Source: Dehalogenimonas sp. 4OHTPN (GTDB lineage Bacteria; Chloroflexota; Dehalococcoidia; Dehalococcoidales; Dehalococcoidaceae). From it: DNA of 64,000 nt. Below are positions 1 through 64,000 of the stretch, one piece after another. The position numbers were made by a program, and so were the translations under genes. The notes below the pieces were generated by a model that was not told the DNA's origin, did not search any database, and worked only from the letters and a program-made list of their open reading frames with translations. The stretch is from assembly GCF_040448695.1 (NCBI RefSeq), contig NZ_CP159307.1, positions 1,302,001 through 1,366,000 of the forward strand. Reading direction: 5' to 3'. Each line of letters begins with the position of its first letter. Positions within the stretch are counted from its first letter, which is position 1.

Positions 1-198
1 TTCATCCAGGAACTTTCAGACGTCCCGCCTCACCTGTTGAAGGAAATCGAGCACTTTTTCATCATCTACAAGGAACTGGAAAAAAAGAAGACCGGCGTCG
101 AGGGCTGGGAAGACAGGGAATCAGCCATCAAGGCGGTTCACGCCTCGCGCAAGCGCTACCAGGACAACCTGAAACAACTTGGCGCCAGCCGGATTTAG
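1..198 (+). CDS. ppa: Inorganic pyrophosphatase, C-terminal end (partial)
   Basis: This frame is open from the first base and ends at TAG 196-198, giving the last 65 residues of a soluble family I inorganic pyrophosphatase, the cytoplasmic enzyme that hydrolyses pyrophosphate to phosphate. The tail shows the family's typical 'P..LL.EIEHFF..YK.LE' helix followed by 'GWEDRESA', which is close to the usual C-terminus of bacterial Ppa. The catalytic core lies upstream of the window. Its stop codon overlaps that of the convergent glycosyltransferase gene by four bases (TTAG is TAG on one strand and TAA on the other). The assignment rests on this C-terminal signature alone. Confidence 0.8.
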   Translation, partial: FIQELSDVPPHLLKEIEHFFIIYKELEKKKTGVEGWEDRESAIKAVHASRKRYQDNLKQLGASRI

Positions 199-785
199 CG
201 CTCGAAGGGGCCGATTAACTCCGCGTATCGCTGCGCGAGCGCTGCTGCCGCTGCTTCAATCTCTTTCTCTGAACCAGCCCAATCAAGCCGCAGCATCCGG
301 TTGGACGGCACCCTGAGTTCCTTCAGGTGAGCGGCCACGGATTCGGAAGGAAAGGTGACTATCTCGAACATTTTGAGCGCGTGCTCCGCCGACCATTTAA
401 CCATGCCGCGACTGGCTTCAATCAGGACATCCGGGCCGGGCACGGTCAACACCATGCGCTTGAAACGTAAAAATCTGCGGTATACCGCAGCCAGGATTCC
501 GAACCCCGTTAGATAATGAGCGTGAATGATATCCGATTTTATGGGATATATTATCGGTACGGCAGCAATAAAAGCCAGATATACCCACGGATAGCGGGTG
601 GTTAGTGGCAACCGGTGAGTGATAATCTTTAAGCCGCTGTTTATCAGACGGTCTGACCCTGTCCTTCGGTACACCAGATGAACATTCCAGCCGAGATCGG
701 CCAGCCGCTCGAGGAGTTTCAAGTCCAGCGCTGAGGGATGATCAATCAGGTGAATTACCGTTCGATCGGCCGTCGTTTTCAACAA
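195..785 (-). CDS. Short GT-B glycosyltransferase (N-terminal domain only)
   Basis: A 196-residue protein resembling the N-terminal half of family 4 GT-B glycosyltransferases. An early strand is followed by 'LLERLADLGWNVHLVYRR', then a hydrophobic stretch, 'DIIHAHYLTGFGILA' (the usual acceptor-domain His region) and 'VLTVPGPDVL'. Full enzymes are about 350-400 residues and bind the sugar nucleotide through a second Rossmann domain with an E-x7-E motif. That domain is missing here, and the protein ends in an amphipathic Ala-rich helix (about residues 170-192) like the C-terminal helix of full-length enzymes. An internal deletion or a genuine single-domain protein are both possible. It lies divergently from the sugar nucleotidyltransferase cluster, so a role in cell-surface glycan synthesis is an inference. 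Confidence 0.65.
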   Translation of the reverse strand: MLKTTADRTVIHLIDHPSALDLKLLERLADLGWNVHLVYRRTGSDRLINSGLKIITHRLPLTTRYPWVYLAFIAAVPIIYPIKSDIIHAHYLTGFGILAAVYRRFLRFKRMVLTVPGPDVLIEASRGMVKWSAEHALKMFEIVTFPSESVAAHLKELRVPSNRMLRLDWAGSEKEIEAAAAALAQRYAELIGPFER

Positions 786-827
786 GAGTCAATATAACCG
801 AAATTTCTCCCCGCGTAAACTTGGCCG

Positions 828-856
828 TTGACACTCAAAATCGCCGGCCTTAGAAT
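828..856 (+). promoter_or_regulatory. Sigma-70 promoter of the amino-sugar cluster, leaderless
   Basis: TTGACA (828-833), a 17-base spacer, then TAGAAT (851-856). Transcription should begin about 863-864, where an ATG (864) starts the nucleotidyltransferase frame. The TTG at 828, which opens the longest reading frame, is therefore the -35 element rather than a start codon. No Shine-Dalgarno sequence precedes any candidate start. Confidence 0.8.
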
Positions 857-863
857 GCCGATG

Positions 864-2078
864 ATGAGTATGACCCCTGCCGTTGTGATTATGGCCGCCG
901 GTGAAGGAGCCAGAATGCGCCCGCTTACCGGGACGCGCCCCAAGGTGATGCTACCAGTGGCTGGAAAGCCGATCCTGGAACATTTGCTTACCGAATGTGC
1001 GGCCGCTGGCGCCGGCGATTTCGTCCTGGTTGTCGGTTATCACGATGAAGTGGTAAGAAACTATTTTACCGATGGCAGCAAGTGGGGAGTCCGTATCAGA
1101 TATGTCACCCAGCGGCAGCCGGCCGGCACCGCTGACGCCTTGCGCCAGTCAAGTCATTTTCTGGGCGCCGCCTTTGTTTTACTGAACGGCGATATCATGC
1201 TGAAATCAATCGATATTGTCCCGCTGATTGAAGCGGAAACCAACCTGCTTTCTATCGTTGAACTTCCAAATGTCGAAGGCAAGGGAGTGATGGAGACTCG
1301 GGGCGGGCAAGTCGTCCGGCTGTACGAGAAATGTACCCGCCCGCCAACCCGACTGGCTAACGCCGGGGCATATCATTTTACGGGGGATATCCTGAAGTTC
1401 GTACAGCAGACTCCGAGATCGCCACGAGGCGAGCATGAAATAACAGATACGGTTCAGGCGCTCATCGACGCCGGAATTCCAGTCGGTTACCGGTCGGTCA
1501 GCACCTGGTCAGAACTAAGTTACCCGTGGGATTTGTTCCAAGCTAACGAATCGGCGCTGGCGAATTGCCCGCCGTCAGTCGAAGGCATGATTGAGCCTGG
1601 CGCCACCATTACCGGCTCTGTCGCCGTCGGCCATGGAAGCCTGATCAAAGCCGGGTCTTACATCACAGGGCCGGTGAAAATAGGCAGGAATTGCGTTATT
1701 GGGCCAAACTGCCATATCCGCCCGGCAACGGATATCGGAGATGAATGTCACATCGGCGCCGGGGTAGAAATCAAGAATTCGATCATCATGACAGGCACCA
1801 GGATTCCTCACCTCTCTTATGTGGGCGACAGCATAATCGGGCAAAATTGCAACCTGGGAGCAGGGACTCAAATAGCCAACCTGCGGCTGGATAAAAAAGC
1901 GATCGCGGTAAACGGAATCAACACCGGCCGGCAAAAACTGGGCGGTATCTTCGGAGACGGCGTCGTCACCGGTATCAATGCCTCGATCAATCCCGGGACA
2001 ATGGTGGGGCACGGGGCGCGGATTGGACCGGGGGCGACTGCCAAGGGCATCATTGCACCCGGCGCGAGGATTTATTGA
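864..2078 (+). CDS. Bifunctional sugar-1-phosphate nucleotidylyltransferase/acyltransferase (GlmU-like)
   Basis: About 404 residues. The N-terminal Rossmann-type domain carries the nucleotidyltransferase signature 'AAGEGARMRPLTGTRPK' plus 'LLNGDI' as the metal-binding aspartate region. The C-terminal third (from about residue 250) has hexapeptide-type repeats of a left-handed beta helix (for example 'VAVGHGSLIKAGSYITGPVKIG'). This matches archaeal-type bifunctional enzymes that acetylate glucosamine-1-phosphate and form UDP-GlcNAc or a related nucleotide sugar. The sugar and nucleotide specificity cannot be read from sequence. The start at 864 was chosen because a consensus promoter predicts a transcript beginning there. 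It is followed after 16 bases by a paralogue and then by glmS, forming a cluster for activated amino sugars. Confidence 0.85.
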   Translation: MSMTPAVVIMAAGEGARMRPLTGTRPKVMLPVAGKPILEHLLTECAAAGAGDFVLVVGYHDEVVRNYFTDGSKWGVRIRYVTQRQPAGTADALRQSSHFLGAAFVLLNGDIMLKSIDIVPLIEAETNLLSIVELPNVEGKGVMETRGGQVVRLYEKCTRPPTRLANAGAYHFTGDILKFVQQTPRSPRGEHEITDTVQALIDAGIPVGYRSVSTWSELSYPWDLFQANESALANCPPSVEGMIEPGATITGSVAVGHGSLIKAGSYITGPVKIGRNCVIGPNCHIRPATDIGDECHIGAGVEIKNSIIMTGTRIPHLSYVGDSIIGQNCNLGAGTQIANLRLDKKAIAVNGINTGRQKLGGIFGDGVVTGINASINPGTMVGHGARIGPGATAKGIIAPGARIY

Positions 2079-2094
2079 TGTCTGGAGTAAATTG

Positions 2095-3276
2095 ATGAGA
2101 CAAGCCATTATTCTTGCCGCCGGCGAGGGGCAGCGCCTGCGGCCATTGACCGCATCACGGCCTAAGGTCATGCTCAAGGCGGCCGGAAAGCCGATCATCG
2201 GATACGTTATTGAATCTCTGATCGCCTGCGGTATTCGCAACATATTAATCGTCGCAGGTTACCGGCGCGACCAATTGTTTGACGCCCTGGGTGATGGGTC
2301 ATCTTCAGGCGTGAATATCAGATATGTCATACAGGAACATCAGGCCGGCACCGGCCATGCCCTTAAACAGGCTGAGTCACTGGCGGATAATGAATTCCTG
2401 CTGCTGCCGGGCGACCATCTTATCGAGGCGGCAACGATTAGAGAAATCTGCATGCTTGATCCGCTTGCCTTGCTGGTAAAACGGATCCCAAATAACCAGA
2501 CCGTTCGGTACGGGGCTGTTTCGATTAGCGACGGCCAGGTGAAAGAGATCACTGAAAAGCCCGCCCAGCCATGTGACAAGCCGGTCAGTACGGGCATCTT
2601 CAAACTAAACAAAACGATATTTCAGTACCTAGGGCAGGAGTCGGATATCCCTGCGGCTATCAATACAATGGTCGCAAAGGGAGCTAGGATTCGGGCAGTC
2701 GAGGCTGACGGAGCCTGGCTTGATGCAATCTATCCCTGGGACCTCCTGGACCTTAACAATCATGCCCTGAAAACATTGCCTCCGGATATCCACGGCACTA
2801 TAGAGAACGGTGTATTCACCTCCAGCGTCACCTCCATCGGTACCTCCAGCCGGATCAGGTCGGGGAGTTATCTCACCGGTCCGGCGCTCATCGGCGGATT
2901 ATGCAATATAGGCCCGGCGGCAATTATCGGTCCGGGGGTATCAATCGGGGACAATGTATCCGTTGGGGCGTTTTGTGTGATTACTAACAGTATCATCGGC
3001 GACGACGTCGTTATCGGTCCGGGCGCAGTAATCGAGAATTCGATAATCGGCCCGGGGTGCAGCATTGGGGCTAACTTTTCATCCTGCAGCGGCGAGGCAG
3101 AGATAAAAGTCGGCGGCGAATGGCTGGTGCGAAAGGCCGGCTCAATTATCGGCGAAAACTGCCGTCTTGAAGCATCTGTGGTTGCTTCGCCGGGAGTGGT
3201 CCTGGGCAACGAAAGTTCCGTCGTGGCAATGAAAAATATCGCCGGCAGATTTGCCGACGGCTCCAGGGTCGTATAG
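2095..3276 (+). CDS. Second sugar nucleotidylyltransferase/acyltransferase (GlmU-like paralogue)
   Basis: About 393 residues and a clear paralogue of the preceding gene. It opens with 'MRQAIILAAGEGQRLRPLT' and 'RPKVMLKAAGKP', has 'LLLPGDH' in place of the usual 'NGD', and ends in left-handed beta-helix hexapeptides (about residues 245-390). ATG 2095 is the start because GGAG lies seven bases upstream and the conserved nucleotide-binding loop begins just after it; the longer frame opening at 1978 lies inside the previous gene. The next gene, glmS, begins on the base after its stop. Divergence of the two paralogues suggests that one acts on GlcN/GlcNAc-1-phosphate and the other on a different sugar phosphate, an inference. 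Confidence 0.85.
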   Translation: MRQAIILAAGEGQRLRPLTASRPKVMLKAAGKPIIGYVIESLIACGIRNILIVAGYRRDQLFDALGDGSSSGVNIRYVIQEHQAGTGHALKQAESLADNEFLLLPGDHLIEAATIREICMLDPLALLVKRIPNNQTVRYGAVSISDGQVKEITEKPAQPCDKPVSTGIFKLNKTIFQYLGQESDIPAAINTMVAKGARIRAVEADGAWLDAIYPWDLLDLNNHALKTLPPDIHGTIENGVFTSSVTSIGTSSRIRSGSYLTGPALIGGLCNIGPAAIIGPGVSIGDNVSVGAFCVITNSIIGDDVVIGPGAVIENSIIGPGCSIGANFSSCSGEAEIKVGGEWLVRKAGSIIGENCRLEASVVASPGVVLGNESSVVAMKNIAGRFADGSRVV

Positions 3277-5052
3277 GTGTGCGGCATCGTCGGCTACGTC
3301 GGCTCGCGCCAGGCTAAGACCGTTTTACTCGGCATGATGCTCCGCCTGGAATACCGCGGCTACGATTCCTGCGGCCTGGCGACCGTTGAGACCGGGGTTA
3401 ACCTCGTGAAAGCCGCGGTACGGGTCCAGGACCTTGCCGATCGGGGGATGGAAATGCCGGGGACTTACGGGATAGGCCACACCCGCTGGGCCAGCGTCGG
3501 CGCGGTAACTCAGGAAAACGCGCATCCGTTCATGGCTTGCGACCACGCTGTAGTTATCGCCCACAACGGTAACATCAAGAACTTTGCCGAATTGAAAAAA
3601 CGGCTGGAGAATTCCGGACATCAATTCTCATCGCAAACAGATTCCGAAGTGATTGCCCACCTGATAGAAGGGTATTACCATGGTGACTTAGCAGACGCGT
3701 TGGGACAGGCGGTCAAAGAACTCGACGGTCCTTTCGCCGTCATCGCTCTGCATCCTGACAGCAGGCGGTTGGTCGCTGCCGTAAATGGCTGCCCCATAGT
3801 CATAGGACTGGGCGAGGGAGAAAATTGGCTGGCGTCAGATGTGCCCGCCCTGCTGGAATACACCGGCCGGGTAATTTACCTGGAAGACGGTGACATCGCC
3901 GCCGTAGAAGCCGATTCCGTGAAGATATGCGCGAAGGGAAGGCTGGTCAGCCGGGCAAGTCAGACAATCGGGTGGGCCCCGGAGTCTGTAGCCAGAGCCG
4001 GCTATCAACACCTGATGCTGAAAGAAATCCATGAACAGCCGCGGATTATTCGAAACATAATCCAGCGAAAACAGTCCGCCTGGCTGCCGGCCGATTCTTT
4101 CGGAGAGACCACTTGCGGTGTTCTGCTAATCGGCTGCGGCAGTTCCTACCATGCCTGTCTGGCGGGAAAAATCTTGATAGAAGGGCTCTCGGGAATTCAA
4201 GCCAACGCAGAGCTGGCAACAGAGTTATTTGACGTTACAGGCTCCACGCGGCGATATCGGGCAGTGATCGGCCTGTCGCAGTCAGGCGAGACGGCCGATA
4301 CCTGCGCCGCCTTGGACAGACAGCGCCAGGCAGGCTTTTATACAATCGCCATCTCAAACGTGCCAGGGTCCAGGATCACGCGCCTGGCCGAACAGACGAT
4401 TCTCACCGATGCCGGGCCGGAAATATCGGTTGCCGCCACTAAAAGCTTCACTGCCCAACTTGTCACTTTGCTCAATATGGGCCTGGCTTTACCGTCAAAA
4501 GAGCCCAGGCGGGCGCTCGATTTGACAGGAGAACTTCGGGCCTTACCGGCGATGCTGCAAAGGATTCTCGACCGGGAAAACGCTCATGCCTCCGCCGCTC
4601 GGTGGCTGGCATCCTTCAAAAACATTATCTGTATCGGGCGAGGCATTCTTCTGCCGATTGCTCTCGAGTGCGCTTTGAAGCTGAAGGAAATTACTTATAT
4701 CCACGCGGAGGGATGCGCCGCGGGCGAACTTAAGCACGGCACTCTGGCGTTACTCTCGCCTGCCACCCCAGTGATCGCCTTCATGGGTACCGACGAGACG
4801 CGAGCGCAAATGCTGACCGCGATACGCGAAGTCAAGGCGCGGGGAGTTCCCGTGCTGGCAATAGCGCCCGAAGGTGAAGAGGATTTGGAGGATCTTGCTG
4901 ACAGGGTCATCCTTCTGCCCCGTACCGACCCGCTGCTCCAGCCGGTGCTTGCGGCGGCGGCCGCCCAACTGCTGGCTTACCACACTGCTCTTTCCCTAGA
5001 CCTGCCTATCGACACCCCGCGTAATTTGGCAAAGAGCGTTACCGTCGAGTAA
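3277..5052 (+). CDS. glmS: Glutamine--fructose-6-phosphate aminotransferase (isomerizing)
   Basis: A 591-residue cytoplasmic enzyme making glucosamine-6-phosphate from fructose-6-phosphate and glutamine. After the initiator GTG, Cys2 ('MCGIVGYVG') is the N-terminal glutaminase nucleophile. 'GIGHTRWAS' and 'HNGNIKNF' are the class II glutamine amidotransferase motifs. Two SIS sugar isomerase domains follow ('GCGSSYHA', 'SQSGETADT', 'AEGCAAGELKHG'), and the protein ends in 'NLAKSVTVE', the conserved GlmS tail. Length is normal (about 600). The start codon abuts the stop of the preceding gene, so the two are translationally coupled. In bacteria without peptidoglycan, as reported for this group, the product would feed surface glycans or glycoproteins. 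Confidence 0.96.
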   Translation: MCGIVGYVGSRQAKTVLLGMMLRLEYRGYDSCGLATVETGVNLVKAAVRVQDLADRGMEMPGTYGIGHTRWASVGAVTQENAHPFMACDHAVVIAHNGNIKNFAELKKRLENSGHQFSSQTDSEVIAHLIEGYYHGDLADALGQAVKELDGPFAVIALHPDSRRLVAAVNGCPIVIGLGEGENWLASDVPALLEYTGRVIYLEDGDIAAVEADSVKICAKGRLVSRASQTIGWAPESVARAGYQHLMLKEIHEQPRIIRNIIQRKQSAWLPADSFGETTCGVLLIGCGSSYHACLAGKILIEGLSGIQANAELATELFDVTGSTRRYRAVIGLSQSGETADTCAALDRQRQAGFYTIAISNVPGSRITRLAEQTILTDAGPEISVAATKSFTAQLVTLLNMGLALPSKEPRRALDLTGELRALPAMLQRILDRENAHASAARWLASFKNIICIGRGILLPIALECALKLKEITYIHAEGCAAGELKHGTLALLSPATPVIAFMGTDETRAQMLTAIREVKARGVPVLAIAPEGEEDLEDLADRVILLPRTDPLLQPVLAAAAAQLLAYHTALSLDLPIDTPRNLAKSVTVE

Positions 5053-5086
5053 ACTCAAATACATTAAAGCCTGATTGGAGGACTCC

Positions 5087-5536
5087 GTGTACAAGAAATT
5101 GTTAGTGCCGCTTGATGGTTCTGAGCTTTCTGAAACCATCCTGCCGCAAGTTGTCGCGGTGGCTAAACCAGCTTCGGCTGCGGTAGTGCTCCTTAGAGTC
5201 AGGGAGTCCCTGGACCGCGGCGTGAGGCAGACCTTAGGTGAGGATATTGCTGAAAAACTGGACACGGTCAACCGGGAAGAGATTCAAGGCTATCTCGACC
5301 GGATCGCCGGTGACCTGCTCCGCGACGGCATCGCTGCTGACATTGCCATTGCCGAAGGGAACCCGGCCGAGGCAATTATCAATTACGCCTCGACTCACGC
5401 CGTCGACCTTATCGTAATGGCTACCCATGGCCGGGGCGGCCTGACACGTTGGGCTTTCGGCTCCGTCGCTGATAAGGTACTGCGTCAGTCTCCAGTACCG
5501 GTGCTGCTGAGCCCGGTGACCGGCTCCAGAGCTTAG
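5087..5536 (+). CDS. Universal stress protein (UspA family)
   Basis: A 149-residue single Usp domain. It opens 'MYKKLLVPLDGSELSE', with the strand-1 motif and the Asp that contacts ATP in ATP-binding members. It ends with 'GSVADKVLRQSPVPVLL', preceded by 'ATHGRGGLTRWAFGS', matching the G-x2-G-x9-G-S/T nucleotide-binding signature. GTG 5087 is the preferred start because TGGAGG ends five bases upstream; an in-frame TTG at 5075 lies before that site. The function of individual Usp proteins is rarely known; they usually bind ATP or AMP during stress or energy limitation. Its stop overlaps the convergent PEBP-like gene by four bases (TTAG). Confidence 0.88.
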   Translation: MYKKLLVPLDGSELSETILPQVVAVAKPASAAVVLLRVRESLDRGVRQTLGEDIAEKLDTVNREEIQGYLDRIAGDLLRDGIAADIAIAEGNPAEAIINYASTHAVDLIVMATHGRGGLTRWAFGSVADKVLRQSPVPVLLSPVTGSRA

Positions 5537-5988
5537 CGGCTGTATAACCCGGTGACCAGAACTTCAGCCAGAACGTGACCGGAGACTGCCCTGTCGAATT
5601 GTTCCCGCCCGGCGCCGGGGTTCAACACCGGCACGGCGTCCAGAGCCATCAGGCGGTAACGATAGTGATGGACAGAACCGGGCGGCGGGCAGGAAGGGTA
5701 ATAGCCGTAGGCGCCTCCTGAATTAACACCTTGCATCATCCCATTGGGAAGCTCCGCCTTACGGGCTGTGCCCGCCGGCAGCCTGAACGCCGAGACCGGG
5801 ATATTCCAGATTATCCAATGGGTAAAAAGACCGCGCGGTGCGTCAGGATCGTCCATCAATAAGGCAAGACTTTTGGCCCCGGGGGGAATGCCCTTCCAGG
5901 AGATCTCCGGAGAAAGTCCTGGACCGTCGCAGGTATTGCGTTTGGGGATGAGCCCCCCATCCTTGAACCCGTCAATGATCATTTCCAT
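5533..5988 (-). CDS. YbhB/YbcL family (PEBP, Raf kinase inhibitor-like) protein
   Basis: A 151-residue protein of the bacterial phosphatidylethanolamine-binding-protein fold. Conserved ligand-pocket motifs are visible: 'CDGPGLSPEISWKGIP', 'LLMDDPDAPRGLFTHWIIWNI' and the late 'HHYRYRLMALD'. The fold binds anionic small ligands, but the physiological ligand in bacteria is unknown. ATG 5988 is chosen because GGAGG stands seven bases upstream. It overlaps the end of the upstream HAD gene by ten bases, so the two are co-transcribed and probably coupled. No signal peptide is present, so the protein should be cytoplasmic. Confidence 0.88.
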   Translation of the reverse strand: MEMIIDGFKDGGLIPKRNTCDGPGLSPEISWKGIPPGAKSLALLMDDPDAPRGLFTHWIIWNIPVSAFRLPAGTARKAELPNGMMQGVNSGGAYGYYPSCPPPGSVHHYRYRLMALDAVPVLNPGAGREQFDRAVSGHVLAEVLVTGLYSR

Positions 5989-6698
5989 CTGACGGCCTCC
6001 TGGTCCACCAAGGCGTTCAACTGGTAAAGATTCTTGACCCTGACACATTCAGGCGGCGCTTCCGAGAATCCGCCGCGGTCAAGCAGAACAGCACGCATAC
6101 CTACCGCCGAGGCGCCGAGGACATCAATCTGGTACTGGTCGCCGACAAAGATGACCTCATCGGCGGGTAAGTCGGCTTGCCGCAGCGCTTCAAGAAAAAT
6201 CTCCGGATGGGGCTTGGTGAAACCTGTTTCCTGAGAGGTGACGACGATGCTGAGGAATGGGGTTAAATCCAGTTCATCCAATAGCGGCTTAATATCCCTA
6301 TCGACATTGGAGATGACGCCCAGTTTAAGCTCACGGCGCTTGAGTTCAGTCATCGCCGGGATGACATCGTCGAAAAGGGTCTGTTTGAGTTTGGTGTCGC
6401 GCCACCGAAGGAGCATCTGGCGTACCAGATCCGGCTCAGGCTGGATGCCGCCTTCCCTGAGGACGATCGACTGGTGTTTGAAATAGACCTCGGTGACCTC
6501 CTCCTTTGTCCGGCGGCTCAGCGGGCGTTTGGCGTTTTCGGTGTAAAAATATTCGTCGGCGGTGGTGAAAGCCCTGGTGAAAGCTGATGGTGGCGCCTTG
6601 ATGCCCAGGCTGTCAAGCATCTTGGACTCCCACTCCTCACGGGGCGGTGTATAGCCCACCAGTGTCTGATAGAGGTCAAAGAAGACGGCTTTGATCAC
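5979..6698 (-). CDS. HAD-superfamily hydrolase
   Basis: A 239-residue haloacid dehalogenase-superfamily protein. Motif I is 'VFFDLYQTLVGY', motif II 'LGVISNVDRD', then a Lys in 'TSQETGFTKPHPEIF' and motif IV 'IFVGDQYQIDVLGA'. Motif I reads DLYQT, so the second aspartate usually found in phosphatases of this group (DxDxT) is replaced by Tyr. This resembles the DLYxT/DLDxT variants annotated as HAD-IA phosphatases or haloacid dehalogenase-like enzymes; the substrate cannot be inferred. Start is GTG with AGGAG about five bases upstream. It overlaps the PEBP-like gene downstream. Confidence 0.85.
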   Translation of the reverse strand: MIKAVFFDLYQTLVGYTPPREEWESKMLDSLGIKAPPSAFTRAFTTADEYFYTENAKRPLSRRTKEEVTEVYFKHQSIVLREGGIQPEPDLVRQMLLRWRDTKLKQTLFDDVIPAMTELKRRELKLGVISNVDRDIKPLLDELDLTPFLSIVVTSQETGFTKPHPEIFLEALRQADLPADEVIFVGDQYQIDVLGASAVGMRAVLLDRGGFSEAPPECVRVKNLYQLNALVDQEAVRWK

Positions 6699-6904
6699 GT
6701 TTTCTCCTAAAGATAAGCTTGAACTCCAATTCTAGCCGAGGCAGCGTCGTGAAGTAAAATGTTGCCGGTCTCATCACGGTCGGCGCCTCGAGTCCACCGC
6801 CAGGCTGCCAAAACTGGTGAGATGTTCTTCCTGCGGTTTTCTTTTTCCTGTAGCCCTAAACCGGTCGATGCGATATAGTGAAGAAAACAGATCCGGGAGG
6901 GAAT

Positions 6905-7696
6905 ATGCCCAAGGCATTCTGGAAAGGCGCCATCAGCTTCGGCCTGGTAGTTATACCCGTATCTATGTCGGTGGCGGTGCGGGAACGGCCGCTGCGTTTC
7001 AGTTACCTACACAACAAAGATCTGGTCAAACCTAACCAGGTGCTGCACTGCCCGGAGGACGGCGAGTATTTCAGCATCAAAGATACCGTCCGAGGCTACG
7101 AGTATGCCAAAGGCCACTACATCGTCATAACCGATGACGACTTCGAGGCGGTGCCGCTGCGGACAACGCGAAGCATCGATATTCAGTCCTTCGTCGATGC
7201 CGGGGAGATTGATCCGATCTACTTTTTCGACAGTCATTACCTGGAACCGCAGCAACTGGGTGAAAAACCCTTCCGGCTGTTGCGGCAGGCAATGATGGAG
7301 ACGGGTAAGGTGGCGGTGGCCAAGGTGGCTTTTGCCCGCAAGGAACATCTGGCTTGCCTCCGGCCTTACGGTGAGACCCTGGTTCTCCACACCATGCGCT
7401 ACCCCGGTGAAATCACCGAGGCGCCGGAGGTTGCGGAGAGTAGAGCCGCACCGTCGAAGGCAGAGATTAATATGGCTGTCTCACTCATCCGAAGCATGGA
7501 GGAACCTTTCAAACCGGAACAATACCGCGACGAATACCGGGCGGCGCTGGAAAAAATCATCGCCGCCAAGCTCAAGGGGAAGAAGATCGAGGCGCCAAAA
7601 ACAGCTTCTGAGAAAGAAACCGAGGACCTCATGGCCGCTCTCGAAGCGAGTTTAGCCAAATCCAAGTCGAAGACACTGGCGGGAAAAGAGAAATAG
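6905..7696 (+). CDS. ku: Ku protein for non-homologous end joining
   Basis: A 263-residue bacterial Ku homologue, normal in length for the family (about 250-300). It begins 'MPKAFWKGAISFGLVVIPV', the characteristic Ku N-terminus, followed by 'HNKDLVKPNQVLHCPEDG' and the core beta-barrel 'DFVDAGEIDPIYFFDSHYLEP'-type segment. The last 50 residues are Lys-rich, as in tails that help DNA binding. Homodimeric Ku threads onto broken DNA ends and recruits a ligase. ATG 6905 is chosen over an upstream ATG at 6878 because GGGAGGG lies just before it and the family consensus starts there. The partner ligase begins 13 bases downstream. Confidence 0.95.
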   Translation: MPKAFWKGAISFGLVVIPVSMSVAVRERPLRFSYLHNKDLVKPNQVLHCPEDGEYFSIKDTVRGYEYAKGHYIVITDDDFEAVPLRTTRSIDIQSFVDAGEIDPIYFFDSHYLEPQQLGEKPFRLLRQAMMETGKVAVAKVAFARKEHLACLRPYGETLVLHTMRYPGEITEAPEVAESRAAPSKAEINMAVSLIRSMEEPFKPEQYRDEYRAALEKIIAAKLKGKKIEAPKTASEKETEDLMAALEASLAKSKSKTLAGKEK

Positions 7697-7709
7697 ACTG
7701 GGATTTAGA

Positions 7710-8744
7710 GTGATAGAAAAGAAACTCACATTCGATCCCGGTTCTGTGCCAGGAGCTGCCAAGTCACCGATGCCCGAAAATGTGGCGCCGATGCTGGCGA
7801 CGCTGACCGGCGGGCCATTCACCGACCCCAAGTGGTACTTCGAGCCGAAACTCGACGGCTACCGCATCATCGCCCTGGTAAAACGCGGCAGGGCCAAGCT
7901 TCAATCCCGTAATTTCCAGGACTATACCGACGCTTTCCCGGGCATCGCCAGGGAGATGGACAACCAACCGGTTGAGGAGGCTGTTTTCGACGGGGAACTG
8001 GTCGCTCTAGATGAACGCGGGAAACCGTGCTTCCAATGCCTGCAGCAGCACGTTAAACAGAGGGGGGGCGGCGAGGAGAACCTTTACACATTCATCTACT
8101 ATGTCTTCGACCTGATTCACCTCAATGGGTACGACCTGACCGGCGCCCCCCAAGCTGAAAGGGTAAAACTTCTCGATGATGTATTGATAACCGGAAAATC
8201 GGTAAAACGAGTGTCACGGCTTGAGGGCGACGGCGCCGAAATCTTCGCCGCGGCGGTGGGAGCGGGGATGGAGGGAGTCATCGGCAAACGCCGCGACGCC
8301 AAATATTACCCGGGGAAACGATCAGCCGACTGGCTTAAGATCAAGGCTACCCAGGCGGACGAGTTCATCATCGCTGGCTACACCGCGGGACAGGGCAACC
8401 GGGCGGGAGCCTTCGGTTCTCTGGTGCTCGGACAGTTTGACGAAGGGGGCGGCTTCAATTACGTTTCAAATGTCGGCACCGGTTTCAATGTAACATTACT
8501 CGGTGAACTGAAAACAAGAATGAAACAGTTGGTTATCGAGAAATCGCCGTTCGATCATAAACTGCCGCTGGAGTCCGCCATCACCTGGCTTAAGCCAATA
8601 CTCGTCGCTGAGGTGAAGTTCGCCGAGCGCACCCATGACGGCGGCCTACGGGCGCCGGTATTTTTAAGACTGCGAGAGGACAAGCCCGCCCGAGACGTGC
8701 GAAGCCAGAGAAGCGCAGAACCACGTGGGAAACTGAGAATGTAG
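7710..8744 (+). CDS. ligD: ATP-dependent DNA ligase, LigD-type ligase domain only
   Basis: A 344-residue ATP-dependent ligase. The adenylation motif I is 'FEPKLDGYR' with the nucleophile Lys47. Further motifs include 'DGELVALDERG', 'YYVFDLIHLNG', 'EGVIGKRRD' and 'SADWLKIK'. A C-terminal OB-fold region follows ('GSLVLGQFDEGGGF', 'EVKFAERTHDGGLRAPVFLRLREDK'). The polymerase and phosphoesterase domains found in large LigD proteins are absent, giving a minimal ligase. It starts at GTG 7710 just after ku, so the pair forms a compact end-joining operon. Separate LigD-type polymerase or nuclease genes are not seen in this window. Confidence 0.93.
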   Translation: MIEKKLTFDPGSVPGAAKSPMPENVAPMLATLTGGPFTDPKWYFEPKLDGYRIIALVKRGRAKLQSRNFQDYTDAFPGIAREMDNQPVEEAVFDGELVALDERGKPCFQCLQQHVKQRGGGEENLYTFIYYVFDLIHLNGYDLTGAPQAERVKLLDDVLITGKSVKRVSRLEGDGAEIFAAAVGAGMEGVIGKRRDAKYYPGKRSADWLKIKATQADEFIIAGYTAGQGNRAGAFGSLVLGQFDEGGGFNYVSNVGTGFNVTLLGELKTRMKQLVIEKSPFDHKLPLESAITWLKPILVAEVKFAERTHDGGLRAPVFLRLREDKPARDVRSQRSAEPRGKLRM

Positions 8745-8819
8745 AAGCATTGCCGGTCACCAAACCAGCGTTATTCTCTCAAACCGGATTACCGAGGACC
8801 TGAAACTGAAGGTCATCTT

Positions 8820-9401
8820 TCAATACTCGATACCGCGTCGGGCGGGGATGCCCCGGTCATAGGGATGCTTAACCTTGACCATTTCGGTCACCAGGTCGGC
8901 GGAGTCGATGACCGCCTGAGGCGCCAGGCGCCCGGTCAAGACTAACTCCACATTCTCCGGCCGGTCTTTAATGAGATGCACCACGTCGGCGGCATCCAGC
9001 CAACCCCAGCCGGTGACGATATTTATCTCATCTAAAATTATAACGTCCCAGTCACCCGAAAGCATGGCCCGCCGCGCCTCGGCCAGGGCTTGACTAGCCT
9101 TTTCCTTGACTTCCGGTGAAGGCGATTCTGGATGGCGCACGAGGCCGGGGCCGAAAGCCGCCCACTTGACCCCCGGCAGACGGTGAAGCACTTCCTGTTC
9201 GCCAGAGTCATAGGCCCGGTTCATAAAATAAACGATATAAACGCGGTAGCCGCGACCGGAAGCTCGCACCGCGGTGCCAATGCCGGCCGAAGTCTTGCCC
9301 TTGCCGCCGCCAGTGAAAACCTGAGTCAAGCCGCGCTTGAGAGGTTCGTAAGTCAGTGCGGCGGATGGGGAATAGTCCGCGGCGCGGTGTAAATCGTCCA
9401 T
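8820..9401 (-). CDS. cobO: Cob(I)yrinic acid a,c-diamide adenosyltransferase
   Basis: About 193 residues of the CobO/BtuR (CobA-type) family, which transfers the adenosyl group of ATP to cob(I)alamin-type corrinoids. The P-loop 'FTGGGKGKTSAGIG' and the conserved 'VIILDEINIV' with the catalytic Asp-Glu are present, followed by 'VELVLTGR'. ATG 9401 is preferred because the family begins shortly before the P-loop; a longer frame reaches 9485. Corrinoid is the cofactor of reductive dehalogenases, although those enzymes use non-adenosylated forms. Adenosylation is a salvage and assembly step. The next gene on this strand upstream is cbiE, 115 bases away. Confidence 0.9.
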   Translation of the reverse strand: MDDLHRAADYSPSAALTYEPLKRGLTQVFTGGGKGKTSAGIGTAVRASGRGYRVYIVYFMNRAYDSGEQEVLHRLPGVKWAAFGPGLVRHPESPSPEVKEKASQALAEARRAMLSGDWDVIILDEINIVTGWGWLDAADVVHLIKDRPENVELVLTGRLAPQAVIDSADLVTEMVKVKHPYDRGIPARRGIEY

Positions 9402-9516
9402 GCGTTTCTCGCTAACATTCGTCGAATGGCATTTATGGCCGGACAACCGATTAAGGGCAGTTTTTCGCTCACTCCCTCTTATCAAACCCCAGCGGTGGCG
9501 TAAAAGTGGAGGTATT

Positions 9517-10218
9517 TTAGGTGCGCGGCAGCGCGCCGCCTGGGTTTTTAACCACCATGACCGACGTCAGTCGGTATTCCGTGTCCCGAACAGCCCCGAG
9601 GGTTGTGGGATAGAGTTTTTCGTCTTCCATAGTCATGTATTCGCAGATAAGTACCGGGGTATCTGCCGGTAGGCCGTGATCCAACAGGTAAGCCGCCGTC
9701 TGGCGGGGAACCTGGGTCTCGTTTGTCAAAGCCACCAGGTGGCGGCCGATGCCAAAGGCATCCACCATGAATTTCAGTTTCCGCTCTTTGATATCCTCGC
9801 GGCCGTCATGAAAGGAAATCAGCACTGATTCGTCAAGGCAGATCTGGGCGCGGGCGGCAGCGAACTGTGCAGCGCCGGCTGAGGGTACGATACGGACATC
9901 GAAATCAAAAAAGACGCCCAGCACCTGAGACAGCGAGGATGAGACGCAAGGGTCGCCGACTCGAAGGACAGCTACCGTTTCGCCGGTCTGCCGGGCGCGC
10001 TCGGCTGCGTCTTTTTCTTTCTGCAGATAGTTCTTGGTCTCTTGAAAGAACAGCGTTTTGCCGGCTACCAAATCTTTGACCGGCCGCAGGGACCAGTCCC
10101 AGGCCAGGATTATATCGGAGGATTTGATGGCTTCTTCAGCGGCATGAGTCAACCATTTGGGCGAGCCGCCGGGACCGATGCCGACGATATAACAAACGGG
10201 CTTCACGGACGTGTTCAT
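9517..10218 (-). CDS. cbiE: Cobalt-precorrin C5-methyltransferase-like tetrapyrrole methylase
   Basis: A 233-residue SAM-dependent tetrapyrrole methylase. The N-terminal 'YIVGIGPGGSPKWLTHAA' loop, the 'VAVLRVGDPCVSS' motif and 'VRIVPSAGAAQFAAAR' are diagnostic of the precorrin methylase fold. The order and spacing best match CbiE (cobalt-precorrin-7 C5-methyltransferase). The usual partner CbiT (C15 methylation/decarboxylation) is not fused or adjacent. Its neighbour cobO also serves corrinoid metabolism, suggesting at least partial corrinoid synthesis. Subfamily identity is less certain than the fold. Confidence 0.8.
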   Translation of the reverse strand: MNTSVKPVCYIVGIGPGGSPKWLTHAAEEAIKSSDIILAWDWSLRPVKDLVAGKTLFFQETKNYLQKEKDAAERARQTGETVAVLRVGDPCVSSSLSQVLGVFFDFDVRIVPSAGAAQFAAARAQICLDESVLISFHDGREDIKERKLKFMVDAFGIGRHLVALTNETQVPRQTAAYLLDHGLPADTPVLICEYMTMEDEKLYPTTLGAVRDTEYRLTSVMVVKNPGGALPRT

Positions 10219-10325
10219 TTATACATCCTCCGAAAACAGTATGCGGAATAGTATCATATTATTTCTACCTGCAACAATTGGTTTACCGACAGGTTTTCTA
10301 AACGCACGCTTCAAGACGAACTACA

Positions 10326-12146
10326 TCATAACTCAGTCTTCAGGACGCTGAAGAAGGCTTCCTTGGGCACCTCCACCTGGCCGATGGACTTCATCTTTTT
10401 CTTGCCCTCTTTTTGCTTCTCCAGCAACTTCCGTTTGCGGGTGATGTCGCCGCCGTAGCACTTGGCCAAAACGTCTTTACGCTTAGCCGGGATATCCGCG
10501 CGGGCGACGATGCGGCCGCCTACCGCGGCCTGGATAGGAATTGCGAAGAGCTGGCGGGGGATGACCTCTTTGAGTTTGTGCACCAGCGCCTTGCCGACAT
10601 CATGGGCTTGGTCCGGCGGTACGATACGGCTGAAGGCGTCAACAAGGGTGTTATTGACCAGGATATCTATTTTAACCAACTGGGCGTCACGGTAGCCTTC
10701 AAACTCGTAGTCAAGAGAGGCATAGCCGTTGGAACGGCTCTTGAGCTGGTCATAGAAGGTGGTTAGCATCGATCTTAGCGGCATGTCATAGTCCAACTGT
10801 ACCCGCTGTGTACCTTCAGCGCCGGTGGCTGATCCCAGGAACTCGGTGTGGCGGTGCATACCGCCACAGGTGCGTTCCAGTTCCATGATGGGTCCGATGT
10901 ATTTCGACGGCGTAAGAATACGCACCTTGACCCAGGGCTCTTCCATACGGGCTACCTCGGTGGGCGGCGGCAGCTCGGAAGGATTGACCACCGAAATGAT
11001 TTCGCCGTTGGTCTTGGTAATAGCGTAATTCACGCCCGGAGCGGTTACCACCAGCGACAGGCCGAACTCACGTTCCAGCCGCTCGTAGACAATGTCCATA
11101 TGCAGCAGCCCCAAGAAGCCGCACCGAAAGCCATGGCCCAGTAGGGGCGAGTTTTCCATCTCGTAGGACAGCGAGGCGTCGTTGAGCTTGAGTTTCTCCA
11201 TCGCCTCCCGCAGTTCGTGGTAATCCGAGGCGGTGGTGGGATAGATGCCGGCGAAAACCATCGGCTTGGCCGGCCGGTAGGAGGCGAGCGGCTCGACGGC
11301 CGGGCCAACGAGAGACGTCACAGTGTCACCGACAGAGCAGTCGCCGACGGTCTTGAGGCCGGTAGCAATGTAACCCACCTCGCCAGACGACAGGCTTTCC
11401 ACGGGATGCTCGGCCGGGTCAAAATAGCCGACCTCCAGCACCTCCAAGAGAGTGCCTTGTGCCATTAACTTGAGCTTGTCGCCCCGGTTAATGGCGCCGT
11501 CAACGACGCGCAAATAAGCAATGACTCCTTTGTAGGGATCGTAGTGCGAATCAAAAATTAACGCCCGGAGAGGGCTACCCGGGTTCCCGGAGGGCGGCGG
11601 CACACGGGCGACGACGGCTTCCAGAAGCCCCGGCACGCCCAATCCGGTCTTGCCGGAGATTTTCAGGGTTTCGGCTTCACCGTAGCCGAGCACGCTCCTG
11701 ACTTCAGACATAACCCGCTCAGGCTCGCCGGAAGGCAAGTCGATTTTATTCAGCGCCGGCACCACCTCCAGGTCATGCTCCATCGCCAGGTAGACATTGG
11801 CCAGCGTCTGAGCCTGGATGCCCTGGGTGACGTCAATGACCAACACCGCCCCTTCACAGGCCGCCAGGGTGCGCGAGACCTCATAGGAAAAGTCTACATG
11901 ACCGGGGGTGTCGATCAGGTTCAGCAGGTACTGCTGGCCGGAGGCCGCGGTGTAGCTGAGGCGGATGGCTTTGGCCTTGATGGTGATGCCGCGCTCCCGC
12001 TCCAGTTCCATGCGGTCCATGACCTGTTCGCTCATCTCCTCGCGGCGCATGGTACCGGTGCTCTCGATGAGGCGGTCGGCCAGCGTTGACTTGCCGTGGT
12101 CGATGTGGGCGATAATGCAGAAGTTACGAATAAAACATTGTTCCAT
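10326..12146 (-). CDS. lepA: Elongation factor 4 (LepA), translational GTPase
   Basis: A 606-residue GTPase of normal family length. G1 is 'AHIDHGKSTLADR', G2 lies in 'RERGITIKAKAI', G3 is 'DTPGHVDF' and G4 is 'NKIDLPS'. The LepA-specific C-terminal domain ends with 'RKRKLLEKQKEGKKKMKSIGQVEVPKEAF'-type sequence, here given only by its key features: a Lys-rich ribosome-facing segment at about residues 560-590. LepA binds ribosomes and influences initiation and back-translocation under stress. An AGGA sits seven bases before the ATG. It is a single gene between hemW and cbiE on the same strand. Confidence 0.97.
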   Translation of the reverse strand: MEQCFIRNFCIIAHIDHGKSTLADRLIESTGTMRREEMSEQVMDRMELERERGITIKAKAIRLSYTAASGQQYLLNLIDTPGHVDFSYEVSRTLAACEGAVLVIDVTQGIQAQTLANVYLAMEHDLEVVPALNKIDLPSGEPERVMSEVRSVLGYGEAETLKISGKTGLGVPGLLEAVVARVPPPSGNPGSPLRALIFDSHYDPYKGVIAYLRVVDGAINRGDKLKLMAQGTLLEVLEVGYFDPAEHPVESLSSGEVGYIATGLKTVGDCSVGDTVTSLVGPAVEPLASYRPAKPMVFAGIYPTTASDYHELREAMEKLKLNDASLSYEMENSPLLGHGFRCGFLGLLHMDIVYERLEREFGLSLVVTAPGVNYAITKTNGEIISVVNPSELPPPTEVARMEEPWVKVRILTPSKYIGPIMELERTCGGMHRHTEFLGSATGAEGTQRVQLDYDMPLRSMLTTFYDQLKSRSNGYASLDYEFEGYRDAQLVKIDILVNNTLVDAFSRIVPPDQAHDVGKALVHKLKEVIPRQLFAIPIQAAVGGRIVARADIPAKRKDVLAKCYGGDITRKRKLLEKQKEGKKKMKSIGQVEVPKEAFFSVLKTEL

Positions 12147-12227
12147 CTAAATCCTAAATTCGAAGCACGAAATTCGAAATAAACCCGAATGAAAGTACAC
12201 AGATCGCTGCGGCCTTACGAAAATATC

Positions 12228-13376
12228 CTAAATCATCAACTTTTCCGGTAGGAACCGTAGAAAGACCTCATTTCCCAACAAACGGCCTTTCGGCGTCAAC
12301 CGCAGCCGTTCGCCGGAAACCTCGACCAGACCAAACGCCGATAGTTCTCCGATCTCGGCAGCATATCGGCTCCATAAGTCTATCTTAAATTGCCGCCCGA
12401 TGTCATCCAGCGAAACGCCCTCAGCCAGCCGCAGCGCGAGGATGATCGACTCCGACAGCGCGCCGGGCTCGTCGACGGTCTCGATTTCACGCTTCGGCAG
12501 CGTGCCGGAGGCCAGGGCGCCAATATAGCCATCGAGGCTGTCGGTGTTGGCGATGCGTCTTTCATCGGTGAAAGAATGGGCGGCCACCCCCAGCCCAAGG
12601 TACTCCCCGCGCTGCCAGTAGACCAGGTTATGGCGGCTCTCAAAGCCGACTTTGGTCCAGTTAGAGATTTCATAGTTCCGATACCCCGCCGCTGAAAGCC
12701 TTGCCGAGGCCAATTCATACTCCGAAGCCGCCCGGTCGGGATCGACCGCCGGGAGCTCGCCGCGGGCGGCAGCCTCGCCGAGATTGGTGCCGGGCTCAAG
12801 CGTCAAACCGTAGAGCGAAAGGTGGTCGGCGCCCAGCGCGATGATACCATCGAGCATCGAATCCCAATCGGTGAGGCAACGCGAAGGCAATCCATAGATG
12901 AAGTCCAGGCTAAGGTTAGTGAAGCCGGCTTCACGGGCTTTATCGACTGTCCGCCTGGCGTCAGCCGCTGTATGCAGGCGCCCCAGGAAGGTGAGTTCGC
13001 CGTCTTCCAGGCTCTGAACGCCCAGACTTAGGCGATTGACACCCTCCTGCCGCAGCTTTCGGAGATATTCTTCGTCAACGACGCCGGGATTAGCCTCCAG
13101 GGTTATCTCCACTTTCGAATCGACATTGTAGTACTGGCGCACCGCATCAAGAATTCGCTCAACATCGCCGGCTGACAGCAAGCTGGGCGTGCCGCCGCCG
13201 ATATAGATAGTTCGAATGACAGCACCGGGACGTCGAGTTAGTCGCAGTTCTATTATCAGCGCTTCGACATAATCCCGTATCTGCCCCTCCCGTGCAGTAT
13301 AGGAGATAAACGAACAATAGCCGCATTTGCGCCGGCAAAACGGGATATGGAAATACAGGGAGAGTTCAGGCGTCAT
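12228..13376 (-). CDS. hemW: Radical SAM HemW-like protein (coproporphyrinogen oxidase homologue)
   Basis: A 382-residue radical SAM protein. The cluster motif is 'CRRKCGYCSF' (C-x3-C-x2-C), preceded by 'LYFHIPFC'. 'IGGGTPSLL' and 'SLGVQSLEDGEL' are typical of the HemN/HemW group, and a short C-terminal HemW region is present. HemW family members are thought to be haem chaperones rather than oxidases. Whether this organism makes or uses haem is uncertain, but cytochrome c assembly genes occur at the far end of the window. There is no Shine-Dalgarno sequence; a TGG-TAAAAT extended -10 lies nine bases before the ATG, implying a near-leaderless transcript. Confidence 0.9.
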   Translation of the reverse strand: MTPELSLYFHIPFCRRKCGYCSFISYTAREGQIRDYVEALIIELRLTRRPGAVIRTIYIGGGTPSLLSAGDVERILDAVRQYYNVDSKVEITLEANPGVVDEEYLRKLRQEGVNRLSLGVQSLEDGELTFLGRLHTAADARRTVDKAREAGFTNLSLDFIYGLPSRCLTDWDSMLDGIIALGADHLSLYGLTLEPGTNLGEAAARGELPAVDPDRAASEYELASARLSAAGYRNYEISNWTKVGFESRHNLVYWQRGEYLGLGVAAHSFTDERRIANTDSLDGYIGALASGTLPKREIETVDEPGALSESIILALRLAEGVSLDDIGRQFKIDLWSRYAAEIGELSAFGLVEVSGERLRLTPKGRLLGNEVFLRFLPEKLMI

Positions 13377-13385
13377 TTTATGTCA

Positions 13386-13394
13386 ATTTTACCA
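13386..13394 (-). promoter_or_regulatory. Extended -10 promoter of hemW
   Basis: On the minus strand TGGTAAAAT (13394 down to 13386) ends nine bases before the hemW ATG at 13376. Transcription would start two or three bases before the start codon. No clear -35 hexamer was seen, in keeping with the TGn extended -10 type. Confidence 0.5.
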
Positions 13395-13431
13395 GAAATG
13401 AGCCGTACCCAACCACTTGGGATTCGGCTGG

Positions 13432-13479
13432 AATAGAATAGACCGCCGGGGGAGGAGGAGCCCGGCGGTCTATTCTATT
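13432..13479. terminator. Bidirectional hairpin between ftsZ operon and hemW
   Basis: A perfect 19-base inverted repeat (AATAGAATAGACCGCCGGG at 13432-13450 and its complement at 13461-13479) closes a GGAGGAGGAG loop. It lies after the last gene of the minus-strand ftsZ operon (end 13504) and before the hemW promoter. The AT-rich outer ends give a short T-run on either strand. Confidence 0.8.
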
Positions 13480-13503
13480 ATGAATGAGGCGGAAAAAACG
13501 TAG

Positions 13504-13842
13504 TTAGATCAGGCGCCCCTCTAGCATCGCCAATTGGCGGAAGTCAAGAGCGGCTGTCTTGGTGATCAGTCGGCGCCACGATTCATTATCTGTCAGCGCA
13601 TAAAGCGCGGTTTCTTTTCCTTCAACTGTGCAAAGAAGCCCCTTATCCTTTAAGCGGGCGATCGTCCGGTCAATATCTCTTGGTTTCATATCCAGACTTT
13701 CAGCAAGGGCTGACCGGGAGAACCGGGTGTAAGGATGACGGCCCAGAAGCCGCAGCAGACGCAGCATCTCCTGACTTTCGAGGTCATCAGCAAACTCCCG
13801 CATGAATTCCTGGATTTCGTTTTCTGTTATACGGCAGTTCAT
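13504..13842 (-). CDS. Small winged-helix protein, last gene of the ftsZ operon
   Basis: A 112-residue protein. Residues about 38-90 form a likely winged helix-turn-helix: 'TRFSRSALAESLDMKPRDID' gives the two helices, followed by 'RTIARLKDKGLLCTVEGKETALYAL' as recognition helix and wing. The N-terminus is acidic and helical. ATG 13842 is preferred because CTGGAG precedes it by six bases; an upstream frame extends to 13884. The gene follows ftsZ by 63 bases on the same strand and precedes the terminator hairpin. The family is not recognised by name; a DNA-binding regulator linked to division is only an inference. Confidence 0.7.
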   Translation of the reverse strand: MNCRITENEIQEFMREFADDLESQEMLRLLRLLGRHPYTRFSRSALAESLDMKPRDIDRTIARLKDKGLLCTVEGKETALYALTDNESWRRLITKTAALDFRQLAMLEGRLI

Positions 13843-13905
13843 ATTCAGCTCCAGGGGGGTGGCGGTAACCAACCGCCACCCCATGTCTAAGGGAATAACC
13901 GGGTC

Positions 13906-15030
13906 TTACCACCGTTTGGTGCTATATGAAGCGGGCGCAGCCGGGCGGGCCGGTTCTGGCCGGCGGGCGCCGACGAGACCGCGCTGCCGCAGGAAAGCCG
14001 GGATTTCCAGTTCTTTTTCTGTCTTGATGTTGCGGAGAAGGCGGGTAATTTCCTTATCACGTGAGTTGACCGAAGTCGACTTGTCGGCAAAACCGGTAGC
14101 GATCAAGGTCAAGCGGACTTCATCTTTCATCGAGTCATCGGTGTTGACGCCGAAGATAACGTTGGCATCGGGATCAACCGCCTGGCGGATGACTTCAGCC
14201 GCTTCATTGACTTCGAACAGAGTCAGGTTATCGGGCCCGACCACGTTGAAGATACAGCCTTTGGAGCCGTCAACGGAGACATCAAGCAGCGGGCTGGTGA
14301 GCGCCTCTTTGGCAGCCAGAACGGCACGGTTATTGCCTTTGCCGCGACCAATGCTCATCCAGGCCGGACCGGCATCTTTCATCACGGCGCGGACATCGGC
14401 ATAGTCCAGGTTGATGATACCGGGGACGGTAATGACCTCAGCGATGGCCTGAACGCCGTGATGCAGTACCTCATCAGCCATGCGGAAAGCGCCGTCGACA
14501 CCAGTCTTGTTGTCGCAAATCTGGAACAGGCGGTCATTGGGAATAAGGATCATGGTATCGACATTGGGCATCAGTTCTTCGATGCCCTCTTCGGCAACCT
14601 TCATGCGGTGGGAACCTTCAAATCCGAAGGGCTTGGTGACCACAGCGATGGTAAGAGCGCCAGTCGCCTTGGCCGCGGCGGCAACCACAGCTGCCGACCC
14701 GGTACCGGTGCCGCCGCCCATACCGGCGGTGACGAAAACCATATCCGAGCCCTCAACAACCTTCAGGATATCCTCGCGGCTTTCTTCAGCCGCTTTGCGC
14801 CCCATTTTGTTATCACCACCGGCTCCGAGGCCGCGGGTGCATTTTTCACCCAGCTGGATCCGCATCGGGGATTCGGTGATAGCCAGAGCCTGGGCGTCGG
14901 TGTTCATGGCAACAAATTCAACGCCGCGAATCTGCTCCCGGACCATGCGGGTGATGGCGTTGCAGCCGGCACCGCCGCAACCGATAACCTTGATTCTGGC
15001 GCCGCTGGGGACATAGATTGTTTTAGCCAT
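13906..15030 (-). CDS. ftsZ: Cell division protein FtsZ
   Basis: A 374-residue tubulin-like GTPase that polymerises into the division ring. It has 'KVIGCGGAGCNAITRM' at the N-terminus, the tubulin signature loop 'GMGGGTGTGSA' (about residue 105), 'NLDYADVRAVM' as T7-type synergy loop and 'TLIATGFA' in the C-terminal domain. A flexible Pro/Ala/Arg linker leads to the terminal 'STKRW', which is shorter than the usual FtsA-binding peptide and may be a variant of it. ftsA precedes it by 24 bases. Confidence 0.97.
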   Translation of the reverse strand: MAKTIYVPSGARIKVIGCGGAGCNAITRMVREQIRGVEFVAMNTDAQALAITESPMRIQLGEKCTRGLGAGGDNKMGRKAAEESREDILKVVEGSDMVFVTAGMGGGTGTGSAAVVAAAAKATGALTIAVVTKPFGFEGSHRMKVAEEGIEELMPNVDTMILIPNDRLFQICDNKTGVDGAFRMADEVLHHGVQAIAEVITVPGIINLDYADVRAVMKDAGPAWMSIGRGKGNNRAVLAAKEALTSPLLDVSVDGSKGCIFNVVGPDNLTLFEVNEAAEVIRQAVDPDANVIFGVNTDDSMKDEVRLTLIATGFADKSTSVNSRDKEITRLLRNIKTEKELEIPAFLRQRGLVGARRPEPARPAAPASYSTKRW

Positions 15031-15054
15031 ATTCTTTTTCTCCTCGATTATTTT

Positions 15055-16254
15055 TTATTTTCGTTTAAACAGGCCGAAGAATCCGCCGCCGCTCTCGGAT
15101 GAGCCGGAAATTGGTTTGACCGGGATCTCGGTGCGGCTTTTAGCTCGCCACATAATCAGGCCTACCGAGGTGGTGAACGCTGGATCGGTCAGGCGTTCTG
15201 AGACCCCGTACATGGCCGGCGGGGCGCCTATGCGGACCGGCAGGCGAGCAACTTCCTGACCCATCTCAGCCAAGCCGGGGAGATTAGCCGAACCGCCGGT
15301 GAGCACCATACCGCCGCGCAGCAGGTTCTGGTAATCCTCACCAGGAACCTCCAGCAGGGCTAAACGAACCATTTCCTCCACCCGAGACCGGATAATCTCG
15401 GAGACCTGGGACTGGGGGAAAGAATGGCCGCCTTCAGACAACATTTGGTCGTTGCCTGCATCACCGACCGGCATGACGCTGCCGTAACGCAGTTTGATTT
15501 CCTCAGCCAGCTCCCAGCTGACGCCGAGACCGACTGAAATATCATGCGTAATCTGATAGCCGGCAACAGGTAAAACCGACGTGTGGATGGGTTTCCCGTC
15601 TTTGAATACCGCGATGTCGGTCGTGCCGCCGCCGATATCGGCAAGAATAATACCGTCCATCATCTCATCGGCCGAGATGACCGCTTCGGCGCAAGCCAGG
15701 GGCGAGAAGATCATCTCATCGATCTCGACGCCGGCGCCTTTAATGCACTTGGACAGGTTCTCCACGGCGGTGGCTGAAGCCGTAACCATATGGGTCTCGA
15801 CTTCCAGTTTGAAACCATGCATGCCAACCGGACTTTTGACACCTTCCTGTCCGTCAACGGTGTAGGACAAAGGAAGCAGGTGCAGCAAGCGGCGATCAGC
15901 AGGGATAGCGGTGTTCCGGGCAACTTCGAGCGCCCGATTGACATCCGCCTGCTTGACAACCTCGTCTTTGCGCGAGATAGCAATCACGCCTCGATTGTTG
16001 GCCGAGTGGATGTGGCGGCCGGTGATGTTGACGATTGCCGATGCCATCTTAAATCCGGCGGTCTGCTCGGCCATGCTAACCGCTTTGCGAATTGATTCTC
16101 TGGCTTCGTTGAGATTGACCACCATGCCTTTTTGCAGACCGCGCGATGACACCACGCCGACACCGAGAATCCGGATGCCGGCTTCATCAGCGTCAGCCAT
16201 AATGGCACACACCTTGGTGGTGCCTACATCAATTGCTGAAAGTCGTTTTTTCAA
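15055..16254 (-). CDS. ftsA: Cell division protein FtsA
   Basis: About 399 residues of the actin-like FtsA family that tethers FtsZ to the membrane. Visible motifs: phosphate-1 'SAIDVGTTKVCA', the 1C subdomain region after 'NITGRHIHSANNRGVIAI', phosphate-2 'ILADIGGGTTDIAVF', adenosine-type 'VLTGGSANLPG' and a C-terminal amphipathic end 'GGGFFGLFKRK' that should bind membrane. The start is TTG 16254, because AGGAGG is five bases upstream and the resulting 'MKKRLSAIDVG' matches the family; the longer frame to 16299 would place the ribosome site inside the gene. Immediately upstream is a truncated paralogue of its own N-terminus. Confidence 0.95.
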   Translation of the reverse strand: MKKRLSAIDVGTTKVCAIMADADEAGIRILGVGVVSSRGLQKGMVVNLNEARESIRKAVSMAEQTAGFKMASAIVNITGRHIHSANNRGVIAISRKDEVVKQADVNRALEVARNTAIPADRRLLHLLPLSYTVDGQEGVKSPVGMHGFKLEVETHMVTASATAVENLSKCIKGAGVEIDEMIFSPLACAEAVISADEMMDGIILADIGGGTTDIAVFKDGKPIHTSVLPVAGYQITHDISVGLGVSWELAEEIKLRYGSVMPVGDAGNDQMLSEGGHSFPQSQVSEIIRSRVEEMVRLALLEVPGEDYQNLLRGGMVLTGGSANLPGLAEMGQEVARLPVRIGAPPAMYGVSERLTDPAFTTSVGLIMWRAKSRTEIPVKPISGSSESGGGFFGLFKRK

Positions 16255-16276
16255 TTTCTCCTCCTTTTTGAGCCTT

Positions 16277-16717
16277 CTACCTGGCGCCGGCGACCTCACG
16301 CAGGCGTTCGGTTAGCCTGACTCCCAAGTTTTCAATATGCTGTTGGTGGACCTTTTGAGGAACCCTCTTGATCTCCGTGATGAACCCTTTGGGCAGCTGC
16401 CCGGCGCTCTGATTCTCCGGCTCGCGCAGCTCCGGCAGGATTTCCTTTATAAGAGCGATGACACCACGGTGCTGATGCTTGCCGGTGATGCTGACCACCG
16501 GCGAGTCAATTCGATGCCCGGAAGACATTTCAGCCAGTGCCAATGAACTCCGGATAGACTGGCGAGCTTCATCCAGATTGACCACCATACCTTTTTGTAG
16601 ACCCCTGGAGGGTGCAACCCCTATGCCGATGACGGATACTCCCAGTTGGCTGGCCTCAGCAACCACTGTACATATCCTGTCGGCACCGATATCTATCGCC
16701 GACACTCGTTCCTTCAC
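16277..16717 (-). CDS. Truncated FtsA paralogue (N-terminal domain only)
   Basis: A 146-residue protein whose first ~85 residues closely parallel FtsA, for example 'MKERVSAIDIGADRICTVVA' against FtsA's 'MKKRLSAIDVGTTKVCAIMA', a shared 'SRGLQKGMVVNL.EAR.SIR' stretch, and 'SITGKHQHRGVIAL'. After that the similarity stops and a charged, unrelated tail follows. The phosphate-2 and adenosine motifs, membrane helix and most of domain 2 are absent, and the phosphate-1 loop has changed from GTTK to GADR, so ATP binding is unlikely. GTG 16717 is the start because GGAGGG lies just upstream and the product then aligns with FtsA's first residue. It lies 22 bases before ftsA in the same operon and may modulate FtsA. 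Confidence 0.8.
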   Translation of the reverse strand: MKERVSAIDIGADRICTVVAEASQLGVSVIGIGVAPSRGLQKGMVVNLDEARQSIRSSLALAEMSSGHRIDSPVVSITGKHQHRGVIALIKEILPELREPENQSAGQLPKGFITEIKRVPQKVHQQHIENLGVRLTERLREVAGAR

Positions 16718-16743
16718 ATACCCTCCAGAGTCAGACATGGAGA

Positions 16744-16956
16744 CTATTTACCGCCTTCGCGGTAGCGGACATTCCATTTAGCGCACAGGCTCTCTACGAA
16801 AGCCCTGGTGCTGGCGTCGGGCGAGCGACGAAGCTCAGCCAGAAAACCGTGAAGCAGTTCGCCGCCGCTCATGCCGGGGGTAGGTTCCTGCGGACCTGGC
16901 AGGTTGATGGTGACGATCTCGGTCATTACCTTTTGATAATCGATTGCCGTTCCCAT
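16744..16956 (-). CDS. 70-residue protein opening the ftsZ operon
   Basis: A small soluble protein with a strong AGGAGG nine bases before its ATG. The middle contains 'INLPGPQEPTPGMSGGELLHGFLAELRRSP', described here by its features: a Pro/Gly-rich turn followed by an amphipathic helix, then a second helix containing 'AFVESLCAKWNVRY'. No known family is recognised. It is the first gene after a good minus-strand promoter (16990-17019) and lies just upstream of the truncated FtsA paralogue, so a division-related role is an inference from position only. Confidence 0.65.
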   Translation of the reverse strand: MGTAIDYQKVMTEIVTINLPGPQEPTPGMSGGELLHGFLAELRRSPDASTRAFVESLCAKWNVRYREGGK

Positions 16957-16989
16957 TGATTAACTCCTCCTGTTCTAAAATTTGCGACT

Positions 16990-17019
16990 ATCTTATGCGC
17001 TGCCAAACGCAAGCGTCAA
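16990..17019 (-). promoter_or_regulatory. Promoter of the ftsA-ftsZ operon
   Basis: On the minus strand TTGACG (17019-17014), an 18-base spacer and TAAGAT (16995-16990). Predicted transcript start is near 16983, giving a leader of about 27 bases with AGGAGG before the first ATG at 16956. Confidence 0.75.
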
Positions 17020-17030
17020 TTTGTGTCCAA

Positions 17031-17116
17031 ATTTGTCCTGCCTGTTTCCAAAAGAAAGAGAAATTTGTCCTCCAACTTATTGTTTCCATTTGTAATAATC
17101 CTTGTCATTTTTGTCC
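17031..17116. repeat. Three TTTGTCC repeats between divergent promoters
   Basis: ATTTGTCC occurs at 17031-17038 and 17063-17070 and TTTTGTCC at 17109-17116; a degenerate TTGTGTCC lies at 17021-17028 and TGTTTCCA occurs twice (from about 17043 and 17081). The first two perfect copies are 32 bases apart, about three helical turns. The block fills the space between the minus-strand ftsZ-operon promoter and the plus-strand DUF5343 promoter, so it could be a shared operator array. Confidence 0.5.
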
Positions 17117-17130
17117 TTGTGGCTTAGAAT
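17102..17130 (+). promoter_or_regulatory. Promoter of the DUF5343 gene
   Basis: TTGTCA (17102-17107), a 17-base spacer and TAGAAT (17125-17130). The transcript should start near 17137, about nine bases before the ATG at 17146. One TTTGTCC repeat lies in the spacer, where a bound protein would block polymerase. Confidence 0.75.
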
Positions 17131-17145
17131 AAGGGCGATTCAGCT

Positions 17146-17880
17146 ATGAACATGCCTGTTTCTAAGACGCTGCCGCCTTATGTTTCCTACCGCACGTTTT
17201 GGAATTTTCTGGACGGACTAAAATCCGCCGTACCGGCGCGGATCGACAGAAGTTTTTGGGGCGACAAACTTTCAGGCTCAACCGGCGGTCAGCTCATCGC
17301 GGCTTTAAAATACTTGAAGTTGATAGATGGCGGCGGCGTGCCGACTTTGCGTTTGCGGCAGATAGTATTCGCAAAAGGCCCCCAGCGTTCTGATCTGCTG
17401 CGCCAGTTGGCCATGGAGGCCTATCCCTTCTTCCTTACATCTCTCGATCCAGCCTCGGCTACCTACTCTCAACTTGAAGAAAAACTGCGCGAGAATTTCC
17501 AGATAACCTCCGATGTCGGCCGCAAGTGCATCAAATTCTACATCGGGCTGGCGGGAGATGCCGCGATCAACCTGGCGCCGTTCGTCACCAAGAAATCCAA
17601 GTCTAACTACTCATCAGGCGCGGGACGGAAGAATAGGAGAACGGCGGCGAAACCTGCTGATTCTCTCGAAATACAGCCCACACCGACAGCCGCACTGCCT
17701 CACAACAACACCTTTGTTAACGAGGCGACCGCACCTCTTTTTCTGCCTTCACCTTCAATCAGCCAGATGCTGCTGACCAAATTCCCCGATTTCGATCCCG
17801 CCTGGTCTGACGAAGTGAAATTGCGCTGGTTCCAGGCTTTCGACGAGTTGCTCCAAAAAGTCCCCGGCGCCAAACGGTAA
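17146..17880 (+). CDS. DUF5343 domain protein
   Basis: A 244-residue protein. The N-terminal ~150 residues match the DUF5343 pattern: 'LPPYVSYRTFWNFLDGLKS', 'PARIDRSFWGDKLSGSTGGQLIAALKYLKLID', summarised by its conserved SGS and helix-turn-helix-like segment, and later 'DVGRKCIKFYIGLAGDAAI'. A disordered, Thr/Pro-rich linker (about residues 150-200) leads to a short helical C-terminus. The function of DUF5343 is unknown; its architecture resembles winged-helix DNA-associated proteins. It is transcribed divergently from the ftsZ operon from a short-leader promoter, with a repeat array between them. Confidence 0.75.
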   Translation: MNMPVSKTLPPYVSYRTFWNFLDGLKSAVPARIDRSFWGDKLSGSTGGQLIAALKYLKLIDGGGVPTLRLRQIVFAKGPQRSDLLRQLAMEAYPFFLTSLDPASATYSQLEEKLRENFQITSDVGRKCIKFYIGLAGDAAINLAPFVTKKSKSNYSSGAGRKNRRTAAKPADSLEIQPTPTAALPHNNTFVNEATAPLFLPSPSISQMLLTKFPDFDPAWSDEVKLRWFQAFDELLQKVPGAKR

Positions 17881-18049
17881 GCTGGGATCCCAATGGGTCT
17901 CAATAAGCAGGTTTCTACCTATTTTCCGTCGAATCTCAGTCCGAAGAGTGGTATAGCTACCTGAATATCACCTCTAAATTGGTTCGTAATATTATTATTT
18001 CAATCGTAACAGTAATATGTTATGTTAATTATAAGCGCCTGGCAATGGT

Positions 18050-18058
18050 TGGTATAAT
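18050..18058 (+). promoter_or_regulatory. Extended -10 promoter, leaderless
   Basis: TGGTATAAT (18050-18058), a perfect TGn-extended -10, ends eight bases before ATG 18067. The transcript would begin at or within two bases of the start codon. The 180 bases before it (from 17881) are AT-rich and hold no gene that I can see. Confidence 0.65.
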
Positions 18059-18066
18059 AGACCTTG

Positions 18067-18561
18067 ATGACCGGAGCTTGCGAGGCTTACCTGGATATCG
18101 AAACCACCGGTTTCTCCCCGGATGATTGTCCCATCACCGTCATCGGCATCCATATTTGCCGCGGCCAAGATGAAGAATTCGTTCAGTTGGTAGGTGACCA
18201 TATCACCCCCGAGGCACTGCTCGAAGCGTTACGCGGAGTTGAAGTCCTCTATACCTTCAACGGAGAGAGGTTCGATCTTCCTTATATCCGGCGGCGCCTG
18301 GGTGTGGACCTGATGGCTGAAGGTATCCGGCACTGCGATCTGATGCACCATTGTCACCGCCAGGGTCTGCGTGGCGGGCTTAAAAAAGTCGAAGTAAGCC
18401 TGGGAATCCGCCGCCGTCTTCCGGACATTAACGGTTACCAGGCGGTCAGGCTTTGGTGGCGTTATCTCAATGATTATGATGACCAGGCCCTGGAGACCCT
18501 GTTAGAATACAATAAAGAAGACACCCAAAACCTGAAGATACTCCGCCGGCGCCTCGAATAA
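18067..18561 (+). CDS. RNase H-fold exonuclease-like protein (YprB-type)
   Basis: A 164-residue protein of the DnaQ/RNase H-like superfamily. 'AYLDIETTGF' supplies the first metal-binding Asp-Glu, 'VLYTFNGERFDLPYIRRRL' the second acidic block and 'YNKEDTQNL' the third, as in YprB-like RNase_H_2 proteins. It probably hydrolyses single-stranded nucleic acid ends, but substrate is not known. ATG 18067 is favoured over TTG 18064 because an extended -10 places transcription start there; no Shine-Dalgarno sequence exists. It stands alone, followed by another near-leaderless gene. Confidence 0.82.
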   Translation: MTGACEAYLDIETTGFSPDDCPITVIGIHICRGQDEEFVQLVGDHITPEALLEALRGVEVLYTFNGERFDLPYIRRRLGVDLMAEGIRHCDLMHHCHRQGLRGGLKKVEVSLGIRRRLPDINGYQAVRLWWRYLNDYDDQALETLLEYNKEDTQNLKILRRRLE

Positions 18562-18617
18562 GAAGGAACGGGAACAAACCTCCCCCGACCGCCGGTTTTT
18601 TCCTGGTCTCAGGGACA

Positions 18618-18626
18618 TGGTAATAT
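18618..18626 (+). promoter_or_regulatory. Extended -10 promoter of the membrane/EEP fusion gene
   Basis: TGGTAATAT (18618-18626) ends seven bases before GTG 18634. This predicts transcription starting at the initiation codon. No Shine-Dalgarno sequence is present. Confidence 0.55.
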
Positions 18627-18633
18627 TAGAACC

Positions 18634-20583
18634 GTGCGCCGCGACGAAATTCTAGCCAAACTTAACGTCCGGCTGCCCGAAGCGGTTTCGGCTATTGCCC
18701 TACCCGCCCTGGCAGTAACGCTGGGGCTGCAATGTATCAGGGTTCTGATATCCGGGTTGACCTGGGTGCTGGGCGACAGGTTCCAGCTGGGCGCTTTCCA
18801 ACTCGGAGTCATCGCTTTTACCGTCTTCGGAGTTGCTTTCCTGGCAAGCTTGCTGCGGCGTAAACTGGGGTACCGCCGGGTCGTTGCGGCGAGCCTGATC
18901 AGCCTTTCGGCCTCAGTCATTTTCGTCCAGGTGTGGCCGGGCGACCCGGTTTTCGGCCTGATTGCCGCTGGCGCGGGCACTGCCGCCTTTACATTGTTCC
19001 TGCCGGTCTATCTCGATGAAGTCCGCCGCCAGGAGAATGCCGCCATTCCGCTTTTTGCCGCCGGATTCCTCTGCGGGCTGGTGGTTGACAGCCTTTTAAG
19101 CGGAACCTGGGGGACATACGATCCAATCTGGCAGCAATCCGCAGTGCCGGTACTGCTGACCGCCGCCCAGGTGGCGGCGCTAATGTTTGCCACCGCTAAA
19201 GTATTGGGGAAAATCCCGATTTCGCCGCCCGGGCCGATCAGGAGTCGATCCGGGGCCTGGATAATCGTCGGCCCCTTCCTTTTTCTCCAACTCCTGATCC
19301 TCCAAAACATCCCTTCCCAGTCCACTCTCACCGGACTAAGCACCGCAACCACCTATTTATGGCTAATCGGGGCGGAACTTGCCGGAATAATCGGTGCTTT
19401 CTTTCTACACACCCGACATGCCGATGCGACCTATCTAGCGACACTTTTCAGTTCCGGCCTGCTGGTCACCTTCGCTTTTTTCCCCTTCTCTACCGGAGTG
19501 ATGGGACTGGCGCTCCTGTTTCTAGCCCAGGTTTCCGCATGCTATCTGTTTTTTACAGTAGTTCTTGGTATGAACAACCTGCAGCGCGGGCATACCATGA
19601 ACCTTTCCACCGCCAACGGGGTGGGCATGCTGCTTTTAGCCATCCTGATCCTGGCTTACTATGCGGTATATCAAATCGCGCTACCATATGAAAATTCGAT
19701 GCTGGTGATGGTTTCGGCGGTGCTGGTTTCCGGCGGAGCGCTGACCTCACTGCGGTATTCCAAAACCAGGCTAAGGGTAAATCGAAAACAGTGGGCAGTG
19801 GCGCTCCTGGCTTGCGTCGTCGCCTTAGTGCCACCGGCGATCTACGCCTCGACCGAAACCCAACCAGCTGTACCCAGCGATGAAGGATTCCCGGTTCAAG
19901 TCCTCTCATACAACCTGCATAACGGTTTCAATTACATTGGAAAGTTGGAACTGGAAGCGCTGGCACTGGAGATCGAACGGAGCGGCGCCGATATCGTCGC
20001 TCTCCAGGAAATCTCCCGCGGCTGGCTGGTCAACGGCCGAGTCGATATGCTGACCTGGCTGGCTGAAAGACTCCAAATGGACTATTTTTTTGGTCCGACC
20101 ACCGGGGCTTTCTGGGGCAATGCTCTCTTCTCCCGGTATCCGATCATCTCCGCCCAGAATCACCAATTGCCGTCAGATGGCCTGCCGCTTCAGCGGGGCT
20201 TTATCTCTGCCAAGATTAGCGTCGGCGGTGAGCACTTGCAGGTGATTGCAACTCATCTTCACCATGTTGAGGAAGATGCAGAGACCAGGATCGGGCAATT
20301 ATTAGCGTTGATGGCTTTTTTTAACCCGGCAGAGCGCACCATCATCATGGGCGACCTGAACGCCGAACCATCAAGCACCGAAATCGGTTTGCTGCGGGGT
20401 TTGGGTATAAAAGACGTTATCGCTACCATCGAACCGCCGCCGGCATATACCTTTAGCGCGCAGGACCCGTTCCAGCGAATTGACTATATTTGGGTCACGC
20501 CTGACATCACCTTCTCCGAACCGGCGATTCTGACCAGCACCGCATCCGACCATTTCGGGGTGATGGTCACGATCACCAAGTAG
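18634..20583 (+). CDS. Multi-pass membrane protein fused to an EEP phosphodiesterase domain
   Basis: A 649-residue two-part protein. Residues about 15-400 contain roughly ten to twelve hydrophobic segments with an MFS-like look. Residues about 415-649 are an endonuclease/exonuclease/phosphatase domain: 'VLSYNLHNGF', 'IVALQEISRG' (catalytic Glu), 'ATHLHH', 'IIMGDLNAEPSS' (Asp-Leu-Asn) and 'TASDHFGVMV' (final Asp-His). The order of a membrane region followed by an EEP domain recalls eukaryotic CWH43 and some bacterial membrane-bound phosphodiesterases, so a lipid-linked substrate is an inference. By topology the EEP domain follows the last helix at about residue 400, probably on the outside. 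Start is GTG 18634, matched to a leaderless promoter. Confidence 0.82.
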   Translation: MRRDEILAKLNVRLPEAVSAIALPALAVTLGLQCIRVLISGLTWVLGDRFQLGAFQLGVIAFTVFGVAFLASLLRRKLGYRRVVAASLISLSASVIFVQVWPGDPVFGLIAAGAGTAAFTLFLPVYLDEVRRQENAAIPLFAAGFLCGLVVDSLLSGTWGTYDPIWQQSAVPVLLTAAQVAALMFATAKVLGKIPISPPGPIRSRSGAWIIVGPFLFLQLLILQNIPSQSTLTGLSTATTYLWLIGAELAGIIGAFFLHTRHADATYLATLFSSGLLVTFAFFPFSTGVMGLALLFLAQVSACYLFFTVVLGMNNLQRGHTMNLSTANGVGMLLLAILILAYYAVYQIALPYENSMLVMVSAVLVSGGALTSLRYSKTRLRVNRKQWAVALLACVVALVPPAIYASTETQPAVPSDEGFPVQVLSYNLHNGFNYIGKLELEALALEIERSGADIVALQEISRGWLVNGRVDMLTWLAERLQMDYFFGPTTGAFWGNALFSRYPIISAQNHQLPSDGLPLQRGFISAKISVGGEHLQVIATHLHHVEEDAETRIGQLLALMAFFNPAERTIIMGDLNAEPSSTEIGLLRGLGIKDVIATIEPPPAYTFSAQDPFQRIDYIWVTPDITFSEPAILTSTASDHFGVMVTITK

Positions 20584-20743
20584 CTAAACCAGTCGGTATT
20601 TGTGCCTCCGCCTCTTTTTGTGCCAGAATTACCGCCATTGCCGCGAACATCGGCATTGCATCAAAGCGATTGTCCGCCTTTCGCATCCGGATTCGGAAGA
20701 ATGCACCGGACGCAGTCAACCTTAGTTTAATGCAGGAGTCTGA

Positions 20744-21622
20744 TTGAGTACCGCCAGCGGAGTTGACCGGCGCGCCCTCATGGGGATCGCCATTACCATG
20801 TTATTCTGGGCGTCCTCGTTCGCCGGCATTCGGGCTGGCTTGGAGAGTTTTTCACCGGGCGCGTTAGTGCTGTTTCGATTCCTCATCGGCTCTGCTACAC
20901 TGGCTGCCTGGGTGGCGTTCAGAGAGAGCATTCGCTTGCCGCGGCTGTCTGATGTACCCCTGGTCCTGGCTGGTGGGCTTGTCGGCATAACTGTCTACCA
21001 TATCTGCCTGGCTTACGGCGAGCAGACCGTTACCGCCGCTTCGGCTTCTTTCATCATCGGGGCAGTGCCGATCTTCACCGGATTTCTGGCGGTAGTGACT
21101 CTAAATGAGCGGCTCGGTCTGCGCCAGTGGCTGGGCATCGTCACCAGCTTCACCGGGATCGGCTTGATTGCCCTGGGAGAAGGCGGCCACCTTGAATTGG
21201 AGAAAGGCGCGCTCGCCATTCTCCTTGCCGCGGTATGCACCTCCGTATACTTCGTAATTCAGAAGCGGCTGTTACGGACTTATACCCCACTGGAGGTGAC
21301 CTGCTATGCTTTCTGGGTTGGGACAGCTCTGATGCTATTCTTCCTGCCGCAGCTAGCAGCCGAATTACCGGAGGCGGCGCCAGGCCCGGCGTTGGCGGTG
21401 GTTTATTTAGGCATCTTTCCCGCGGCAATGGCATATGTCATCTGGAATTATGTGTTCAGCCGTACCACGGCTTCAGTGGCGACCAGTTTCATGTATCTGA
21501 ATCCAATCGCCGCAACTATAATCGCCTGGATATGGCTGGGCGAAACACCTTCACCTCTGGCGAGCTTGGGCGGGTTGCTGGCGCTCGGCGGCGTCATTCT
21601 GACCGCCAAAAGTATCCGTTAA
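20744..21622 (+). CDS. EamA/DMT-family transporter
   Basis: A 292-residue inner-membrane protein with about ten transmembrane helices in two EamA repeats. The first begins 'GIAITMLFWASSFAGIRAGL' and the second 'LAILLAAVCTSVYFVIQKRLL', each with the usual early aromatic/Gly pattern. The family includes exporters of amino acids and metabolites; the substrate cannot be inferred. TTG 20744 is the start, with AGGAG five bases before it. The 160 bases before the gene hold nothing I can identify. A strong hairpin follows the stop. Confidence 0.88.
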   Translation: MSTASGVDRRALMGIAITMLFWASSFAGIRAGLESFSPGALVLFRFLIGSATLAAWVAFRESIRLPRLSDVPLVLAGGLVGITVYHICLAYGEQTVTAASASFIIGAVPIFTGFLAVVTLNERLGLRQWLGIVTSFTGIGLIALGEGGHLELEKGALAILLAAVCTSVYFVIQKRLLRTYTPLEVTCYAFWVGTALMLFFLPQLAAELPEAAPGPALAVVYLGIFPAAMAYVIWNYVFSRTTASVATSFMYLNPIAATIIAWIWLGETPSPLASLGGLLALGGVILTAKSIR

Positions 21623-21646
21623 TCCCGTCTTATTTTGGGAATGAAA

Positions 21647-21685
21647 AAACGGCGGCGGCGGTTATGATAACCGCCGCCGCCGTTT
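21647..21685. terminator. Bidirectional terminator between convergent genes
   Basis: AAACGGCGGCGGCGGTTA (21647-21664) pairs perfectly with 21668-21685 around a TGA loop. The A-run before it gives a T-run on the minus strand, and TTTs follow on the plus strand. It separates the EamA gene from the convergent DOMON gene. Confidence 0.9.
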
Positions 21686-21703
21686 CACATGCGCCGAGTC
21701 CTA

Positions 21704-22510
21704 TCAAGGTAGTTCTAATACACCATAACCGCGGTAGGTTGGAGTCGCCCGGACATCTTCGTTATTGCCGTAAGCCCAAACGAACAGGTTCGGTCCAGAG
21801 AGCAGCGGCAAGTCGAAAGCGTCTCCTGTGGTGAACCGGCGGCGGAACTCTAGAACGGTATAGGGCGGGCTTTCACTCTCGTCGCTGGCAGCTGGAATTT
21901 CTTCCAGCGCCGCTCTCTCAAGCAGGCTCATCTGACCTCCGGTGTCCGGGTCGCTGATCACCGACCAGTTGGGATAATGGGAATTTGACCACATATCATA
22001 GACATTACCCGCGGCAACTCCGGCCCCGCCATATCCGGCGATCATATCCATTGGCCCGCTTCTTAGACTGTCAATAAACCCGATCCCAACCCACCCAGTG
22101 GTCGGCGCGCTAATGGCCATATAAATAAATTGAGTGTCAGTTTTCCAGTACACCTGGAAGTTGGCGCCAACGACCAGGCTGCCTTCGTATTCGCCAATCT
22201 CAATTTTACCGTCAGCCTTCCAATCAACCGGCCCCGTTGATGCCGGCGGCCCGCCGCCACCAGGAGGGTTATTGGAGGAGAAAAGGTCATCAGGAGACGA
22301 TATCAGGCTGATTACTGAATAACTAACGGACAGGAAAAGACCTATCGAAGATAAGACGACTCCGGCAATGGGCAAGCCTTTCTTGGCTGGCCGCCGCCTG
22401 AGGATGATGATGCCCCAGACAAGGCCGATAATGGGAATAGGCAAACCGAAAAATGGGATCAGCCAGGTGAACAATGCGAGAATCCCAAGAACGAATACTT
22501 CACCACCCAT
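21704..22510 (-). CDS. Membrane-anchored DOMON-domain protein
   Basis: A 268-residue protein. Residues 1-70 contain two or three membrane segments resembling DUF4190 ('GLPIPIIGLVWGIIIL', 'GLPIAGVVLSSIGLFLS'). A Pro/Gly-rich linker (about 78-95) leads to a DOMON-like beta-sandwich: 'YEGSLVVGANFQVYWKTD', 'FIYMAISAPTTGWVGIGF', 'GPMDMIAGY' and 'LEFRRRFTTGDAFD'. DOMON domains bind haem or sugars and usually act outside the membrane in redox or adhesion roles. The Met in 'GPMDMIAGY' sits where haem-binding DOMON proteins carry an axial ligand, though I cannot align it exactly. The single gene is convergent with the EamA transporter. Confidence 0.75.
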   Translation of the reverse strand: MGGEVFVLGILALFTWLIPFFGLPIPIIGLVWGIIILRRRPAKKGLPIAGVVLSSIGLFLSVSYSVISLISSPDDLFSSNNPPGGGGPPASTGPVDWKADGKIEIGEYEGSLVVGANFQVYWKTDTQFIYMAISAPTTGWVGIGFIDSLRSGPMDMIAGYGGAGVAAGNVYDMWSNSHYPNWSVISDPDTGGQMSLLERAALEEIPAASDESESPPYTVLEFRRRFTTGDAFDLPLLSGPNLFVWAYGNNEDVRATPTYRGYGVLELP

Positions 22511-22659
22511 ATTGCCTCCTGAAGCTTGCCGGCGCTGCGGATAATGAAACTTGGGTTATTATACACCCAAGTAATTCAAGTCAGCCAACCGGAATCCGGT
22601 GCTATATTATCCAATTATGATGAAAAAGTGAAATATTTTTACATCACGGTTGTCTTACG

Positions 22660-22700
22660 ATTGTCACCATCTTGACAATTAAGTGCGTTCACTTTAGAGT
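22660..22700 (+). promoter_or_regulatory. Promoter with overlapping operator for the ABC exporter
   Basis: TTGACA (22672-22677), 17-base spacer, TAGAGT (22695-22700). A perfect dyad ATTGTCA-N6-TGACAAT (22660-22679) covers the -35 box, and a second small dyad AAGTG-cgtt-CACTT (22681-22694) fills the spacer. A repressor binding here would block polymerase. The leader of about 40 bases ends in CGGAG before ATG 22748. Confidence 0.7.
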
Positions 22701-22747
22701 AAACCCATTCTTTCACCGGTCATTATTTACCGCCGGAGAACAGTAAT

Positions 22748-23704
22748 ATGCCTGAAGCAGTAGTCGTCACCACCGACGGGCTGACCAAAATATTCGACGA
22801 AAAAGTCACGGCGGTTAATAACCTGAACATTACCGTCCGTGAAAACGCCATCATCGGCTTCCTGGGTCCCAACGGCGCCGGTAAGACCACCACCATCAAG
22901 CTCCTCCTGGGACTTCAGAAACCTACCTCGGGCAGCGCCACGGTTTTCGGCATGGACATCAGCAAGGACAGTCTCGACATCAGAAAGCGAGTCGGCTACC
23001 TTGCCCAAGACCCACGTTTCTACGAGTACATGTCCGCCCGCCAGACTCTGCGTTTTGTCTGCCGCTTTTTTTATCAGGGTCCTGTTGAATTAGTCGAAAA
23101 ACGGATAAACGAGACACTGGATATCGTGGGATTGACCCGCGTCGCCGACCGGCCGATCAAAGGCTTTTCGGTCGGCGAGCGCCAGCGGCTGGGAATTGCC
23201 CAGGCCTACATCCACGCCCCTGACCTACTTATCCTCGATGAACCGGCCGCATCGCTTGATCCGATGGGCCGGAGAGACGTGTTGGAGCTGCTGCTTCAAT
23301 TGCGCGAAAAAACAACGATCTTATATTCGACCCACATCCTGTCCGACGTTCAAAGAGTGAGTGACGAAGTCATCATTATCAATAAAGGGGAACTGGTCAC
23401 CCAGTCGGGTATCGACAGGCTCCTGGCGGGTAAGAATTCGACATATTCAATGATCACACGGGGAGACGTCGCTGGACTTCACGATTCCCTGATGTCGCAG
23501 CCATGGGTTGAAAGTATCTCCCGGAAAGCCCACAGCGGTCACGTGGATTGGGAGATCGCCGTCAAAAGCATCGAGTTAGCCGAGGGCAACCTGCTGCGGA
23601 TAGCGCTGGCCGCTGAAGGTATCTTTGTTGTTGATTTCGGCCGCAGAAAACACCAACTGGAAGAAGTTTTCATGAACCTGGTGGAGGGGGAAAAAGTTGG
23701 CTGA
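22748..23704 (+). CDS. ABC-2 type exporter, ATP-binding subunit
   Basis: A 318-residue ATPase. Walker A is 'GPNGAGKTTTIKLLL', the signature is 'FSVGERQRLGIAQA' (VGERQ in place of SGGQ), Walker B 'LLILDEPAASLDP' and the switch His is in 'ILYSTHILSD'. A C-terminal extension of about 100 residues follows, as in drug- or lantibiotic-type CcmA/DrrA exporters. It energises export through the permease encoded just downstream; the genes overlap by eight bases. Substrate unknown. The operator-like dyad in its promoter suggests inducible expression, as for stress or drug efflux. Confidence 0.92.
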   Translation: MPEAVVVTTDGLTKIFDEKVTAVNNLNITVRENAIIGFLGPNGAGKTTTIKLLLGLQKPTSGSATVFGMDISKDSLDIRKRVGYLAQDPRFYEYMSARQTLRFVCRFFYQGPVELVEKRINETLDIVGLTRVADRPIKGFSVGERQRLGIAQAYIHAPDLLILDEPAASLDPMGRRDVLELLLQLREKTTILYSTHILSDVQRVSDEVIIINKGELVTQSGIDRLLAGKNSTYSMITRGDVAGLHDSLMSQPWVESISRKAHSGHVDWEIAVKSIELAEGNLLRIALAAEGIFVVDFGRRKHQLEEVFMNLVEGEKVG

Positions 23705-24491
23705 GATTACCGTTTTTCATGACGCCGCTGACTTGATTCCGGTCAAAGCCAAGGGGTGGCAGGTCGGCTTTCCGAATATGTTCAAACGTGAACTGGAAAG
23801 GGTGTGGAATCCGAGGGCATTCTCCATTCAGACTTTAGCCTGGCTGGTGCTGCTCAATTTCGTCCTGGCAATGTTCATTCAGATGGACCCTGGGCCGTTC
23901 ACCATTACCATTTTCATGTATGTTTCCGGAGTTCTCGTTCCCATGGGCGCCGCAGTGATCGCCTCCGGCTCAATCATCGGCGAGAAAAACTCCGGCACCG
24001 CAGCCTGGGTCTTGTCTAAACCAGCTTCCCGCACCGGGTTCATTATGGCCAAATTTCTAGCTATTTCCTCCGGATTTCTTACCTCCGCGGTTGTGATTCA
24101 AGGGATTGTAGCTTACGCCCAACTATCACTAGCGACTAAGTCCTTCGTGGCGGCTGGACCGTTTATTGGCGGCATGCTGCTGCTTTCGCTGGCAGTTTTG
24201 TTCTATTTGTCAATGACCCTCATGCTGGGTACCATGTTTGAGAGCCGCATGCCGGTGATGGGCATTCCGGTGGCACTGGTTATGGGGCAGATATTCCTGT
24301 CGTTGCCGCTGTCGGACCTCGCGGACTGGCTGCCTTATTTGTTGCCGGGGAACTTACTACAGCTCGGAGCCACAGTCACCGGCGGCACCGACGAAAACGG
24401 TCCGTGGATAATTACAGTGCTGATCTCGCTGGTCTTTACCGGCTTGTTTCTATTCCTTGCTCTGCACCGCATCCACCAGGACGAGTTGTAG
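23697..24491 (+). CDS. ABC-2 type exporter, permease subunit
   Basis: A 264-residue inner-membrane protein with six predicted helices: after a cytoplasmic start containing 'FKRELERVWNPRAFSIQ', segments occur at about 45-65, 75-97, 125-150, 155-185, 195-215 and 235-258. 'GSIIGEKNSGTAAWVLSKPASR' is the typical ABC-2 cytoplasmic coupling loop. TTG 23697 overlaps the ATPase gene, with GGAGGGGG just upstream. The two form one exporter. Confidence 0.9.
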   Translation: MAEITVFHDAADLIPVKAKGWQVGFPNMFKRELERVWNPRAFSIQTLAWLVLLNFVLAMFIQMDPGPFTITIFMYVSGVLVPMGAAVIASGSIIGEKNSGTAAWVLSKPASRTGFIMAKFLAISSGFLTSAVVIQGIVAYAQLSLATKSFVAAGPFIGGMLLLSLAVLFYLSMTLMLGTMFESRMPVMGIPVALVMGQIFLSLPLSDLADWLPYLLPGNLLQLGATVTGGTDENGPWIITVLISLVFTGLFLFLALHRIHQDEL

Positions 24492-24620
24492 TTTAATCTA
24501 CTGCTTCACTTACTCCGGCAAGCAACCTGTTGAAAGCTGTTGACCAGTGGTTGCCAGCAAAAGTCTTGCACCCACCTGATAACCCACACCTCGATACTCC
24601 CGTACCCAACCTCGAACTAT

Positions 24621-24656
24621 AAAAAAGTTGAAGGGGCAGAGTACTGCCCCTTCAAC
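24621..24656 (-). terminator. Intrinsic terminator of the first Usp-MHS module
   Basis: GTTGAAGGGGCAG (24627-24639) pairs with 24644-24656 around AGTA. On the minus strand the hairpin is followed by six Ts (24626-24621), a classic intrinsic terminator 20 bases after the transporter stop. The 24492-24620 stretch before it holds no visible gene. Confidence 0.92.
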
Positions 24657-24676
24657 CTGACAATGATATGGTGCCC

Positions 24677-26095
24677 TTAACGGGTGGTTTTTAGGTCGTG
24701 AGCCTTTTCTGCCTGGTGGGCGAAGGTTGTCGCCGCATCGGTGATATCGACATCCTTGGTTTCTCGAACGTAGATCATACCGACGACGAAGCACACAGCA
24801 GCCACAGCCATAGGCCACCACAGCCCAGCGAAGTTATTACCGGTAGCGTTAATCATCGCCAGGCCAAAGATCGGAACAAGGCCGCCGAAGACACCGTTCC
24901 CAATGTGGTATGGTAATGACATCGATGTATAGCGAATCTTAGTTGGGAAAAGTTCGACCAAGAAGGCAGCAATTGGCCCGTAAACCATTGTGACATATAC
25001 CACCTGAATGAAAACCAGGAAGGTCAACGCCACCTGATTGTAACCGACATAGTCGAACAGGAAATACTGCCCTGGGTCTGTCGGTGCAAAAGCTGCCATG
25101 GCACCATAAATAGGATAGTAGGTCAAAACCGCCAGCAACATCCCGGCAAGCATGATTTTTTTACGGCCGATGCGATCAGACAACCAGCCGAAGAAGACGA
25201 ATAATGGGGTTGCCATAAGTACGGCGGCGCCGACGATAAAGTTAGAATCTACCAAGTCAACGCTAAAAATCTTCTGGAGATAGAAAAGGGCATAAAACTG
25301 CCCGGTGTACCAGACGACACCTTGACCCATAGTTGCGCCGAACAAGGCAATCAGTACCCATTTGCGGTTGAACTTGTTGCCAAAACTTTCTTTCAGCGGA
25401 TTCTTAGAAACCGTTTTGGTTGCTTTCATTTGAGTGAAGAGCGGGGATTCTTTTAGGGAGCGCCTGATCCACATAGACAGGAACACCAGGACAACAGACA
25501 TCAAAAACGGGATGCGCCAGCCCCAGGCGCTGAAATCTTCAGAACCGAGAATCGTCCGGGTAGCTAAAATTACTCCCAGGGACATGAAGAGGCCGAGAGT
25601 AGCGGTGGTTTGGATCCATGAGGTATAAAAGCCGCGCTTCCCTTGGGGAGCATGTTCAGCAACAAAGGTTGCTGCACCGCCATACTGGCCGCCAAGAGCT
25701 AAACCCTGAAGCATACGAAGGCTAATAAGGATAATGCCGCCGGCGATAGGACCTATTACATCCTTAGTAGGAAGCAAGCCAACGCCCATGGTTGCGCCAG
25801 CCATAATGCTGATAGTAAGAATATACGTAAATTTTCGGCCGACGAGATCACCTATTCGGCCAAAAAAGATGGCGCCGAAAGGCCGGACCATGAAACCGAT
25901 GGCGAAAGTGGACAGCCAGGCGATAAGGTTGCCGATATCAGACCCGGTGTCATAAAACTTGTTGGCCAGGGTGGTTGCGAGGCTGCCAAAGATGTAGAAG
26001 TCATACCATTCGATTACTGTGCCAGCAGATGATGCGAAAATTACCTTTCGGATGCTCTGCACGGTGTCAGAAGCGGCTTGTGCTAAGCTTGCCAT
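24677..26095 (-). CDS. MHS-family major facilitator (module 1)
   Basis: A 472-residue 12-helix symporter of the metabolite:H+ symporter group (ProP/KgtP/ShiA-like). It has the MHS-type opening 'SSAGTVIEWYDFYIFGSLA', the loop motif 'FFGRIGDLVGRKFTY', 'GLALGGQYGGAATFVAEH' and 'GWLSDRIGRKKIMLAG', and ends with 'VRETKDVDITDA'. Substrates in this group are organic acids, osmolytes or shikimate; none can be assigned here. It follows a universal stress protein gene on the same strand and is strongly similar to the second transporter at 27446-28885, so the pair arose by duplication. Confidence 0.92.
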   Translation of the reverse strand: MASLAQAASDTVQSIRKVIFASSAGTVIEWYDFYIFGSLATTLANKFYDTGSDIGNLIAWLSTFAIGFMVRPFGAIFFGRIGDLVGRKFTYILTISIMAGATMGVGLLPTKDVIGPIAGGIILISLRMLQGLALGGQYGGAATFVAEHAPQGKRGFYTSWIQTTATLGLFMSLGVILATRTILGSEDFSAWGWRIPFLMSVVLVFLSMWIRRSLKESPLFTQMKATKTVSKNPLKESFGNKFNRKWVLIALFGATMGQGVVWYTGQFYALFYLQKIFSVDLVDSNFIVGAAVLMATPLFVFFGWLSDRIGRKKIMLAGMLLAVLTYYPIYGAMAAFAPTDPGQYFLFDYVGYNQVALTFLVFIQVVYVTMVYGPIAAFLVELFPTKIRYTSMSLPYHIGNGVFGGLVPIFGLAMINATGNNFAGLWWPMAVAAVCFVVGMIYVRETKDVDITDAATTFAHQAEKAHDLKTTR

Positions 26096-26151
26096 ATTCC
26101 CCCTTCAAAAATATTTGTGTATTTTGCGGTGCTACAGTTTTCGCGTAATGA

Positions 26152-26592
26152 CTAGGAATCTCCAGCTCGAATCATCATCACGGGCACTTTGGAATGTCGG
26201 ACCACGCGTTCGGCGACAGACCCGATCAACCAGCTGGCTGGCCAGTTACGGCCGTGCGTGGACATAGCGATGATATCAACTTTTAGCTCTTCGGCAATCT
26301 TCAGAATGGTGGTGGCAGGACCACCCTCTCGAAGGTGGCAGGATACTTTAAAGCCTGAAGCCCGGAGCTCGTCACAGATTTTGGTCATGTACTTGTTTGC
26401 TGCTTTCTCGTCTTCTGCGACTGTATAGCCAGCTATAGCCGGGTCTTCAAAAGCGAATTCCTGGGCGGGATTAGCAGCCACATTCAAAAGGGCAATTTCG
26501 GCCCCTTCTGAATATGCCAGTGCTTTGGCATGAGGCAAAACGCCTTCGGCTGTTTTGGATCCGTCAAGAGGGACTAATATTTTTTTATACAT
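26152..26592 (-). CDS. Universal stress protein (module 1)
   Basis: A 146-residue Usp domain: 'MYKKILVPLDGSKTAEGVLPHA', given here by its conserved LDGS motif, then 'IAMSTHGRNWPASWLIGSVAERVV' with the ATP-binding glycine region and a terminal 'VPVMMIRA'. It is nearly identical in layout to the Usp at 28936-29373. It lies 56 bases before the transporter gene, and the fixed pairing of Usp and MHS transporter suggests that the stress protein regulates or reports on transport; this is an inference. Confidence 0.9.
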   Translation of the reverse strand: MYKKILVPLDGSKTAEGVLPHAKALAYSEGAEIALLNVAANPAQEFAFEDPAIAGYTVAEDEKAANKYMTKICDELRASGFKVSCHLREGGPATTILKIAEELKVDIIAMSTHGRNWPASWLIGSVAERVVRHSKVPVMMIRAGDS

Positions 26593-26659
26593 TCACTCTC
26601 CTTTAAAAATTATTGGAATTCAAATACCCGTTTTTACCTTCTGTTCAAGCTCGCCTCCT

Positions 26660-27256
26660 TCAAGAATTGCTCTCGCAATTTCTAGTTATCTCGGTAACCA
26701 TTCCTTCGGGATCGTCCGCATGAAAATAAATCCAGCTCACCGGTTCCGTGTTTTTCCCCCACATCATCAACCTTAAAGGAGCTTTCAGTTCCAGTTTCAT
26801 GCTGGTGGCACTCCCAATACTGAAACAAGCGGTTGACTCTGCCAACCCCAATTTCAACCCGTCACCAGTTTGCCCGAACCATTCTCGGCTGATCACCGCC
26901 GATTTGATTAGGCTGCAGTGGATTGTCGCCGAAGCAATAGCGCCGTACCTGAGCACTAAAGTATTGTTGGATATTTTATGTGGCAGAGCAATCATTGAGG
27001 CATATAAACTTGCTGTGTACACCAGCGCATAACCCAAAATCACCGCCATAACCCAAGTCAATGCCGGCCAAGGAATTACGATTGCTACGAGGAAAATACC
27101 AGCCGGGGCAATAAATACCATCATGAAGGTCAAAGGCATCGCCGAGGAACGACGGTGATAAGAGAAACTCCCCTGTACCACATGGAAGAGGCGACCAAGG
27201 AGCAACCGGGGTAAGTAGCCAATCATCCGAAAAACAACAGGAACCTTGCTGAACAT
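26660..27256 (-). CDS. Membrane protein of unknown function, first gene of module 1
   Basis: A 198-residue protein with two strong membrane segments ('LTFMMVFIAPAGIFLVAIVI' at about 43-62 and 'WVMAVILGYALVYTASLYASMI', about 68-89). A cytoplasmic or external beta-rich domain follows that contains 'NTLVLRYGAIASATIHCSLIKSA', described by its hydrophobic alternating strands like a bacterial PH domain. No family name can be given with confidence. It has its own promoter (27338-27366) and is read into the Usp and MHS genes. Module 2 lacks an equivalent gene. Confidence 0.6.
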   Translation of the reverse strand: MFSKVPVVFRMIGYLPRLLLGRLFHVVQGSFSYHRRSSAMPLTFMMVFIAPAGIFLVAIVIPWPALTWVMAVILGYALVYTASLYASMIALPHKISNNTLVLRYGAIASATIHCSLIKSAVISREWFGQTGDGLKLGLAESTACFSIGSATSMKLELKAPLRLMMWGKNTEPVSWIYFHADDPEGMVTEITRNCESNS

Positions 27257-27337
27257 AGTGAACAGAGTGTGGATGCCCCCTCAAAATTTGACCAGGTTTA
27301 CCCTGAAAAATCCGCAATGAGCAAAACTTAGCGTCAT

Positions 27338-27375
27338 ATCATATATTAGAAAACACTTATGCGCAAGAATTCTTG
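27338..27375 (-). promoter_or_regulatory. Promoter of Usp-MHS module 1 with palindrome
   Basis: On the minus strand TTGCGC (27366-27361), 17-base spacer, TATGAT (27343-27338). The 12-base palindrome CAAGAATTCTTG (27364-27375) abuts and partly covers the -35 box, a likely operator. Confidence 0.65.
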
Positions 27376-27389
27376 GGTATTATTGAATA

Positions 27390-27423
27390 TAAAAGCGTGA
27401 GGTATTACTACCTCACGCTTTTA
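27390..27423 (-). terminator. Terminator of Usp-MHS module 2
   Basis: TAAAAGCGTGAGGTA (27390-27404) pairs perfectly with 27409-27423 around TTAC, 23 bases after the stop of the second transporter. The A/T ends of the stem give a short U-run, and the hairpin separates the two modules. Confidence 0.88.
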
Positions 27424-27445
27424 AGGACGGAACTCGAATCCAGGA

Positions 27446-28885
27446 TTACTCTTTTACAGGTGAACCACTGAGAGCTGCCTTAGCCTTCTCACCGGCTACC
27501 TGTCCCATCATGGAGATAGAGGTTGAAGCATCGGTGATGTCAACATCTTTGGTCTCTTTAACGAACAGCATGCCGACAACAAAACATATAGAGGCCACGC
27601 CCATCGGCCACCAGAGGCCGGCGAAGTTATTGCCAGTTGAGTTGATCAAGGCCAGGCCGAAGATCGGGACCAGTCCACCGAACACGCCGTTGCCGATATG
27701 GTATGGCAGCGACATTGAGGTATAGCGTATCTTGGTCGGGAACAACTCGACCAGGAAAGCGGCGATAGGTCCGTAAACCATGGTCACATAAATGACCTGA
27801 ATGAAGATCAAAGCCATCAGAGCAGGCATATTGTAACCAATGTAGTCGAACAGGAAATACTGGCCGGGATCGGTCGGAGCGAAGGCGGCCATCAGCCCGT
27901 AGATGGGATAGTAGGTCACAACCGCCAGGAACATACCTGCCATCATGATCTTTTTGCGGCCGATCTTGTCGGACAGCCACCCGAAGAAGATGAAGAACGG
28001 GGTAGCAAGCAGCAGCGCGACGCCTATGATGACATTAGAGTCGACAAGCGTCACTCCGAAAATCTTCTGCAGGTAGAAAAGCGCGTAGAACTGACCGGTG
28101 TACCAGACTACGCCCTGGCCCATGGTGGCGCCGAATAAAGCCAGAGCCACCCATTTCAGGTTGTAAGGATTGGCAAAGCTTTCTTTCAGCGGGTTCTTGG
28201 AAACGGTTTTGGTATCCTTGAGTTTCTGGAACAGCGGAGATTCGCGCAAAGACAACCGTATCCAGATAGAGATGGCGATCAGGAAGATGGAAACCAGAAA
28301 CGGTACCCGCCAGCCCCAGGCGCCGAAATCTTCGGTGCCGACAATGAGGCGAGTGGCCAGGATAACGCCCAGGGACAAGAACAAACCGAGGGTGGCTGTC
28401 GTCTGGATCCACGAGGTGTAAAAGCCTCGTTTGCCGGGGGGAGTGTGTTCAGCGATGTACGTTGCGGCGCCGCCGTACTCGCCGCCAAGAGCCAGACCCT
28501 GCAGAATGCGAAGGGTGATAAGAATGATGCCGGCGAAATCGCCAAGGGTTTCACGGGTTGGCAGCAGGCCGACGGCGAAAGTGGCCAAGCCCATGATGGA
28601 CATCGTAACAAGGAAGGTGAATTTCCGGCCGATCAGGTCACCGATGCGTCCGAAGAACACAGCGCCGAACGGGCGGACAATGAAGCCGATGGCAAAGGTG
28701 GCGAGCCAGGCGATGATGTCGCCAACTTCGGTGCCGGTATTATAGAATTTGCCGGAGATTGTAGTTGCCAACGAGCCGAAGATGTAAAAGTCGTACCATT
28801 CGATCATGGTACCTGAGGACGAGGCAAAGATGACTTTCTTCAAGCTTTGAGCGCCGTTTTTAGCGGTATCAACTATGCTTGCCAT
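27446..28885 (-). CDS. MHS-family major facilitator (module 2)
   Basis: A 479-residue paralogue of the transporter at 24677-26095, with the same helices and loops: 'SSSGTMIEWYDFYIFGSLA', 'FFGRIGDLIGRKFTF', 'GLALGGEYGGAATYIAEH' and 'GWLSDKIGRKKIMMAG'. A notable exchange is Q to E in the 'GGxYGGAA' motif (Gln in module 1, Glu here), inside a helix that lines the substrate path in related proteins. The C-terminus is longer (about eight residues). Substrate unknown. It follows its Usp partner by 50 bases. Confidence 0.92.
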   Translation of the reverse strand: MASIVDTAKNGAQSLKKVIFASSSGTMIEWYDFYIFGSLATTISGKFYNTGTEVGDIIAWLATFAIGFIVRPFGAVFFGRIGDLIGRKFTFLVTMSIMGLATFAVGLLPTRETLGDFAGIILITLRILQGLALGGEYGGAATYIAEHTPPGKRGFYTSWIQTTATLGLFLSLGVILATRLIVGTEDFGAWGWRVPFLVSIFLIAISIWIRLSLRESPLFQKLKDTKTVSKNPLKESFANPYNLKWVALALFGATMGQGVVWYTGQFYALFYLQKIFGVTLVDSNVIIGVALLLATPFFIFFGWLSDKIGRKKIMMAGMFLAVVTYYPIYGLMAAFAPTDPGQYFLFDYIGYNMPALMALIFIQVIYVTMVYGPIAAFLVELFPTKIRYTSMSLPYHIGNGVFGGLVPIFGLALINSTGNNFAGLWWPMGVASICFVVGMLFVKETKDVDITDASTSISMMGQVAGEKAKAALSGSPVKE

Positions 28886-28935
28886 GAAACCTCCCTTCTC
28901 CTAATTCAATACTGATTGGTGCCGGGTATCTTGGA

Positions 28936-29373
28936 TTATTCAATTGCCCGGATCATCATGACCGGGATTTTGGAATGACGGACCACGCGTTCGGCCACGC
29001 TGCCTATCAGCCAGCTGGCCGGCCAACCGCGTCCATGGGTTGACATAGCGATGACATCGGCTTTAAGTTCTTCTGCCATCTTCAGAATGGTGGTTGCAGG
29101 TCCGCCTTCCCTCAGGTGACAGGTAACTTTAAACCCGGCGGTTTTTAGCTCATCACAGACTTTGGTCATGTATTTGTTGGCGCTTTTTTCACCCTCGGCG
29201 ACGGTGTAGCCGGCGATTGCCGGATCCTCGAAGGCAAACTCTTGAGCGGGATTTGCTGCAACATTCAGCAAAGCGATTTCAGCTCCTTCGGCATAAGCAA
29301 GCGCTTTTGCATGAGGCAGCACGCCTTCAGCGGTCTTGGATCCGTCGAGCGGAACCAAAATTCTTTTGTACAT
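28936..29373 (-). CDS. Universal stress protein (module 2)
   Basis: A 145-residue Usp domain opening 'MYKRILVPLDGSKTAEG' and closing with 'GRGWPASWLIGSVAERVVRHSKIPVMMIRA', described by its ATP-binding glycines and GSVAE motif. ATG 29373 is chosen because GGGGAAGG lies directly upstream and its paralogue starts at the same residue; the frame could extend to 29472 without support. Over nearly its full length it matches the module 1 Usp. Promoter at 29522-29551. Confidence 0.9.
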   Translation of the reverse strand: MYKRILVPLDGSKTAEGVLPHAKALAYAEGAEIALLNVAANPAQEFAFEDPAIAGYTVAEGEKSANKYMTKVCDELKTAGFKVTCHLREGGPATTILKMAEELKADVIAMSTHGRGWPASWLIGSVAERVVRHSKIPVMMIRAIE

Positions 29374-29521
29374 CCTTCCCCACCTTTCGGTATTTATTAC
29401 TGGATTACGGGTTGAAGCTTGTTTCTCAAGTTCGAGAGAGGTGAGATGCCATTTCTGGCTGGAATATCCCAATTTGTCGACCTTTGAAGGCTCCTAACCC
29501 TCTGCAAACTGGAATGCGGAT

Positions 29522-29551
29522 ATCATACAGGGTACTAGTACCTAATTGCAA
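29522..29551 (-). promoter_or_regulatory. Promoter of Usp-MHS module 2 with centred palindrome
   Basis: On the minus strand TTGCAA (29551-29546), an 18-base spacer and TATGAT (29527-29522). The perfect palindrome GGTACTAGTACC (29531-29542) lies exactly in the middle of the spacer, the geometry used by MerR-type activators. The leader is about 140 bases. Confidence 0.65.
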
Positions 29552-29838
29552 GGGCATTAGCATAAGATATTTACTATTTTTCTTATTTGTGTACTTTCTT
29601 TCTTATTACTAATATTTTTTCCTCTGTACTTACCACCTTTTCGCTCATATATCCATACTTTTCATCCATACGGGCATTGAATATCTGCTCTGTCTCTAGT
29701 CAAAGGAAATGTATATTTTTTTACGTAAAGTAACTGATTTGCCGGTACTGGTTGGTTCGGCGACAAGTTTCAGGTGAGTGTTTACCAGAACCCACGGTTT
29801 CGGGTAACATGAGGTGGATACAGACTCAGGGGAAAAGC
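29552..29838. other. AT-rich spacer between divergent units
   Basis: From about 29552 to 29740 the sequence is conspicuously AT-rich (long T and A runs) against GC-rich flanks, and no open frame with a ribosome site is visible. The palindrome TTTACGTAAA lies at 29720-29729. It may serve as upstream control region for the isochorismatase-fold gene. Confidence 0.5.
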
Positions 29839-30378
29839 ATGCTTAATATAGAAAATTCGCTCCTGCTAATCATAGATGTGCAGGAAAAACTGTTTCGGGT
29901 CATCAATGAAAGGGATATTCTACTCTCAAATCTCCTGAAACTCCTCAAAGGAATCAATATTCTCAACGTACCGATTATTTACACCGAACAGAACCCGGCC
30001 GGCCTCGGTAAAACTCTGCCAGAAATAACAGAACTCATCTCTAGTGCGGGGGCGCCGGTGAAGTTCAGCTTTAGCTGCTGCGGTGACACCGAAATATTGA
30101 AACAGATCAAGGACTCGAAGCGTAACCAGATACTGGTTTGCGGTATTGAAGCCCATATCTGTGTTTATCAGACTTCTCTCGATCTGCTGTCCGGGGGGTA
30201 CGAGGTGCATCTGGTTAGCGATTGCGTTTCCTCGCGCGCACCCCAAAATCGCGAGTTGGCGCTCCGGAGACTTGAAAGGGAAGGTGTGAAAGTTGCCGGG
30301 GTTGAAATGGCGCTGTTTGAACTGCTTCAAACAGCGAAAGCGCCGCAATTCAAAGCTATCAGCGCTTTAGTAAAATGA
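29839..30378 (+). CDS. Isochorismatase-family cysteine hydrolase
   Basis: A 179-residue hydrolase of the isochorismatase/nicotinamidase fold. The catalytic triad is visible: Asp in 'LLLIIDVQEKLF', Lys in 'APVKFSFSCC' and Cys in 'VCGIEAHICVYQTSLDLL'. The 'GIEAHICV' motif is typical of YcaC-like hydrolases of unknown substrate. ATG 29839 is preferred (AGGGGAA just upstream, conserved strand starts soon after); the frame could extend to 29752 without a ribosome site. Cytoplasmic. Neighbours give no pathway. Confidence 0.88.
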   Translation: MLNIENSLLLIIDVQEKLFRVINERDILLSNLLKLLKGINILNVPIIYTEQNPAGLGKTLPEITELISSAGAPVKFSFSCCGDTEILKQIKDSKRNQILVCGIEAHICVYQTSLDLLSGGYEVHLVSDCVSSRAPQNRELALRRLEREGVKVAGVEMALFELLQTAKAPQFKAISALVK

Positions 30379-30408
30379 ACAATCCCCGATAAGACTGACA
30401 GAGAGTTT

Positions 30409-30618
30409 TTATATTCGGGATTCCTTGGTGGGTGTGGTCGAGGGGCCGGGCACGGATTCTTTTTCCGCGGTGAACGGGGAATATCCGGTACCCAGCGGTT
30501 TGCCATCCTGGGTTATCAGAAGGCCGGCGCCGCAGCGGGTACACGACTGGTGGCGCGGAAACTGAAGCCCCCAGCCGATACATTCATAACCGCAGTTTGG
30601 GCATTTCCCTTGAAGCAT
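30409..30618 (-). CDS. Small zinc-ribbon protein
   Basis: A 69-residue protein. Two CxxC knuckles, 'CPNCGYEC' and 'CTRCGAG', 20 residues apart, form a likely zinc ribbon; the C-terminal 30 residues are polar and probably disordered (Pro/Thr/Ser-rich). No catalytic motif. It converges on the isochorismatase-fold gene and follows glycerate kinase in the opposite orientation to neither. Function unknown. Confidence 0.65.
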   Translation of the reverse strand: MLQGKCPNCGYECIGWGLQFPRHQSCTRCGAGLLITQDGKPLGTGYSPFTAEKESVPGPSTTPTKESRI

Positions 30619-30693
30619 GAACTAATGATACACCAATGGTACGGGGAATAACAGATATTTTTGAAAAATAACACCGGTATTTAAACTTTGGTA

Positions 30694-32037
30694 CTAGCCC
30701 CCGAGCAGGTACAAAACAAGGTCGCCGACATTGGTCCCGGTATCACCTGTCATTAACAGCGAATTCCCCAGGCGCTTAAATGCGGAATGACTATCAAAGC
30801 TTTCGGTGAATTCCGTTAGATTGAGACCGAGGCGATTTGCCTGTTCCTGGGTGTTGGAATCAGCCATGGCACCGGCGACATCCGGCATGAAGTCAGAACC
30901 ATCCGTACCGACAGATGCCACCAGCCACTCGCCGGGGATGGTTCTCAATTCCTGGAGAGCGACAAGCGCGTAGTGCTGGTTCCGGCCGCCGGCGCCGGCG
31001 GTTAACGGTACCACCGGCGCTGTTTCGCCGCCAAAAACAACGGTATTAAACTCATGATGCTTGCCACCAATGATATCGGCTACAGCCAGGCGCGCAGCGG
31101 AGGCAGTTTCCCCGGAAATATATGAAGGCGAAATCCAAACCCGGCGCCCAAGTTCCTTAGCGCGCGCTTTCATAGCCGCCAGAGCCAGTTGATTATCGGC
31201 AATTATAAAGTTACGGCAATTCGGGAGGGATTTTGGAGTATCTGGCACACCTCCATCCCTGCCCTTCATAAGGTGGTTTATCACCTTCGGCGGTATCCGC
31301 GCAACCAATTTGTGCCTGGAGATTACACCCAAAGCATCATCGAAAGTGGACGTATCCGCCGCCGTCAAACCAGAGGCTATAATGGACGGATCGTTGTCTG
31401 AAACGTCTGAAATTATCAGCGAAACCACTTGGGCGGGAAAAAAATGCCGCCCCAGGTTGCCGCCTTTGATCTTTGAGAGGTGTTTTCTTACGACATTGAT
31501 TTCAGCGATGTCCGCCCCGGACTTAATCAGAATATCGACAGCTTGTTGTTTATCAGACAGGCTTATTTCTGAAGCAGGGCTGGACAGCAAAGCCGAACCG
31601 CCGCCTGAAATCAGGCAAACCACCAGATCTTCGCCGTTGATATTGAACCTGTCTCTGAAGCCTGGAATACGTCCAGCGGCCTGAACGCTGCGTTCATCGG
31701 GTATCGGATGCCCGGTATTGACTACTTCAACGAGACGTGTCGGATAGTTACCGCTTTTGCCGGCTACCAGACCCGCGCGAATATGGTCAGGAGAGATGAT
31801 TTTTTCCAGAGAGACTGCCAAAGCCCCGGAGGCTTTACCGCCGCCGACAACGAATAGCCGGCCAGGGATTTGGAATCGGTGGCCGAGAATATCAAGCGTC
31901 CGGCTTGACGGATTGAAACTGAGAACCGAGGGCATGACCCGGTCCGGCTGAACGCTCCGGATGCCGGCTTCGATCAAGTCAATGGCAAGCCGCCGCAGAG
32001 GAGACAAACCCAGTTCTTCGCCGTTTTTGATTATCAT
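30694..32037 (-). CDS. Glycerate 2-kinase (MOFRL family)
   Basis: About 447 residues of the DUF4147/MOFRL glycerate kinase family, phosphorylating D-glycerate to 2-phosphoglycerate. Visible motifs: 'LFVVGGGKASGALAVSLE', 'GHPIPDERSVQAA', 'LVVCLISGGGSALL' and the MOFRL signature 'GGETAPVVPLTAGAGGRNQ' near residue 370, followed by 'VGTDGSDFMPDVAGA'. ATG 32037 is chosen: GAGG lies eight bases upstream, whereas TTG 32067 has no ribosome site and overlaps a TATAAT (32061-32056) that may be its own promoter. It enters central metabolism from serine/glycerate. It follows the binding-protein gene on the same strand. Confidence 0.88.
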   Translation of the reverse strand: MIIKNGEELGLSPLRRLAIDLIEAGIRSVQPDRVMPSVLSFNPSSRTLDILGHRFQIPGRLFVVGGGKASGALAVSLEKIISPDHIRAGLVAGKSGNYPTRLVEVVNTGHPIPDERSVQAAGRIPGFRDRFNINGEDLVVCLISGGGSALLSSPASEISLSDKQQAVDILIKSGADIAEINVVRKHLSKIKGGNLGRHFFPAQVVSLIISDVSDNDPSIIASGLTAADTSTFDDALGVISRHKLVARIPPKVINHLMKGRDGGVPDTPKSLPNCRNFIIADNQLALAAMKARAKELGRRVWISPSYISGETASAARLAVADIIGGKHHEFNTVVFGGETAPVVPLTAGAGGRNQHYALVALQELRTIPGEWLVASVGTDGSDFMPDVAGAMADSNTQEQANRLGLNLTEFTESFDSHSAFKRLGNSLLMTGDTGTNVGDLVLYLLGG

Positions 32038-32107
32038 CGGTTTCGCCTCAGGCAGGATTATAATCAAGGGGTGGAGCTTTGATACCTTGTGAGATTGGAT
32101 GGGGATA

Positions 32108-33043
32108 TTACGGGCCCAGGTTGGGGAAAAATAGTCTTAGATACCCGCCGAGCATAACCATGTCCTGACCCTGCTCGGATAGGCAGAAATCGATGAATTC
32201 TTTCACTAATCCAACCGGCTGGCCGTCTGTATAGTAATAAAGGGGGCGGTAGATGGGGAAGATTCCAGCCGAGGTGGTTTCCAAACAGGCTTTTGATGGC
32301 TCTTTACCGGCGGTGCGGGCAATCCAGGTCGGCGTCACTTCCTGAGTGACTATGTTGACCGGCGTGAAAAAAACGGCGAACGGGTTTTCAGCCACCAGGT
32401 CGTTGCCTTCTTCGGCCGACCTGACGAAGATTACATTTGATCCGAATTCGATGGTTTCATCCGCCGAAGGCAAGCCGTACAGCCGCAATACCTTCGCCTT
32501 AAAGAAATCATAAGCCGGGGTGCCAGGCGGCATGGCGTAAACGACTATAGGCTCGTCCAGCCCGCCAAGTTCCTTCCAGTTGACGATTCGGCCGCTGTAA
32601 ATGCCGGATACCTGCTCCAGCGTCATCAACTCCACCGGATTCCATGGCCAGCGGATAACCGATAGCGCGTCCGAAGCAATTCGGATGCGATTTGATTCGA
32701 TCCCGGACGCCGTTTCGGCACCGGCCGGTCCCAACCGCGGCATTGACTGGTATATCGCAGCGCCGCGGGACAAAGCGTCAATGCCGGAGGAAGCGTCCTC
32801 TACGACCGTTATAACCACCCCGGGATGCAGCTTCATGAATTCGGCCGCCCAAACCCGAGACAAGGGCGCCACCAGCGGGTCGCCGCTAATGGTAAAGGAG
32901 CCGGTAAGGTCACTGGATTGGTCAATATGTGGGGCGTCACCGGCGCCGGAATTATTGGAAGGGAGAAACGCCAGGATCATCAATGCCGCAGCCGGTATTA
33001 TCAGCGGCAGCAAATATTTTTTACTGCTGAACTGCTTCATCAC
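32108..33043 (-). CDS. PstS-like periplasmic binding protein coupled to rdhA1
   Basis: A 311-residue extracytoplasmic substrate-binding protein. An N-terminal hydrophobic segment (about residues 10-28) without a lipobox Cys acts as signal or anchor. The mature part has the PstS-like pattern 'GSFTISGDPLVAPLSRVWAAEF', 'SSGIDAL', 'ALSVIRWPWNP' and 'LEQVSGIYSGRIVNWKELGG'. In true PstS the first loop (T-G-S-S/T) binds phosphate; here it reads T-I-S-G-D, so the ligand may differ. No ABC permease or ATPase is adjacent. Its GTG ATG start overlaps the rdhA1 stop (33040-33043), so both are made from one message. A role in dehalogenase maturation, substrate capture or anchoring is an inference. Confidence 0.78.
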   Translation of the reverse strand: MMKQFSSKKYLLPLIIPAAALMILAFLPSNNSGAGDAPHIDQSSDLTGSFTISGDPLVAPLSRVWAAEFMKLHPGVVITVVEDASSGIDALSRGAAIYQSMPRLGPAGAETASGIESNRIRIASDALSVIRWPWNPVELMTLEQVSGIYSGRIVNWKELGGLDEPIVVYAMPPGTPAYDFFKAKVLRLYGLPSADETIEFGSNVIFVRSAEEGNDLVAENPFAVFFTPVNIVTQEVTPTWIARTAGKEPSKACLETTSAGIFPIYRPLYYYTDGQPVGLVKEFIDFCLSEQGQDMVMLGGYLRLFFPNLGP

Positions 33044-34440
33044 CAGTCTTTAACCCCAAATCCTTTCAACTCGTCGTAAGGCCACTTGGAAAGATCCCTC
33101 TGCCACCAGCCTTCACGTTCAGCGTCGCTTTTCTGCCACCCGTAACCGAAAGCCCGGTCCATGCCGGCAAAGAAACCATTTAGCGCCGGTGTCACTGCCG
33201 AAGCTGCTCTCACCAGGTTATGAATAGAAGCATCCGGAGGATGGTTGAAGGGGCAGGTCATCTGGCAGTTCGAACAGTCATGCGGCCCGCCCCACTCGGC
33301 ACACTTCTGCCAGTGCTGATGAAAGCCTTTAAAGCCGCCGCGGTTCCATTGGCCCGCAACTTCCCATGAGGTGTCATCGTCCAGCGATAGGGCGCCCGGC
33401 GGGCATACCTCGGCGCAACGTTTGCAGGACTTGCAGAATTCAGTCACACCGGCATCAATCGGCCGGGTCGGCTGGAGCGGCAGGTCGGTTATCGCCCAAT
33501 CAATGTAACGGATGGACAGGCCGTAATCCGGCGAGCAGCAGTAAGCGGTACGTCCCTGCTCCGCCAGTCCCGAGAACAGGCCGAAAGGCACATTAGCCCG
33601 CACTTCCGGCTGCAGCGCCAGGTACCCGAGACCGTGCAGGAAACCAGTGACATTCCAGCGTATCTGAGGAGCGTGCGAATACGAAGCGTTGCGCGAGGCC
33701 TGACCAAGTTCAAAGGTTTTGTTGCGGTCAGGCCCGGAATCATCCGTTCTCAAAGCATACTTTGACTGGGGGTAATTCTGCTTGGCAATCCAGGTGAGAA
33801 TCCAGCGGCAGCGGCTGGGAATATGGTACACACCGGCGGAATCAATATAAGCAGCCGGGATATCTTCCCAGATGGTCGTACCGAGGTCGAACAGTCGCCT
33901 GGTATGCTCATTCACCTCAATAGCTCCGACCCGGGGGGCGCCGTAAAAATGTGCCGCCGCCCTCATCATCTGTAGATTGTCTTCCGGAGTCCCCTGCCAG
34001 GCCGGCAGACCGCGGTCGACCGGAGACGCGGTGCGGATATTGCCCTGCCAGCCGAGATGCTGCATATTAAAGTTGTCATAGGTGGCTTCATCCAGGGCGA
34101 TGTCCCGGAGCGTGCCGCCAGGAGTGTTATTGGCAACGTCTCGAATATGCCGGGCGCTGCGTTCGTCAGCCTGCCTTTTCACCAGTGAAAGCGGCAGCAT
34201 GTATAGCTTCCGGGTATCGTAAGGCTTGAACAGATCCCAATCTACAGGCGTGGTCAGGTCTTCAAAATCCCGGTCTTTCTGCCACCACTTGCGGTAGTGG
34301 TGGGTGTCTACCCCAGCGGCGAGTTCATCCAGGTCATGAACCAGCGGACTTCCAGCCGCGGCCAGCGACATACCGGCTCCGGCCAGGCCGAGACCTTTCA
34401 TGAAATCACGCCTCGAGAGGTTTGAATGGAATTTGCTCAT
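33040..34440 (-). CDS. rdhA: Reductive dehalogenase catalytic subunit (rdhA1)
   Basis: A 466-residue corrinoid and iron-sulfur reductive dehalogenase, terminal reductase of organohalide respiration at the outer face of the membrane. It carries a Tat signal 'SRRDFMKGLGLAG' at residues 9-21. The two [4Fe-4S] motifs are Cys336-339-342-346 (C-x2-C-x2-C-x3-C) and Cys380, 389, 392, 396. 'WDLFKPYD', 'WQGTPEDNLQMMRAAAHFYGA' and 'TDLPLQPTRPIDAG' are recurrent RdhA segments. Substrate cannot be predicted. No rdhB is adjacent; instead a PstS-like gene is coupled to it. It has its own promoter (34494-34522), separate from rdhA2 by a hairpin. No strong Shine-Dalgarno sequence is seen before ATG 34440. Confidence 0.95.
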   Translation of the reverse strand: MSKFHSNLSRRDFMKGLGLAGAGMSLAAAGSPLVHDLDELAAGVDTHHYRKWWQKDRDFEDLTTPVDWDLFKPYDTRKLYMLPLSLVKRQADERSARHIRDVANNTPGGTLRDIALDEATYDNFNMQHLGWQGNIRTASPVDRGLPAWQGTPEDNLQMMRAAAHFYGAPRVGAIEVNEHTRRLFDLGTTIWEDIPAAYIDSAGVYHIPSRCRWILTWIAKQNYPQSKYALRTDDSGPDRNKTFELGQASRNASYSHAPQIRWNVTGFLHGLGYLALQPEVRANVPFGLFSGLAEQGRTAYCCSPDYGLSIRYIDWAITDLPLQPTRPIDAGVTEFCKSCKRCAEVCPPGALSLDDDTSWEVAGQWNRGGFKGFHQHWQKCAEWGGPHDCSNCQMTCPFNHPPDASIHNLVRAASAVTPALNGFFAGMDRAFGYGWQKSDAEREGWWQRDLSKWPYDELKGFGVKDW

Positions 34441-34493
34441 TGGATAACCGATTCTACGCGACCGATACTAACTCATAAAGACTTTATACTAAC

Positions 34494-34528
34494 ATTATGT
34501 AATATAAACGTTCGGCGGTCAATCCGCC
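34494..34528 (-). promoter_or_regulatory. Promoter of rdhA1 with dyad over -35
   Basis: On the minus strand TTGACC (34522-34517), 17-base spacer, CATAAT (34499-34494). The dyad GGCGG-tcaat-CCGCC (34514-34528) covers the -35 box and may be an operator. The predicted leader is about 47 bases. Confidence 0.7.
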
Positions 34529-34583
34529 ATCATGCTTAGTTTCCATTAGGATAAGATTACCTTCCGAGTGAACTTTGTTTGTA

Positions 34584-34615
34584 GAATAGAGGCGGGCTTA
34601 CGCCCGCCTCTATTC
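34584..34615 (-). terminator. Hairpin after rdhA2
   Basis: GAATAGAGGCGGGC (34584-34597) pairs perfectly with 34602-34615 around TTAC, 37 bases after the rdhA2 stop. No long T-run follows, so it may attenuate or protect rdhA2 mRNA rather than stop all transcription into rdhA1. Confidence 0.75.
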
Positions 34616-34651
34616 TTGTTTTCCGGGCTGGATGCTCCAGCTTGGAAAAGC

Positions 34652-36166
34652 TTATTTCCGGTAGCCGCCGTCGAAAGAGGTGACGGTCGAGTCCATGCCG
34701 AAGACCGGGAAGGAGCGATCCCACCATTCCTCAGCCTTGGGGGATCCACCCTCATGGGTGCCGGCACCATATTCGAATACCTCGCCCATGCGGAAGAAGA
34801 AGTTGTTGAGCGGGCCGAACTTAAGGTTGGAGATGGTGCCGCGGATGAGTTCGTGCACCATGGCGCCCTTGTTGGTGGTGAAGGTGCAGTTGCCCCAGCA
34901 GACGTTGCAGCCGTCAAGCTCGGTGCGCACCATACGGCAGGCGGCACCGTCAGACCAGAACTCCTTGGTGCCCTTGTTGTGCATGATGTTGGGCTTGCCG
35001 TTGATGTCCGGGATCTCCCAGGTCGGCTCTTTGGCGAAGGAGATACACTCGGCCGGGCAGGCGCGAGCGCACTTGCCGCAGTCGGCACAGAACTTGAACA
35101 TGCCGGCATCGATAGGATGGGTCGGCGCGACCGGGATATCGGTGATGTAGGAGTGGATGCGGCCGATGGGACCCAGCTCAGGGGTCAGGCTGTAGACGTT
35201 GTTGCGGGACGATTCAGCCACGCCGGTTAGGTTAGCCACAGCGGCTTCGATGAACGGATAGTTGGAGTCGCCGCCGTCGCCGATCATCTGGTAGCCCATG
35301 TAGCGCAGGAAGTTGTAGACAGAGGGTTTCAGCGCGGTGGCTACAAAGTCCGAGCCGTTGAAACGGCCGCCCATGGCCGGTGCGGCGCGGGACATCTCGT
35401 GGGACATGTGCTCCCAGTGTACCAAGTGGTACATCTGATTCTTGCCGGGGACGGCGAGGGCGGTTGAAGTCTCATAGGCGGTATCAACAGTATTGTCGAT
35501 GATGAACTTCTTCGCGGCGTTGTGCTTGACGTTAGTGCACAGCAGTTTCTCGCGGTCCAGTTCGGTGAATTCGCCGTAGCCGGAGATGGCGGCGCCGACG
35601 TACTTCTGGTAGGCGTTCAGCATGTGGCTGTTCTCTTCCGGGGTGCCGTTCCACTTGGGCTCGCCGCGGTCGGCGGGGGTGGCAACACCCTTGTAGACCG
35701 CGCCGCCGCCCTTGGTCCAGGTGCCGCTGGTGGAAGCGCCGGCCCAGGACTTGCTGACATAGGCGGACCAGGAGGTGGTCACAGCGGTCTTCAATGCCTG
35801 GCCGCGGTAAGTGTAACCGGGAGCCTGAGCCGCAATCTTAGCCTTGGCATACTCGGCGCCCTTAGCGGAAGCGGCATCAGCGCGGGCCTGCCCGTGATAG
35901 TAAGCCCACATTTCGGTCTGCTGCCCGGTATTGGTCGGGTTAACCCGCTTCATGACATCCCAGTCAACTTCAGTGGTCGGGTTGTGGGCTTCGCGCTCTT
36001 TGACCCACCAGGGGCGCTTCTGCATGACAGCGCCGGCGGAAATGAGTTCATCGACATCATGGAAGGCCGGGTTGACGGCCGCCATGGCGCCGACGCCGCC
36101 GGTCACCATCGCCATGACTTTCATGAACTCTCTGCGGCTGACGGTACTGTGAAACTTGTTCGACAC
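34652..36166 (-). CDS. rdhA: Reductive dehalogenase catalytic subunit (rdhA2)
   Basis: A 504-residue RdhA. The Tat signal is 'SRREFMKVMAMVTGG' (residues 10-24). First cluster Cys360-363-366-370, second Cys410, 420, 423 and 427. The last Cys is followed by Thr where Pro is usual. Family segments include 'WWVKEREAHNPTTEVDWDVM', 'WNGTPEENSHMLNAYQKYVGA' and 'TDIPVAPTHPIDAG'. An Ala/Ser/Gly/Trp-rich stretch at about residues 125-165 is unusual. Codon choice is strikingly uniform (mostly C- or G-ending), as in very highly expressed genes, unlike rdhA1. Start is GTG with AAGGAG about eight bases upstream. Tandem repeats occupy its leader (36186-36225). No rdhB follows; a hairpin does. Confidence 0.95.
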   Translation of the reverse strand: MSNKFHSTVSRREFMKVMAMVTGGVGAMAAVNPAFHDVDELISAGAVMQKRPWWVKEREAHNPTTEVDWDVMKRVNPTNTGQQTEMWAYYHGQARADAASAKGAEYAKAKIAAQAPGYTYRGQALKTAVTTSWSAYVSKSWAGASTSGTWTKGGGAVYKGVATPADRGEPKWNGTPEENSHMLNAYQKYVGAAISGYGEFTELDREKLLCTNVKHNAAKKFIIDNTVDTAYETSTALAVPGKNQMYHLVHWEHMSHEMSRAAPAMGGRFNGSDFVATALKPSVYNFLRYMGYQMIGDGGDSNYPFIEAAVANLTGVAESSRNNVYSLTPELGPIGRIHSYITDIPVAPTHPIDAGMFKFCADCGKCARACPAECISFAKEPTWEIPDINGKPNIMHNKGTKEFWSDGAACRMVRTELDGCNVCWGNCTFTTNKGAMVHELIRGTISNLKFGPLNNFFFRMGEVFEYGAGTHEGGSPKAEEWWDRSFPVFGMDSTVTSFDGGYRK

Positions 36167-36185
36167 TATTTTTTCTCCTTGATTC

Positions 36186-36225
36186 TTTTTTGCGACTTTG
36201 TTTTTGCGACTTGTTTACGACTTTG
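36186..36225 (-). repeat. Three tandem imperfect repeats in the rdhA2 leader
   Basis: TTTTTTGCGACTTTG (36186-36200), TTTTTGCGACTTG (36201-36213) and TTTACGACTTTG (36214-36225) lie head to tail, 20-60 bases before the rdhA2 start. In the mRNA they read as CAA(A)GTCGCAAAAA units, A-rich and unstructured. Just upstream (36268-36278) is AAGGAGGTGAT, a perfect match to the 16S rRNA 3' end, followed by a possible 17-codon frame (TTG 36268 to TAA 36215) that ends inside the repeats. Confidence 0.75.
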
Positions 36226-36293
36226 TATCCCTTGTTTGAACCTGCTGAATCTGTTCTCTTCTAGACAATCACCTCCTTAGAAACACACAGCGG

Positions 36294-36872
36294 TTAATCA
36301 GTATTGCCCAGGCCGACGCCGGTGCCGTCCAGGCCGTTGGCGCCGGTGGCTACCGGGTCGCCGATATTGGCTGAATGCAGCCGGGGGTAGCAGCTGAAAG
36401 TCACGTTCATGTGGGCGTTTTCAATGACCACCATACCGCTTTCATCCAGCCCGGCGACGATACCTCTGGCTTCAACCGTATCGGTCACCGCCAGGTACTG
36501 GAAGAATTCATCGCCGTTGGCCAGTTCGACCTTGATCTTTTCGGCCAGCGCCACAAACGGCGAGGCGATCTTGGCGGTTACTACCGTTCGGCGGACGAAA
36601 ACTTCCTGACCGACATACTGCTGCCAGTTGGCGATCAGTTCGGCGTCGGTGACATCCACCCAGGTGATTTCCTCGACGATGGGCGTATCGTTGCCGCCCA
36701 GTTTGCCCCCGGTGGCGCCCGAGCCGAGGTCGACGGTGAAACCGTCACAGCCGGTCAGGGCGACCAGCATGGCCAGCCCGGCGATGCCCGTAGTCAACAG
36801 CGCCGGCTTGCCGCGGCGGCGCGGTTTGGCGGCGTCAACGCTCACCAGTTCCGCCCCAAGATAGTTACACAT
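36294..36872 (-). CDS. Predicted lipoprotein with OB-like domain, upstream of rdhA2
   Basis: A 192-residue protein. A positively charged start (Arg/Lys to about residue 22) leads into a hydrophobic segment and the lipobox 'LVALTGC' near residue 41, so it should be a lipid-anchored outer-face protein. A Gly-rich linker is followed by a beta-rich region ('GQEVFVRRTVVTAKIA', 'EFFQYLAVTDTVEARGIVAG', 'MVVIENAHM') that reads like an OB fold. No close family is recognised. A GGAGG lies about 12 bases before ATG 36872, further than usual. It stands between the radical SAM gene and rdhA2, so a function in the dehalogenase system is likely but unproven. Confidence 0.6.
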   Translation of the reverse strand: MCNYLGAELVSVDAAKPRRRGKPALLTTGIAGLAMLVALTGCDGFTVDLGSGATGGKLGGNDTPIVEEITWVDVTDAELIANWQQYVGQEVFVRRTVVTAKIASPFVALAEKIKVELANGDEFFQYLAVTDTVEARGIVAGLDESGMVVIENAHMNVTFSCYPRLHSANIGDPVATGANGLDGTGVGLGNTD

Positions 36873-36943
36873 TGTGTCTACCGTGCCCTCCTTTTGATCG
36901 TTATTCCTTTTATCTCGTCCCGGCGGTCATTGCCACCGGAGAT

Positions 36944-38413
36944 TCAGGTCTCTTTAGGAGTCAGTTTCGGGATGATCCTTTTTTTCCCCGGATTACGGCC
37001 GATGACCCGCTGGAATTTAACCAGCCAGGATTCGCGGCCATTGGCGGAGTCGAACAGAGCGTTCAGGTAGTTCTTGATAAGATAGGAAAGCGAGCCGAAA
37101 AATTGCCCCGGTTCCCGTATCGCCGTGATAAAATAGGCCGGGTTATGCCGCAGCATGAAACGGAAGCGGCGGGTGGCGAATGTGGCGCGGAAACTGGCCA
37201 GGGCGTCATCCATCATCTTGACCGGGACCTGCGACAGGTTGGCAGCGGTGGCATAATGAAGCTGGAAAGTGGACCAGCCTGCAAGCCTTTCGGGGACGCT
37301 GACCAGTTTTTCCGCCACGCAGCGATCAAATAGCACCGTCTTGGGATAGGGCACAAACTTCATGAACAGATACGGCGGGTTATCCAACCGTTTTATAAAA
37401 TTGAGGGTTTCCTGGAAATCCGCGGCCGTTTCCGTCGGGAAGCCGTATTGAATGAAGAGCGTCGGGATAATCCGCTGGCGGACCAGGTTCCAGAAGGTCT
37501 TCTCAAATTCCTGCACGTTGCCCTTGGTCAGCAGGTCAAGGATCTTCTGGCTGCCGCTTTCGGCGCCGAGGATAACAGCGGTGCAGCCCGCCCTGGCCAT
37601 CAATTTGGCTGTCTCTTCGTCAATCGTGCCGGAGATCTGGCAGTTCCACTTGAGTCTTAGTTTCTTGCCTATCATAATCCGGCAGAATTTGTGGAGCCGC
37701 TCCCGATTGATGCCGAAGTTGTCCCCGGTATACATCAGATAGTTGACGCCGGACTCTTTATGTATCCTTTCTGATTGGGCGGCGATGCGCTCGGCGGAAA
37801 GGTCAGCCACGTTGCCTTTATAGAAGCTGGCGTCGGCGCAGAAGGTGCAGGTATACGGGCAGCCGCGCGAGGTAATGATGGAGACATCCCAGTATTTTTT
37901 AGGATCGACAAGGTGCCAGGCCGGGTCGGGAAGCTCATCGAGAGCTTTGAGAAACGGGCGGGGTTCATTAATAACGATATCCTGGCCGTTCTTCCAGGCC
38001 AGACCTTTAATTTCCGATAACTGGCCTTCACCGTTTTCAAGATAGGCCGCCAGTTCAAGCAGGGTGTATTCCCCGGCGCCGATGACAACGTAATCGACAT
38101 ATTCTTCCTGAAGTGTCTGTTCCGGCAGGGCCGACGGGTGTCGGAAGCCCCACACTGTTTTGATGTTGGGGTATACCTTTTTGAACTCCAGGGCTTTCTT
38201 GATTGAGTCCGCGATGCACCCAGTGGAAACGGAGAAACCCACCAGGTCGGGATTAAAATCAGCGAAAGACTCCGCCGTTCGGTCACCCAGATTGGCGTCG
38301 TGCAGCATCACTTTGTGACCGCCCTTTTCCAGGACGGCGGCAATTGATAGCAATTCATCGGGGAACTTGGTGTACATGCCGTCGCGCAAAGGAATGCTCA
38401 GCAGGATTCTCAT
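36944..38413 (-). CDS. B12-binding-type radical SAM protein
   Basis: About 489 residues. An N-terminal Rossmann domain of the cobalamin-binding type ('LLSIPLRDG', 'LHDANLGDRTAESFADFNPDLVGFSVSTG', summarised) is followed by the radical SAM motif 'SRGCPYTCTFC' (C-x3-C-x2-C) near residue 190 and a TIM-barrel. A C-terminal helical extension is rich in Arg/Phe. ATG 38413 is chosen because GAGGT stands five bases upstream; a GTG-like extension reaches 38425. Radical SAM proteins with B12 domains are repeatedly found beside rdhA genes in this group, where their role is unproven. The classic B12 His motif (D-x-H-x-x-G) is not clear here. Confidence 0.82.
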   Translation of the reverse strand: MRILLSIPLRDGMYTKFPDELLSIAAVLEKGGHKVMLHDANLGDRTAESFADFNPDLVGFSVSTGCIADSIKKALEFKKVYPNIKTVWGFRHPSALPEQTLQEEYVDYVVIGAGEYTLLELAAYLENGEGQLSEIKGLAWKNGQDIVINEPRPFLKALDELPDPAWHLVDPKKYWDVSIITSRGCPYTCTFCADASFYKGNVADLSAERIAAQSERIHKESGVNYLMYTGDNFGINRERLHKFCRIMIGKKLRLKWNCQISGTIDEETAKLMARAGCTAVILGAESGSQKILDLLTKGNVQEFEKTFWNLVRQRIIPTLFIQYGFPTETAADFQETLNFIKRLDNPPYLFMKFVPYPKTVLFDRCVAEKLVSVPERLAGWSTFQLHYATAANLSQVPVKMMDDALASFRATFATRRFRFMLRHNPAYFITAIREPGQFFGSLSYLIKNYLNALFDSANGRESWLVKFQRVIGRNPGKKRIIPKLTPKET

Positions 38414-38539
38414 GGCACCTCTCAAGAACGATAGGGGCTCGCTGGATCCGGATATTGTCCCGGTGTTAAGCTGGTATTAACCATCATAATTCTAGTGTTG
38501 TCTTAGTTTAATCCTAATTTAATAAATGGGGTATCCGCC

Positions 38540-38553
38540 AAAATACGTATTTT
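38540..38553. promoter_or_regulatory. 14-base palindrome in the rdh divergent region
   Basis: AAAATACGTATTTT is a perfect palindrome, 127 bases before the radical SAM start on one side and 113 bases before the flavoprotein start on the other. A TATAAT lies just after it on the plus strand (38558-38563), so the site sits in a promoter spacer. The remaining stretch (38414-38665) holds no gene that I can see. Confidence 0.55.
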
Positions 38554-38665
38554 TAGTTATAATTTAGTAACCTCGGGGAAATTTTGACTTTTTATCGACG
38601 CGAACACAAATGGAAGCGGCCAGGGATGTTGCCCCGGACATCCTGTTTGGGATAGATTACCTGGA

Positions 38666-39829
38666 GTGGTCACAAACTTTGATTCTGATGTAATTGTCAT
38701 CGGAGCTGGACCGGCCGGCTCAAGAACGGCACAACGCTTAGCAGCGGCCGGCTATGCGGTTATCCTGGTAGAACGCCGGGCTGAATCAGGAGGACCCGTC
38801 TGCTGCACCGGCATTATCAGCTGCGAGGCGTTTACCCGTTTCGAAATAGATCCGGCGATCGCTCTGCGGGAATTCACCGGAGCCGCAATATTCGCTCCCA
38901 ACGGAAGACCGGTTCAAGTGCAGCGGGACTCACCCCAGGCGGTTATTGTTGACCGCGGATCCCTTGATGGTTTTTTAACCACCCGGGCAGTGGAATCAGG
39001 CGCCAGACTACTTCTAAACACCCGTGCGGAGTCCATAAGAACCGACGATAACCGGGTGATTATCAGCGTTGCTTCATCCGGAGGATCGTACAACCTAACC
39101 ACGAGAGCGGCGGTAATCGCCTCCGGTTTAGCCCCCGGTCTGCTCCGCAACCTGGGACTCGGTAGAATCAAGGATACTGCGCTCGGTCTTCAGGTGGAAG
39201 TGGATACTCCCGAACCGGCTGAAGTCCAACTCTTTCTAGGCCGCCGGTTTGCGCCGGGATTTTTCGGATGGTTGGCACCGATCTCGGATAGAAAAGCAAA
39301 ATTGGGTTTGTTGACGCGCACGAAGACCGACAACAGCCTGAATGCGTTAGCGGACTTCCTAAGATGCCGGAGGATTATCAACCAAGTATCAGACGACATC
39401 CAGTGCCGACCGATACCATTGTCGACACTCCCGAAAACCTTCAGCGACCGGATAATAGTGGTTGGAGATGCCGCGGGCCAGGTGAAATCCACTACCGGCG
39501 GCGGCTTGAGCTACGGCATGACCTGCGCCGATATCGCTGCCGACACCATGACGAAGGCGCTATCCATGAACAAACTTGATGCGGCCGCTCTACAGAGCTA
39601 TGAAAGGGCATGGAAGGCACGGTTAGGCTGGGATTTAAGACTCGGGCGGTTGGCGATGCATGTCTTTCAACAACTCAGCGATCGACAGATTGACCGGTTG
39701 ATTGAGAGATGCGCCGATAAAAGAGTGTTCGACCGGATGGCGGCCGATGAGAGGCTGACTTTTGACCGCCACGGTGCCGCATTGCTGTCAGCCGGCCGCA
39801 GTGTGTGGCCGGCATTACTTTCCATCTAG
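38666..39829 (+). CDS. Geranylgeranyl reductase-family flavoprotein
   Basis: A 387-residue FAD-dependent protein. N-terminal 'VIVIGAGPAGSRTAQRLAAAG' binds FAD, 'CCTGIISCEAF' is the family's Cys-containing segment and 'VVGDAAGQVKSTTGGGLSYGM' the second FAD motif. Members saturate prenyl chains or act on other hydrophobic substrates. In a Dehalococcoidia setting it could act on isoprenoid lipids; this is an inference. Start is GTG 38666; GGGAT lies upstream but there is no strong ribosome site. It is divergent from the radical SAM gene and convergent with tatA. Confidence 0.85.
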   Translation: MVTNFDSDVIVIGAGPAGSRTAQRLAAAGYAVILVERRAESGGPVCCTGIISCEAFTRFEIDPAIALREFTGAAIFAPNGRPVQVQRDSPQAVIVDRGSLDGFLTTRAVESGARLLLNTRAESIRTDDNRVIISVASSGGSYNLTTRAAVIASGLAPGLLRNLGLGRIKDTALGLQVEVDTPEPAEVQLFLGRRFAPGFFGWLAPISDRKAKLGLLTRTKTDNSLNALADFLRCRRIINQVSDDIQCRPIPLSTLPKTFSDRIIVVGDAAGQVKSTTGGGLSYGMTCADIAADTMTKALSMNKLDAAALQSYERAWKARLGWDLRLGRLAMHVFQQLSDRQIDRLIERCADKRVFDRMAADERLTFDRHGAALLSAGRSVWPALLSI

Positions 39830-39850
39830 CCTGGTGCAACCGGGGCTGGA

Positions 39851-40102
39851 TTATTCATCATCGTTGCTGACAGGGGGCGGCGGCGGGCAGGGCTCGTTGC
39901 CCGGTTCAGCCTTCTTTTCGGCCGGTTTTCCGTCGATCGAGGATTTGATGGATTTAACTTCAGAATCAACTTCCTGAGTCGCCTTTTTAAAGGAACGGAG
40001 CCCCTCGCCCAGAGAGCGGCCGATATCAGGCAGCTTGCCGATCCCAAAGATAGCTATGACAATCACCAGAACGATGATAATTTCCATTGGTCCGATTCGC
40101 AT
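39851..40102 (-). CDS. tatA: Sec-independent translocase protein TatA
   Basis: An 83-residue protein with one N-terminal helix ('MEIIIVLVIVIAIFGIGKLPDIGRSLGEGLRSFKKA', given by its FGxxKLP hinge) followed by an amphipathic helix and a Pro-rich acidic tail. This is the TatA/E pattern. It forms the pore for folded proteins with twin-arginine signals, such as the two RdhA enzymes a few kilobases away. A TATAAT on the minus strand (40153-40148) lies about 46 bases upstream. tatB and tatC are not in the window. Confidence 0.92.
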   Translation of the reverse strand: MRIGPMEIIIVLVIVIAIFGIGKLPDIGRSLGEGLRSFKKATQEVDSEVKSIKSSIDGKPAEKKAEPGNEPCPPPPPVSNDDE

Positions 40103-40222
40103 GTCAGTCTCCGTGAAAAACGTTATGCAGGCACCGAAGCTACTAACATTATAACATAAGGAAGAAAACGGGTCATTGGCAACGGGCTGCGTTTCCTACC
40201 CGTAAATAGGTAGAACTACTAA

Positions 40223-40251
40223 TTGCCAACACCAGGCGGCAGTCTCATAAT
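40223..40251 (+). promoter_or_regulatory. Promoter of msrB-msrA
   Basis: TTGCCA (40223-40228), 17-base spacer, CATAAT (40246-40251). The leader of about 35 bases contains AAGGAG before ATG 40293. Confidence 0.75.
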
Positions 40252-40292
40252 TGAGTTGAAGACACCCGGCCATAAATAAAGGAGTTCAACGC

Positions 40293-40670
40293 ATGGAATT
40301 CAACAAACTGACCCCTCAAGAGGAGCACGTAATTGTTCATAAGGGAACGGAACCGCCGGGCACCGGCAAATTCAATATGTTCTTTAAAAAGGGGGCGTAT
40401 CGCTGCAGACGGTGCAACGCCCTGCTATTTAAATCCGACGCCAAATTTGATTCCGGTTCAGGGTGGCCAAGTTTCGATGAGGCTATTCCGGGAGCGGTCA
40501 AGGAAACGGTTGACTCAGATGGAATAAGAACCGAGATCACCTGCGCCAAATGCGGCGCTCATTTGGGCCACGTTTTCCGGGGCGAACGCAAAACTCCAAA
40601 AAACACCCGCCACTGCGTTAACTCGCTGTCGCTCGATTTCATGCCGAGCGTGGAAGAGGGGCAACGTTAA
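40293..40670 (+). CDS. msrB: Peptide methionine (R)-S-oxide reductase
   Basis: A 125-residue enzyme that repairs methionine-R-sulfoxide. Zinc ligands are Cys38, 41, 84 and 87 in two CxxC pairs, and the catalytic Cys is Cys108 in 'RHCVNS'. 'GSGWPSF' and 'GAHLGHVF' are family hallmarks. Its stop overlaps the msrA start by one base. In an anaerobe it defends against oxygen exposure. Confidence 0.96.
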   Translation: MEFNKLTPQEEHVIVHKGTEPPGTGKFNMFFKKGAYRCRRCNALLFKSDAKFDSGSGWPSFDEAIPGAVKETVDSDGIRTEITCAKCGAHLGHVFRGERKTPKNTRHCVNSLSLDFMPSVEEGQR

Positions 40671-41182
40671 TGGAGAGCGCTGTCTTTGGAGGGGGTTGTT
40701 TTTGGTGCCTGGAAGCAGTGTTCAGCCGCTTAAAAGGGGTTACAGGGGTTACTTCGGGTTACGCTGGAGGTACCGTAGAAAAACCCACCTATGAACAGGT
40801 ATGCTCCGGGCGGACCGGCCATGCCGAGGTGGTCAGGATTGAGTACGATGAATCGGTGATTACGTTCAGGGATTTGCTGGAAGTGTTCTTCCGAGCGCAT
40901 GATCCGACGACGGCGAACCGTCAGGGCGCAGATATCGGCAGCCAGTACCGGTCAATAATTCTGGCCGCCAACCAGTTTCAGGAGAACGAGGCACGAGCTT
41001 ACATCGAAACACTTGAGACTGCCGGTGAATTTCAAGGCCCGATTGTCACTGAGATTCAGAAACTGAACGTATTTTACCCTGCAGAAACCTACCATCACGA
41101 TTATTACAGACGCCATTCCGATCAGCCTTATTGCAGAGCAGTAATCGCTCCCAAGGTGGCAAAGTTATTCAAGGACAAGTAG
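40670..41182 (+). CDS. msrA: Peptide methionine (S)-S-oxide reductase
   Basis: A 170-residue partner enzyme acting on the S-epimer. The catalytic motif 'GGGCFWCLE' contains Cys10, with 'GYAGGTVEKPTYEQVCSG' and 'AETYHHDYY' as further conserved segments. It lacks a separate C-terminal recycling Cys cluster except for Cys in 'YCRAVI'. Operon with msrB, with stop and start sharing a base (TAATG). Confidence 0.96.
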   Translation: MESAVFGGGCFWCLEAVFSRLKGVTGVTSGYAGGTVEKPTYEQVCSGRTGHAEVVRIEYDESVITFRDLLEVFFRAHDPTTANRQGADIGSQYRSIILAANQFQENEARAYIETLETAGEFQGPIVTEIQKLNVFYPAETYHHDYYRRHSDQPYCRAVIAPKVAKLFKDK

Positions 41183-41203
41183 CTTTCCGTGTAAGGAGTT
41201 ACT

Positions 41204-41872
41204 GTGGGACAAATCCGCGTCATCAGCCGCAGCGCTACACCGTTCGTTGACCGGCAAGAAGCCGGCCGCTTGTTAGCTGACTCGATGAGTCACCTGATGG
41301 GTACTCACGCGGTAGTTCTGGGGATACCGCGCGGCGGCATGGCAGTGGCGGCGGAACTTGCCCGCCGGTTGAGGGCAGAACTCGAAATTGTGCTTTCAAG
41401 AAAGCTGAGAGCGCCCGGTCAGCCCGAACTAGCGATGGGAGCGGTATCGGAAGACGGCCACGTGCTTTTAAATGAGGATGTCGTTGAAGCTCTTGATATA
41501 AAACCAGATACGATCGAGCGGGAACGGACATTTCAACTCTCCGAAATCGAACGGCGCGGGCGTCTTTTCAGGGGAACTAGGAAACGTGTGCCGATAAGGG
41601 GGCGGATTGTAATTGTCACAGATGATGGTGTGGCGACAGGGGCTACTTTCAAGTCGGCACTGGACGCCTGCCGCCACGAAAATCCATCAAGATTGATAGC
41701 CGCTCTGCCGGTGGCACCGGAAGGCGCCATTGAAGATATTGCGGCCGCCGCCGACGAACTGATCTGTTTACGGGTACCGCCCTCTTTTAACGCGGTAGGA
41801 CAGTTCTATGTGAGATTTGAACAACTCGAAGATGAAGACGTCATCAAATTACTTCAACTTGCGACGCCCTGA
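41204..41872 (+). CDS. Phosphoribosyltransferase-family protein
   Basis: A 222-residue type I phosphoribosyltransferase fold. The PRPP-binding loop is 'VIVTDDGVATGAT', preceded by 'VVLGIPRGGMAVAAELARRL' and 'IVLSRKLRAPGQPELAMGAV', described by its GIPRGG motif. Proteins of this type are often fused to a dienelactone hydrolase-like domain; here the matching hydrolase is a separate gene 3 kb away (44984-45664). Substrate unknown. It follows msrA by 21 bases and is likely in the same operon. Confidence 0.85.
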   Translation: MGQIRVISRSATPFVDRQEAGRLLADSMSHLMGTHAVVLGIPRGGMAVAAELARRLRAELEIVLSRKLRAPGQPELAMGAVSEDGHVLLNEDVVEALDIKPDTIERERTFQLSEIERRGRLFRGTRKRVPIRGRIVIVTDDGVATGATFKSALDACRHENPSRLIAALPVAPEGAIEDIAAAADELICLRVPPSFNAVGQFYVRFEQLEDEDVIKLLQLATP

Positions 41873-41941
41873 CCAAGCACCCAAAAAAAACCAATCAGGG
41901 AGGGCAATTCCAGCGCCCTTCGTGATCCGCATTCTCTCAAA

Positions 41942-42115
41942 TTAACGGCGCCCCCGCCGATGCAACTGCTCCGCCCTGGCCTGTTCCAGTGTAAGGATTT
42001 TGCCGGGGTAACCTACGTAACCGCACTGGAAGCATTGGGCGAAGGTACCATATTCGTCAGAATCCTCAAAAAGGTCGCCTTTACCGCACCGGGGACAACT
42101 CTTAAAGTGATACAC
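41942..42115 (-). CDS. 57-residue zinc-ribbon protein
   Basis: A small gene, GTG 42115 to TAA 41942. GGAGG stands eight bases before the GTG. The product begins 'MYHFKSCPRCGKGDLF' and continues with 'CFQCGYVGY', giving two CxxC pairs that should bind zinc, then a basic tail ending 'LHRRGRR'. It follows a 46-residue membrane protein gene by 38 bases on the same strand. Function unknown; the look is of a small regulator or rRNA-associated zinc ribbon. Confidence 0.7.
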   Translation of the reverse strand: MYHFKSCPRCGKGDLFEDSDEYGTFAQCFQCGYVGYPGKILTLEQARAEQLHRRGRR

Positions 42116-42153
42116 TGTCCTTACCTCCGGTTATTATGTCAGAATCCAATGAC

Positions 42154-42294
42154 CTACTCTTCGGTTGTTCCTGTCTTTGCTTTGACCGACGAAACCGCGG
42201 CTGGTTTCACTCCTCGATTGAATTCGGTCTCCAAGCCCCAGCCGCCCGCGATTACAGCGCCCAGCAACAATCCCATTACCAGTATTAATTCCAT
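42154..42294 (-). CDS. 46-residue single-pass membrane protein
   Basis: ATG 42294 to TAG 42154, with GGAG six bases upstream. It begins with a single hydrophobic helix ('MELILVMGLLLGAVIAGGWG') and ends in a short polar tail with several Lys and Thr. No family recognised. It forms a pair with the zinc-ribbon gene downstream, transcribed away from the two-component system. Confidence 0.6.
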   Translation of the reverse strand: MELILVMGLLLGAVIAGGWGLETEFNRGVKPAAVSSVKAKTGTTEE

Positions 42295-42359
42295 TTTCCG
42301 CTCCGGACTCGTTGAATGCCCTCATTAAACACTAACTCAACCGGGCTTTGTATCCGTAA

Positions 42360-42450
42360 AACTACGTAGTTATTCTTGAAAATGCCCTGATTTTTCCGGA
42401 AATCAAATGCCGAATACTGTCTTGGGATTTCACCAGTATTGGTTTATACT
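42360..42450 (+). promoter_or_regulatory. Promoter and dyads upstream of the response regulator
   Basis: TTGGGA (42422-42427), 17-base spacer, TATACT (42445-42450). The inverted repeat AATACTG-N14-CAGTATT (42413-42440, half-sites two helical turns apart) spans the -35 box. The palindrome AACTACGTAGTT lies further upstream (42360-42371). Confidence 0.65.
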
Positions 42451-42500
42451 TTTATTATGACTAATTGGATATTCTGGTTAGCACCGCCACGGGAGGCGAT

Positions 42501-43187
42501 ATGACGATCAGCATTTTCCTTGCCGATGACCACCGTGTGGTGCGCGCAGGGATAAAGGCGTTGCTGGAAAGCCAGACGGACTTCAACGTGATAGGCGAAA
42601 CCGAGGATGGGCTCGAAGCCGTCAAACAGGTGGAACAACTTCATCCAGATGTCTTGATCGTGGACCTGATGCTGCACGGTATTTCAGGCATCGAGGTATG
42701 CCGCCAGGTCGTGAAGCACTCTACCCGGACTGTAGTGGTGATACTTTCGATGTACGGTAATGAGACCTACGTTCAGGGAGCCCTGAGGGCTGGGGCTAAG
42801 GGCTACCTGTTAAAAGAGGCGACGGTTGATGAGCTGGTTTCAGCCGTCCGCGAGGTTATGAAAGGCAGACATTACCTGTCCGCCTCCCTGTCACAGAGAG
42901 CGATTGAAAACTACATCAAACAGCAGGAAACGGATACTATAACCGATCCTTACGAGCAACTGTCAACCCGCGAGCGGGAAGTGCTTCACCTGGTGGCGCG
43001 CGGCCATACCGGATCAGATATCGCCCGGCGCCTTTTTATCAGCCCACGGACCGTGGAGGCGCATCGGGCAAATTTGATGCGCAAGCTTGATATGCGCAAC
43101 CACAGCCAGTTGGTTCGCTACGCCCTCCAGAAGGGAATTATTAGTGCGGAGAACGAAGGTCTGCCGGAAAACCATGATGGCGGCTAG
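42501..43187 (+). CDS. NarL/FixJ-type response regulator
   Basis: A 228-residue regulator. The receiver domain has the acidic pair Asp9-Asp10, phospho-acceptor Asp55 ('VLIVDLMLHG'), Ser in 'VVILSMYG' and Lys in 'GYLLKEA'. The C-terminal LuxR helix-turn-helix runs from 'LSTREREVLHLVARG' through 'ISPRTVEAHRANLMRKL'. ATG 42501 is chosen (GGGAGG just upstream). It is followed after 56 bases by a histidine kinase and so forms a two-component pair; a dyad over its promoter suggests autoregulation. The signal is unknown. Confidence 0.92.
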   Translation: MTISIFLADDHRVVRAGIKALLESQTDFNVIGETEDGLEAVKQVEQLHPDVLIVDLMLHGISGIEVCRQVVKHSTRTVVVILSMYGNETYVQGALRAGAKGYLLKEATVDELVSAVREVMKGRHYLSASLSQRAIENYIKQQETDTITDPYEQLSTREREVLHLVARGHTGSDIARRLFISPRTVEAHRANLMRKLDMRNHSQLVRYALQKGIISAENEGLPENHDGG

Positions 43188-43243
43188 GATGATTATCGTA
43201 TCTCCTATCTCTTACCAGCGCCGAATGAACCGGGGAGGCTAAC

Positions 43244-44437
43244 TTGGGAAATAAACCTGAGGGCAGCGCGGGTAATGAAGACCTGCATTCTGTCGTTGCC
43301 GCAGTAAATGAGTTAAAGACAGATAGCCTACCGATTCCGATTGCGCTGCTGACCACCGGGTTCAAGGTGGTACAAACAAATTCCGCGTTTCTAAAGGCTT
43401 TCAACCTTTCCTCGGACCCTGCCTCCAAAGGCGACCTGTTTTTCAACCTGTTTGAGGATGTCGACCTCGCCGTTACCTGCCAGAGAGCAATGGCCACCGG
43501 CCAACCGAGTAACCGTCGCGACAGTCCTTTGCTCATCGCCGGGCAAACGGAGAGGGGTATTACTTATTGGGATTGGACATTCGCTCCGGTTCGGGATAGC
43601 AAGGGTCGGTTTGAGGGACTCGTATGCTCCGCGATAGAGACCACCCAACGGGTGAGATCGGCCGATACTCTTCAGAAATCATCTGAAGAACTGGAAACGG
43701 CGGTGAGGCTGCGGACGGAATCGCTGCGTCAGCTGAATCTGGAACTGGCATCAGAAGCCCAGCACCGGATGATCGCGGAAAATGAACTCAGATCATTGTC
43801 CCGGAAGTTGATTCAGATCCAGGAGGATGAAAGACGGCGTATTTCTCAAGAACTACATGATGAGATCGGTCAGAATCTAACCATGCTGAAGATGATGCTC
43901 GATACCGCGGCGAGACAAAGCGGCGGAATAACGGCCGACGGCGCTAAAGATGCCTCCGCCCGGGTCAGCCAAATTATCGCCCAGGTCAGGAATATCTCGA
44001 TGTCCCTTCATCCATCGATACTCGAAGTGTTGGGGCTTGAACCAGCGCTCAGGGCTTTGTTTGAGAGACTCCGGGCACAGACCGGTCTCGTTGTGAGTTT
44101 CAATTCAGCCTTTGACGATATCCGGCTCGATGCTGAGAGCCGGTTGTGCGCCTACCGCGCGGTTCAGGAAGCCTTAACTAATATTCTGCGGTATGCCGGA
44201 GTAAAGACCGCCAGCGTTTCCCTTTCCGATGAGGGCAATGATGTGCTTCTTTCGATAGCCGACGATGGCATCGGCTTTGACCTGACCGCCCTGAGCGCCG
44301 GGCAGACCAACGGACTGACCGGAATGAGGGAACGTGTATCAGCTATCGGCGGAAAGTTCAGTATTACGACCCATCCCGGTGAAGGCACGTTAATCGGAAT
44401 CGTTCTCCCAAACAACAACTCCAATACCCGTGAATAG
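43244..44437 (+). CDS. NarL-type sensor histidine kinase with PAS domain
   Basis: A 397-residue soluble kinase with no membrane helix. Residues about 25-135 are a PAS fold ('IALLTTGFKVVQTNSAFLKAF', 'WDWTFAPVRDSKGRFEGLV' by feature). A coiled coil (about 140-195) leads to a HisKA_3 domain with His205 in 'ERRRISQELHDEIGQ', and the HATPase part contains 'VQEALTNILRYAG' (N box) and 'DDGIGFD' plus 'GLTGMRERV'. It senses a cytoplasmic cue, perhaps a redox or ligand signal through PAS; no haem or flavin ligand can be read. Start is TTG 43244 with GGGGAGG upstream. Confidence 0.92.
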   Translation: MGNKPEGSAGNEDLHSVVAAVNELKTDSLPIPIALLTTGFKVVQTNSAFLKAFNLSSDPASKGDLFFNLFEDVDLAVTCQRAMATGQPSNRRDSPLLIAGQTERGITYWDWTFAPVRDSKGRFEGLVCSAIETTQRVRSADTLQKSSEELETAVRLRTESLRQLNLELASEAQHRMIAENELRSLSRKLIQIQEDERRRISQELHDEIGQNLTMLKMMLDTAARQSGGITADGAKDASARVSQIIAQVRNISMSLHPSILEVLGLEPALRALFERLRAQTGLVVSFNSAFDDIRLDAESRLCAYRAVQEALTNILRYAGVKTASVSLSDEGNDVLLSIADDGIGFDLTALSAGQTNGLTGMRERVSAIGGKFSITTHPGEGTLIGIVLPNNNSNTRE

Positions 44438-44553
44438 CAATTTCTCGCATTTTTGAGCAAATTATTACGCCACAATAAGTACTTTTACTAATATCACCCG
44501 GCAAGACCAGGTGGTATCCTGTCTTCAGATCAACCAGTGAATTGCTACAATTT

Positions 44554-44976
44554 ATGATTAAAGTTCTGTTGGCCGACGACCATGAAATTGTAAGGCAAGG
44601 AGTCGCGGCGCTCCTGAATCTAGAACCGGACATCCAGGTGATCGGCGGCGCCTCCGGAGGCGAACAGGCGCTAGATATGGTTTACGAGCTGATGCCGGAT
44701 GTACTGGTCACAGACATCGAAATGCCGGGGTATTCAGGAATTCGCCTCTGCCGAGAAATCCGCAGCCGCGGCCTGTCAACCAAGTGCATCGTGTTGTCGA
44801 TGCACTCCGCGGAGGAATACGTCCATGGAGCATTCCGCGCCGGCGCCGGCGGGTACGTCACCAAAGAGCGTTCAGTGGAACAATTAGCCAGCGCCATTAG
44901 AACGGTAATGCGCGGTAACCGCTATCTCAGTCCCCACCTGCCGATCGTCTTTTCCAGCCTGCCCCGACCTTGCTGA
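44554..44976 (+). CDS. Receiver-only response regulator (DNA-binding domain lost)
   Basis: A 140-residue protein. It has a full NarL-type receiver: Asp8-Asp9, phospho-acceptor Asp54 ('LVTDIEMPG'), Ser in 'IVLSMHS' and Lys in 'GYVTKER'. The linker ends 'GNRYLSPHLP', which in NarL proteins precedes the LuxR helix-turn-helix, but here the frame closes 11 codons later. The next gene is convergent and begins 7 bases away, so no HTH exists downstream. It may be a phosphate sink for the preceding kinase or a decaying paralogue. No ribosome site is seen before ATG 44554. Confidence 0.8.
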   Translation: MIKVLLADDHEIVRQGVAALLNLEPDIQVIGGASGGEQALDMVYELMPDVLVTDIEMPGYSGIRLCREIRSRGLSTKCIVLSMHSAEEYVHGAFRAGAGGYVTKERSVEQLASAIRTVMRGNRYLSPHLPIVFSSLPRPC

Positions 44977-44983
44977 TACGGTT

Positions 44984-45664
44984 TCAACACCGGTTCGGCG
45001 CAGCCGTCAGGTATTTTAAGAACCAGCTTGCCGCTAAACTGCGGACTTCATCCAGTTTTCCCGGTTCCTCAAAAAGGTGGGACGCTCCCTGTACTATGAC
45101 CAGTTCTTTAGCCGTGTTCAACCTTTCCAGGGCCAGGTTGTTCAGGGGAATGACCTCCGTATCTTTACTGCCGACGATTAGCATTGTTGGGCATTTCACC
45201 GCCGGCAGGCAGCGCAGGGCCAGGTCCGGCCTGCCGCCACGGGATACCACCGCCTTGACAGTATCGCTGCGCTGGCTGGCAGCGCACAGGGCGGCAGCGG
45301 CGCCGGTGGAAGCGCCATAAAATCCGATCGGTAATTTGCAGTAATCCGGATGAGCCCTTACCCAATCGGTGGCTGACAGCAGGCGCCGTGTCAGCAATTC
45401 GATATTGAAGCGGAATTCGGCTGTAACCCGATCCACCGCTTCCTCTCCCGGTGTCAGCAGATCGAAAAGTAGAGTCCCAAACCCGACGCTTCTCAAAGCG
45501 GCGGCGACCCCCCGGTTGCGCGAACTTTTCCTTGACGAACCACTGCCGTGAGCGAAAATAACTATTCCGTCCGACTTCTCAGGAACACACAGATCTCCTG
45601 ATAGGTAACCACGGTCAGCCGGTATACTTATCAGGCACTCGCCTTCATTCAAAATGCCGCTCAT
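44984..45664 (-). CDS. Dienelactone hydrolase-like alpha/beta hydrolase
   Basis: A 226-residue alpha/beta hydrolase. 'IVIFAHGSGSSRKSSRNRGVA' supplies the oxyanion region, 'PIGFYGASTGAAAAL' the nucleophile elbow (Ser in G-A-S-T-G), 'LIVGSKDTEVIP' the acid, and 'GASHLFEEPGKL' the catalytic His. This is the type found fused to phosphoribosyltransferases in many bacteria; the unfused partner is at 41204-41872. ATG 45664 is chosen on homology; the open frame runs much further upstream (to 45907) without support. Cytoplasmic, substrate unknown. Confidence 0.85.
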   Translation of the reverse strand: MSGILNEGECLISIPADRGYLSGDLCVPEKSDGIVIFAHGSGSSRKSSRNRGVAAALRSVGFGTLLFDLLTPGEEAVDRVTAEFRFNIELLTRRLLSATDWVRAHPDYCKLPIGFYGASTGAAAALCAASQRSDTVKAVVSRGGRPDLALRCLPAVKCPTMLIVGSKDTEVIPLNNLALERLNTAKELVIVQGASHLFEEPGKLDEVRSLAASWFLKYLTAAPNRC

Positions 45665-45788
45665 TTTGACCCGACCAGATTGAAACGAATAATCTCCAAT
45701 GATACCTTTCTTATACCATTTTATTCTGATTGGGGTTTTCCCGCCACAAACTGCTATAATCTGCCCTCGGTTTCTCAATGGGAGGCGA

Positions 45789-46673
45789 ATGTTCAACAAC
45801 TGGAGGAGTTCGACAAGGTTGGCGGCGGCTGCTCTGGTCGCTGTGACGGCCGCCTGGGGCGCTACCTTTGTTGTCGTCCAGAACGCGGTCTCCAAAGTCC
45901 CGGTCATGGACTTCCTGGCCGTCAGGTTCTGCGTTGCTGCGGCTGCAATGCTGGCTCTTCGCCCTATGGCCTTACGGAAAATGGGGAGGGATGGCTACAT
46001 AAGGTCGGTTTGGCTTGGCCTGGCGCTCGGTCTCGGCTATATTACCCAGACTTACGGCCTCCAGCATACATCCGCATCAGTTTCCGGTTTTATCACCGGG
46101 ATGTTTGTGGTCCTGACCCCGGTTATTTCATGGTTGATTCTTGGGCGTAAGACCGGCCCCAATGTATGGCTGGCTGTTCTGTTGGCGACCTTGGGTTTGA
46201 CCATTCTTTCGGTTCGGGGCGGTTCAGTCGGCATCGGCGAGCTCCTGACTCTACTCTGCGCTGTGTTATTTGCGCTCCATATCGTCGGTTTGGGCGAATG
46301 GTCTTCGAAGCACGACATTTACGGCTTGGCGCTTTTGCAAATTGCCTTCGTTGGAGGATTGTGCCTGGCGGCGGCCGTGCCCGACGGCTTGACACTGCCG
46401 CCGGACGCCGTGGTTTGGGGTGCGGTGGCGCTGACGGCACTGGTGGCAACCGCCTTCGCCTTCATCATTCAAACCTGGGCTCAGTCATTGATGAGTCCAG
46501 CCAGAGCCGCGGTAATCATGACCATGGAACCGGTATTCGCTGGATTTTTTGCCGTTCTGCTTGCCGGAGACCAATTGACTCTTCGTATAATCTTAGGCGG
46601 CATGCTGGTCCTGGCAGCCATGATTCTTACTGAAATAAAACCCGGCACTAGTCTGAAACGCCTGGAAATCTAA
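45789..46673 (+). CDS. EamA/DMT-family transporter
   Basis: A 294-residue protein with ten predicted helices and two EamA repeats, the first starting 'LAAAALVAVTAAWGATFVVVQ' and the second 'IGELLTLLCAVLFALHIVGLG' (by feature). It resembles RhaT/PecM-like metabolite exporters, and shares the fold but not close similarity with the EamA protein at 20744-21622. ATG 45789 is chosen (GGGAGG just upstream). A TATAAT at about 45754 could be its -10. Substrate unknown. Confidence 0.88.
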   Translation: MFNNWRSSTRLAAAALVAVTAAWGATFVVVQNAVSKVPVMDFLAVRFCVAAAAMLALRPMALRKMGRDGYIRSVWLGLALGLGYITQTYGLQHTSASVSGFITGMFVVLTPVISWLILGRKTGPNVWLAVLLATLGLTILSVRGGSVGIGELLTLLCAVLFALHIVGLGEWSSKHDIYGLALLQIAFVGGLCLAAAVPDGLTLPPDAVVWGAVALTALVATAFAFIIQTWAQSLMSPARAAVIMTMEPVFAGFFAVLLAGDQLTLRIILGGMLVLAAMILTEIKPGTSLKRLEI

Positions 46674-46678
46674 GAAAC

Positions 46679-46918
46679 CTACACAATCCAGAGATCCTGA
46701 GGTTCCGCTTCAAAAGTATTTAGACACTCGCTGCAGCTGAATACAACGCGAGAAAGTCTTGAACCCCATCTTTCATAACGGGAAATGTATGCCCGCCCGT
46801 TGTCTCTGGGGCAGTAAGCCATCAAGGTATATCGGTATTTGGTTTCAGGATCAACCAGAGACACGCGACCGCTGGCGAAAAGCTTTTCAACCTTCACCGT
46901 ATCTTTCATCGGTTCCAT
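46679..46918 (-). CDS. Small protein of unknown function
   Basis: A 79-residue protein with AAGGAGG eight bases before its ATG. It is beta-rich with 'MAYCPRDNGRAYISRYERWG' in the middle and 'VFSCSECLNTFEA' near the end. Three Cys (one CxxC plus a lone Cys-Pro) could bind a metal, but a complete ribbon is not clear. It lies between an EamA gene (convergent) and a cyclase-family gene on the same strand. No family recognised. Confidence 0.6.
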   Translation of the reverse strand: MEPMKDTVKVEKLFASGRVSLVDPETKYRYTLMAYCPRDNGRAYISRYERWGSRLSRVVFSCSECLNTFEAEPQDLWIV

Positions 46919-46993
46919 AGCGTTCGCCTCCTTAAGTATTTCCGAGAGGAAATATATTCCTGTCCAGCAGTGACCGCAAGAGTACTGTTGGTT

Positions 46994-47638
46994 CTACCGC
47001 CGCCGCAGGACAATCCTGACCGGGGCCCCGTCACCATTCCGTATTTTCATCGGCAGGCAGATCAGATCGTACATGCCCGGGGTAATCATGGATAGGTCAA
47101 GACCTTCTAAGATCCAGATGCCCGCATCAAGCAGACAGTGATGGACATCATAAGCATCAGGCTCGATGGGGCCGATTGACGGGCTGTCGATCCCGACCAA
47201 TCCGATCTCCTTTTCGACCAGATATTGCCCCGCTTCCGGGGTGATGTAGCGATAATCTCGATTGAACTTTCCCGCCGGCGGCAATCCCGCGGTATTCGTC
47301 TTTAAAATCAACCTTTTACATGTTCCTATCCGGCATTTCATAAATGTCTGGAGCGTAACCGGCTCTCCACCTGGTAACTCTATCACCTGGACTGGCCCGA
47401 TCAGCAGATCAAGAGGCACCCGGTCAACTGACAATCCAAGTTCGAAATAATGTCGGGGGGCATCCAGATGAGTACCGGTATGAAGACTCATTGAAATAGA
47501 TGAAAGGTTATACGCTGCGCCGTCACGGATCTGCCGGACAGGGGTGATCTCGACACCTGGATCGCCAGGCCATACGACCGTGCCCTCATCCAGTGTTATT
47601 GAAGCATCAATCCATAATTTTGGATGTTTTGGTTGCAT
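46994..47638 (-). CDS. Cyclase-family (kynurenine formamidase-like) metal-dependent hydrolase
   Basis: A 214-residue protein of the cyclase/KynB superfamily. The metal-binding signature 'LHTGTHLDAPRHYF' is present, with 'DASITLDEGTVVWPGDPGV' before it and 'LVGIDSPSI' after. Family members open or close amide or lactone-type rings using Mn or Zn. No tryptophan-catabolism neighbours exist, so the substrate is open. Start ATG 47638; gene stands alone, divergent from dnaX. Confidence 0.88.
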   Translation of the reverse strand: MQPKHPKLWIDASITLDEGTVVWPGDPGVEITPVRQIRDGAAYNLSSISMSLHTGTHLDAPRHYFELGLSVDRVPLDLLIGPVQVIELPGGEPVTLQTFMKCRIGTCKRLILKTNTAGLPPAGKFNRDYRYITPEAGQYLVEKEIGLVGIDSPSIGPIEPDAYDVHHCLLDAGIWILEGLDLSMITPGMYDLICLPMKIRNGDGAPVRIVLRRR

Positions 47639-47725
47639 TGTGGCCTCCGGTTTTCATCTAATTGTACCAGACTTGATATGCTTAAAAGACAGCCGCCGCA
47701 GTATCATAAGAAGCGTCAGTTAAGG

Positions 47726-47731
47726 TATAAT
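47726..47731 (+). promoter_or_regulatory. -10 box of the dnaX operon
   Basis: TATAAT lies ten bases before ATG 47742, giving a predicted leader of two to five bases. There is no Shine-Dalgarno sequence and no convincing -35 box, so initiation is near-leaderless. Confidence 0.5.
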
Positions 47732-47741
47732 TACGCCGCTT

Positions 47742-49403
47742 ATGTCTTGCCAGGTTTATTACCGAAAATGGCGCCCGCAGCGGCTTTCTGAAGTGGTTGG
47801 CCAAGAGCCGATAACCCGCACTCTGCTATCCGCTTTAAATCAACGCCGTTTGGCTCAGGCTTACCTTTTCTGCGGACCCCGGGGCACGGGTAAAACCTCC
47901 ACCGGGCGCATCCTAGCCAAGGCGGTCAACTGCCTGAGCAATGAAGGCGCCGGCGAACCGTGCAACACTTGTGCCATGTGCCGGGCTATCACCGACGGCC
48001 GAGCCCTGGATGTGGTCGAGATCGATGCAGCGTCTAACACCGGCGTCGATGATATCCGCGAACTTAAAGAGCGCGTCAACTACGCCCCGGCCGAAGCCCG
48101 CTTCAAGGTCTATATCATCGACGAGGTCCATATGCTGTCGACAAGCGCGAGCAATGCGCTTCTGAAGACGTTGGAAGAGCCGCCGCCGCGGGTCATTTTC
48201 ATCCTTGCGACGACCGAACTGCATAAGATACTGCCCACTATCATGTCCCGCTGCCAGCGCTTCGACTTCCGCCGGCTTTCCAACGACGACATCGCCGGTA
48301 AACTCTCGGAAGTGGCTGCCGCCGAAGGTATCGACATCAGCGAATCCGCGGTAGCCATGCTGGCCCGGGCTGGCGGGGGTGCCCTGCGCGACGCTGAGAA
48401 CCTGCTCCAGCAGGTTGCCACGGTCTGCGACGGCCATATCGGTCTCAAAGATGTCCAGTCCTCGCTGGGACTGACCAGCGACGACCGGTCCGGGAAACTC
48501 CTGGCTGCTATTGCAACCGGTGACGCCGCCGCCGGGCTGCGCCTGTTGTATGGCGTAGCCGCCGACGGCATCGACCTGAAGCAATTCAATCGAGAACTGG
48601 TCGAGCGATTACGCCAGTTACTCATGGTCAAAGCCGGTTCCGCCGATGCCGCAGGGCTGAGTGTCGATGAACTGGCCGAGACTCAAGCTCTAGCCTCTGC
48701 AACGACCATCGAACAGATATTGAGAGCTTTGAAAGGCTTTTCCGCCCTATCCGCCGGAACCGATATGGGCACTCCGCTGGCCATGGAAATGGCTCTTGTT
48801 GACGCGACAATAAAACCATCGCCTGCCGAAAAAATCGTCGAAGTTAAGCCCGGTAGAGCCGAACCGGCGCAAGTACCGATAAGGAAAGTTGAGCCCGCCG
48901 CTAAACCTGCCGAAGTGACCTCGCCGCCGCCGGTTCCAGTCAGTCCTTTGATCATCCAGCCGAAGGATTCTCAACCTGCCCCCGGCGCTAAAGAACAAAT
49001 GGTTGATGAGGTTCCGCCACCAGTGAATGAGCCGAAACTGGCCGGAGCGCCGGTAACGACGCTCGGAGAATTGCAGGATCAATGGCCTCAAATTCTGACT
49101 CAAGCACCGCCAAGGCTGAGGCGATCGACGGCACTGGCCATCCTGAGATCTGCAGACATCGTCCAGCCTGTCAGCTTCAACAACGGCACGATCACCCTGT
49201 CCTTTAAATTCGCCGTCCATATGAACAAGATCAATGAACCCGAAAATAAGAAAATTACTGCGGAAATACTCTCGGCTTGCGTCGGGGCGCCGTGCCAGAT
49301 AGCTTGTGTTTTTGACCAAGTAAGCAACCACCTGGTCAAGGAGGCGCAAAAGAGGGGAGCCGAGATAATAAAAGTGGAGGATAAATGGATTTCTCAAAAG
49401 TAA
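47742..49403 (+). CDS. dnaX: DNA polymerase III subunit tau/gamma
   Basis: A 553-residue clamp-loader ATPase. It starts 'YYRKWRPQRLSEVVGQEPI', has Walker A 'GPRGTGKTSTGRILA', a four-Cys zinc site (C-x8-9-C-x2-C-x2-C about residues 64-80), Walker B 'YIIDEVHML' and sensor 'MSRCQRF'. The C-terminal ~200 residues hold a Pro/Ala/Lys-rich linker and a domain V-like end, as in tau. First gene of a seven-gene replication and repair operon ending at recO. Confidence 0.95.
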   Translation: MSCQVYYRKWRPQRLSEVVGQEPITRTLLSALNQRRLAQAYLFCGPRGTGKTSTGRILAKAVNCLSNEGAGEPCNTCAMCRAITDGRALDVVEIDAASNTGVDDIRELKERVNYAPAEARFKVYIIDEVHMLSTSASNALLKTLEEPPPRVIFILATTELHKILPTIMSRCQRFDFRRLSNDDIAGKLSEVAAAEGIDISESAVAMLARAGGGALRDAENLLQQVATVCDGHIGLKDVQSSLGLTSDDRSGKLLAAIATGDAAAGLRLLYGVAADGIDLKQFNRELVERLRQLLMVKAGSADAAGLSVDELAETQALASATTIEQILRALKGFSALSAGTDMGTPLAMEMALVDATIKPSPAEKIVEVKPGRAEPAQVPIRKVEPAAKPAEVTSPPPVPVSPLIIQPKDSQPAPGAKEQMVDEVPPPVNEPKLAGAPVTTLGELQDQWPQILTQAPPRLRRSTALAILRSADIVQPVSFNNGTITLSFKFAVHMNKINEPENKKITAEILSACVGAPCQIACVFDQVSNHLVKEAQKRGAEIIKVEDKWISQK

Positions 49404-49684
49404 AGCAAGCCATGGAACTGAAACAGCAGCTCGATAAGATTCAGAAAGAACTGGCTAAAATCATCGTAGAAGCTGAGCGGGGCCCGGTCAGAGTCACCGC
49501 CAACGGTCAACAGAAGCTAATTTCAATAATCATCAACCCGGAAGCGGTCAACCCGGCCAAAACTAAACAATTGGAAGATAACATCCTGAAAACCATAAAC
49601 GACGCCATGGAAAAAGCTAAAAAGGAATCATCCAAACAAATGGCAGGAATGATGGGCGGAATGGGACTGCCAGGTCTGGGGTAG
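49385..49684 (+). CDS. ybaB: YbaB/EbfC family nucleoid-associated protein
   Basis: A 99-residue DNA-binding protein. It has 'MELKQQLDKIQKELAKIIVE', 'VTANGQQKLISIIINPE' and a Met/Gly-rich tail ('GMMGGMGLPGLG'), all typical of EbfC. The gene overlaps the end of dnaX by 19 bases, with GTGGAGG before the ATG, the common dnaX-ybaB-recR order. Confidence 0.95.
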   Translation: MDFSKVKQAMELKQQLDKIQKELAKIIVEAERGPVRVTANGQQKLISIIINPEAVNPAKTKQLEDNILKTINDAMEKAKKESSKQMAGMMGGMGLPGLG

Positions 49685-49750
49685 CCGGAGACGGATTATC
49701 ATTTTTGCTGATGTTATTGGCAAGCTTTTCACAGTCATTTAAGGATGAAT

Positions 49751-50362
49751 ATGAAGGAAGCGCCTAAATCCACTGCCGCGGCCGTTAACCACCTGACTGA
49801 CGTGCTGTCCCGGCTACCGGGAATAGGACCGAAGAGTGCCCAGCGCCTGGCTTACCATCTCCTTAAAGCCTCCGAGGAACAGGTGAGGGAGTTATCTGAT
49901 GCGCTCGTGGCCGTGAAGCAGAAAACGCGGCGCTGCCGGGTATGCTGCAACATCGCCGACGGAGACCTCTGTCTCATCTGTGGAAACCCGGTGAGGGACA
50001 GGAGCCGAATCTGTGTGGTTGAGCAACCACAGGATATGTTGACCCTGGAGCACACCAGAGTCTATAAGGGAGTTTACCACGTGTTGCATGGCAACATCTC
50101 CCCGGCTGAAGGCGTGGGTAGTGATGATATCTGCATCAGAGAGCTTATGGCTCGCCTCGATGGAGGCGATGTGACGGAAATCATCCTGGCAACAAACGCC
50201 AATGTCGAGGGCGAGACCACTGCTATGTACCTGCAGCGTCTGATCAGCCCGCTGGGAGTAAAGGTGACCAGGCTGGCGCGGGGCTTGCCCTTCGGCGGCG
50301 AGATCGAGTACGCCGACGATGTCACTCTGTCCCGCGCTATGGAGAACCGCCAGGAGTTTTAA
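49751..50362 (+). CDS. recR: Recombination protein RecR
   Basis: About 203 residues. N-terminal helix-hairpin-helix '[20 protein letters not shown]', C4 zinc finger '[18 protein letters not shown]', Toprim domain starting '[12 protein letters not shown]' with '[15 protein letters not shown]'. RecR assembles with RecO to load RecA on gapped DNA; recO closes this operon. ATG 49751 has AAGGA five bases upstream; ATG 49745 is the alternative. Confidence 0.96.
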
Positions 50363-50368
50363 TCCAAG

Positions 50369-51427
50369 ATGACCGGAACCCAAAAACGGTCGTTCAAAGC
50401 CGGCCTTGAGCCCGGGACACTGATCCACATCGGCGAACGGCGGGCAGAGAAGACACGGCTCAGGCTGATTGACTACGATCAGAACCAGCTTTTTGAGCGC
50501 GAACTGGCATCAGTCGAGGAATTCTTCCCTTTCCGGGATACCGCTTCTGTCACCTGGATCAATATTGACGGACTCCACGACACCTCTCTCATAAACCAGA
50601 CCGGTGGCCATTTCGGCCTTCACCCGCTGGTGCTGGAAGACATCGTCAACACCGAGCAGCGGCCCAAGATTGAGGACTTCGAGAGCTACCTATTCATCGT
50701 CCTCAAGATGCTTTACCGGGACGAGGATGGAGAGATCGTGGCTGAGCAAGTCAGCCTGGTGCTGGGTCAAAACTACGTACTGTCCTTTCAGGAGGGCGGC
50801 GGCGATGCCTTCAACCCGGTGCGGGAAAGGTTGAGGCAGAACAAAGGCACGCTGCGTAAGCAAGGCGCCGACGCTCTGCTTTACGCTCTTGTCGACGCCA
50901 TCGTCGACAACTACTTCGGTGTTCTGGAAAACTTCGGCGAGGTGTCGGAGAGGATCGAGGAAAACCTGATCGAGGAACAGACATCGGAGCTCCTGAGCGC
51001 AATCAAACGCCTTAAAAGCGAACTGTTATTTTTACGCCGCTCAGCCTGGCCATTGAGAGAAATGGTCTCCGGTTTGCAACACAGCGAATCAAGCCTCATC
51101 TCACCGAATACCCGGCTCTACCTCCGGGATGTCCACGATCATGCTGTCCAGGTCATGGACTCGGTGGAAAACCAGCGTGAGGTGCTCTCCGATATGGTAG
51201 ATATCTACCTTTCCAACGCCTCCAACCGGATGAACGCTGTCATGAAGGTGCTGACAATTATCGCTACCATCTTTATCCCGCTAACTTTTATTGCCGGAAT
51301 CTACGGTATGAACTTCGATAACATGCCGGAGTTACGCTGGCATTGGGGTTATTTCGGCATCCTCGGTGTCATGGCTTTCATTGGCCTGGCGATGGTCGCT
51401 TACTTCAAGCGCAAAAAGTGGTTTTAG
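50369..51427 (+). CDS. corA: CorA-type magnesium/cobalt transporter
   Basis: A 352-residue pentameric channel subunit. Two C-terminal helices contain the signature 'GIYGMNFDNMPEL' (the GMN filter) and end in the basic 'YFKRKKWF'. The N-terminal cytoplasmic part has the alpha/beta and stalk-helix layout of CorA. It may import Mg2+ or Co2+; cobalt uptake would suit corrinoid use, an inference. Stop overlaps the next start (TAGTG). Confidence 0.93.
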   Translation: MTGTQKRSFKAGLEPGTLIHIGERRAEKTRLRLIDYDQNQLFERELASVEEFFPFRDTASVTWINIDGLHDTSLINQTGGHFGLHPLVLEDIVNTEQRPKIEDFESYLFIVLKMLYRDEDGEIVAEQVSLVLGQNYVLSFQEGGGDAFNPVRERLRQNKGTLRKQGADALLYALVDAIVDNYFGVLENFGEVSERIEENLIEEQTSELLSAIKRLKSELLFLRRSAWPLREMVSGLQHSESSLISPNTRLYLRDVHDHAVQVMDSVENQREVLSDMVDIYLSNASNRMNAVMKVLTIIATIFIPLTFIAGIYGMNFDNMPELRWHWGYFGILGVMAFIGLAMVAYFKRKKWF

Positions 51428-51759
51428 TGATTATCGATTACACCGATTTCGAACGCGTCGATATCCGCGCCGGGCGAGTACTTGCCGCCAAGCCGTTCCC
51501 GGAAGCCCGCAACCCAGCGTACCGGCTTCAACTGGACTTCGGAGAGCTTGGTGTTAAGCAGTCCAGCGCCCAGATCACCGGGCGTTATGCCTGTGAAGAA
51601 CTTGTCGGTCGAACATTGCTGGCGGTGGTCAATCTCCCGCCCAAGCGGATCGCCGGCTTTGTTTCCGAGGTGCTGGTGCTGGGCGTCGTCAGCGGAGATA
51701 TTGACGTTGTCTTAGTGGCTCCGGATTTCGACGTAGCACCCGGAGCGCGCCTGCTGTGA
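51427..51759 (+). CDS. csaA: CsaA-like tRNA-binding domain protein
   Basis: A 110-residue single EMAP/tRNA-binding OB domain: 'FERVDIRAGRVLAAKPFPEAR', 'YRLQLDFGELGVKQSSAQIT' and 'NLPPKRIAGFVSEVLVLG'. Such proteins (CsaA) bind tRNA-like structures or act as chaperones. GTG 51427 is the start by overlap with the corA stop; upstream residues of the frame lie inside corA. Confidence 0.88.
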   Translation: MIIDYTDFERVDIRAGRVLAAKPFPEARNPAYRLQLDFGELGVKQSSAQITGRYACEELVGRTLLAVVNLPPKRIAGFVSEVLVLGVVSGDIDVVLVAPDFDVAPGARLL

Positions 51760-52448
51760 GTCTTGCCGACGACATTATCGTCCATCTGAAATCGATGGCC
51801 AACCCGGTGAACGTGGCCGGAATGGCCCGTTACGGCATTAAGTCAGACAATACCCTGGGTGTATCCATGCCATTGCTGCGTGCAATGGCTATGTCATACC
51901 GCCGAAACCACGAACTGGCTCTAACGCTGTGGGACTCCGGCATCCACGAGGCCCGTATTCTGGCTAGCCTGGTCGACGATCCTAAAAAGGTCACGCCTGA
52001 GCAGATGGACCGTTGGACGGCAAATTTTGACTCCTGGGATATCTGTGACCAGGTAGTGTCTAACCTTTGGGAAGTGACGCCCTATGCTTTCGAAAAGGCT
52101 GTCGAATGGGTCCGCCGGAAAGAGGAGTTCGTCAAGCGCGCCGGATTCGTGTTGATGGCTCGGTTGGCGGTTAGTGCCAAGAACATCCCGAACGATGCAC
52201 AGATCGAAGCTATCTTTGCCGAGATCGAACGCGGCGCCGCCGACAGTCGTAACTACGTCAGGAAAGCGGTTAATTGGGCGCTCCGTCAGATAGGCAAACG
52301 GTCTATTGAGTTAAACCTCCGAGCTATCGCGGTTGCCGAAAAGATCTCCGGCGCCAATAATCCCGCCGCCCGTTGGGTGGCGTCCGATGCGCTGCGCGAA
52401 CTCAGAAGTCCGGCCGTCCAAGCCAGGCTTCAAGCGAGGCTTCGCTAA
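51756..52448 (+). CDS. DNA alkylation repair enzyme (AlkD-like)
   Basis: A 230-residue all-helical HEAT-like repeat protein of the AlkC/AlkD family. 'MPLLRAMAMSYRRNHELALTLWDSG', 'WTANFDSWDICDQVVSNLW' and 'RNYVRKAVNWALRQIGKRS', described by feature, match the positively charged groove residues of AlkD-type glycosylases for bulky or cationic alkyl lesions. GTGA overlap with csaA (51756-51759). Confidence 0.9.
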   Translation: MSLADDIIVHLKSMANPVNVAGMARYGIKSDNTLGVSMPLLRAMAMSYRRNHELALTLWDSGIHEARILASLVDDPKKVTPEQMDRWTANFDSWDICDQVVSNLWEVTPYAFEKAVEWVRRKEEFVKRAGFVLMARLAVSAKNIPNDAQIEAIFAEIERGAADSRNYVRKAVNWALRQIGKRSIELNLRAIAVAEKISGANNPAARWVASDALRELRSPAVQARLQARLR

Positions 52449-53236
52449 TGAGCGCGCCGCGTGAACTGAAAACCCCGGCGGTGGTTATCCGCCGGGCGCG
52501 ACTGAAAGAGGCAGATCGGGTGATCACGTTCTTCACTCGTGAGTTTGGCAAGGTTTCGGCGGTGGCTATAGGGGTCCGGAAGAGCAAAAGCAAGCTGGCC
52601 GGGCACCTGGAAATTTTGACTTATACTAATCTTACTTTAGCCTGCGGCAAGAACCTGGACACGATAATCGGCAGCCAAACGTTATCGCCGTACCTCGGGG
52701 TCAGAGACTCGCTCGAGCGAACGGCTTACGGGTTATATTTTGCTGAACTGGTCAGTCACTTCGCGCCGGAAGGGCAGGCTAACCCGGCTCTTTTTGTGCT
52801 GTTGGTAGAAACATTGGAAAATTTAAACGTAACCTCAAACCTCGAGCCGTTGAGCCTTTATTTTGAGCTTAACTTGTTGAAAACACTGGGTTACCAGCCG
52901 GAACTCCGGCGCTGTGTTGGTTGTCGATCAGAACTCAAAGAAGTTACAAACTTCTTCGCGCCGGCCTCAGGCGGAATATTATGCCCTGACTGCGCGGTGG
53001 CCGCGCCAGCGACTCACGCAGTATCAGTCAGCGGGTTGAAAGTGATGCGCTTTTTCCTGGAAAACCGCTACGAATCGGCTGCCAGACTCAAAATCGAACG
53101 AGCCTTGAATATTGAAGTAACCGCAGTCACCCGCGCCTATATCCAGCATCTGTTAGAAAAAAGTTGCTTGAAAAGTGCCTTCTGGCTGGAACAAATCCGT
53201 TCGATTAGCAATTCAATAAGCCTTTCGAAAAAGTGA
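52448..53236 (+). CDS. recO: DNA repair protein RecO
   Basis: A 262-residue protein. The N-terminal OB fold begins 'ELKTPAVVIRRARLKEADRV', a helical middle follows and a zinc site is visible in 'CVGCRSEL' and 'CPDCAVA'. It binds single-stranded DNA and partners RecR. ATG 52448 overlaps the alkD stop by one base (TAATG). It is the last gene of the operon. Confidence 0.93.
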   Translation: MSAPRELKTPAVVIRRARLKEADRVITFFTREFGKVSAVAIGVRKSKSKLAGHLEILTYTNLTLACGKNLDTIIGSQTLSPYLGVRDSLERTAYGLYFAELVSHFAPEGQANPALFVLLVETLENLNVTSNLEPLSLYFELNLLKTLGYQPELRRCVGCRSELKEVTNFFAPASGGILCPDCAVAAPATHAVSVSGLKVMRFFLENRYESAARLKIERALNIEVTAVTRAYIQHLLEKSCLKSAFWLEQIRSISNSISLSKK

Positions 53237-53349
53237 TATCTTGCCCGGCCGTTTCGGTTAAAAATATTACCCGATGGTACTCTTTTTTTTATGTAATCAT
53301 GGTGCTATGATTCTTTTCATGCTTACGTTGGCTTAAAGGAGGCCAGCCA

Positions 53350-54543
53350 GTGGAAAAGAAACAGGGTTTATCCACCATCATTCTATCTGTCGCGGTGGTG
53401 GTCGCGATCAGCCTGGGCTCGTTTTCAATATTCCAGGCCAATCAACACTCAGAAGACGCCCAGGCACAAATATCCAGTTTGTCATCAGAGATCACCAGCC
53501 TTGAAAATACAATTACGGGACTCAATGGGCAAGTCACCGCTTTAAGCGCCCAGCTTTCGGCGCAATTCTCAAGCTTGAACCAGCAAGTCTCAGGTTTGAT
53601 CCAGGCGTCAACCGCCGTTCCCAACGCCATCGCCAAAATCCTTCCCAGCGTCGTTTTCATCGAAGTCGCCTTCGGTAATCCCAGTGGCACCGGGGGGATT
53701 GGCTCCGGTTCAGGACTCATCATGGACAAGGCGGGATATATTTTAACCAACAAACATGTGGTGAGCGGTGCCTTCGCCGCCAGAGTCATCACCAGTGACC
53801 GGCGCATTTACGATGTGGATGAGATCTGGGAGGATGACATTACTGACCTGGCAGTGGTGAAGATTACTGCCCAAAACCTGACACCCGCTGTCTTCGGAGA
53901 TCCCGCCGGGATGAAAGTCGGCGATACGGTTATTGCTATAGGTTACCCGTTGGGGATGTCGCCCGCCGAAGGCGGCGCCAATGCCACCGCCGGGATTCTT
54001 TCCAATCTGAGCCGGTTTTTCTGGATTGACAACACGCCGTATTATGACCTCATGGAGTTTGATGCCGCCATCAATCCGGGCAATTCGGGTGGCGCTTTGA
54101 TCAACCTTAAAGGCGAACTTGTCGGCATCAACAGCGCCGGCCTGGATACTGCTCAAGGCATTAATTATGCCATCAACGTCGCAACCGCCAAACATGTATA
54201 CAACGATCTGGTTCAAGGCGAGGTTGGTCATCACCCGTACCTGGGGATAATGATTGATGACAATATCCAGGTGATTCCCGGTGAACCTTTCGCGGCAGCA
54301 CTGGTGGGTGCTGAGATTCTTGATTTGGATCCTCAAGGTCCAGCGGCTAAATCAGGTTTGAGGCCGTTTGATGTGATTATCAAATTCAACGGACAGACTG
54401 TCTCCTCTGCCTCAGACGTGATCCGTTTTCTCTGGCGGTTGGACGTGAATGAAAGAGTCACCATCGTGATAAAAAGAGGAGCCGGGGAGCTCACTTTTGA
54501 GTTCAACGCTCCTAAGCGGCCTTTTAATTCTAGGTTCATTTAA
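53350..54543 (+). CDS. HtrA/DegP-type membrane-anchored serine protease
   Basis: A 397-residue S1C protease. A signal-anchor (about residues 8-28) is followed by a coiled coil of heptads (about 35-90), unusual before the trypsin domain. The triad is His136 ('LTNKHVV'), Asp166 ('ITDLAVV') and Ser246 ('GNSGGAL'). A PDZ domain follows ('GAEILDLDPQGPAAKSGLRPFDVI'). The coiled coil probably sets oligomer state or spacing from the membrane. GTG 53350 with AAGGAGG upstream. Quality control of exported proteins such as RdhA is plausible. Confidence 0.93.
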   Translation: MEKKQGLSTIILSVAVVVAISLGSFSIFQANQHSEDAQAQISSLSSEITSLENTITGLNGQVTALSAQLSAQFSSLNQQVSGLIQASTAVPNAIAKILPSVVFIEVAFGNPSGTGGIGSGSGLIMDKAGYILTNKHVVSGAFAARVITSDRRIYDVDEIWEDDITDLAVVKITAQNLTPAVFGDPAGMKVGDTVIAIGYPLGMSPAEGGANATAGILSNLSRFFWIDNTPYYDLMEFDAAINPGNSGGALINLKGELVGINSAGLDTAQGINYAINVATAKHVYNDLVQGEVGHHPYLGIMIDDNIQVIPGEPFAAALVGAEILDLDPQGPAAKSGLRPFDVIIKFNGQTVSSASDVIRFLWRLDVNERVTIVIKRGAGELTFEFNAPKRPFNSRFI

Positions 54544-54653
54544 TATTTGCGCGAGGCAGCAGGCTAAGAAAGGCAGAAGGTCCGGATTTATGATTCCTGC
54601 TTTGCCACAGGCGGGGTCATCACCTATAATTACCTCACGATAAGAGGTAGCTG

Positions 54654-56423
54654 ATGACTTCACGACTTGACTCTATTACCAGGGAACGCCTTGACAAGCT
54701 ATCCCGCCTTAAAGAATTGGGCATCGAGGCTTACCCCAACACTTTCAGCCGCAGCCATTCCTGTCTGGAAGCCGTAAAAATCCTCGAGGCTTCAGAAAAA
54801 GTCGGATCTGATGCCCCGGATGTGACTGTGGCTGGCCGTCTGGTGTCTCGCCGCGGCATGGGTAAAATTAATTTCCTGGATATCCGCGACAGTTCCGGTA
54901 AGATCCAAATCTTATGCGGCAAGGATCACGTTAAAGAAGGCTGGGATATACTTGCCGCTCTTGACATCGGTGATTTTATCGGGGTTACCGGTAAACTGCT
55001 GCGAACCCGGTCCGGTGAACCTACTGTTGGCGCCGTTAAACTGACCTTGCTTGCTAAATCATTACAACCGCTGCCTGAAAAATGGCACGGCCTGCAGGAC
55101 ACTGAGACCCGTTACCGCCAGCGCTACCTTGACCTAATCTCCAATCCAGATGTGAGGGAGACTTTCCGCGCCCGCGCCCGAATTATCTCCGGTATCCGCC
55201 GCTATCTTGACAGCCATAACTTCCTTGAAGTCGAGACGCCGGTGCTCCAGCCTGCCGCTGGCGGCGCCGCTGCCCGCCCGTTTATCACCCACCATAACGC
55301 CCTGGACCGCGATTTTTACCTCCGAATCGCCCTTGAACTCCATCTTAAGCGCCTCATCGTCGGCGGCTTCGACGGCGTCTATGAGATCGGCCGTATCTTC
55401 CGGAATGAGGGCATTTCCTTCAAGCACAACCCGGAATTCACGATGTTGGAATGCTACCAGGCTTACGCAGACTACCGGGATGTCATGGAGACGGTTGAGA
55501 CCATGGTCTCCGGCATCGTAAAAGACATCACGGGTGGCTACACCGTAAAGTTCGGTGAAAACACCCTCGACTTTAATCCGCCCTGGCCGCGGATTGATTT
55601 CCGCAGCGAGCTGCTCAAGCGCTCCGGTGTCGACTTCCTGGCTTACCACGACGTCGAGTCACTGCGGCAAAAGATGCGCGAACTCGGCATCGCCGTCGAC
55701 CCCAAGAAGGACAAGGGCAAGTTGCTCGACGAACTGCTGTCGACCTACCTCGAGCCGGACTTGGTGCAGCCATGCTTCCTGGTGGACTACCCCATCGAGA
55801 TGTCGCCGCTGGCCAAGACGCGACCTGACGAACCGCGCATCGTCGAGCGCTTCGAGGCTTTCGCCGCCGGCATGGAAATCGCCAACGCCTTCTCCGAACT
55901 GAACGACCCATTGGAACAGGAACGGCGTTTCAAATTGCAAATACTCTACCGCAACACCGAAGCCCAGCTTTCGCTCCTGATCGCCGAGCTTATCGAAGAG
56001 ATGCAAAACCAGGTGGCCGGGTTGACCCACATCGACCCTGTCAAGGTAGCCGGCTTGGCTGCCCGCGCCGGCGCCCTTGGCACCGAAATCGAGACCCAGA
56101 CAACAGGCAACCCCTCTCTCAAGAAGATAATCAGCACCTTCCGAGAGCATATCCACGAGATCGAGCACAAGTCCGGATCGCTGAGCGATAAAAACGTTAC
56201 CGCTTTTGCTGAAAACCTGGCTGCAGACATGGACGAGATCCGCCGGGGCTGCGGCGACGAGGAAGAAGAAACCATCGACGAGGACTTCATTACGGCACTT
56301 GAGTATGGAATGCCGCCTACCGGTGGCCTGGGCATAGGTATCGATCGGCTTACCATGGTCATCACCAATAACCAGAGCATACGCGAGGTCATTTTCTTCC
56401 CGGCTCTCAAAGACAAGGAGTAA
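54654..56423 (+). CDS. lysS: Lysyl-tRNA synthetase (class II) with an insertion
   Basis: A 589-residue enzyme. The anticodon-binding OB fold is about residues 55-150, followed by a class II catalytic domain with motif 1-2 ('FLEVETPVLQP', 'GRIFRNEGIS') and motif 3 'GMPPTGGLGIGIDRLTM' at the C-terminus. Usual bacterial LysS is about 490-500 residues. The excess is a largely helical insert of roughly 90 residues (about 430-534, 55941-56255), between 'NDPLEQERRFKLQ' and 'ETIDEDFITALEYG', which are normally separated by only about 15 residues. Upstream SD GAGGT. serS follows after three bases. Confidence 0.95.
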   Translation: MTSRLDSITRERLDKLSRLKELGIEAYPNTFSRSHSCLEAVKILEASEKVGSDAPDVTVAGRLVSRRGMGKINFLDIRDSSGKIQILCGKDHVKEGWDILAALDIGDFIGVTGKLLRTRSGEPTVGAVKLTLLAKSLQPLPEKWHGLQDTETRYRQRYLDLISNPDVRETFRARARIISGIRRYLDSHNFLEVETPVLQPAAGGAAARPFITHHNALDRDFYLRIALELHLKRLIVGGFDGVYEIGRIFRNEGISFKHNPEFTMLECYQAYADYRDVMETVETMVSGIVKDITGGYTVKFGENTLDFNPPWPRIDFRSELLKRSGVDFLAYHDVESLRQKMRELGIAVDPKKDKGKLLDELLSTYLEPDLVQPCFLVDYPIEMSPLAKTRPDEPRIVERFEAFAAGMEIANAFSELNDPLEQERRFKLQILYRNTEAQLSLLIAELIEEMQNQVAGLTHIDPVKVAGLAARAGALGTEIETQTTGNPSLKKIISTFREHIHEIEHKSGSLSDKNVTAFAENLAADMDEIRRGCGDEEEETIDEDFITALEYGMPPTGGLGIGIDRLTMVITNNQSIREVIFFPALKDKE

Positions 56424-56426
56424 TCC

Positions 56427-57674
56427 ATGATTGACCTTAAACTCATCCGCGACAATCCAGACCTGGTGCGCCGCGCCGTCGACAGCCGTCAGTCGAAGGC
56501 TCCCGTCGATGAGATTTTAGAGACCGACCGGCTGCGCCGGGAGAAGACGGCCGAACTCGATGAGTTGCGGCGCCAGCGTAAGGAGCAGTCCAAGCAGCGG
56601 CCGCCGGACCCCGAAGCCGGCCGCGCCCTCCGGGAAAAGATCTCCGAATTGGAAGAAGTTTTAAGGACACTTGACGAACAACTCCAGAGTTACCTCCTCC
56701 AGGTGCCCAACATCCCGCAGACCAGCACGCCGCTCGGCACCAGCGAGGACGACAATATCGTTCTGAGGTACTGCGGCAACATCCGGGAATTCAACTTCGA
56801 GGTCAAGCCCCATTGGGAGCTGGGTGAGAGCCTGGGCATGATCGACTTCGACCGCGGCGTGAAACTTTCCGGCACCCGCTTCTATGTCCTCAAAGAACTC
56901 GGCGCCAGGCTGCAGCGGTCGCTCATTTCGCTCTTCCTGGACCTGCACACCCTGAAACACGGCTATAAGGAAATGTACCTGCCTTTCCTGGTAAAAAAGG
57001 AGGTTTTATACGGCTCCGGAAACTTACCGAAGTTCGCCGACAATCTTTACCGTGACGCCGTAGACGATCTATGGCTGGTACCCACCGCCGAAGTGCCGCT
57101 GACCAGCCTGCACAGCGGTGAAATCTTATCTAACGATCAACTGCCTATCAACTACTGCGCCTATACCGCCTGCTTCCGGCGAGAAAAGATGAGCGCCGGC
57201 AAGGATACCCGCGGTATCAAGCGTGGCCACCAGTTTGATAAAGTGGAACTCTACAAGTTCACCGAGCCCGAAAAGTCCAACGAGGAATTGGAAAAACTGT
57301 TAGACGACGCCGAGGACATCGCCCGGGCTCTGGGCCTCCCCTACCGCATCAAGCAGCTTTGCACTGCCGACATCGGCTTTGCCTCATCCAGAAGCTACGA
57401 CATTGAAATCTGGGCCCCGGGCATCAAAGAATGGCTCGAGGTATCATCCTGCTCTAACTGCTGGGACTTCCAGGCGCGGCGGGCCAACATCCGATATCGC
57501 CGGGCATCAGACGGCAAGGTGGACTACGTCCACACCTTGAATGGCTCCGGCCTGGCGTTGCCGCGGGTTCTTATCGCTGTGATGGAAAACTACCAGCAGG
57601 CCGACGGATCAATCATTATCCCCGAGGCGCTGCAATCGTATATGGGTGTCAATGTAATCCGACAGCCCGGATAA
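56427..57674 (+). CDS. serS: Seryl-tRNA synthetase
   Basis: A 415-residue class II synthetase. An N-terminal helical arm (about 30-100, Arg/Gln/Glu-rich) contacts the long variable arm of tRNA-Ser. Motif 2 is 'ACFRREKMSAGKDTRGIKRGHQF' by feature, and motif 3 'TLNGSGLALPRVLIAVMENYQ' is complete. The usual final motif is followed by 'IIPEALQSYMG'. Normal length. Three bases after lysS; ends at a hairpin. Confidence 0.97.
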   Translation: MIDLKLIRDNPDLVRRAVDSRQSKAPVDEILETDRLRREKTAELDELRRQRKEQSKQRPPDPEAGRALREKISELEEVLRTLDEQLQSYLLQVPNIPQTSTPLGTSEDDNIVLRYCGNIREFNFEVKPHWELGESLGMIDFDRGVKLSGTRFYVLKELGARLQRSLISLFLDLHTLKHGYKEMYLPFLVKKEVLYGSGNLPKFADNLYRDAVDDLWLVPTAEVPLTSLHSGEILSNDQLPINYCAYTACFRREKMSAGKDTRGIKRGHQFDKVELYKFTEPEKSNEELEKLLDDAEDIARALGLPYRIKQLCTADIGFASSRSYDIEIWAPGIKEWLEVSSCSNCWDFQARRANIRYRRASDGKVDYVHTLNGSGLALPRVLIAVMENYQQADGSIIIPEALQSYMGVNVIRQPG

Positions 57675-57678
57675 ACTC

Positions 57679-57703
57679 GAGGAGCCCCTTTCTGGGGCTC
57701 CTC
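57679..57703. terminator. Hairpin after serS
   Basis: GAGGAGCCCC (57679-57688) pairs with GGGGCTCCTC (57694-57703) around TTTCT, directly after the serS stop. The convergent 38-residue gene ends 14 bases further on, so the hairpin may act for both strands. Confidence 0.75.
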
Positions 57704-57716
57704 AAATACACTATCC

Positions 57717-57833
57717 CTATTTTACTTTCTTTTCGAGTTCATCAACCTTCTTTTTCATCTGCCAATCGATGAACGAATGAACCACAGCCCATCCCACTAG
57801 GAAGACCACGACCCATTGCTCCCAAGAATCCAT
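57717..57833 (-). CDS. 38-residue single-pass membrane protein
   Basis: ATG 57833 to TAG 57717, with GGAGG seven bases before the ATG. It begins 'MDSWEQWVVVFLVGWAVVHS', a membrane helix rich in Trp, then 'FIDWQMKKKVDELEKKVK', a short charged helix. No family recognised. It stands alone between the serS terminator and the flavoprotein gene. Confidence 0.6.
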   Translation of the reverse strand: MDSWEQWVVVFLVGWAVVHSFIDWQMKKKVDELEKKVK

Positions 57834-57897
57834 TTTTTTACCTCCGAATTAATCGTTAGAACGATTATAGGAGCGCCGTAAAAGCCTGTCAAAGGGT

Positions 57898-58941
57898 TCA
57901 CGTTTCTTTTCTGCTGGGGCTCTTATCTTTGCTGGCTAGGTTATCGAGAAAGTCCCTAGCACCTTGAATGGCGAGCCCCATCAGTTCAAACAGATTCGGC
58001 TGCAGCCCAATGGTTTCCAGCGCTTGCTTCGGAAGAAAAATGTCTGATGACGACAGCAGATTGCCTGCCATCAGATGATTCAGTGCGGCAGCCTCTTTCA
58101 TCATATAGCCATATTTTTTCAAAACGGCTTTTGAGTAGTCATCCTCTGAGTCCCAGTTTTCGACCAACAGCTTTGCGGAGGTCATCGCCGGTATAATTCC
58201 AGCCGCAGTCACCGGGTCCACCAGGCCTATGGCCTCGCCAATTCCCCAAATTCTGCCTTGAACGAAGGGATGAGCCTGACCATGACAACGTATTTCCCCC
58301 CGGCAACTGCAAACAGCGTTATCTTGAGCTATCCCCCCGGTGACGCATTTGAGTGCTTGCCTGGCAGCATCATACCCGAACGGAGATAGCGAACCCACAT
58401 GAACTTCGCCGCTTCCAGCCGGGAACAACCATGAGTATCCGCCGTGGGGGCTGAGTACGGCGGTCGGTGCTTGAGGAGTTTTTGCCTTGAGTCTTATCTG
58501 GACGGCATAGACAACCGGGAACAACTCCACTGCGGGCAGGAAGGCTCGCTTGTATCCGGTGGCATCGATGACCCTGTCGAAATCACCAAGATTCATTGTA
58601 TCGGGCTCATGCAACAGGACACTGCCCGTCAAGTCGCGGATGAAAGCTGGTTTATCAATTATCGCCAAATCCGCTTTGAGCCGTCGTCCGTTCACCACTA
58701 CATGGTCATACTTCCCGAGGAAGTATTTGTCAGCAGTCAAACGGACCTCACCGCTGAGCGATTCGAATAAGGGCCTGGAAAGCCCCCAGGCGCAGCCCTT
58801 CAACCCGCATGCATTCGCCGAGGGCCAGTCAGAAAGTGTGACCTGGCTTTGCGGCCGCCGCTGCCTCAGTAACCGAAAAAGGTAACTCCCGCCGCTGCCG
58901 CAACCCATAATCGCAATCCGTTCTGTCACAGGATTTGCCAC
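57898..58941 (-). CDS. FAD-dependent oxidoreductase of the geranylgeranyl reductase type
   Basis: A 347-residue flavoprotein. It begins with a Rossmann motif 'IAIMGCGSGGSYLFRLLR' and has a late 'GIGEAIGLVDPVTAAGIIPAM' as second FAD motif, in the place of the more usual 'GDAAG'. It is distantly related to the flavoprotein at 38666-39829. Several Cys cluster in 'CSCRGEIRCHG' near residue 215, which could bind a metal. A downstream (minus-strand upstream) neighbour, 13 bases away, encodes a cysteine-cluster protein. Substrate unknown. Confidence 0.75.
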   Translation of the reverse strand: MANPVTERIAIMGCGSGGSYLFRLLRQRRPQSQVTLSDWPSANACGLKGCAWGLSRPLFESLSGEVRLTADKYFLGKYDHVVVNGRRLKADLAIIDKPAFIRDLTGSVLLHEPDTMNLGDFDRVIDATGYKRAFLPAVELFPVVYAVQIRLKAKTPQAPTAVLSPHGGYSWLFPAGSGEVHVGSLSPFGYDAARQALKCVTGGIAQDNAVCSCRGEIRCHGQAHPFVQGRIWGIGEAIGLVDPVTAAGIIPAMTSAKLLVENWDSEDDYSKAVLKKYGYMMKEAAALNHLMAGNLLSSSDIFLPKQALETIGLQPNLFELMGLAIQGARDFLDNLASKDKSPSRKET

Positions 58942-58954
58942 ATCTCATCGGTCA

Positions 58955-59563
58955 TCATAGTACCGGCGACGAAGAGTCGCCCCTGACTAGTGCAAGAGTT
59001 CCGAGAACCTTGAAGACCATCACGCCTACCGAGTAGTGACAGTCGGCAGCGGCTACCAGGGTATGTTTATGTTCAAGGTTTTCAGCCAACGGCCAGTCGC
59101 GACAGGTACGAGGCCGGATGTTGTAGATTGAGCAACGACCGGTTCGTTGATTCCACCAGCGGCAGGGGTTCGCTTGTTTCATGAACCATTGGCCAGCCCG
59201 GAGCTCAAAAAGGTCTTCTTTCTTCTGTTTAAGTTTCCGGCTGATCCGATCGACGTCATCCGGGAAAACATGGATGCTCTTGGTCTGCGCGCAACACCAG
59301 CCGCATCCGAGACATGCCGACGCCAGGCGCTTCATTAATCCGTGAGATTCCACGCCGACAATGTCGACGATCGAGATGATGCCCCGGAGTTCATGGTCCG
59401 GAATATCGCCTACAACCGCATTATGTCGTGTCCGAAGCACTTCAAAAATCTGCGATATATAAAAATCATAGCTCAACCCCGTGTTGCGGCTCTTGATCCC
59501 CGCAAGCCGTTCCATAGCTTCGAGATCATCGGGCTTGAATATCTTCGATAAAAGTTCGATCAT
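58955..59563 (-). CDS. YkgJ-family cysteine-cluster protein
   Basis: A 202-residue protein of the YkgJ/UPF0153 family of putative zinc- or iron-binding proteins. The conserved Cys sites are 'CLGCGWCCAQTK', then Cys in 'PCRWW' and 'GRCSIYNIRPRTCRDWP', i.e. the usual CxxCxxxC and later C...C pattern. Upstream of the FAD oxidoreductase by 13 bases on the same strand, so the two probably work as an electron-transfer or metal-dependent pair, an inference. Confidence 0.85.
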   Translation of the reverse strand: MIELLSKIFKPDDLEAMERLAGIKSRNTGLSYDFYISQIFEVLRTRHNAVVGDIPDHELRGIISIVDIVGVESHGLMKRLASACLGCGWCCAQTKSIHVFPDDVDRISRKLKQKKEDLFELRAGQWFMKQANPCRWWNQRTGRCSIYNIRPRTCRDWPLAENLEHKHTLVAAADCHYSVGVMVFKVLGTLALVRGDSSSPVL

Positions 59564-59616
59564 GGCTATTATTTCATATTAATCCGCGAAAACCGGTACA
59601 TTAGGAAGCGCTTGAT

Positions 59617-60633
59617 TCAAATCTCCCTGCCTACCGCTGAGGCAACCACCCGCAGTTCCTCCATGAGGCGGCTGAAATCAGATGGCGTCAATGACTGCAA
59701 TCCGTCTACTAACGCCTCCTTGGGGTTTGGGTGCACTTCTATCAACAAACCGTCGGCCCCAGCCGCTACCGCCGCCTTTGCCATCGCCGGCACCAGGGCA
59801 TAGTGGCCCGCGGCATGGCTTGGATCTACCACTACGGGCAAGTGACTGAAGCGCTTGATAACTGGGATCGCGGAAATGTCGAGGGAAAAACGAGTGCTGG
59901 TCTCAAAAGTGCGGATGCCGCGTTCGCACAAAATGACCTGATCGTTGCCGCCGGCCAGAAGATAGTCCGCCGCCGTCAACCACTCATCAATGGTGGATGA
60001 CAATCCGCGCTTGAGCAGCACCGGCTTTTTTTGCCTGCCCACAGCGGTAAGCAAGGCATAATTCTGCATATTTCTGGCACCGATCTGCAAGATATCGACG
60101 CTTTCAGAAATATTCTCGACATCCCGCGGATCGACTACCTCGGAGATCACCGGCATACCGAATTCGTTCTTAGCCTTAGCCAGCAACTCTAGGCCGGTCT
60201 TTTCCAGTCCCTGGAAACTGAAAGGCGAAGTCCGAGGCTTATAGGCGCCGCCGCGCAACACGGTTGCTCCGGCCTTCTTGACGATTCTGGCAGCCTCGAA
60301 AAGCTGGGCTTCGCTTTCGACGGCGCAAGGGCCAGCCATTACCACTAATTTCCGACCGCCGATCTCGACGTTTGCGGATTTGACCACTGTCGGAAAAGGC
60401 TTGAATTCCCGGGCAGCCAATTTGTAGGGTTTCATTATCCGGGTGACTGATTCAACTTCAGGCAGAACGGCAAATAGATCCGGCGACAATTGACCTGTAT
60501 TGCTGCCCAGAAGGGCAACCACTGTTTTATCGGTGCCGAGGTTGAGTTGTACGCCTAAACCCAGCGATTTCGCCCTGGCTACAACCCCGTCAACCGATTC
60601 CCGGGCAGCGCCTTTCCTCATTTCGACAATCAT
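59617..60633 (-). CDS. aroF: 3-Deoxy-7-phosphoheptulonate synthase (class I beta)
   Basis: A 338-residue DAHP synthase, first enzyme of the shikimate pathway, condensing PEP and erythrose-4-phosphate. The TIM-barrel begins '[21 protein letters not shown]' and contains '[18 protein letters not shown]', '[13 protein letters not shown]', '[14 protein letters not shown]' and '[14 protein letters not shown]'. An N-terminal ~70-residue regulatory domain of the ferredoxin/ACT-like type precedes it. GGAG lies six bases before ATG 60633. Its leader has a terminator-like hairpin that also closes rpsU. Confidence 0.95.
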
Positions 60634-60663
60634 TTCATTCTCCGTTGACGAACTATTTCGGTC

Positions 60664-60710
60664 TTGAAAAAAGCAAAAGGCCCCCTGCGATTGATGCTTC
60701 CGGAGGCCTT
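60664..60710 (-). terminator. Terminator or attenuator between rpsU and aroF
   Basis: On the minus strand AAGGCCTCC (60710-60702) pairs with GGGGGCCTT (60685-60677), one mismatch, then a T-rich tract (60676-60665) follows. A second hairpin CGGCTC-loop-GAGCCG (60729-60746) lies just upstream. It ends rpsU transcription, and because aroF begins 31 bases later it may also attenuate aroF. Confidence 0.7.
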
Positions 60711-60759
60711 AATGCGATATGGTATGTGCGGCTCATTTTCGAGCCGGCAACCCGTAATA

Positions 60760-60972
60760 CTAGCGGCGGGTGGTGACGCGCCGGGCAGCCTTTATGGCCG
60801 CGCGGCGGGTTGCGGTTTCCTTCCGCTTGCGGCGGGTTAACGGCTTTTCAAAACGGGAGCGGCGGCGGGCTTCGCGGATGACACCATCAAGCTGCACTTT
60901 GCGGTTAAAGCGCTTGAGCATCCCTTCGAAGCTTTCATTATACTCGGGTCTAACTTCTGTCAAGAAAATCAC
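60760..60972 (-). CDS. rpsU: Small ribosomal subunit protein bS21
   Basis: A 70-residue basic protein. 'EGMLKRFNRKVQLDGVIREARRRSRFEKP' matches the bS21 helices, summarised by RFxRKV and the Arg-rich end 'RRAAIKAARRVTTRR'. It binds the 30S platform. Start is GTG 60972 with GGGAAGG upstream; TTG a few codons in is possible. Confidence 0.93.
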   Translation of the reverse strand: MIFLTEVRPEYNESFEGMLKRFNRKVQLDGVIREARRRSRFEKPLTRRKRKETATRRAAIKAARRVTTRR

Positions 60973-61093
60973 CCCTTCCCGTCTGGAATAAAAGATGCGC
61001 GATTAGTTATTGTGGGCTAAAGGCGATTTTGTGTCAAGTCGGCTTGACCGAGCCGCCGCGTTGAGGTGCAAAGGCCGACAACGATTAATTTTA

Positions 61094-61122
61094 TTGAAAT
61101 ATCGGAAGACCAGGAATAGACT
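61094..61122 (+). promoter_or_regulatory. Promoter of the DUF4389 gene
   Basis: TTGAAA (61094-61099), 17-base spacer, TAGACT (61117-61122). The leader of about 20 bases contains TTAGGAGGT before ATG 61152. Confidence 0.65.
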
Positions 61123-61151
61123 ATATTCAGATTGTTTAGGAGGTCAAAAAC

Positions 61152-61787
61152 ATGGCCGAAAACCTAACCCGGTACCCCGCCAGCATGCAAATCGATTATC
61201 CTGATAAACCCAGAGACAAGGCGAGTGTGGCTTTCCGAATCTTTTTGGTGATACCCATTGCGATCATTCTGAGTATGATTAGCGGCGGGGTTAACCAGTA
61301 CACTATTGATAAGATCACTTATTCCTGGGGCGGTACTGGGGGCATCGTGGTCCTGGCGGTTGCTGCCATGATCCTTTTTCGGCAGAAATATCCCAAGTGG
61401 TGGTATGACTGGAACCTGGCATTAACCCGGTTCAGTACCCGGGTGGGTGCTTATTTTGCGTTGCTGCGCGATGAATACCCCTCAACCGATGAGGAACAAT
61501 CAGTTCACCTGGAGGTTGCTTATCCGGATACAAAGAAAGACCTCGTTCGCTGGATGCCGCTGGTCAAATGGTTTCTAGCAATCCCGCATTACGTGGTGCT
61601 GGCCTTCCTCAGCATAGCCGCGATCGTTTGTACTATTATCGCCTGGTTTACCATCCTTTTTACCGGCAAGCACCCGAGGGGATTATTTGATTTCGTCGTA
61701 GGTGTCATGCGCTGGGGAGTTCGGGTTTCAGCCTATGCCGTGTTGCTCACCACCGACCGTTACCCTCCATTCAGTTTAGATTCGTAG
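61152..61787 (+). CDS. DUF4389 membrane protein
   Basis: A 211-residue protein with a DUF4389 region ('VAFRIFLVIPIAIIL', 'WWYDWNLALTRFSTRVGAYF', 'PLVKWFLAIPHYVVLAFLS', 'GVMRWGVRVSAYAVLLTTDRYPPFSL'), each listed for its motif. It has about four membrane segments with two similar halves, each ending in a 'TR/RW..RV.AY' pattern. Function unknown; such proteins often appear in Actinobacteria and Chloroflexi. Confidence 0.82.
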   Translation: MAENLTRYPASMQIDYPDKPRDKASVAFRIFLVIPIAIILSMISGGVNQYTIDKITYSWGGTGGIVVLAVAAMILFRQKYPKWWYDWNLALTRFSTRVGAYFALLRDEYPSTDEEQSVHLEVAYPDTKKDLVRWMPLVKWFLAIPHYVVLAFLSIAAIVCTIIAWFTILFTGKHPRGLFDFVVGVMRWGVRVSAYAVLLTTDRYPPFSLDS

Positions 61788-61803
61788 AGACATCAGAAAT
61801 TTA

Positions 61804-61838
61804 AACACGAGGGCGATGTTCATCATCGCCCTCGTGTT
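61804..61838. terminator. Terminator after the DUF4389 gene
   Basis: AACACGAGGGCGATG (61804-61818) pairs perfectly with 61824-61838 around TTCAT, 17 bases after the stop. The 110 bases from there to resB show no gene. Confidence 0.85.
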
Positions 61839-61948
61839 ATGTTACGCGTTGTTAATGATCGGAGGTTGACCTAATCCAAGCAATCAGTCACTATTAATAG
61901 GGCTAACCGCTTTTTTAAGATAGCGGTCCAGTTAATCAGAAAGGGCGA

Positions 61949-63358
61949 ATGATTTTGAACGCAGTACTGCGGTTTTTTAGTTCGGTCAGGGTCGCTCTAT
62001 GGATCATTCTGCTTTTAGCAATCGTCAGCTTGTCCGGAACGCTTTTACGTCAAATGCCCCCGGTAGTGGCGGCAGATCCGGAGTTGGTACAGTTATGGCT
62101 GGAACAGGTTGCCCGTCCTGCATATGGGGGTCTAACCGGTGTCCTTGATTTCCTGGGGTTATTCGATGTATTCCATTCCCCAGTGTTCCTTGTTCTTGGC
62201 AGCCTGCTTATTGTCAGTATCACCGTGTGCTCCCTGAAACGGTGGCCCAGTCTGATCAAGATTTCCCGAGGTGTGGACAGTGAAGACGCTCTCCGATTGC
62301 TGGACAAAGGTCACGCCACCAGGGCTACCAGCCGCCTTTCAGCCGGAGACGGCGTTGCTGCCATAGAAAATTTCTTCACAAAGAGAAGCTATCGGCTGCG
62401 GCACCTGTCATCCGGTGAGGTGAAACTGTTCCTGGCAGACAAAAACCGATTAGCCCCTTGGGGAACCTACGCCATCCACTTGAGCCTGATATTACTGATC
62501 GCGGGTTACCTTGTCGGAAGTTATTCAGGATACTCCAACGATTCTTTTATCGTTGCCGAAGGCGAAACCCGGGACATCGGAGCCCCATATGGCATCTCCG
62601 TTCACCTTGAATCATTCGAGGATGAATACTACGCAACAGGGGCGCCCAAAGATTACAGGGCTCAGGTCCAGCTGCTATCCGCTGGAGTTGTCATCAAGGA
62701 AGGATTGATCCGTGTCAATTATCCGATGGAATACGGCGGCCTCCGGATATACCAGTCATTCTTCGGGTCAGCAGTAAGGATCGGGGTTGCCAATTCTTCG
62801 TCGGGCGTTGAGGTTTTCAATGGCTCCATCGCATTGGCTGACGGCTTCGCCGCGGAAGGGTATCAACGTTTTTCAGGCACCCTCGATCTCAATGCTCAAA
62901 ACCTGTTTGTTTACCTGATTTCACCCGCCGCCGGCGGCGACCCGGTGATTCCGGCTGACAGCATCCGCCTGGAGTTCTACGATGGGGAACAGCCGGAAGG
63001 TCAATTTATCGATTTTATCAATATCCCTATCGGACAGCATGCTGAATTCCAGGGATTGGTTTTCTCCCCCGAAGAGATGACCCAATTCTCCGGGTTCCAA
63101 CTGAGGGAGGACCCTGGGTTAGGACTAGTTTGGGCATCACTCGCCCTATTCATGCTCGGGCTGGTTTTAGTATTCTATTTCCCCCACCGTCAGATAATTG
63201 TTTCCATAAAGCCTGATACCAAGGGTAGCAGGATTAGTTTTACTGCGTTGGGCAAGAAAAACCAGTCTGCGATCGAAGAAATGGAAGCCTTTGGACGCGC
63301 TGTTGCGGCCACTGGGCAGATAGCACCAAAAACACCAGGAAAGGAAAACATGAACTGA
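61949..63358 (+). CDS. resB: ResB/CcsB-like cytochrome c assembly protein
   Basis: A 469-residue membrane protein. Two N-terminal helices ('FFSSVRVALWIILLLAIVSL' at about 9-28 and a second at about 76-96) and a third at about 172-190 ('AIHLSLILLIAGYLVGS') precede a large outer-face domain; the last helix is near residue 395 ('LGLVWASLALFMLGLVLVFYF'). 'LGTLLRQ'-type and 'NYPMEYGGLRIYQSFFGS' sequences mark ResB. With CcsA it forms the System II haem lyase. Its TGA overlaps the start of ccsA. Confidence 0.88.
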   Translation: MILNAVLRFFSSVRVALWIILLLAIVSLSGTLLRQMPPVVAADPELVQLWLEQVARPAYGGLTGVLDFLGLFDVFHSPVFLVLGSLLIVSITVCSLKRWPSLIKISRGVDSEDALRLLDKGHATRATSRLSAGDGVAAIENFFTKRSYRLRHLSSGEVKLFLADKNRLAPWGTYAIHLSLILLIAGYLVGSYSGYSNDSFIVAEGETRDIGAPYGISVHLESFEDEYYATGAPKDYRAQVQLLSAGVVIKEGLIRVNYPMEYGGLRIYQSFFGSAVRIGVANSSSGVEVFNGSIALADGFAAEGYQRFSGTLDLNAQNLFVYLISPAAGGDPVIPADSIRLEFYDGEQPEGQFIDFINIPIGQHAEFQGLVFSPEEMTQFSGFQLREDPGLGLVWASLALFMLGLVLVFYFPHRQIIVSIKPDTKGSRISFTALGKKNQSAIEEMEAFGRAVAATGQIAPKTPGKENMN

Positions 63359-64000
63359 TGCAGGCTATTTTCTTCTGGGGCAGTCTCCTGGCACTAGGTC
63401 TCATCTTCCTGTTACTGGTCGCCTATTTTCTGACGCTGCGCAGCAATAAGGGCATGGAAGCCGGCGCCACGCTGCGGCAAACGATGATGGGAATGCTGGT
63501 ACTTTCCTTCGTCCTCCTGAGCGGCTTAATCATCACCAGGTGGGTAGATACCGGTCACGGGCCATTTACCAGCATGTGGGAATTCGCCGTAGCTTTTGCC
63601 TGGGGAATAATCGGCCTTGGGCTGTTATACTGGATGCGCTATCGTCTGATGCTGGTCACCGGTGCCTCCGCGGTTGTTGCCCTCGCGCTAATCGGCTTTG
63701 GAGCCTACCTATTTGCCACCGGCGAGTTTGACCCCTCAGCCCCTTCTGACCTGGTGCCAGCACTGCAGCAAAGCTTCCTTTTGTCAACCCATGTGGCGGC
63801 CGCGGCTCTCTCCTACGGCGCTTTTGCTATAGGCTTTGTAGCTTCAATCATGTTCCTGTCCCAACGGAAACAGGCTAAACCCTGGATGCCGGCGCCGGAG
63901 ACATTGGACCGCCTCAGTTATCATACGGTCATCGTCGGGTTTCCCCTGCTCACTCTGGTTATCATTCTCGGCGCCATCTGGGCTGAGTATTCCTGGGGCC
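63358..64000 (+). CDS. ccsA: CcsA/ResC-like cytochrome c assembly protein (partial)
   Basis: The frame opens at ATG 63358, overlapping the resB stop (TGATG), and is still open at the window end; 214 residues are visible. At least six membrane segments are seen, with 'TSMWEFAVAFAWG', 'LSTHVAAAALSYGAFAIGFVA' (conserved His in the tryptophan-rich family) and 'LGAIWAEYSWG', the beginning of the WWD-like haem-handling signature. The rest lies beyond the window. Confidence 0.88.
   Translation, partial: MQAIFFWGSLLALGLIFLLLVAYFLTLRSNKGMEAGATLRQTMMGMLVLSFVLLSGLIITRWVDTGHGPFTSMWEFAVAFAWGIIGLGLLYWMRYRLMLVTGASAVVALALIGFGAYLFATGEFDPSAPSDLVPALQQSFLLSTHVAAAALSYGAFAIGFVASIMFLSQRKQAKPWMPAPETLDRLSYHTVIVGFPLLTLVIILGAIWAEYSWG

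Follow-up and report, generated by a model that had tools for sequence, protein, structure and literature searches.

A predicted exported PstS paralogue co-inherited with an rdhB-less reductive dehalogenase in Dehalogenimonas

Here, we analysed a gene pair of Dehalogenimonas sp. 4OHTPN (genome of 1,750,158 bases in one contig), in which the reductive dehalogenase gene rdhA1 (33040..34440, minus strand) is directly followed by pbp (32108..33043, minus strand), a gene for a predicted exported PstS-family paralogue; positions refer to the window, the whole stretch of 64,000 nucleotides that was analysed. With about even confidence, we propose that the two genes form a unit whose second product, PBP, a descendant of PstS that lost the phosphate site, would be an accessory dedicated to RdhA1 outside the cytoplasm. 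The proposal builds on what the sequence shows, namely homology, the joint inheritance of the genes, conservation of a promoter-like site, purifying selection and the loss of canonical phosphate residues. An RdhA partner of this kind is not described in the literature that could be searched, a scope outside which most subscription papers lie and within which a pairing of rdhA with a PstS gene is not mentioned. Most Dehalogenimonas RdhA proteins lack an RdhB (PMC4918011), and both their function and their membrane attachment are unsettled. For one of these enzymes, a co-inherited and apparently co-expressed exported protein would be a concrete candidate subunit. If the proposal is true, it would also clearly exemplify how a transport receptor can lose its original ligand site and yet be retained beside a respiratory enzyme.

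RdhA1 (466 aa) passes the models PF13486 and TIGR02486 (for the latter with 232.2 bits against a cut-off of 160.35). It carries a Tat signal (RRDFMK), two [4Fe-4S] motifs (CX2CX2CX3C and CX8CX2CX3C) as well as Tyr254 and Arg311, which align to the corresponding region of PceA and are kept in the orthologues; from what is known of PceA, we take the aligned Tyr and Arg to be active-site residues. Judged by these features, which it shares with the RdhA/RdhB systems PceAB, DcpAB, TdrAB and CerAB, RdhA1 looks competent. Unlike in these systems, however, there is no adjoining rdhB, and the downstream gene codes for the 311-aa PstS paralogue. The preliminary description of the locus had presumed rdhB to be the usual gene after rdhA, which fails in this genus: a small RdhB-like membrane protein comes next at 3 of the 30 rdhA loci surveyed, and a solute-binding-type protein, like an overlapping downstream gene of the pbp kind, was found after rdhA1 alone. 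RdhB is a protein of about 75–97 aa with two or three membrane helices, and three rdhA ORFs with rdhB are given for IP3-3 in PMC4918011. PBP does not correspond to this picture: it has 311 aa, a PstS fold and only one hydrophobic segment, at the N-terminus. Since most rdhA genes of the genus are without rdhB, PBP need not replace RdhB, and we rejected such a replacement as the default reading. Two rdhB-less Dehalogenimonas genes of the same paper (PMC4918011, Table 5), DEALK_16320 and DGWBC_0119, match the rdhA1 orthologues found here in size and mutual identity (466 aa; 74% to a 474-aa WBC-2 protein). The table gives no cognate rdhB for either of them, and the accessible text makes no mention of the PstS paralogue beside them.

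At the junction of the two genes (...GACTGGTGATGAAG), the TGA stop of rdhA1 lies within the GTGATG start of pbp (33038..33043, minus strand) and overlaps the GTG by 4 bp and the ATG by 1 bp; the protein has 311 aa if translation starts at the GTG and 310 aa if it starts at the ATG (33040). The coordinates given in the preliminary description are exact. The overlap itself is not conserved, however, since the genes are separated by 11 bp in G005 and by 16 bp in G009, and strict translational coupling can be argued only for strain 4OHTPN and the closely related G004. Upstream of rdhA1, we found a promoter-like motif, GGCGGATTGAC-N13-TATTACATAAT (34494..34528, minus strand), whose fixed letters are identical (0 mismatches) in all four genomes carrying the gene pair, with one copy per genome, and which is absent from the 7 other genomes of the family with up to three mismatches allowed; synonymous sites, by comparison, are near saturation between the lineages. 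In the promoter scan, sites were no more frequent than in shuffled sequences, and the case for a promoter therefore rests on conservation; within the coding sequences of rdhA1 and pbp, the scan of the window gave no such site on the minus strand. Between rdhA1 and the preceding rdhA2, a GC-rich hairpin (34583..34616, assigned to neither strand) is terminator-like on the plus strand and lacks a clear T-run on the minus strand; G005 and G009 each have a hairpin at this place too, with a different sequence. RNA families were not found in the 30–40 kb region of the window. The conserved motif suggests that rdhA1 and pbp are a two-gene unit, apparently with its own promoter. On the same strand, a glycerate 2-kinase gene (30694-32067) follows 40 bp 3' of pbp; such a gene also comes next in G004, whereas G005 and G009 do not have it at this place. 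Further along, 24677-26592 and 27446-29472 form a tandem pair, each with a sugar/metabolite transporter gene behind a gene for a universal stress protein.

Judged from sequence comparison and the protein tree, PBP is a paralogue of PstS that arose once and diverged fast. It is homologous to PstS across the whole mature chain and passes PF12849 (PBP_like_2; 70.8 bits against a cut-off of 27), but fails the curated PstS model TIGR02136 (116.9 bits against 206.6). PstS chains in the PDB are its best solved relatives (E 4e-20; 4gd5, 4q8r, 1twy and 4exl are solved relatives), and PstS proteins were also the top matches of a Foldseek search with the predicted structure. This prediction is weak (five alignment rows, pLDDT 61, pTM 0.51) and was used solely to confirm the PstS fold family, so that the cleft residues of PBP are placed by homology only. 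In the tree, the four pbp proteins form one clade (support 100/100; stem length 1.77 changes per column), which falls among PstS proteins at no resolved position. PBP differs from PstS in its replaced phosphate loops, in the missing lipobox and in its location beside an rdhA gene instead of ABC genes: no ABC permease or ATPase gene adjoins pbp, its neighbours being rdhA1 and the glycerate kinase gene, and a pst operon with an ordinary PstS is located elsewhere in the genome, near C1:77 kb. The first characterisation of PBP as a (predicted) exported PstS-like protein without an ABC partner was hence borne out. Catabolic dehalogenases with nearby uptake genes are known, e.g. bhbA with a TRAP-type transporter. 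The rdhA1-pbp pair resembles this type in that a solute-binding protein is encoded near a dehalogenase; however, the binding protein of the bhbA type is part of a transporter, whereas no transporter gene is present here.

For comparison of the ligand loops, we used 26 canonical PstS proteins as reference, in which 87 columns are conserved at a level of at least 90% and 16 of these lie inside four loops (canonical residues 52-54, 79-82, 100-101 and 172-178; residues 55-57, 82-85, 101-102 and 170-177 in PBP). The loop boundaries were drawn from motif positions and not from a PBP structure, and the loops themselves we take, following the PstS literature, to be the phosphate contacts. Not one of the 16 columns within the loops is retained throughout the four paralogues, compared to 37 of 70 columns elsewhere in the chain (lipobox Cys excluded; Fisher p = 4e-5). 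The canonical motifs GSxTV, GPGS, SSR and SRDxxSGT are not conserved in PBP: the two invariant arginines of SSR and SRDxxSGT are changed to Pro and Met, and the SGT motif is lost. The altered ligand loop that had been noticed initially is thus real. In turn, eight residues of PBP are invariant in all four paralogues (L57, D83, M101, P102, R131, Y169, M171 and P172).

The pair is part of a larger block, in which rdhA1 is preceded by rdhA2 (34652..36166, minus strand), coding for a second reductive dehalogenase of 504 aa, and by a gene for a 192-aa predicted exported protein (36294..36872, minus strand) with a hydrophobic segment ending in LTGC and without a Pfam family. In each of the four genomes, this cassette is adjoined by the gene of a B12-binding radical SAM (rSAM) protein (36944..38425, minus strand). 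The order rSAM - 192-aa protein - rdhA2 - rdhA1 - pbp is conserved in 4 of 8 Dehalogenimonas species (G000, i.e. the strain analysed here, G004, G005 and G009), and the pairing of rdhA with a PstS-like gene is therefore not unique to this strain; as G000 and G004 are close (93% in pbp), the carriers represent about three independent lineages. In G006, the site is empty: where G005 has about 5.1 kb with the four genes, G006 has about 220 bp, with the rSAM gene on one side and a small gene of zinc-ribbon-like type on the other. Because G006 keeps the flanks, rSAM included, without the genes between them, the 192-aa protein gene, rdhA2, rdhA1 and pbp occur either all together or not at all at this site.

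The family search returned pbp orthologues with 93% (G004), 63% (G005) and 60% (G009) identity, other matches in the genus being ordinary PstS proteins with 35–37%. RdhA1 orthologues (72–95% identity) occur in exactly the four pbp genomes; the next RdhA in any genome reaches at most 53%, and pbp was not found beside it at the loci inspected. With a profile of the four pbp proteins, no further member was found in 393 sampled genomes of the class or in 156 of the order, the scores falling from E 1e-179 for members to 1e-85 for the next proteins. Candidate relatives elsewhere in the class or order were rejected, as those inspected carry canonical PstS motifs, most of them beside pst genes. A scan of the genome contig collection yielded a single archaeal PstS only, a viral scan yielded three PstS proteins only, which were taken as alignment rows, and the plasmid search gave, among the matches listed, PstS-like proteins only, with less than 32% identity. 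The 192-aa protein is likewise confined to the four carriers and always adjoins rdhA2 where found. G009 has a second copy of its gene (L088 4774-5310) together with rdhA2, without rdhA1 and pbp, beside a divergent response-regulator gene.

But, what could a PstS paralogue without its phosphate site do for a reductive dehalogenase? We suggest that rdhA1 and pbp are inherited within the four-gene cassette, that RdhA1 would be exported in folded form via Tat and that a PstS paralogue arose once and lost the phosphate site to become PBP. PBP would then be exported by its signal peptide, probably be released from the membrane and serve RdhA1 outside the cytoplasm, where it may hold a non-phosphate, neutral or hydrophobic ligand (e.g. 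an organohalide) or bind RdhA1 itself. It is the export route, the accessory role and the ligand or partner of PBP that we infer here. If forced to choose, we would place ligand capture slightly ahead of RdhA1 binding, because the residues that replaced the canonical ones in the cleft are themselves invariant. The most specific version, in which an rdhB-less respiratory RdhA gained its own extracytoplasmic subunit for substrate capture (or halide or product handling) from a former phosphate-binding protein, is put forward tentatively. The initial idea of a new accessory protein is partly supported, in that the pair recurs in four species, is co-inherited, has an apparent promoter of its own and includes a PstS homologue that lost the phosphate site, but its rdhB premise falls away; among the binding partners suggested there (substrate, halide or RdhA itself), the analysis favours no single one. 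Adjacency of rdhA1 and pbp is no proof of a protein interaction, and PBP might instead serve the co-inherited RdhA2 or the 192-aa protein.

The N-terminus of PBP bears on an alternative, in which PBP is a structural partner of RdhA1, i.e. a membrane anchor or stabilising subunit in the functional place of RdhB with the hydrophobic N-terminus uncleaved. The predicted signal peptide (residues 1-34 approximately) has a single hydrophobic stretch of 19 residues with a mean hydropathy of 2.24, strong enough that it could equally remain as a membrane anchor, and the missing rdhB as well as the strict one-to-one co-inheritance of RdhA1 and pbp are in line with such a role; membrane binding of rdhB-less RdhA proteins is treated as an open question in PMC4918011. 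However, Ala34 is invariant in all four proteins and has Ser or Ala at position -3, an (A/S)-x-A pattern of signal peptidase I that argues for cleavage; the lipobox of the canonical Dehalogenimonas PstS is absent, including the Cys found in nearly all canonical PstS. Moreover, an anchor is evidently not required as a linked gene, since most rdhA genes in the genome have neither rdhB nor pbp, and anchoring alone leaves the invariant new ligand-loop residues unexplained. We thus consider a structural partner unlikely and favour the accessory with a released, ligand-holding or RdhA1-binding PBP.

Even less probable is a sensing or signalling role of PBP at the surface, in which it would report a ligand to a regulator rather than help catalysis. 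In G009, a response-regulator gene is located divergently beside the rSAM gene, and in G005 one lies near that gene; another adjoins the additional pair of 192-aa protein and rdhA2 genes in G009. However, there is no such regulator in the window, nor at that position in G004, and the rdh histidine kinases of the genus lack membrane segments (PMC13390414).

It is very unlikely that PBP works in uptake of phosphate or another oxyanion via the chromosomal Pst transporter and is placed beside rdhA1 incidentally. Its clear PstS fold and descent would fit such a role, as would the situation in G009, in which the block including the rSAM gene has another position in the chromosome, no more than about 5 kb from the pst operon. 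However, rdhA1 and pbp stay together at two different chromosomal sites, and G000, G004 and G009 each possess an ordinary PstS plus operon. With the loops lost, including both arginines and SGT, no lipobox, no local ABC partner and a normal pst operon in the host, phosphate transport by PBP is unlikely. The PstS of the G009 operon (L021 8072-11964; L016) is of another type than in the other Dehalogenimonas inspected, which suggests that this operon was replaced; PBP as the replacement PstS was considered and rejected, as G009 has its own PstS of that other type beside the pst genes.

Substitution patterns speak to whether pbp is maintained for its own function. For G000 versus G004, the dN/dS ratio is 0.14 for pbp, 0.075 for rdhA1 and 0.067 for rdhA2, and between the more distant lineages the synonymous sites of pbp and rdhA1 are near saturation, with amino-acid identity kept at 60–62% (pbp) and 72–74% (rdhA1); by these measures, pbp is under purifying selection. 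A passive hitch-hiker, kept merely by riding in an rdh cassette, would fit the presence or absence of the cassette as a block and the horizontal transfer and islands of rdhA genes described in the genus (PMC13390414), but is hardly probable given low dN/dS across lineages with near-saturated synonymous sites, an intact pbp ORF in all four carriers and invariant new cleft residues.

Some observations concern other rdhA genes. RdhA2 has Asp/Phe in the alignment where RdhA1 has Tyr254, and the last letters of its second Fe-S motif are CT, not CP; it is possibly an atypical dehalogenase. One rdhA of G008 (52% to rdhA1) followed by a solute-binding protein was examined as a similar pair and rejected, since the protein is the first of a complete osmoprotectant-type ABC operon lying 129 bp away; this rdhA is located directly 5' of the operon on the same strand (L126 4814-10376). 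In G000, two rdhA genes (C1:1426067-1427581 and 1470084-1471598) have equal score and identity to rdhA2 and flanking ORFs that look identical (L101, L102), apparently as a result of a recent duplication.
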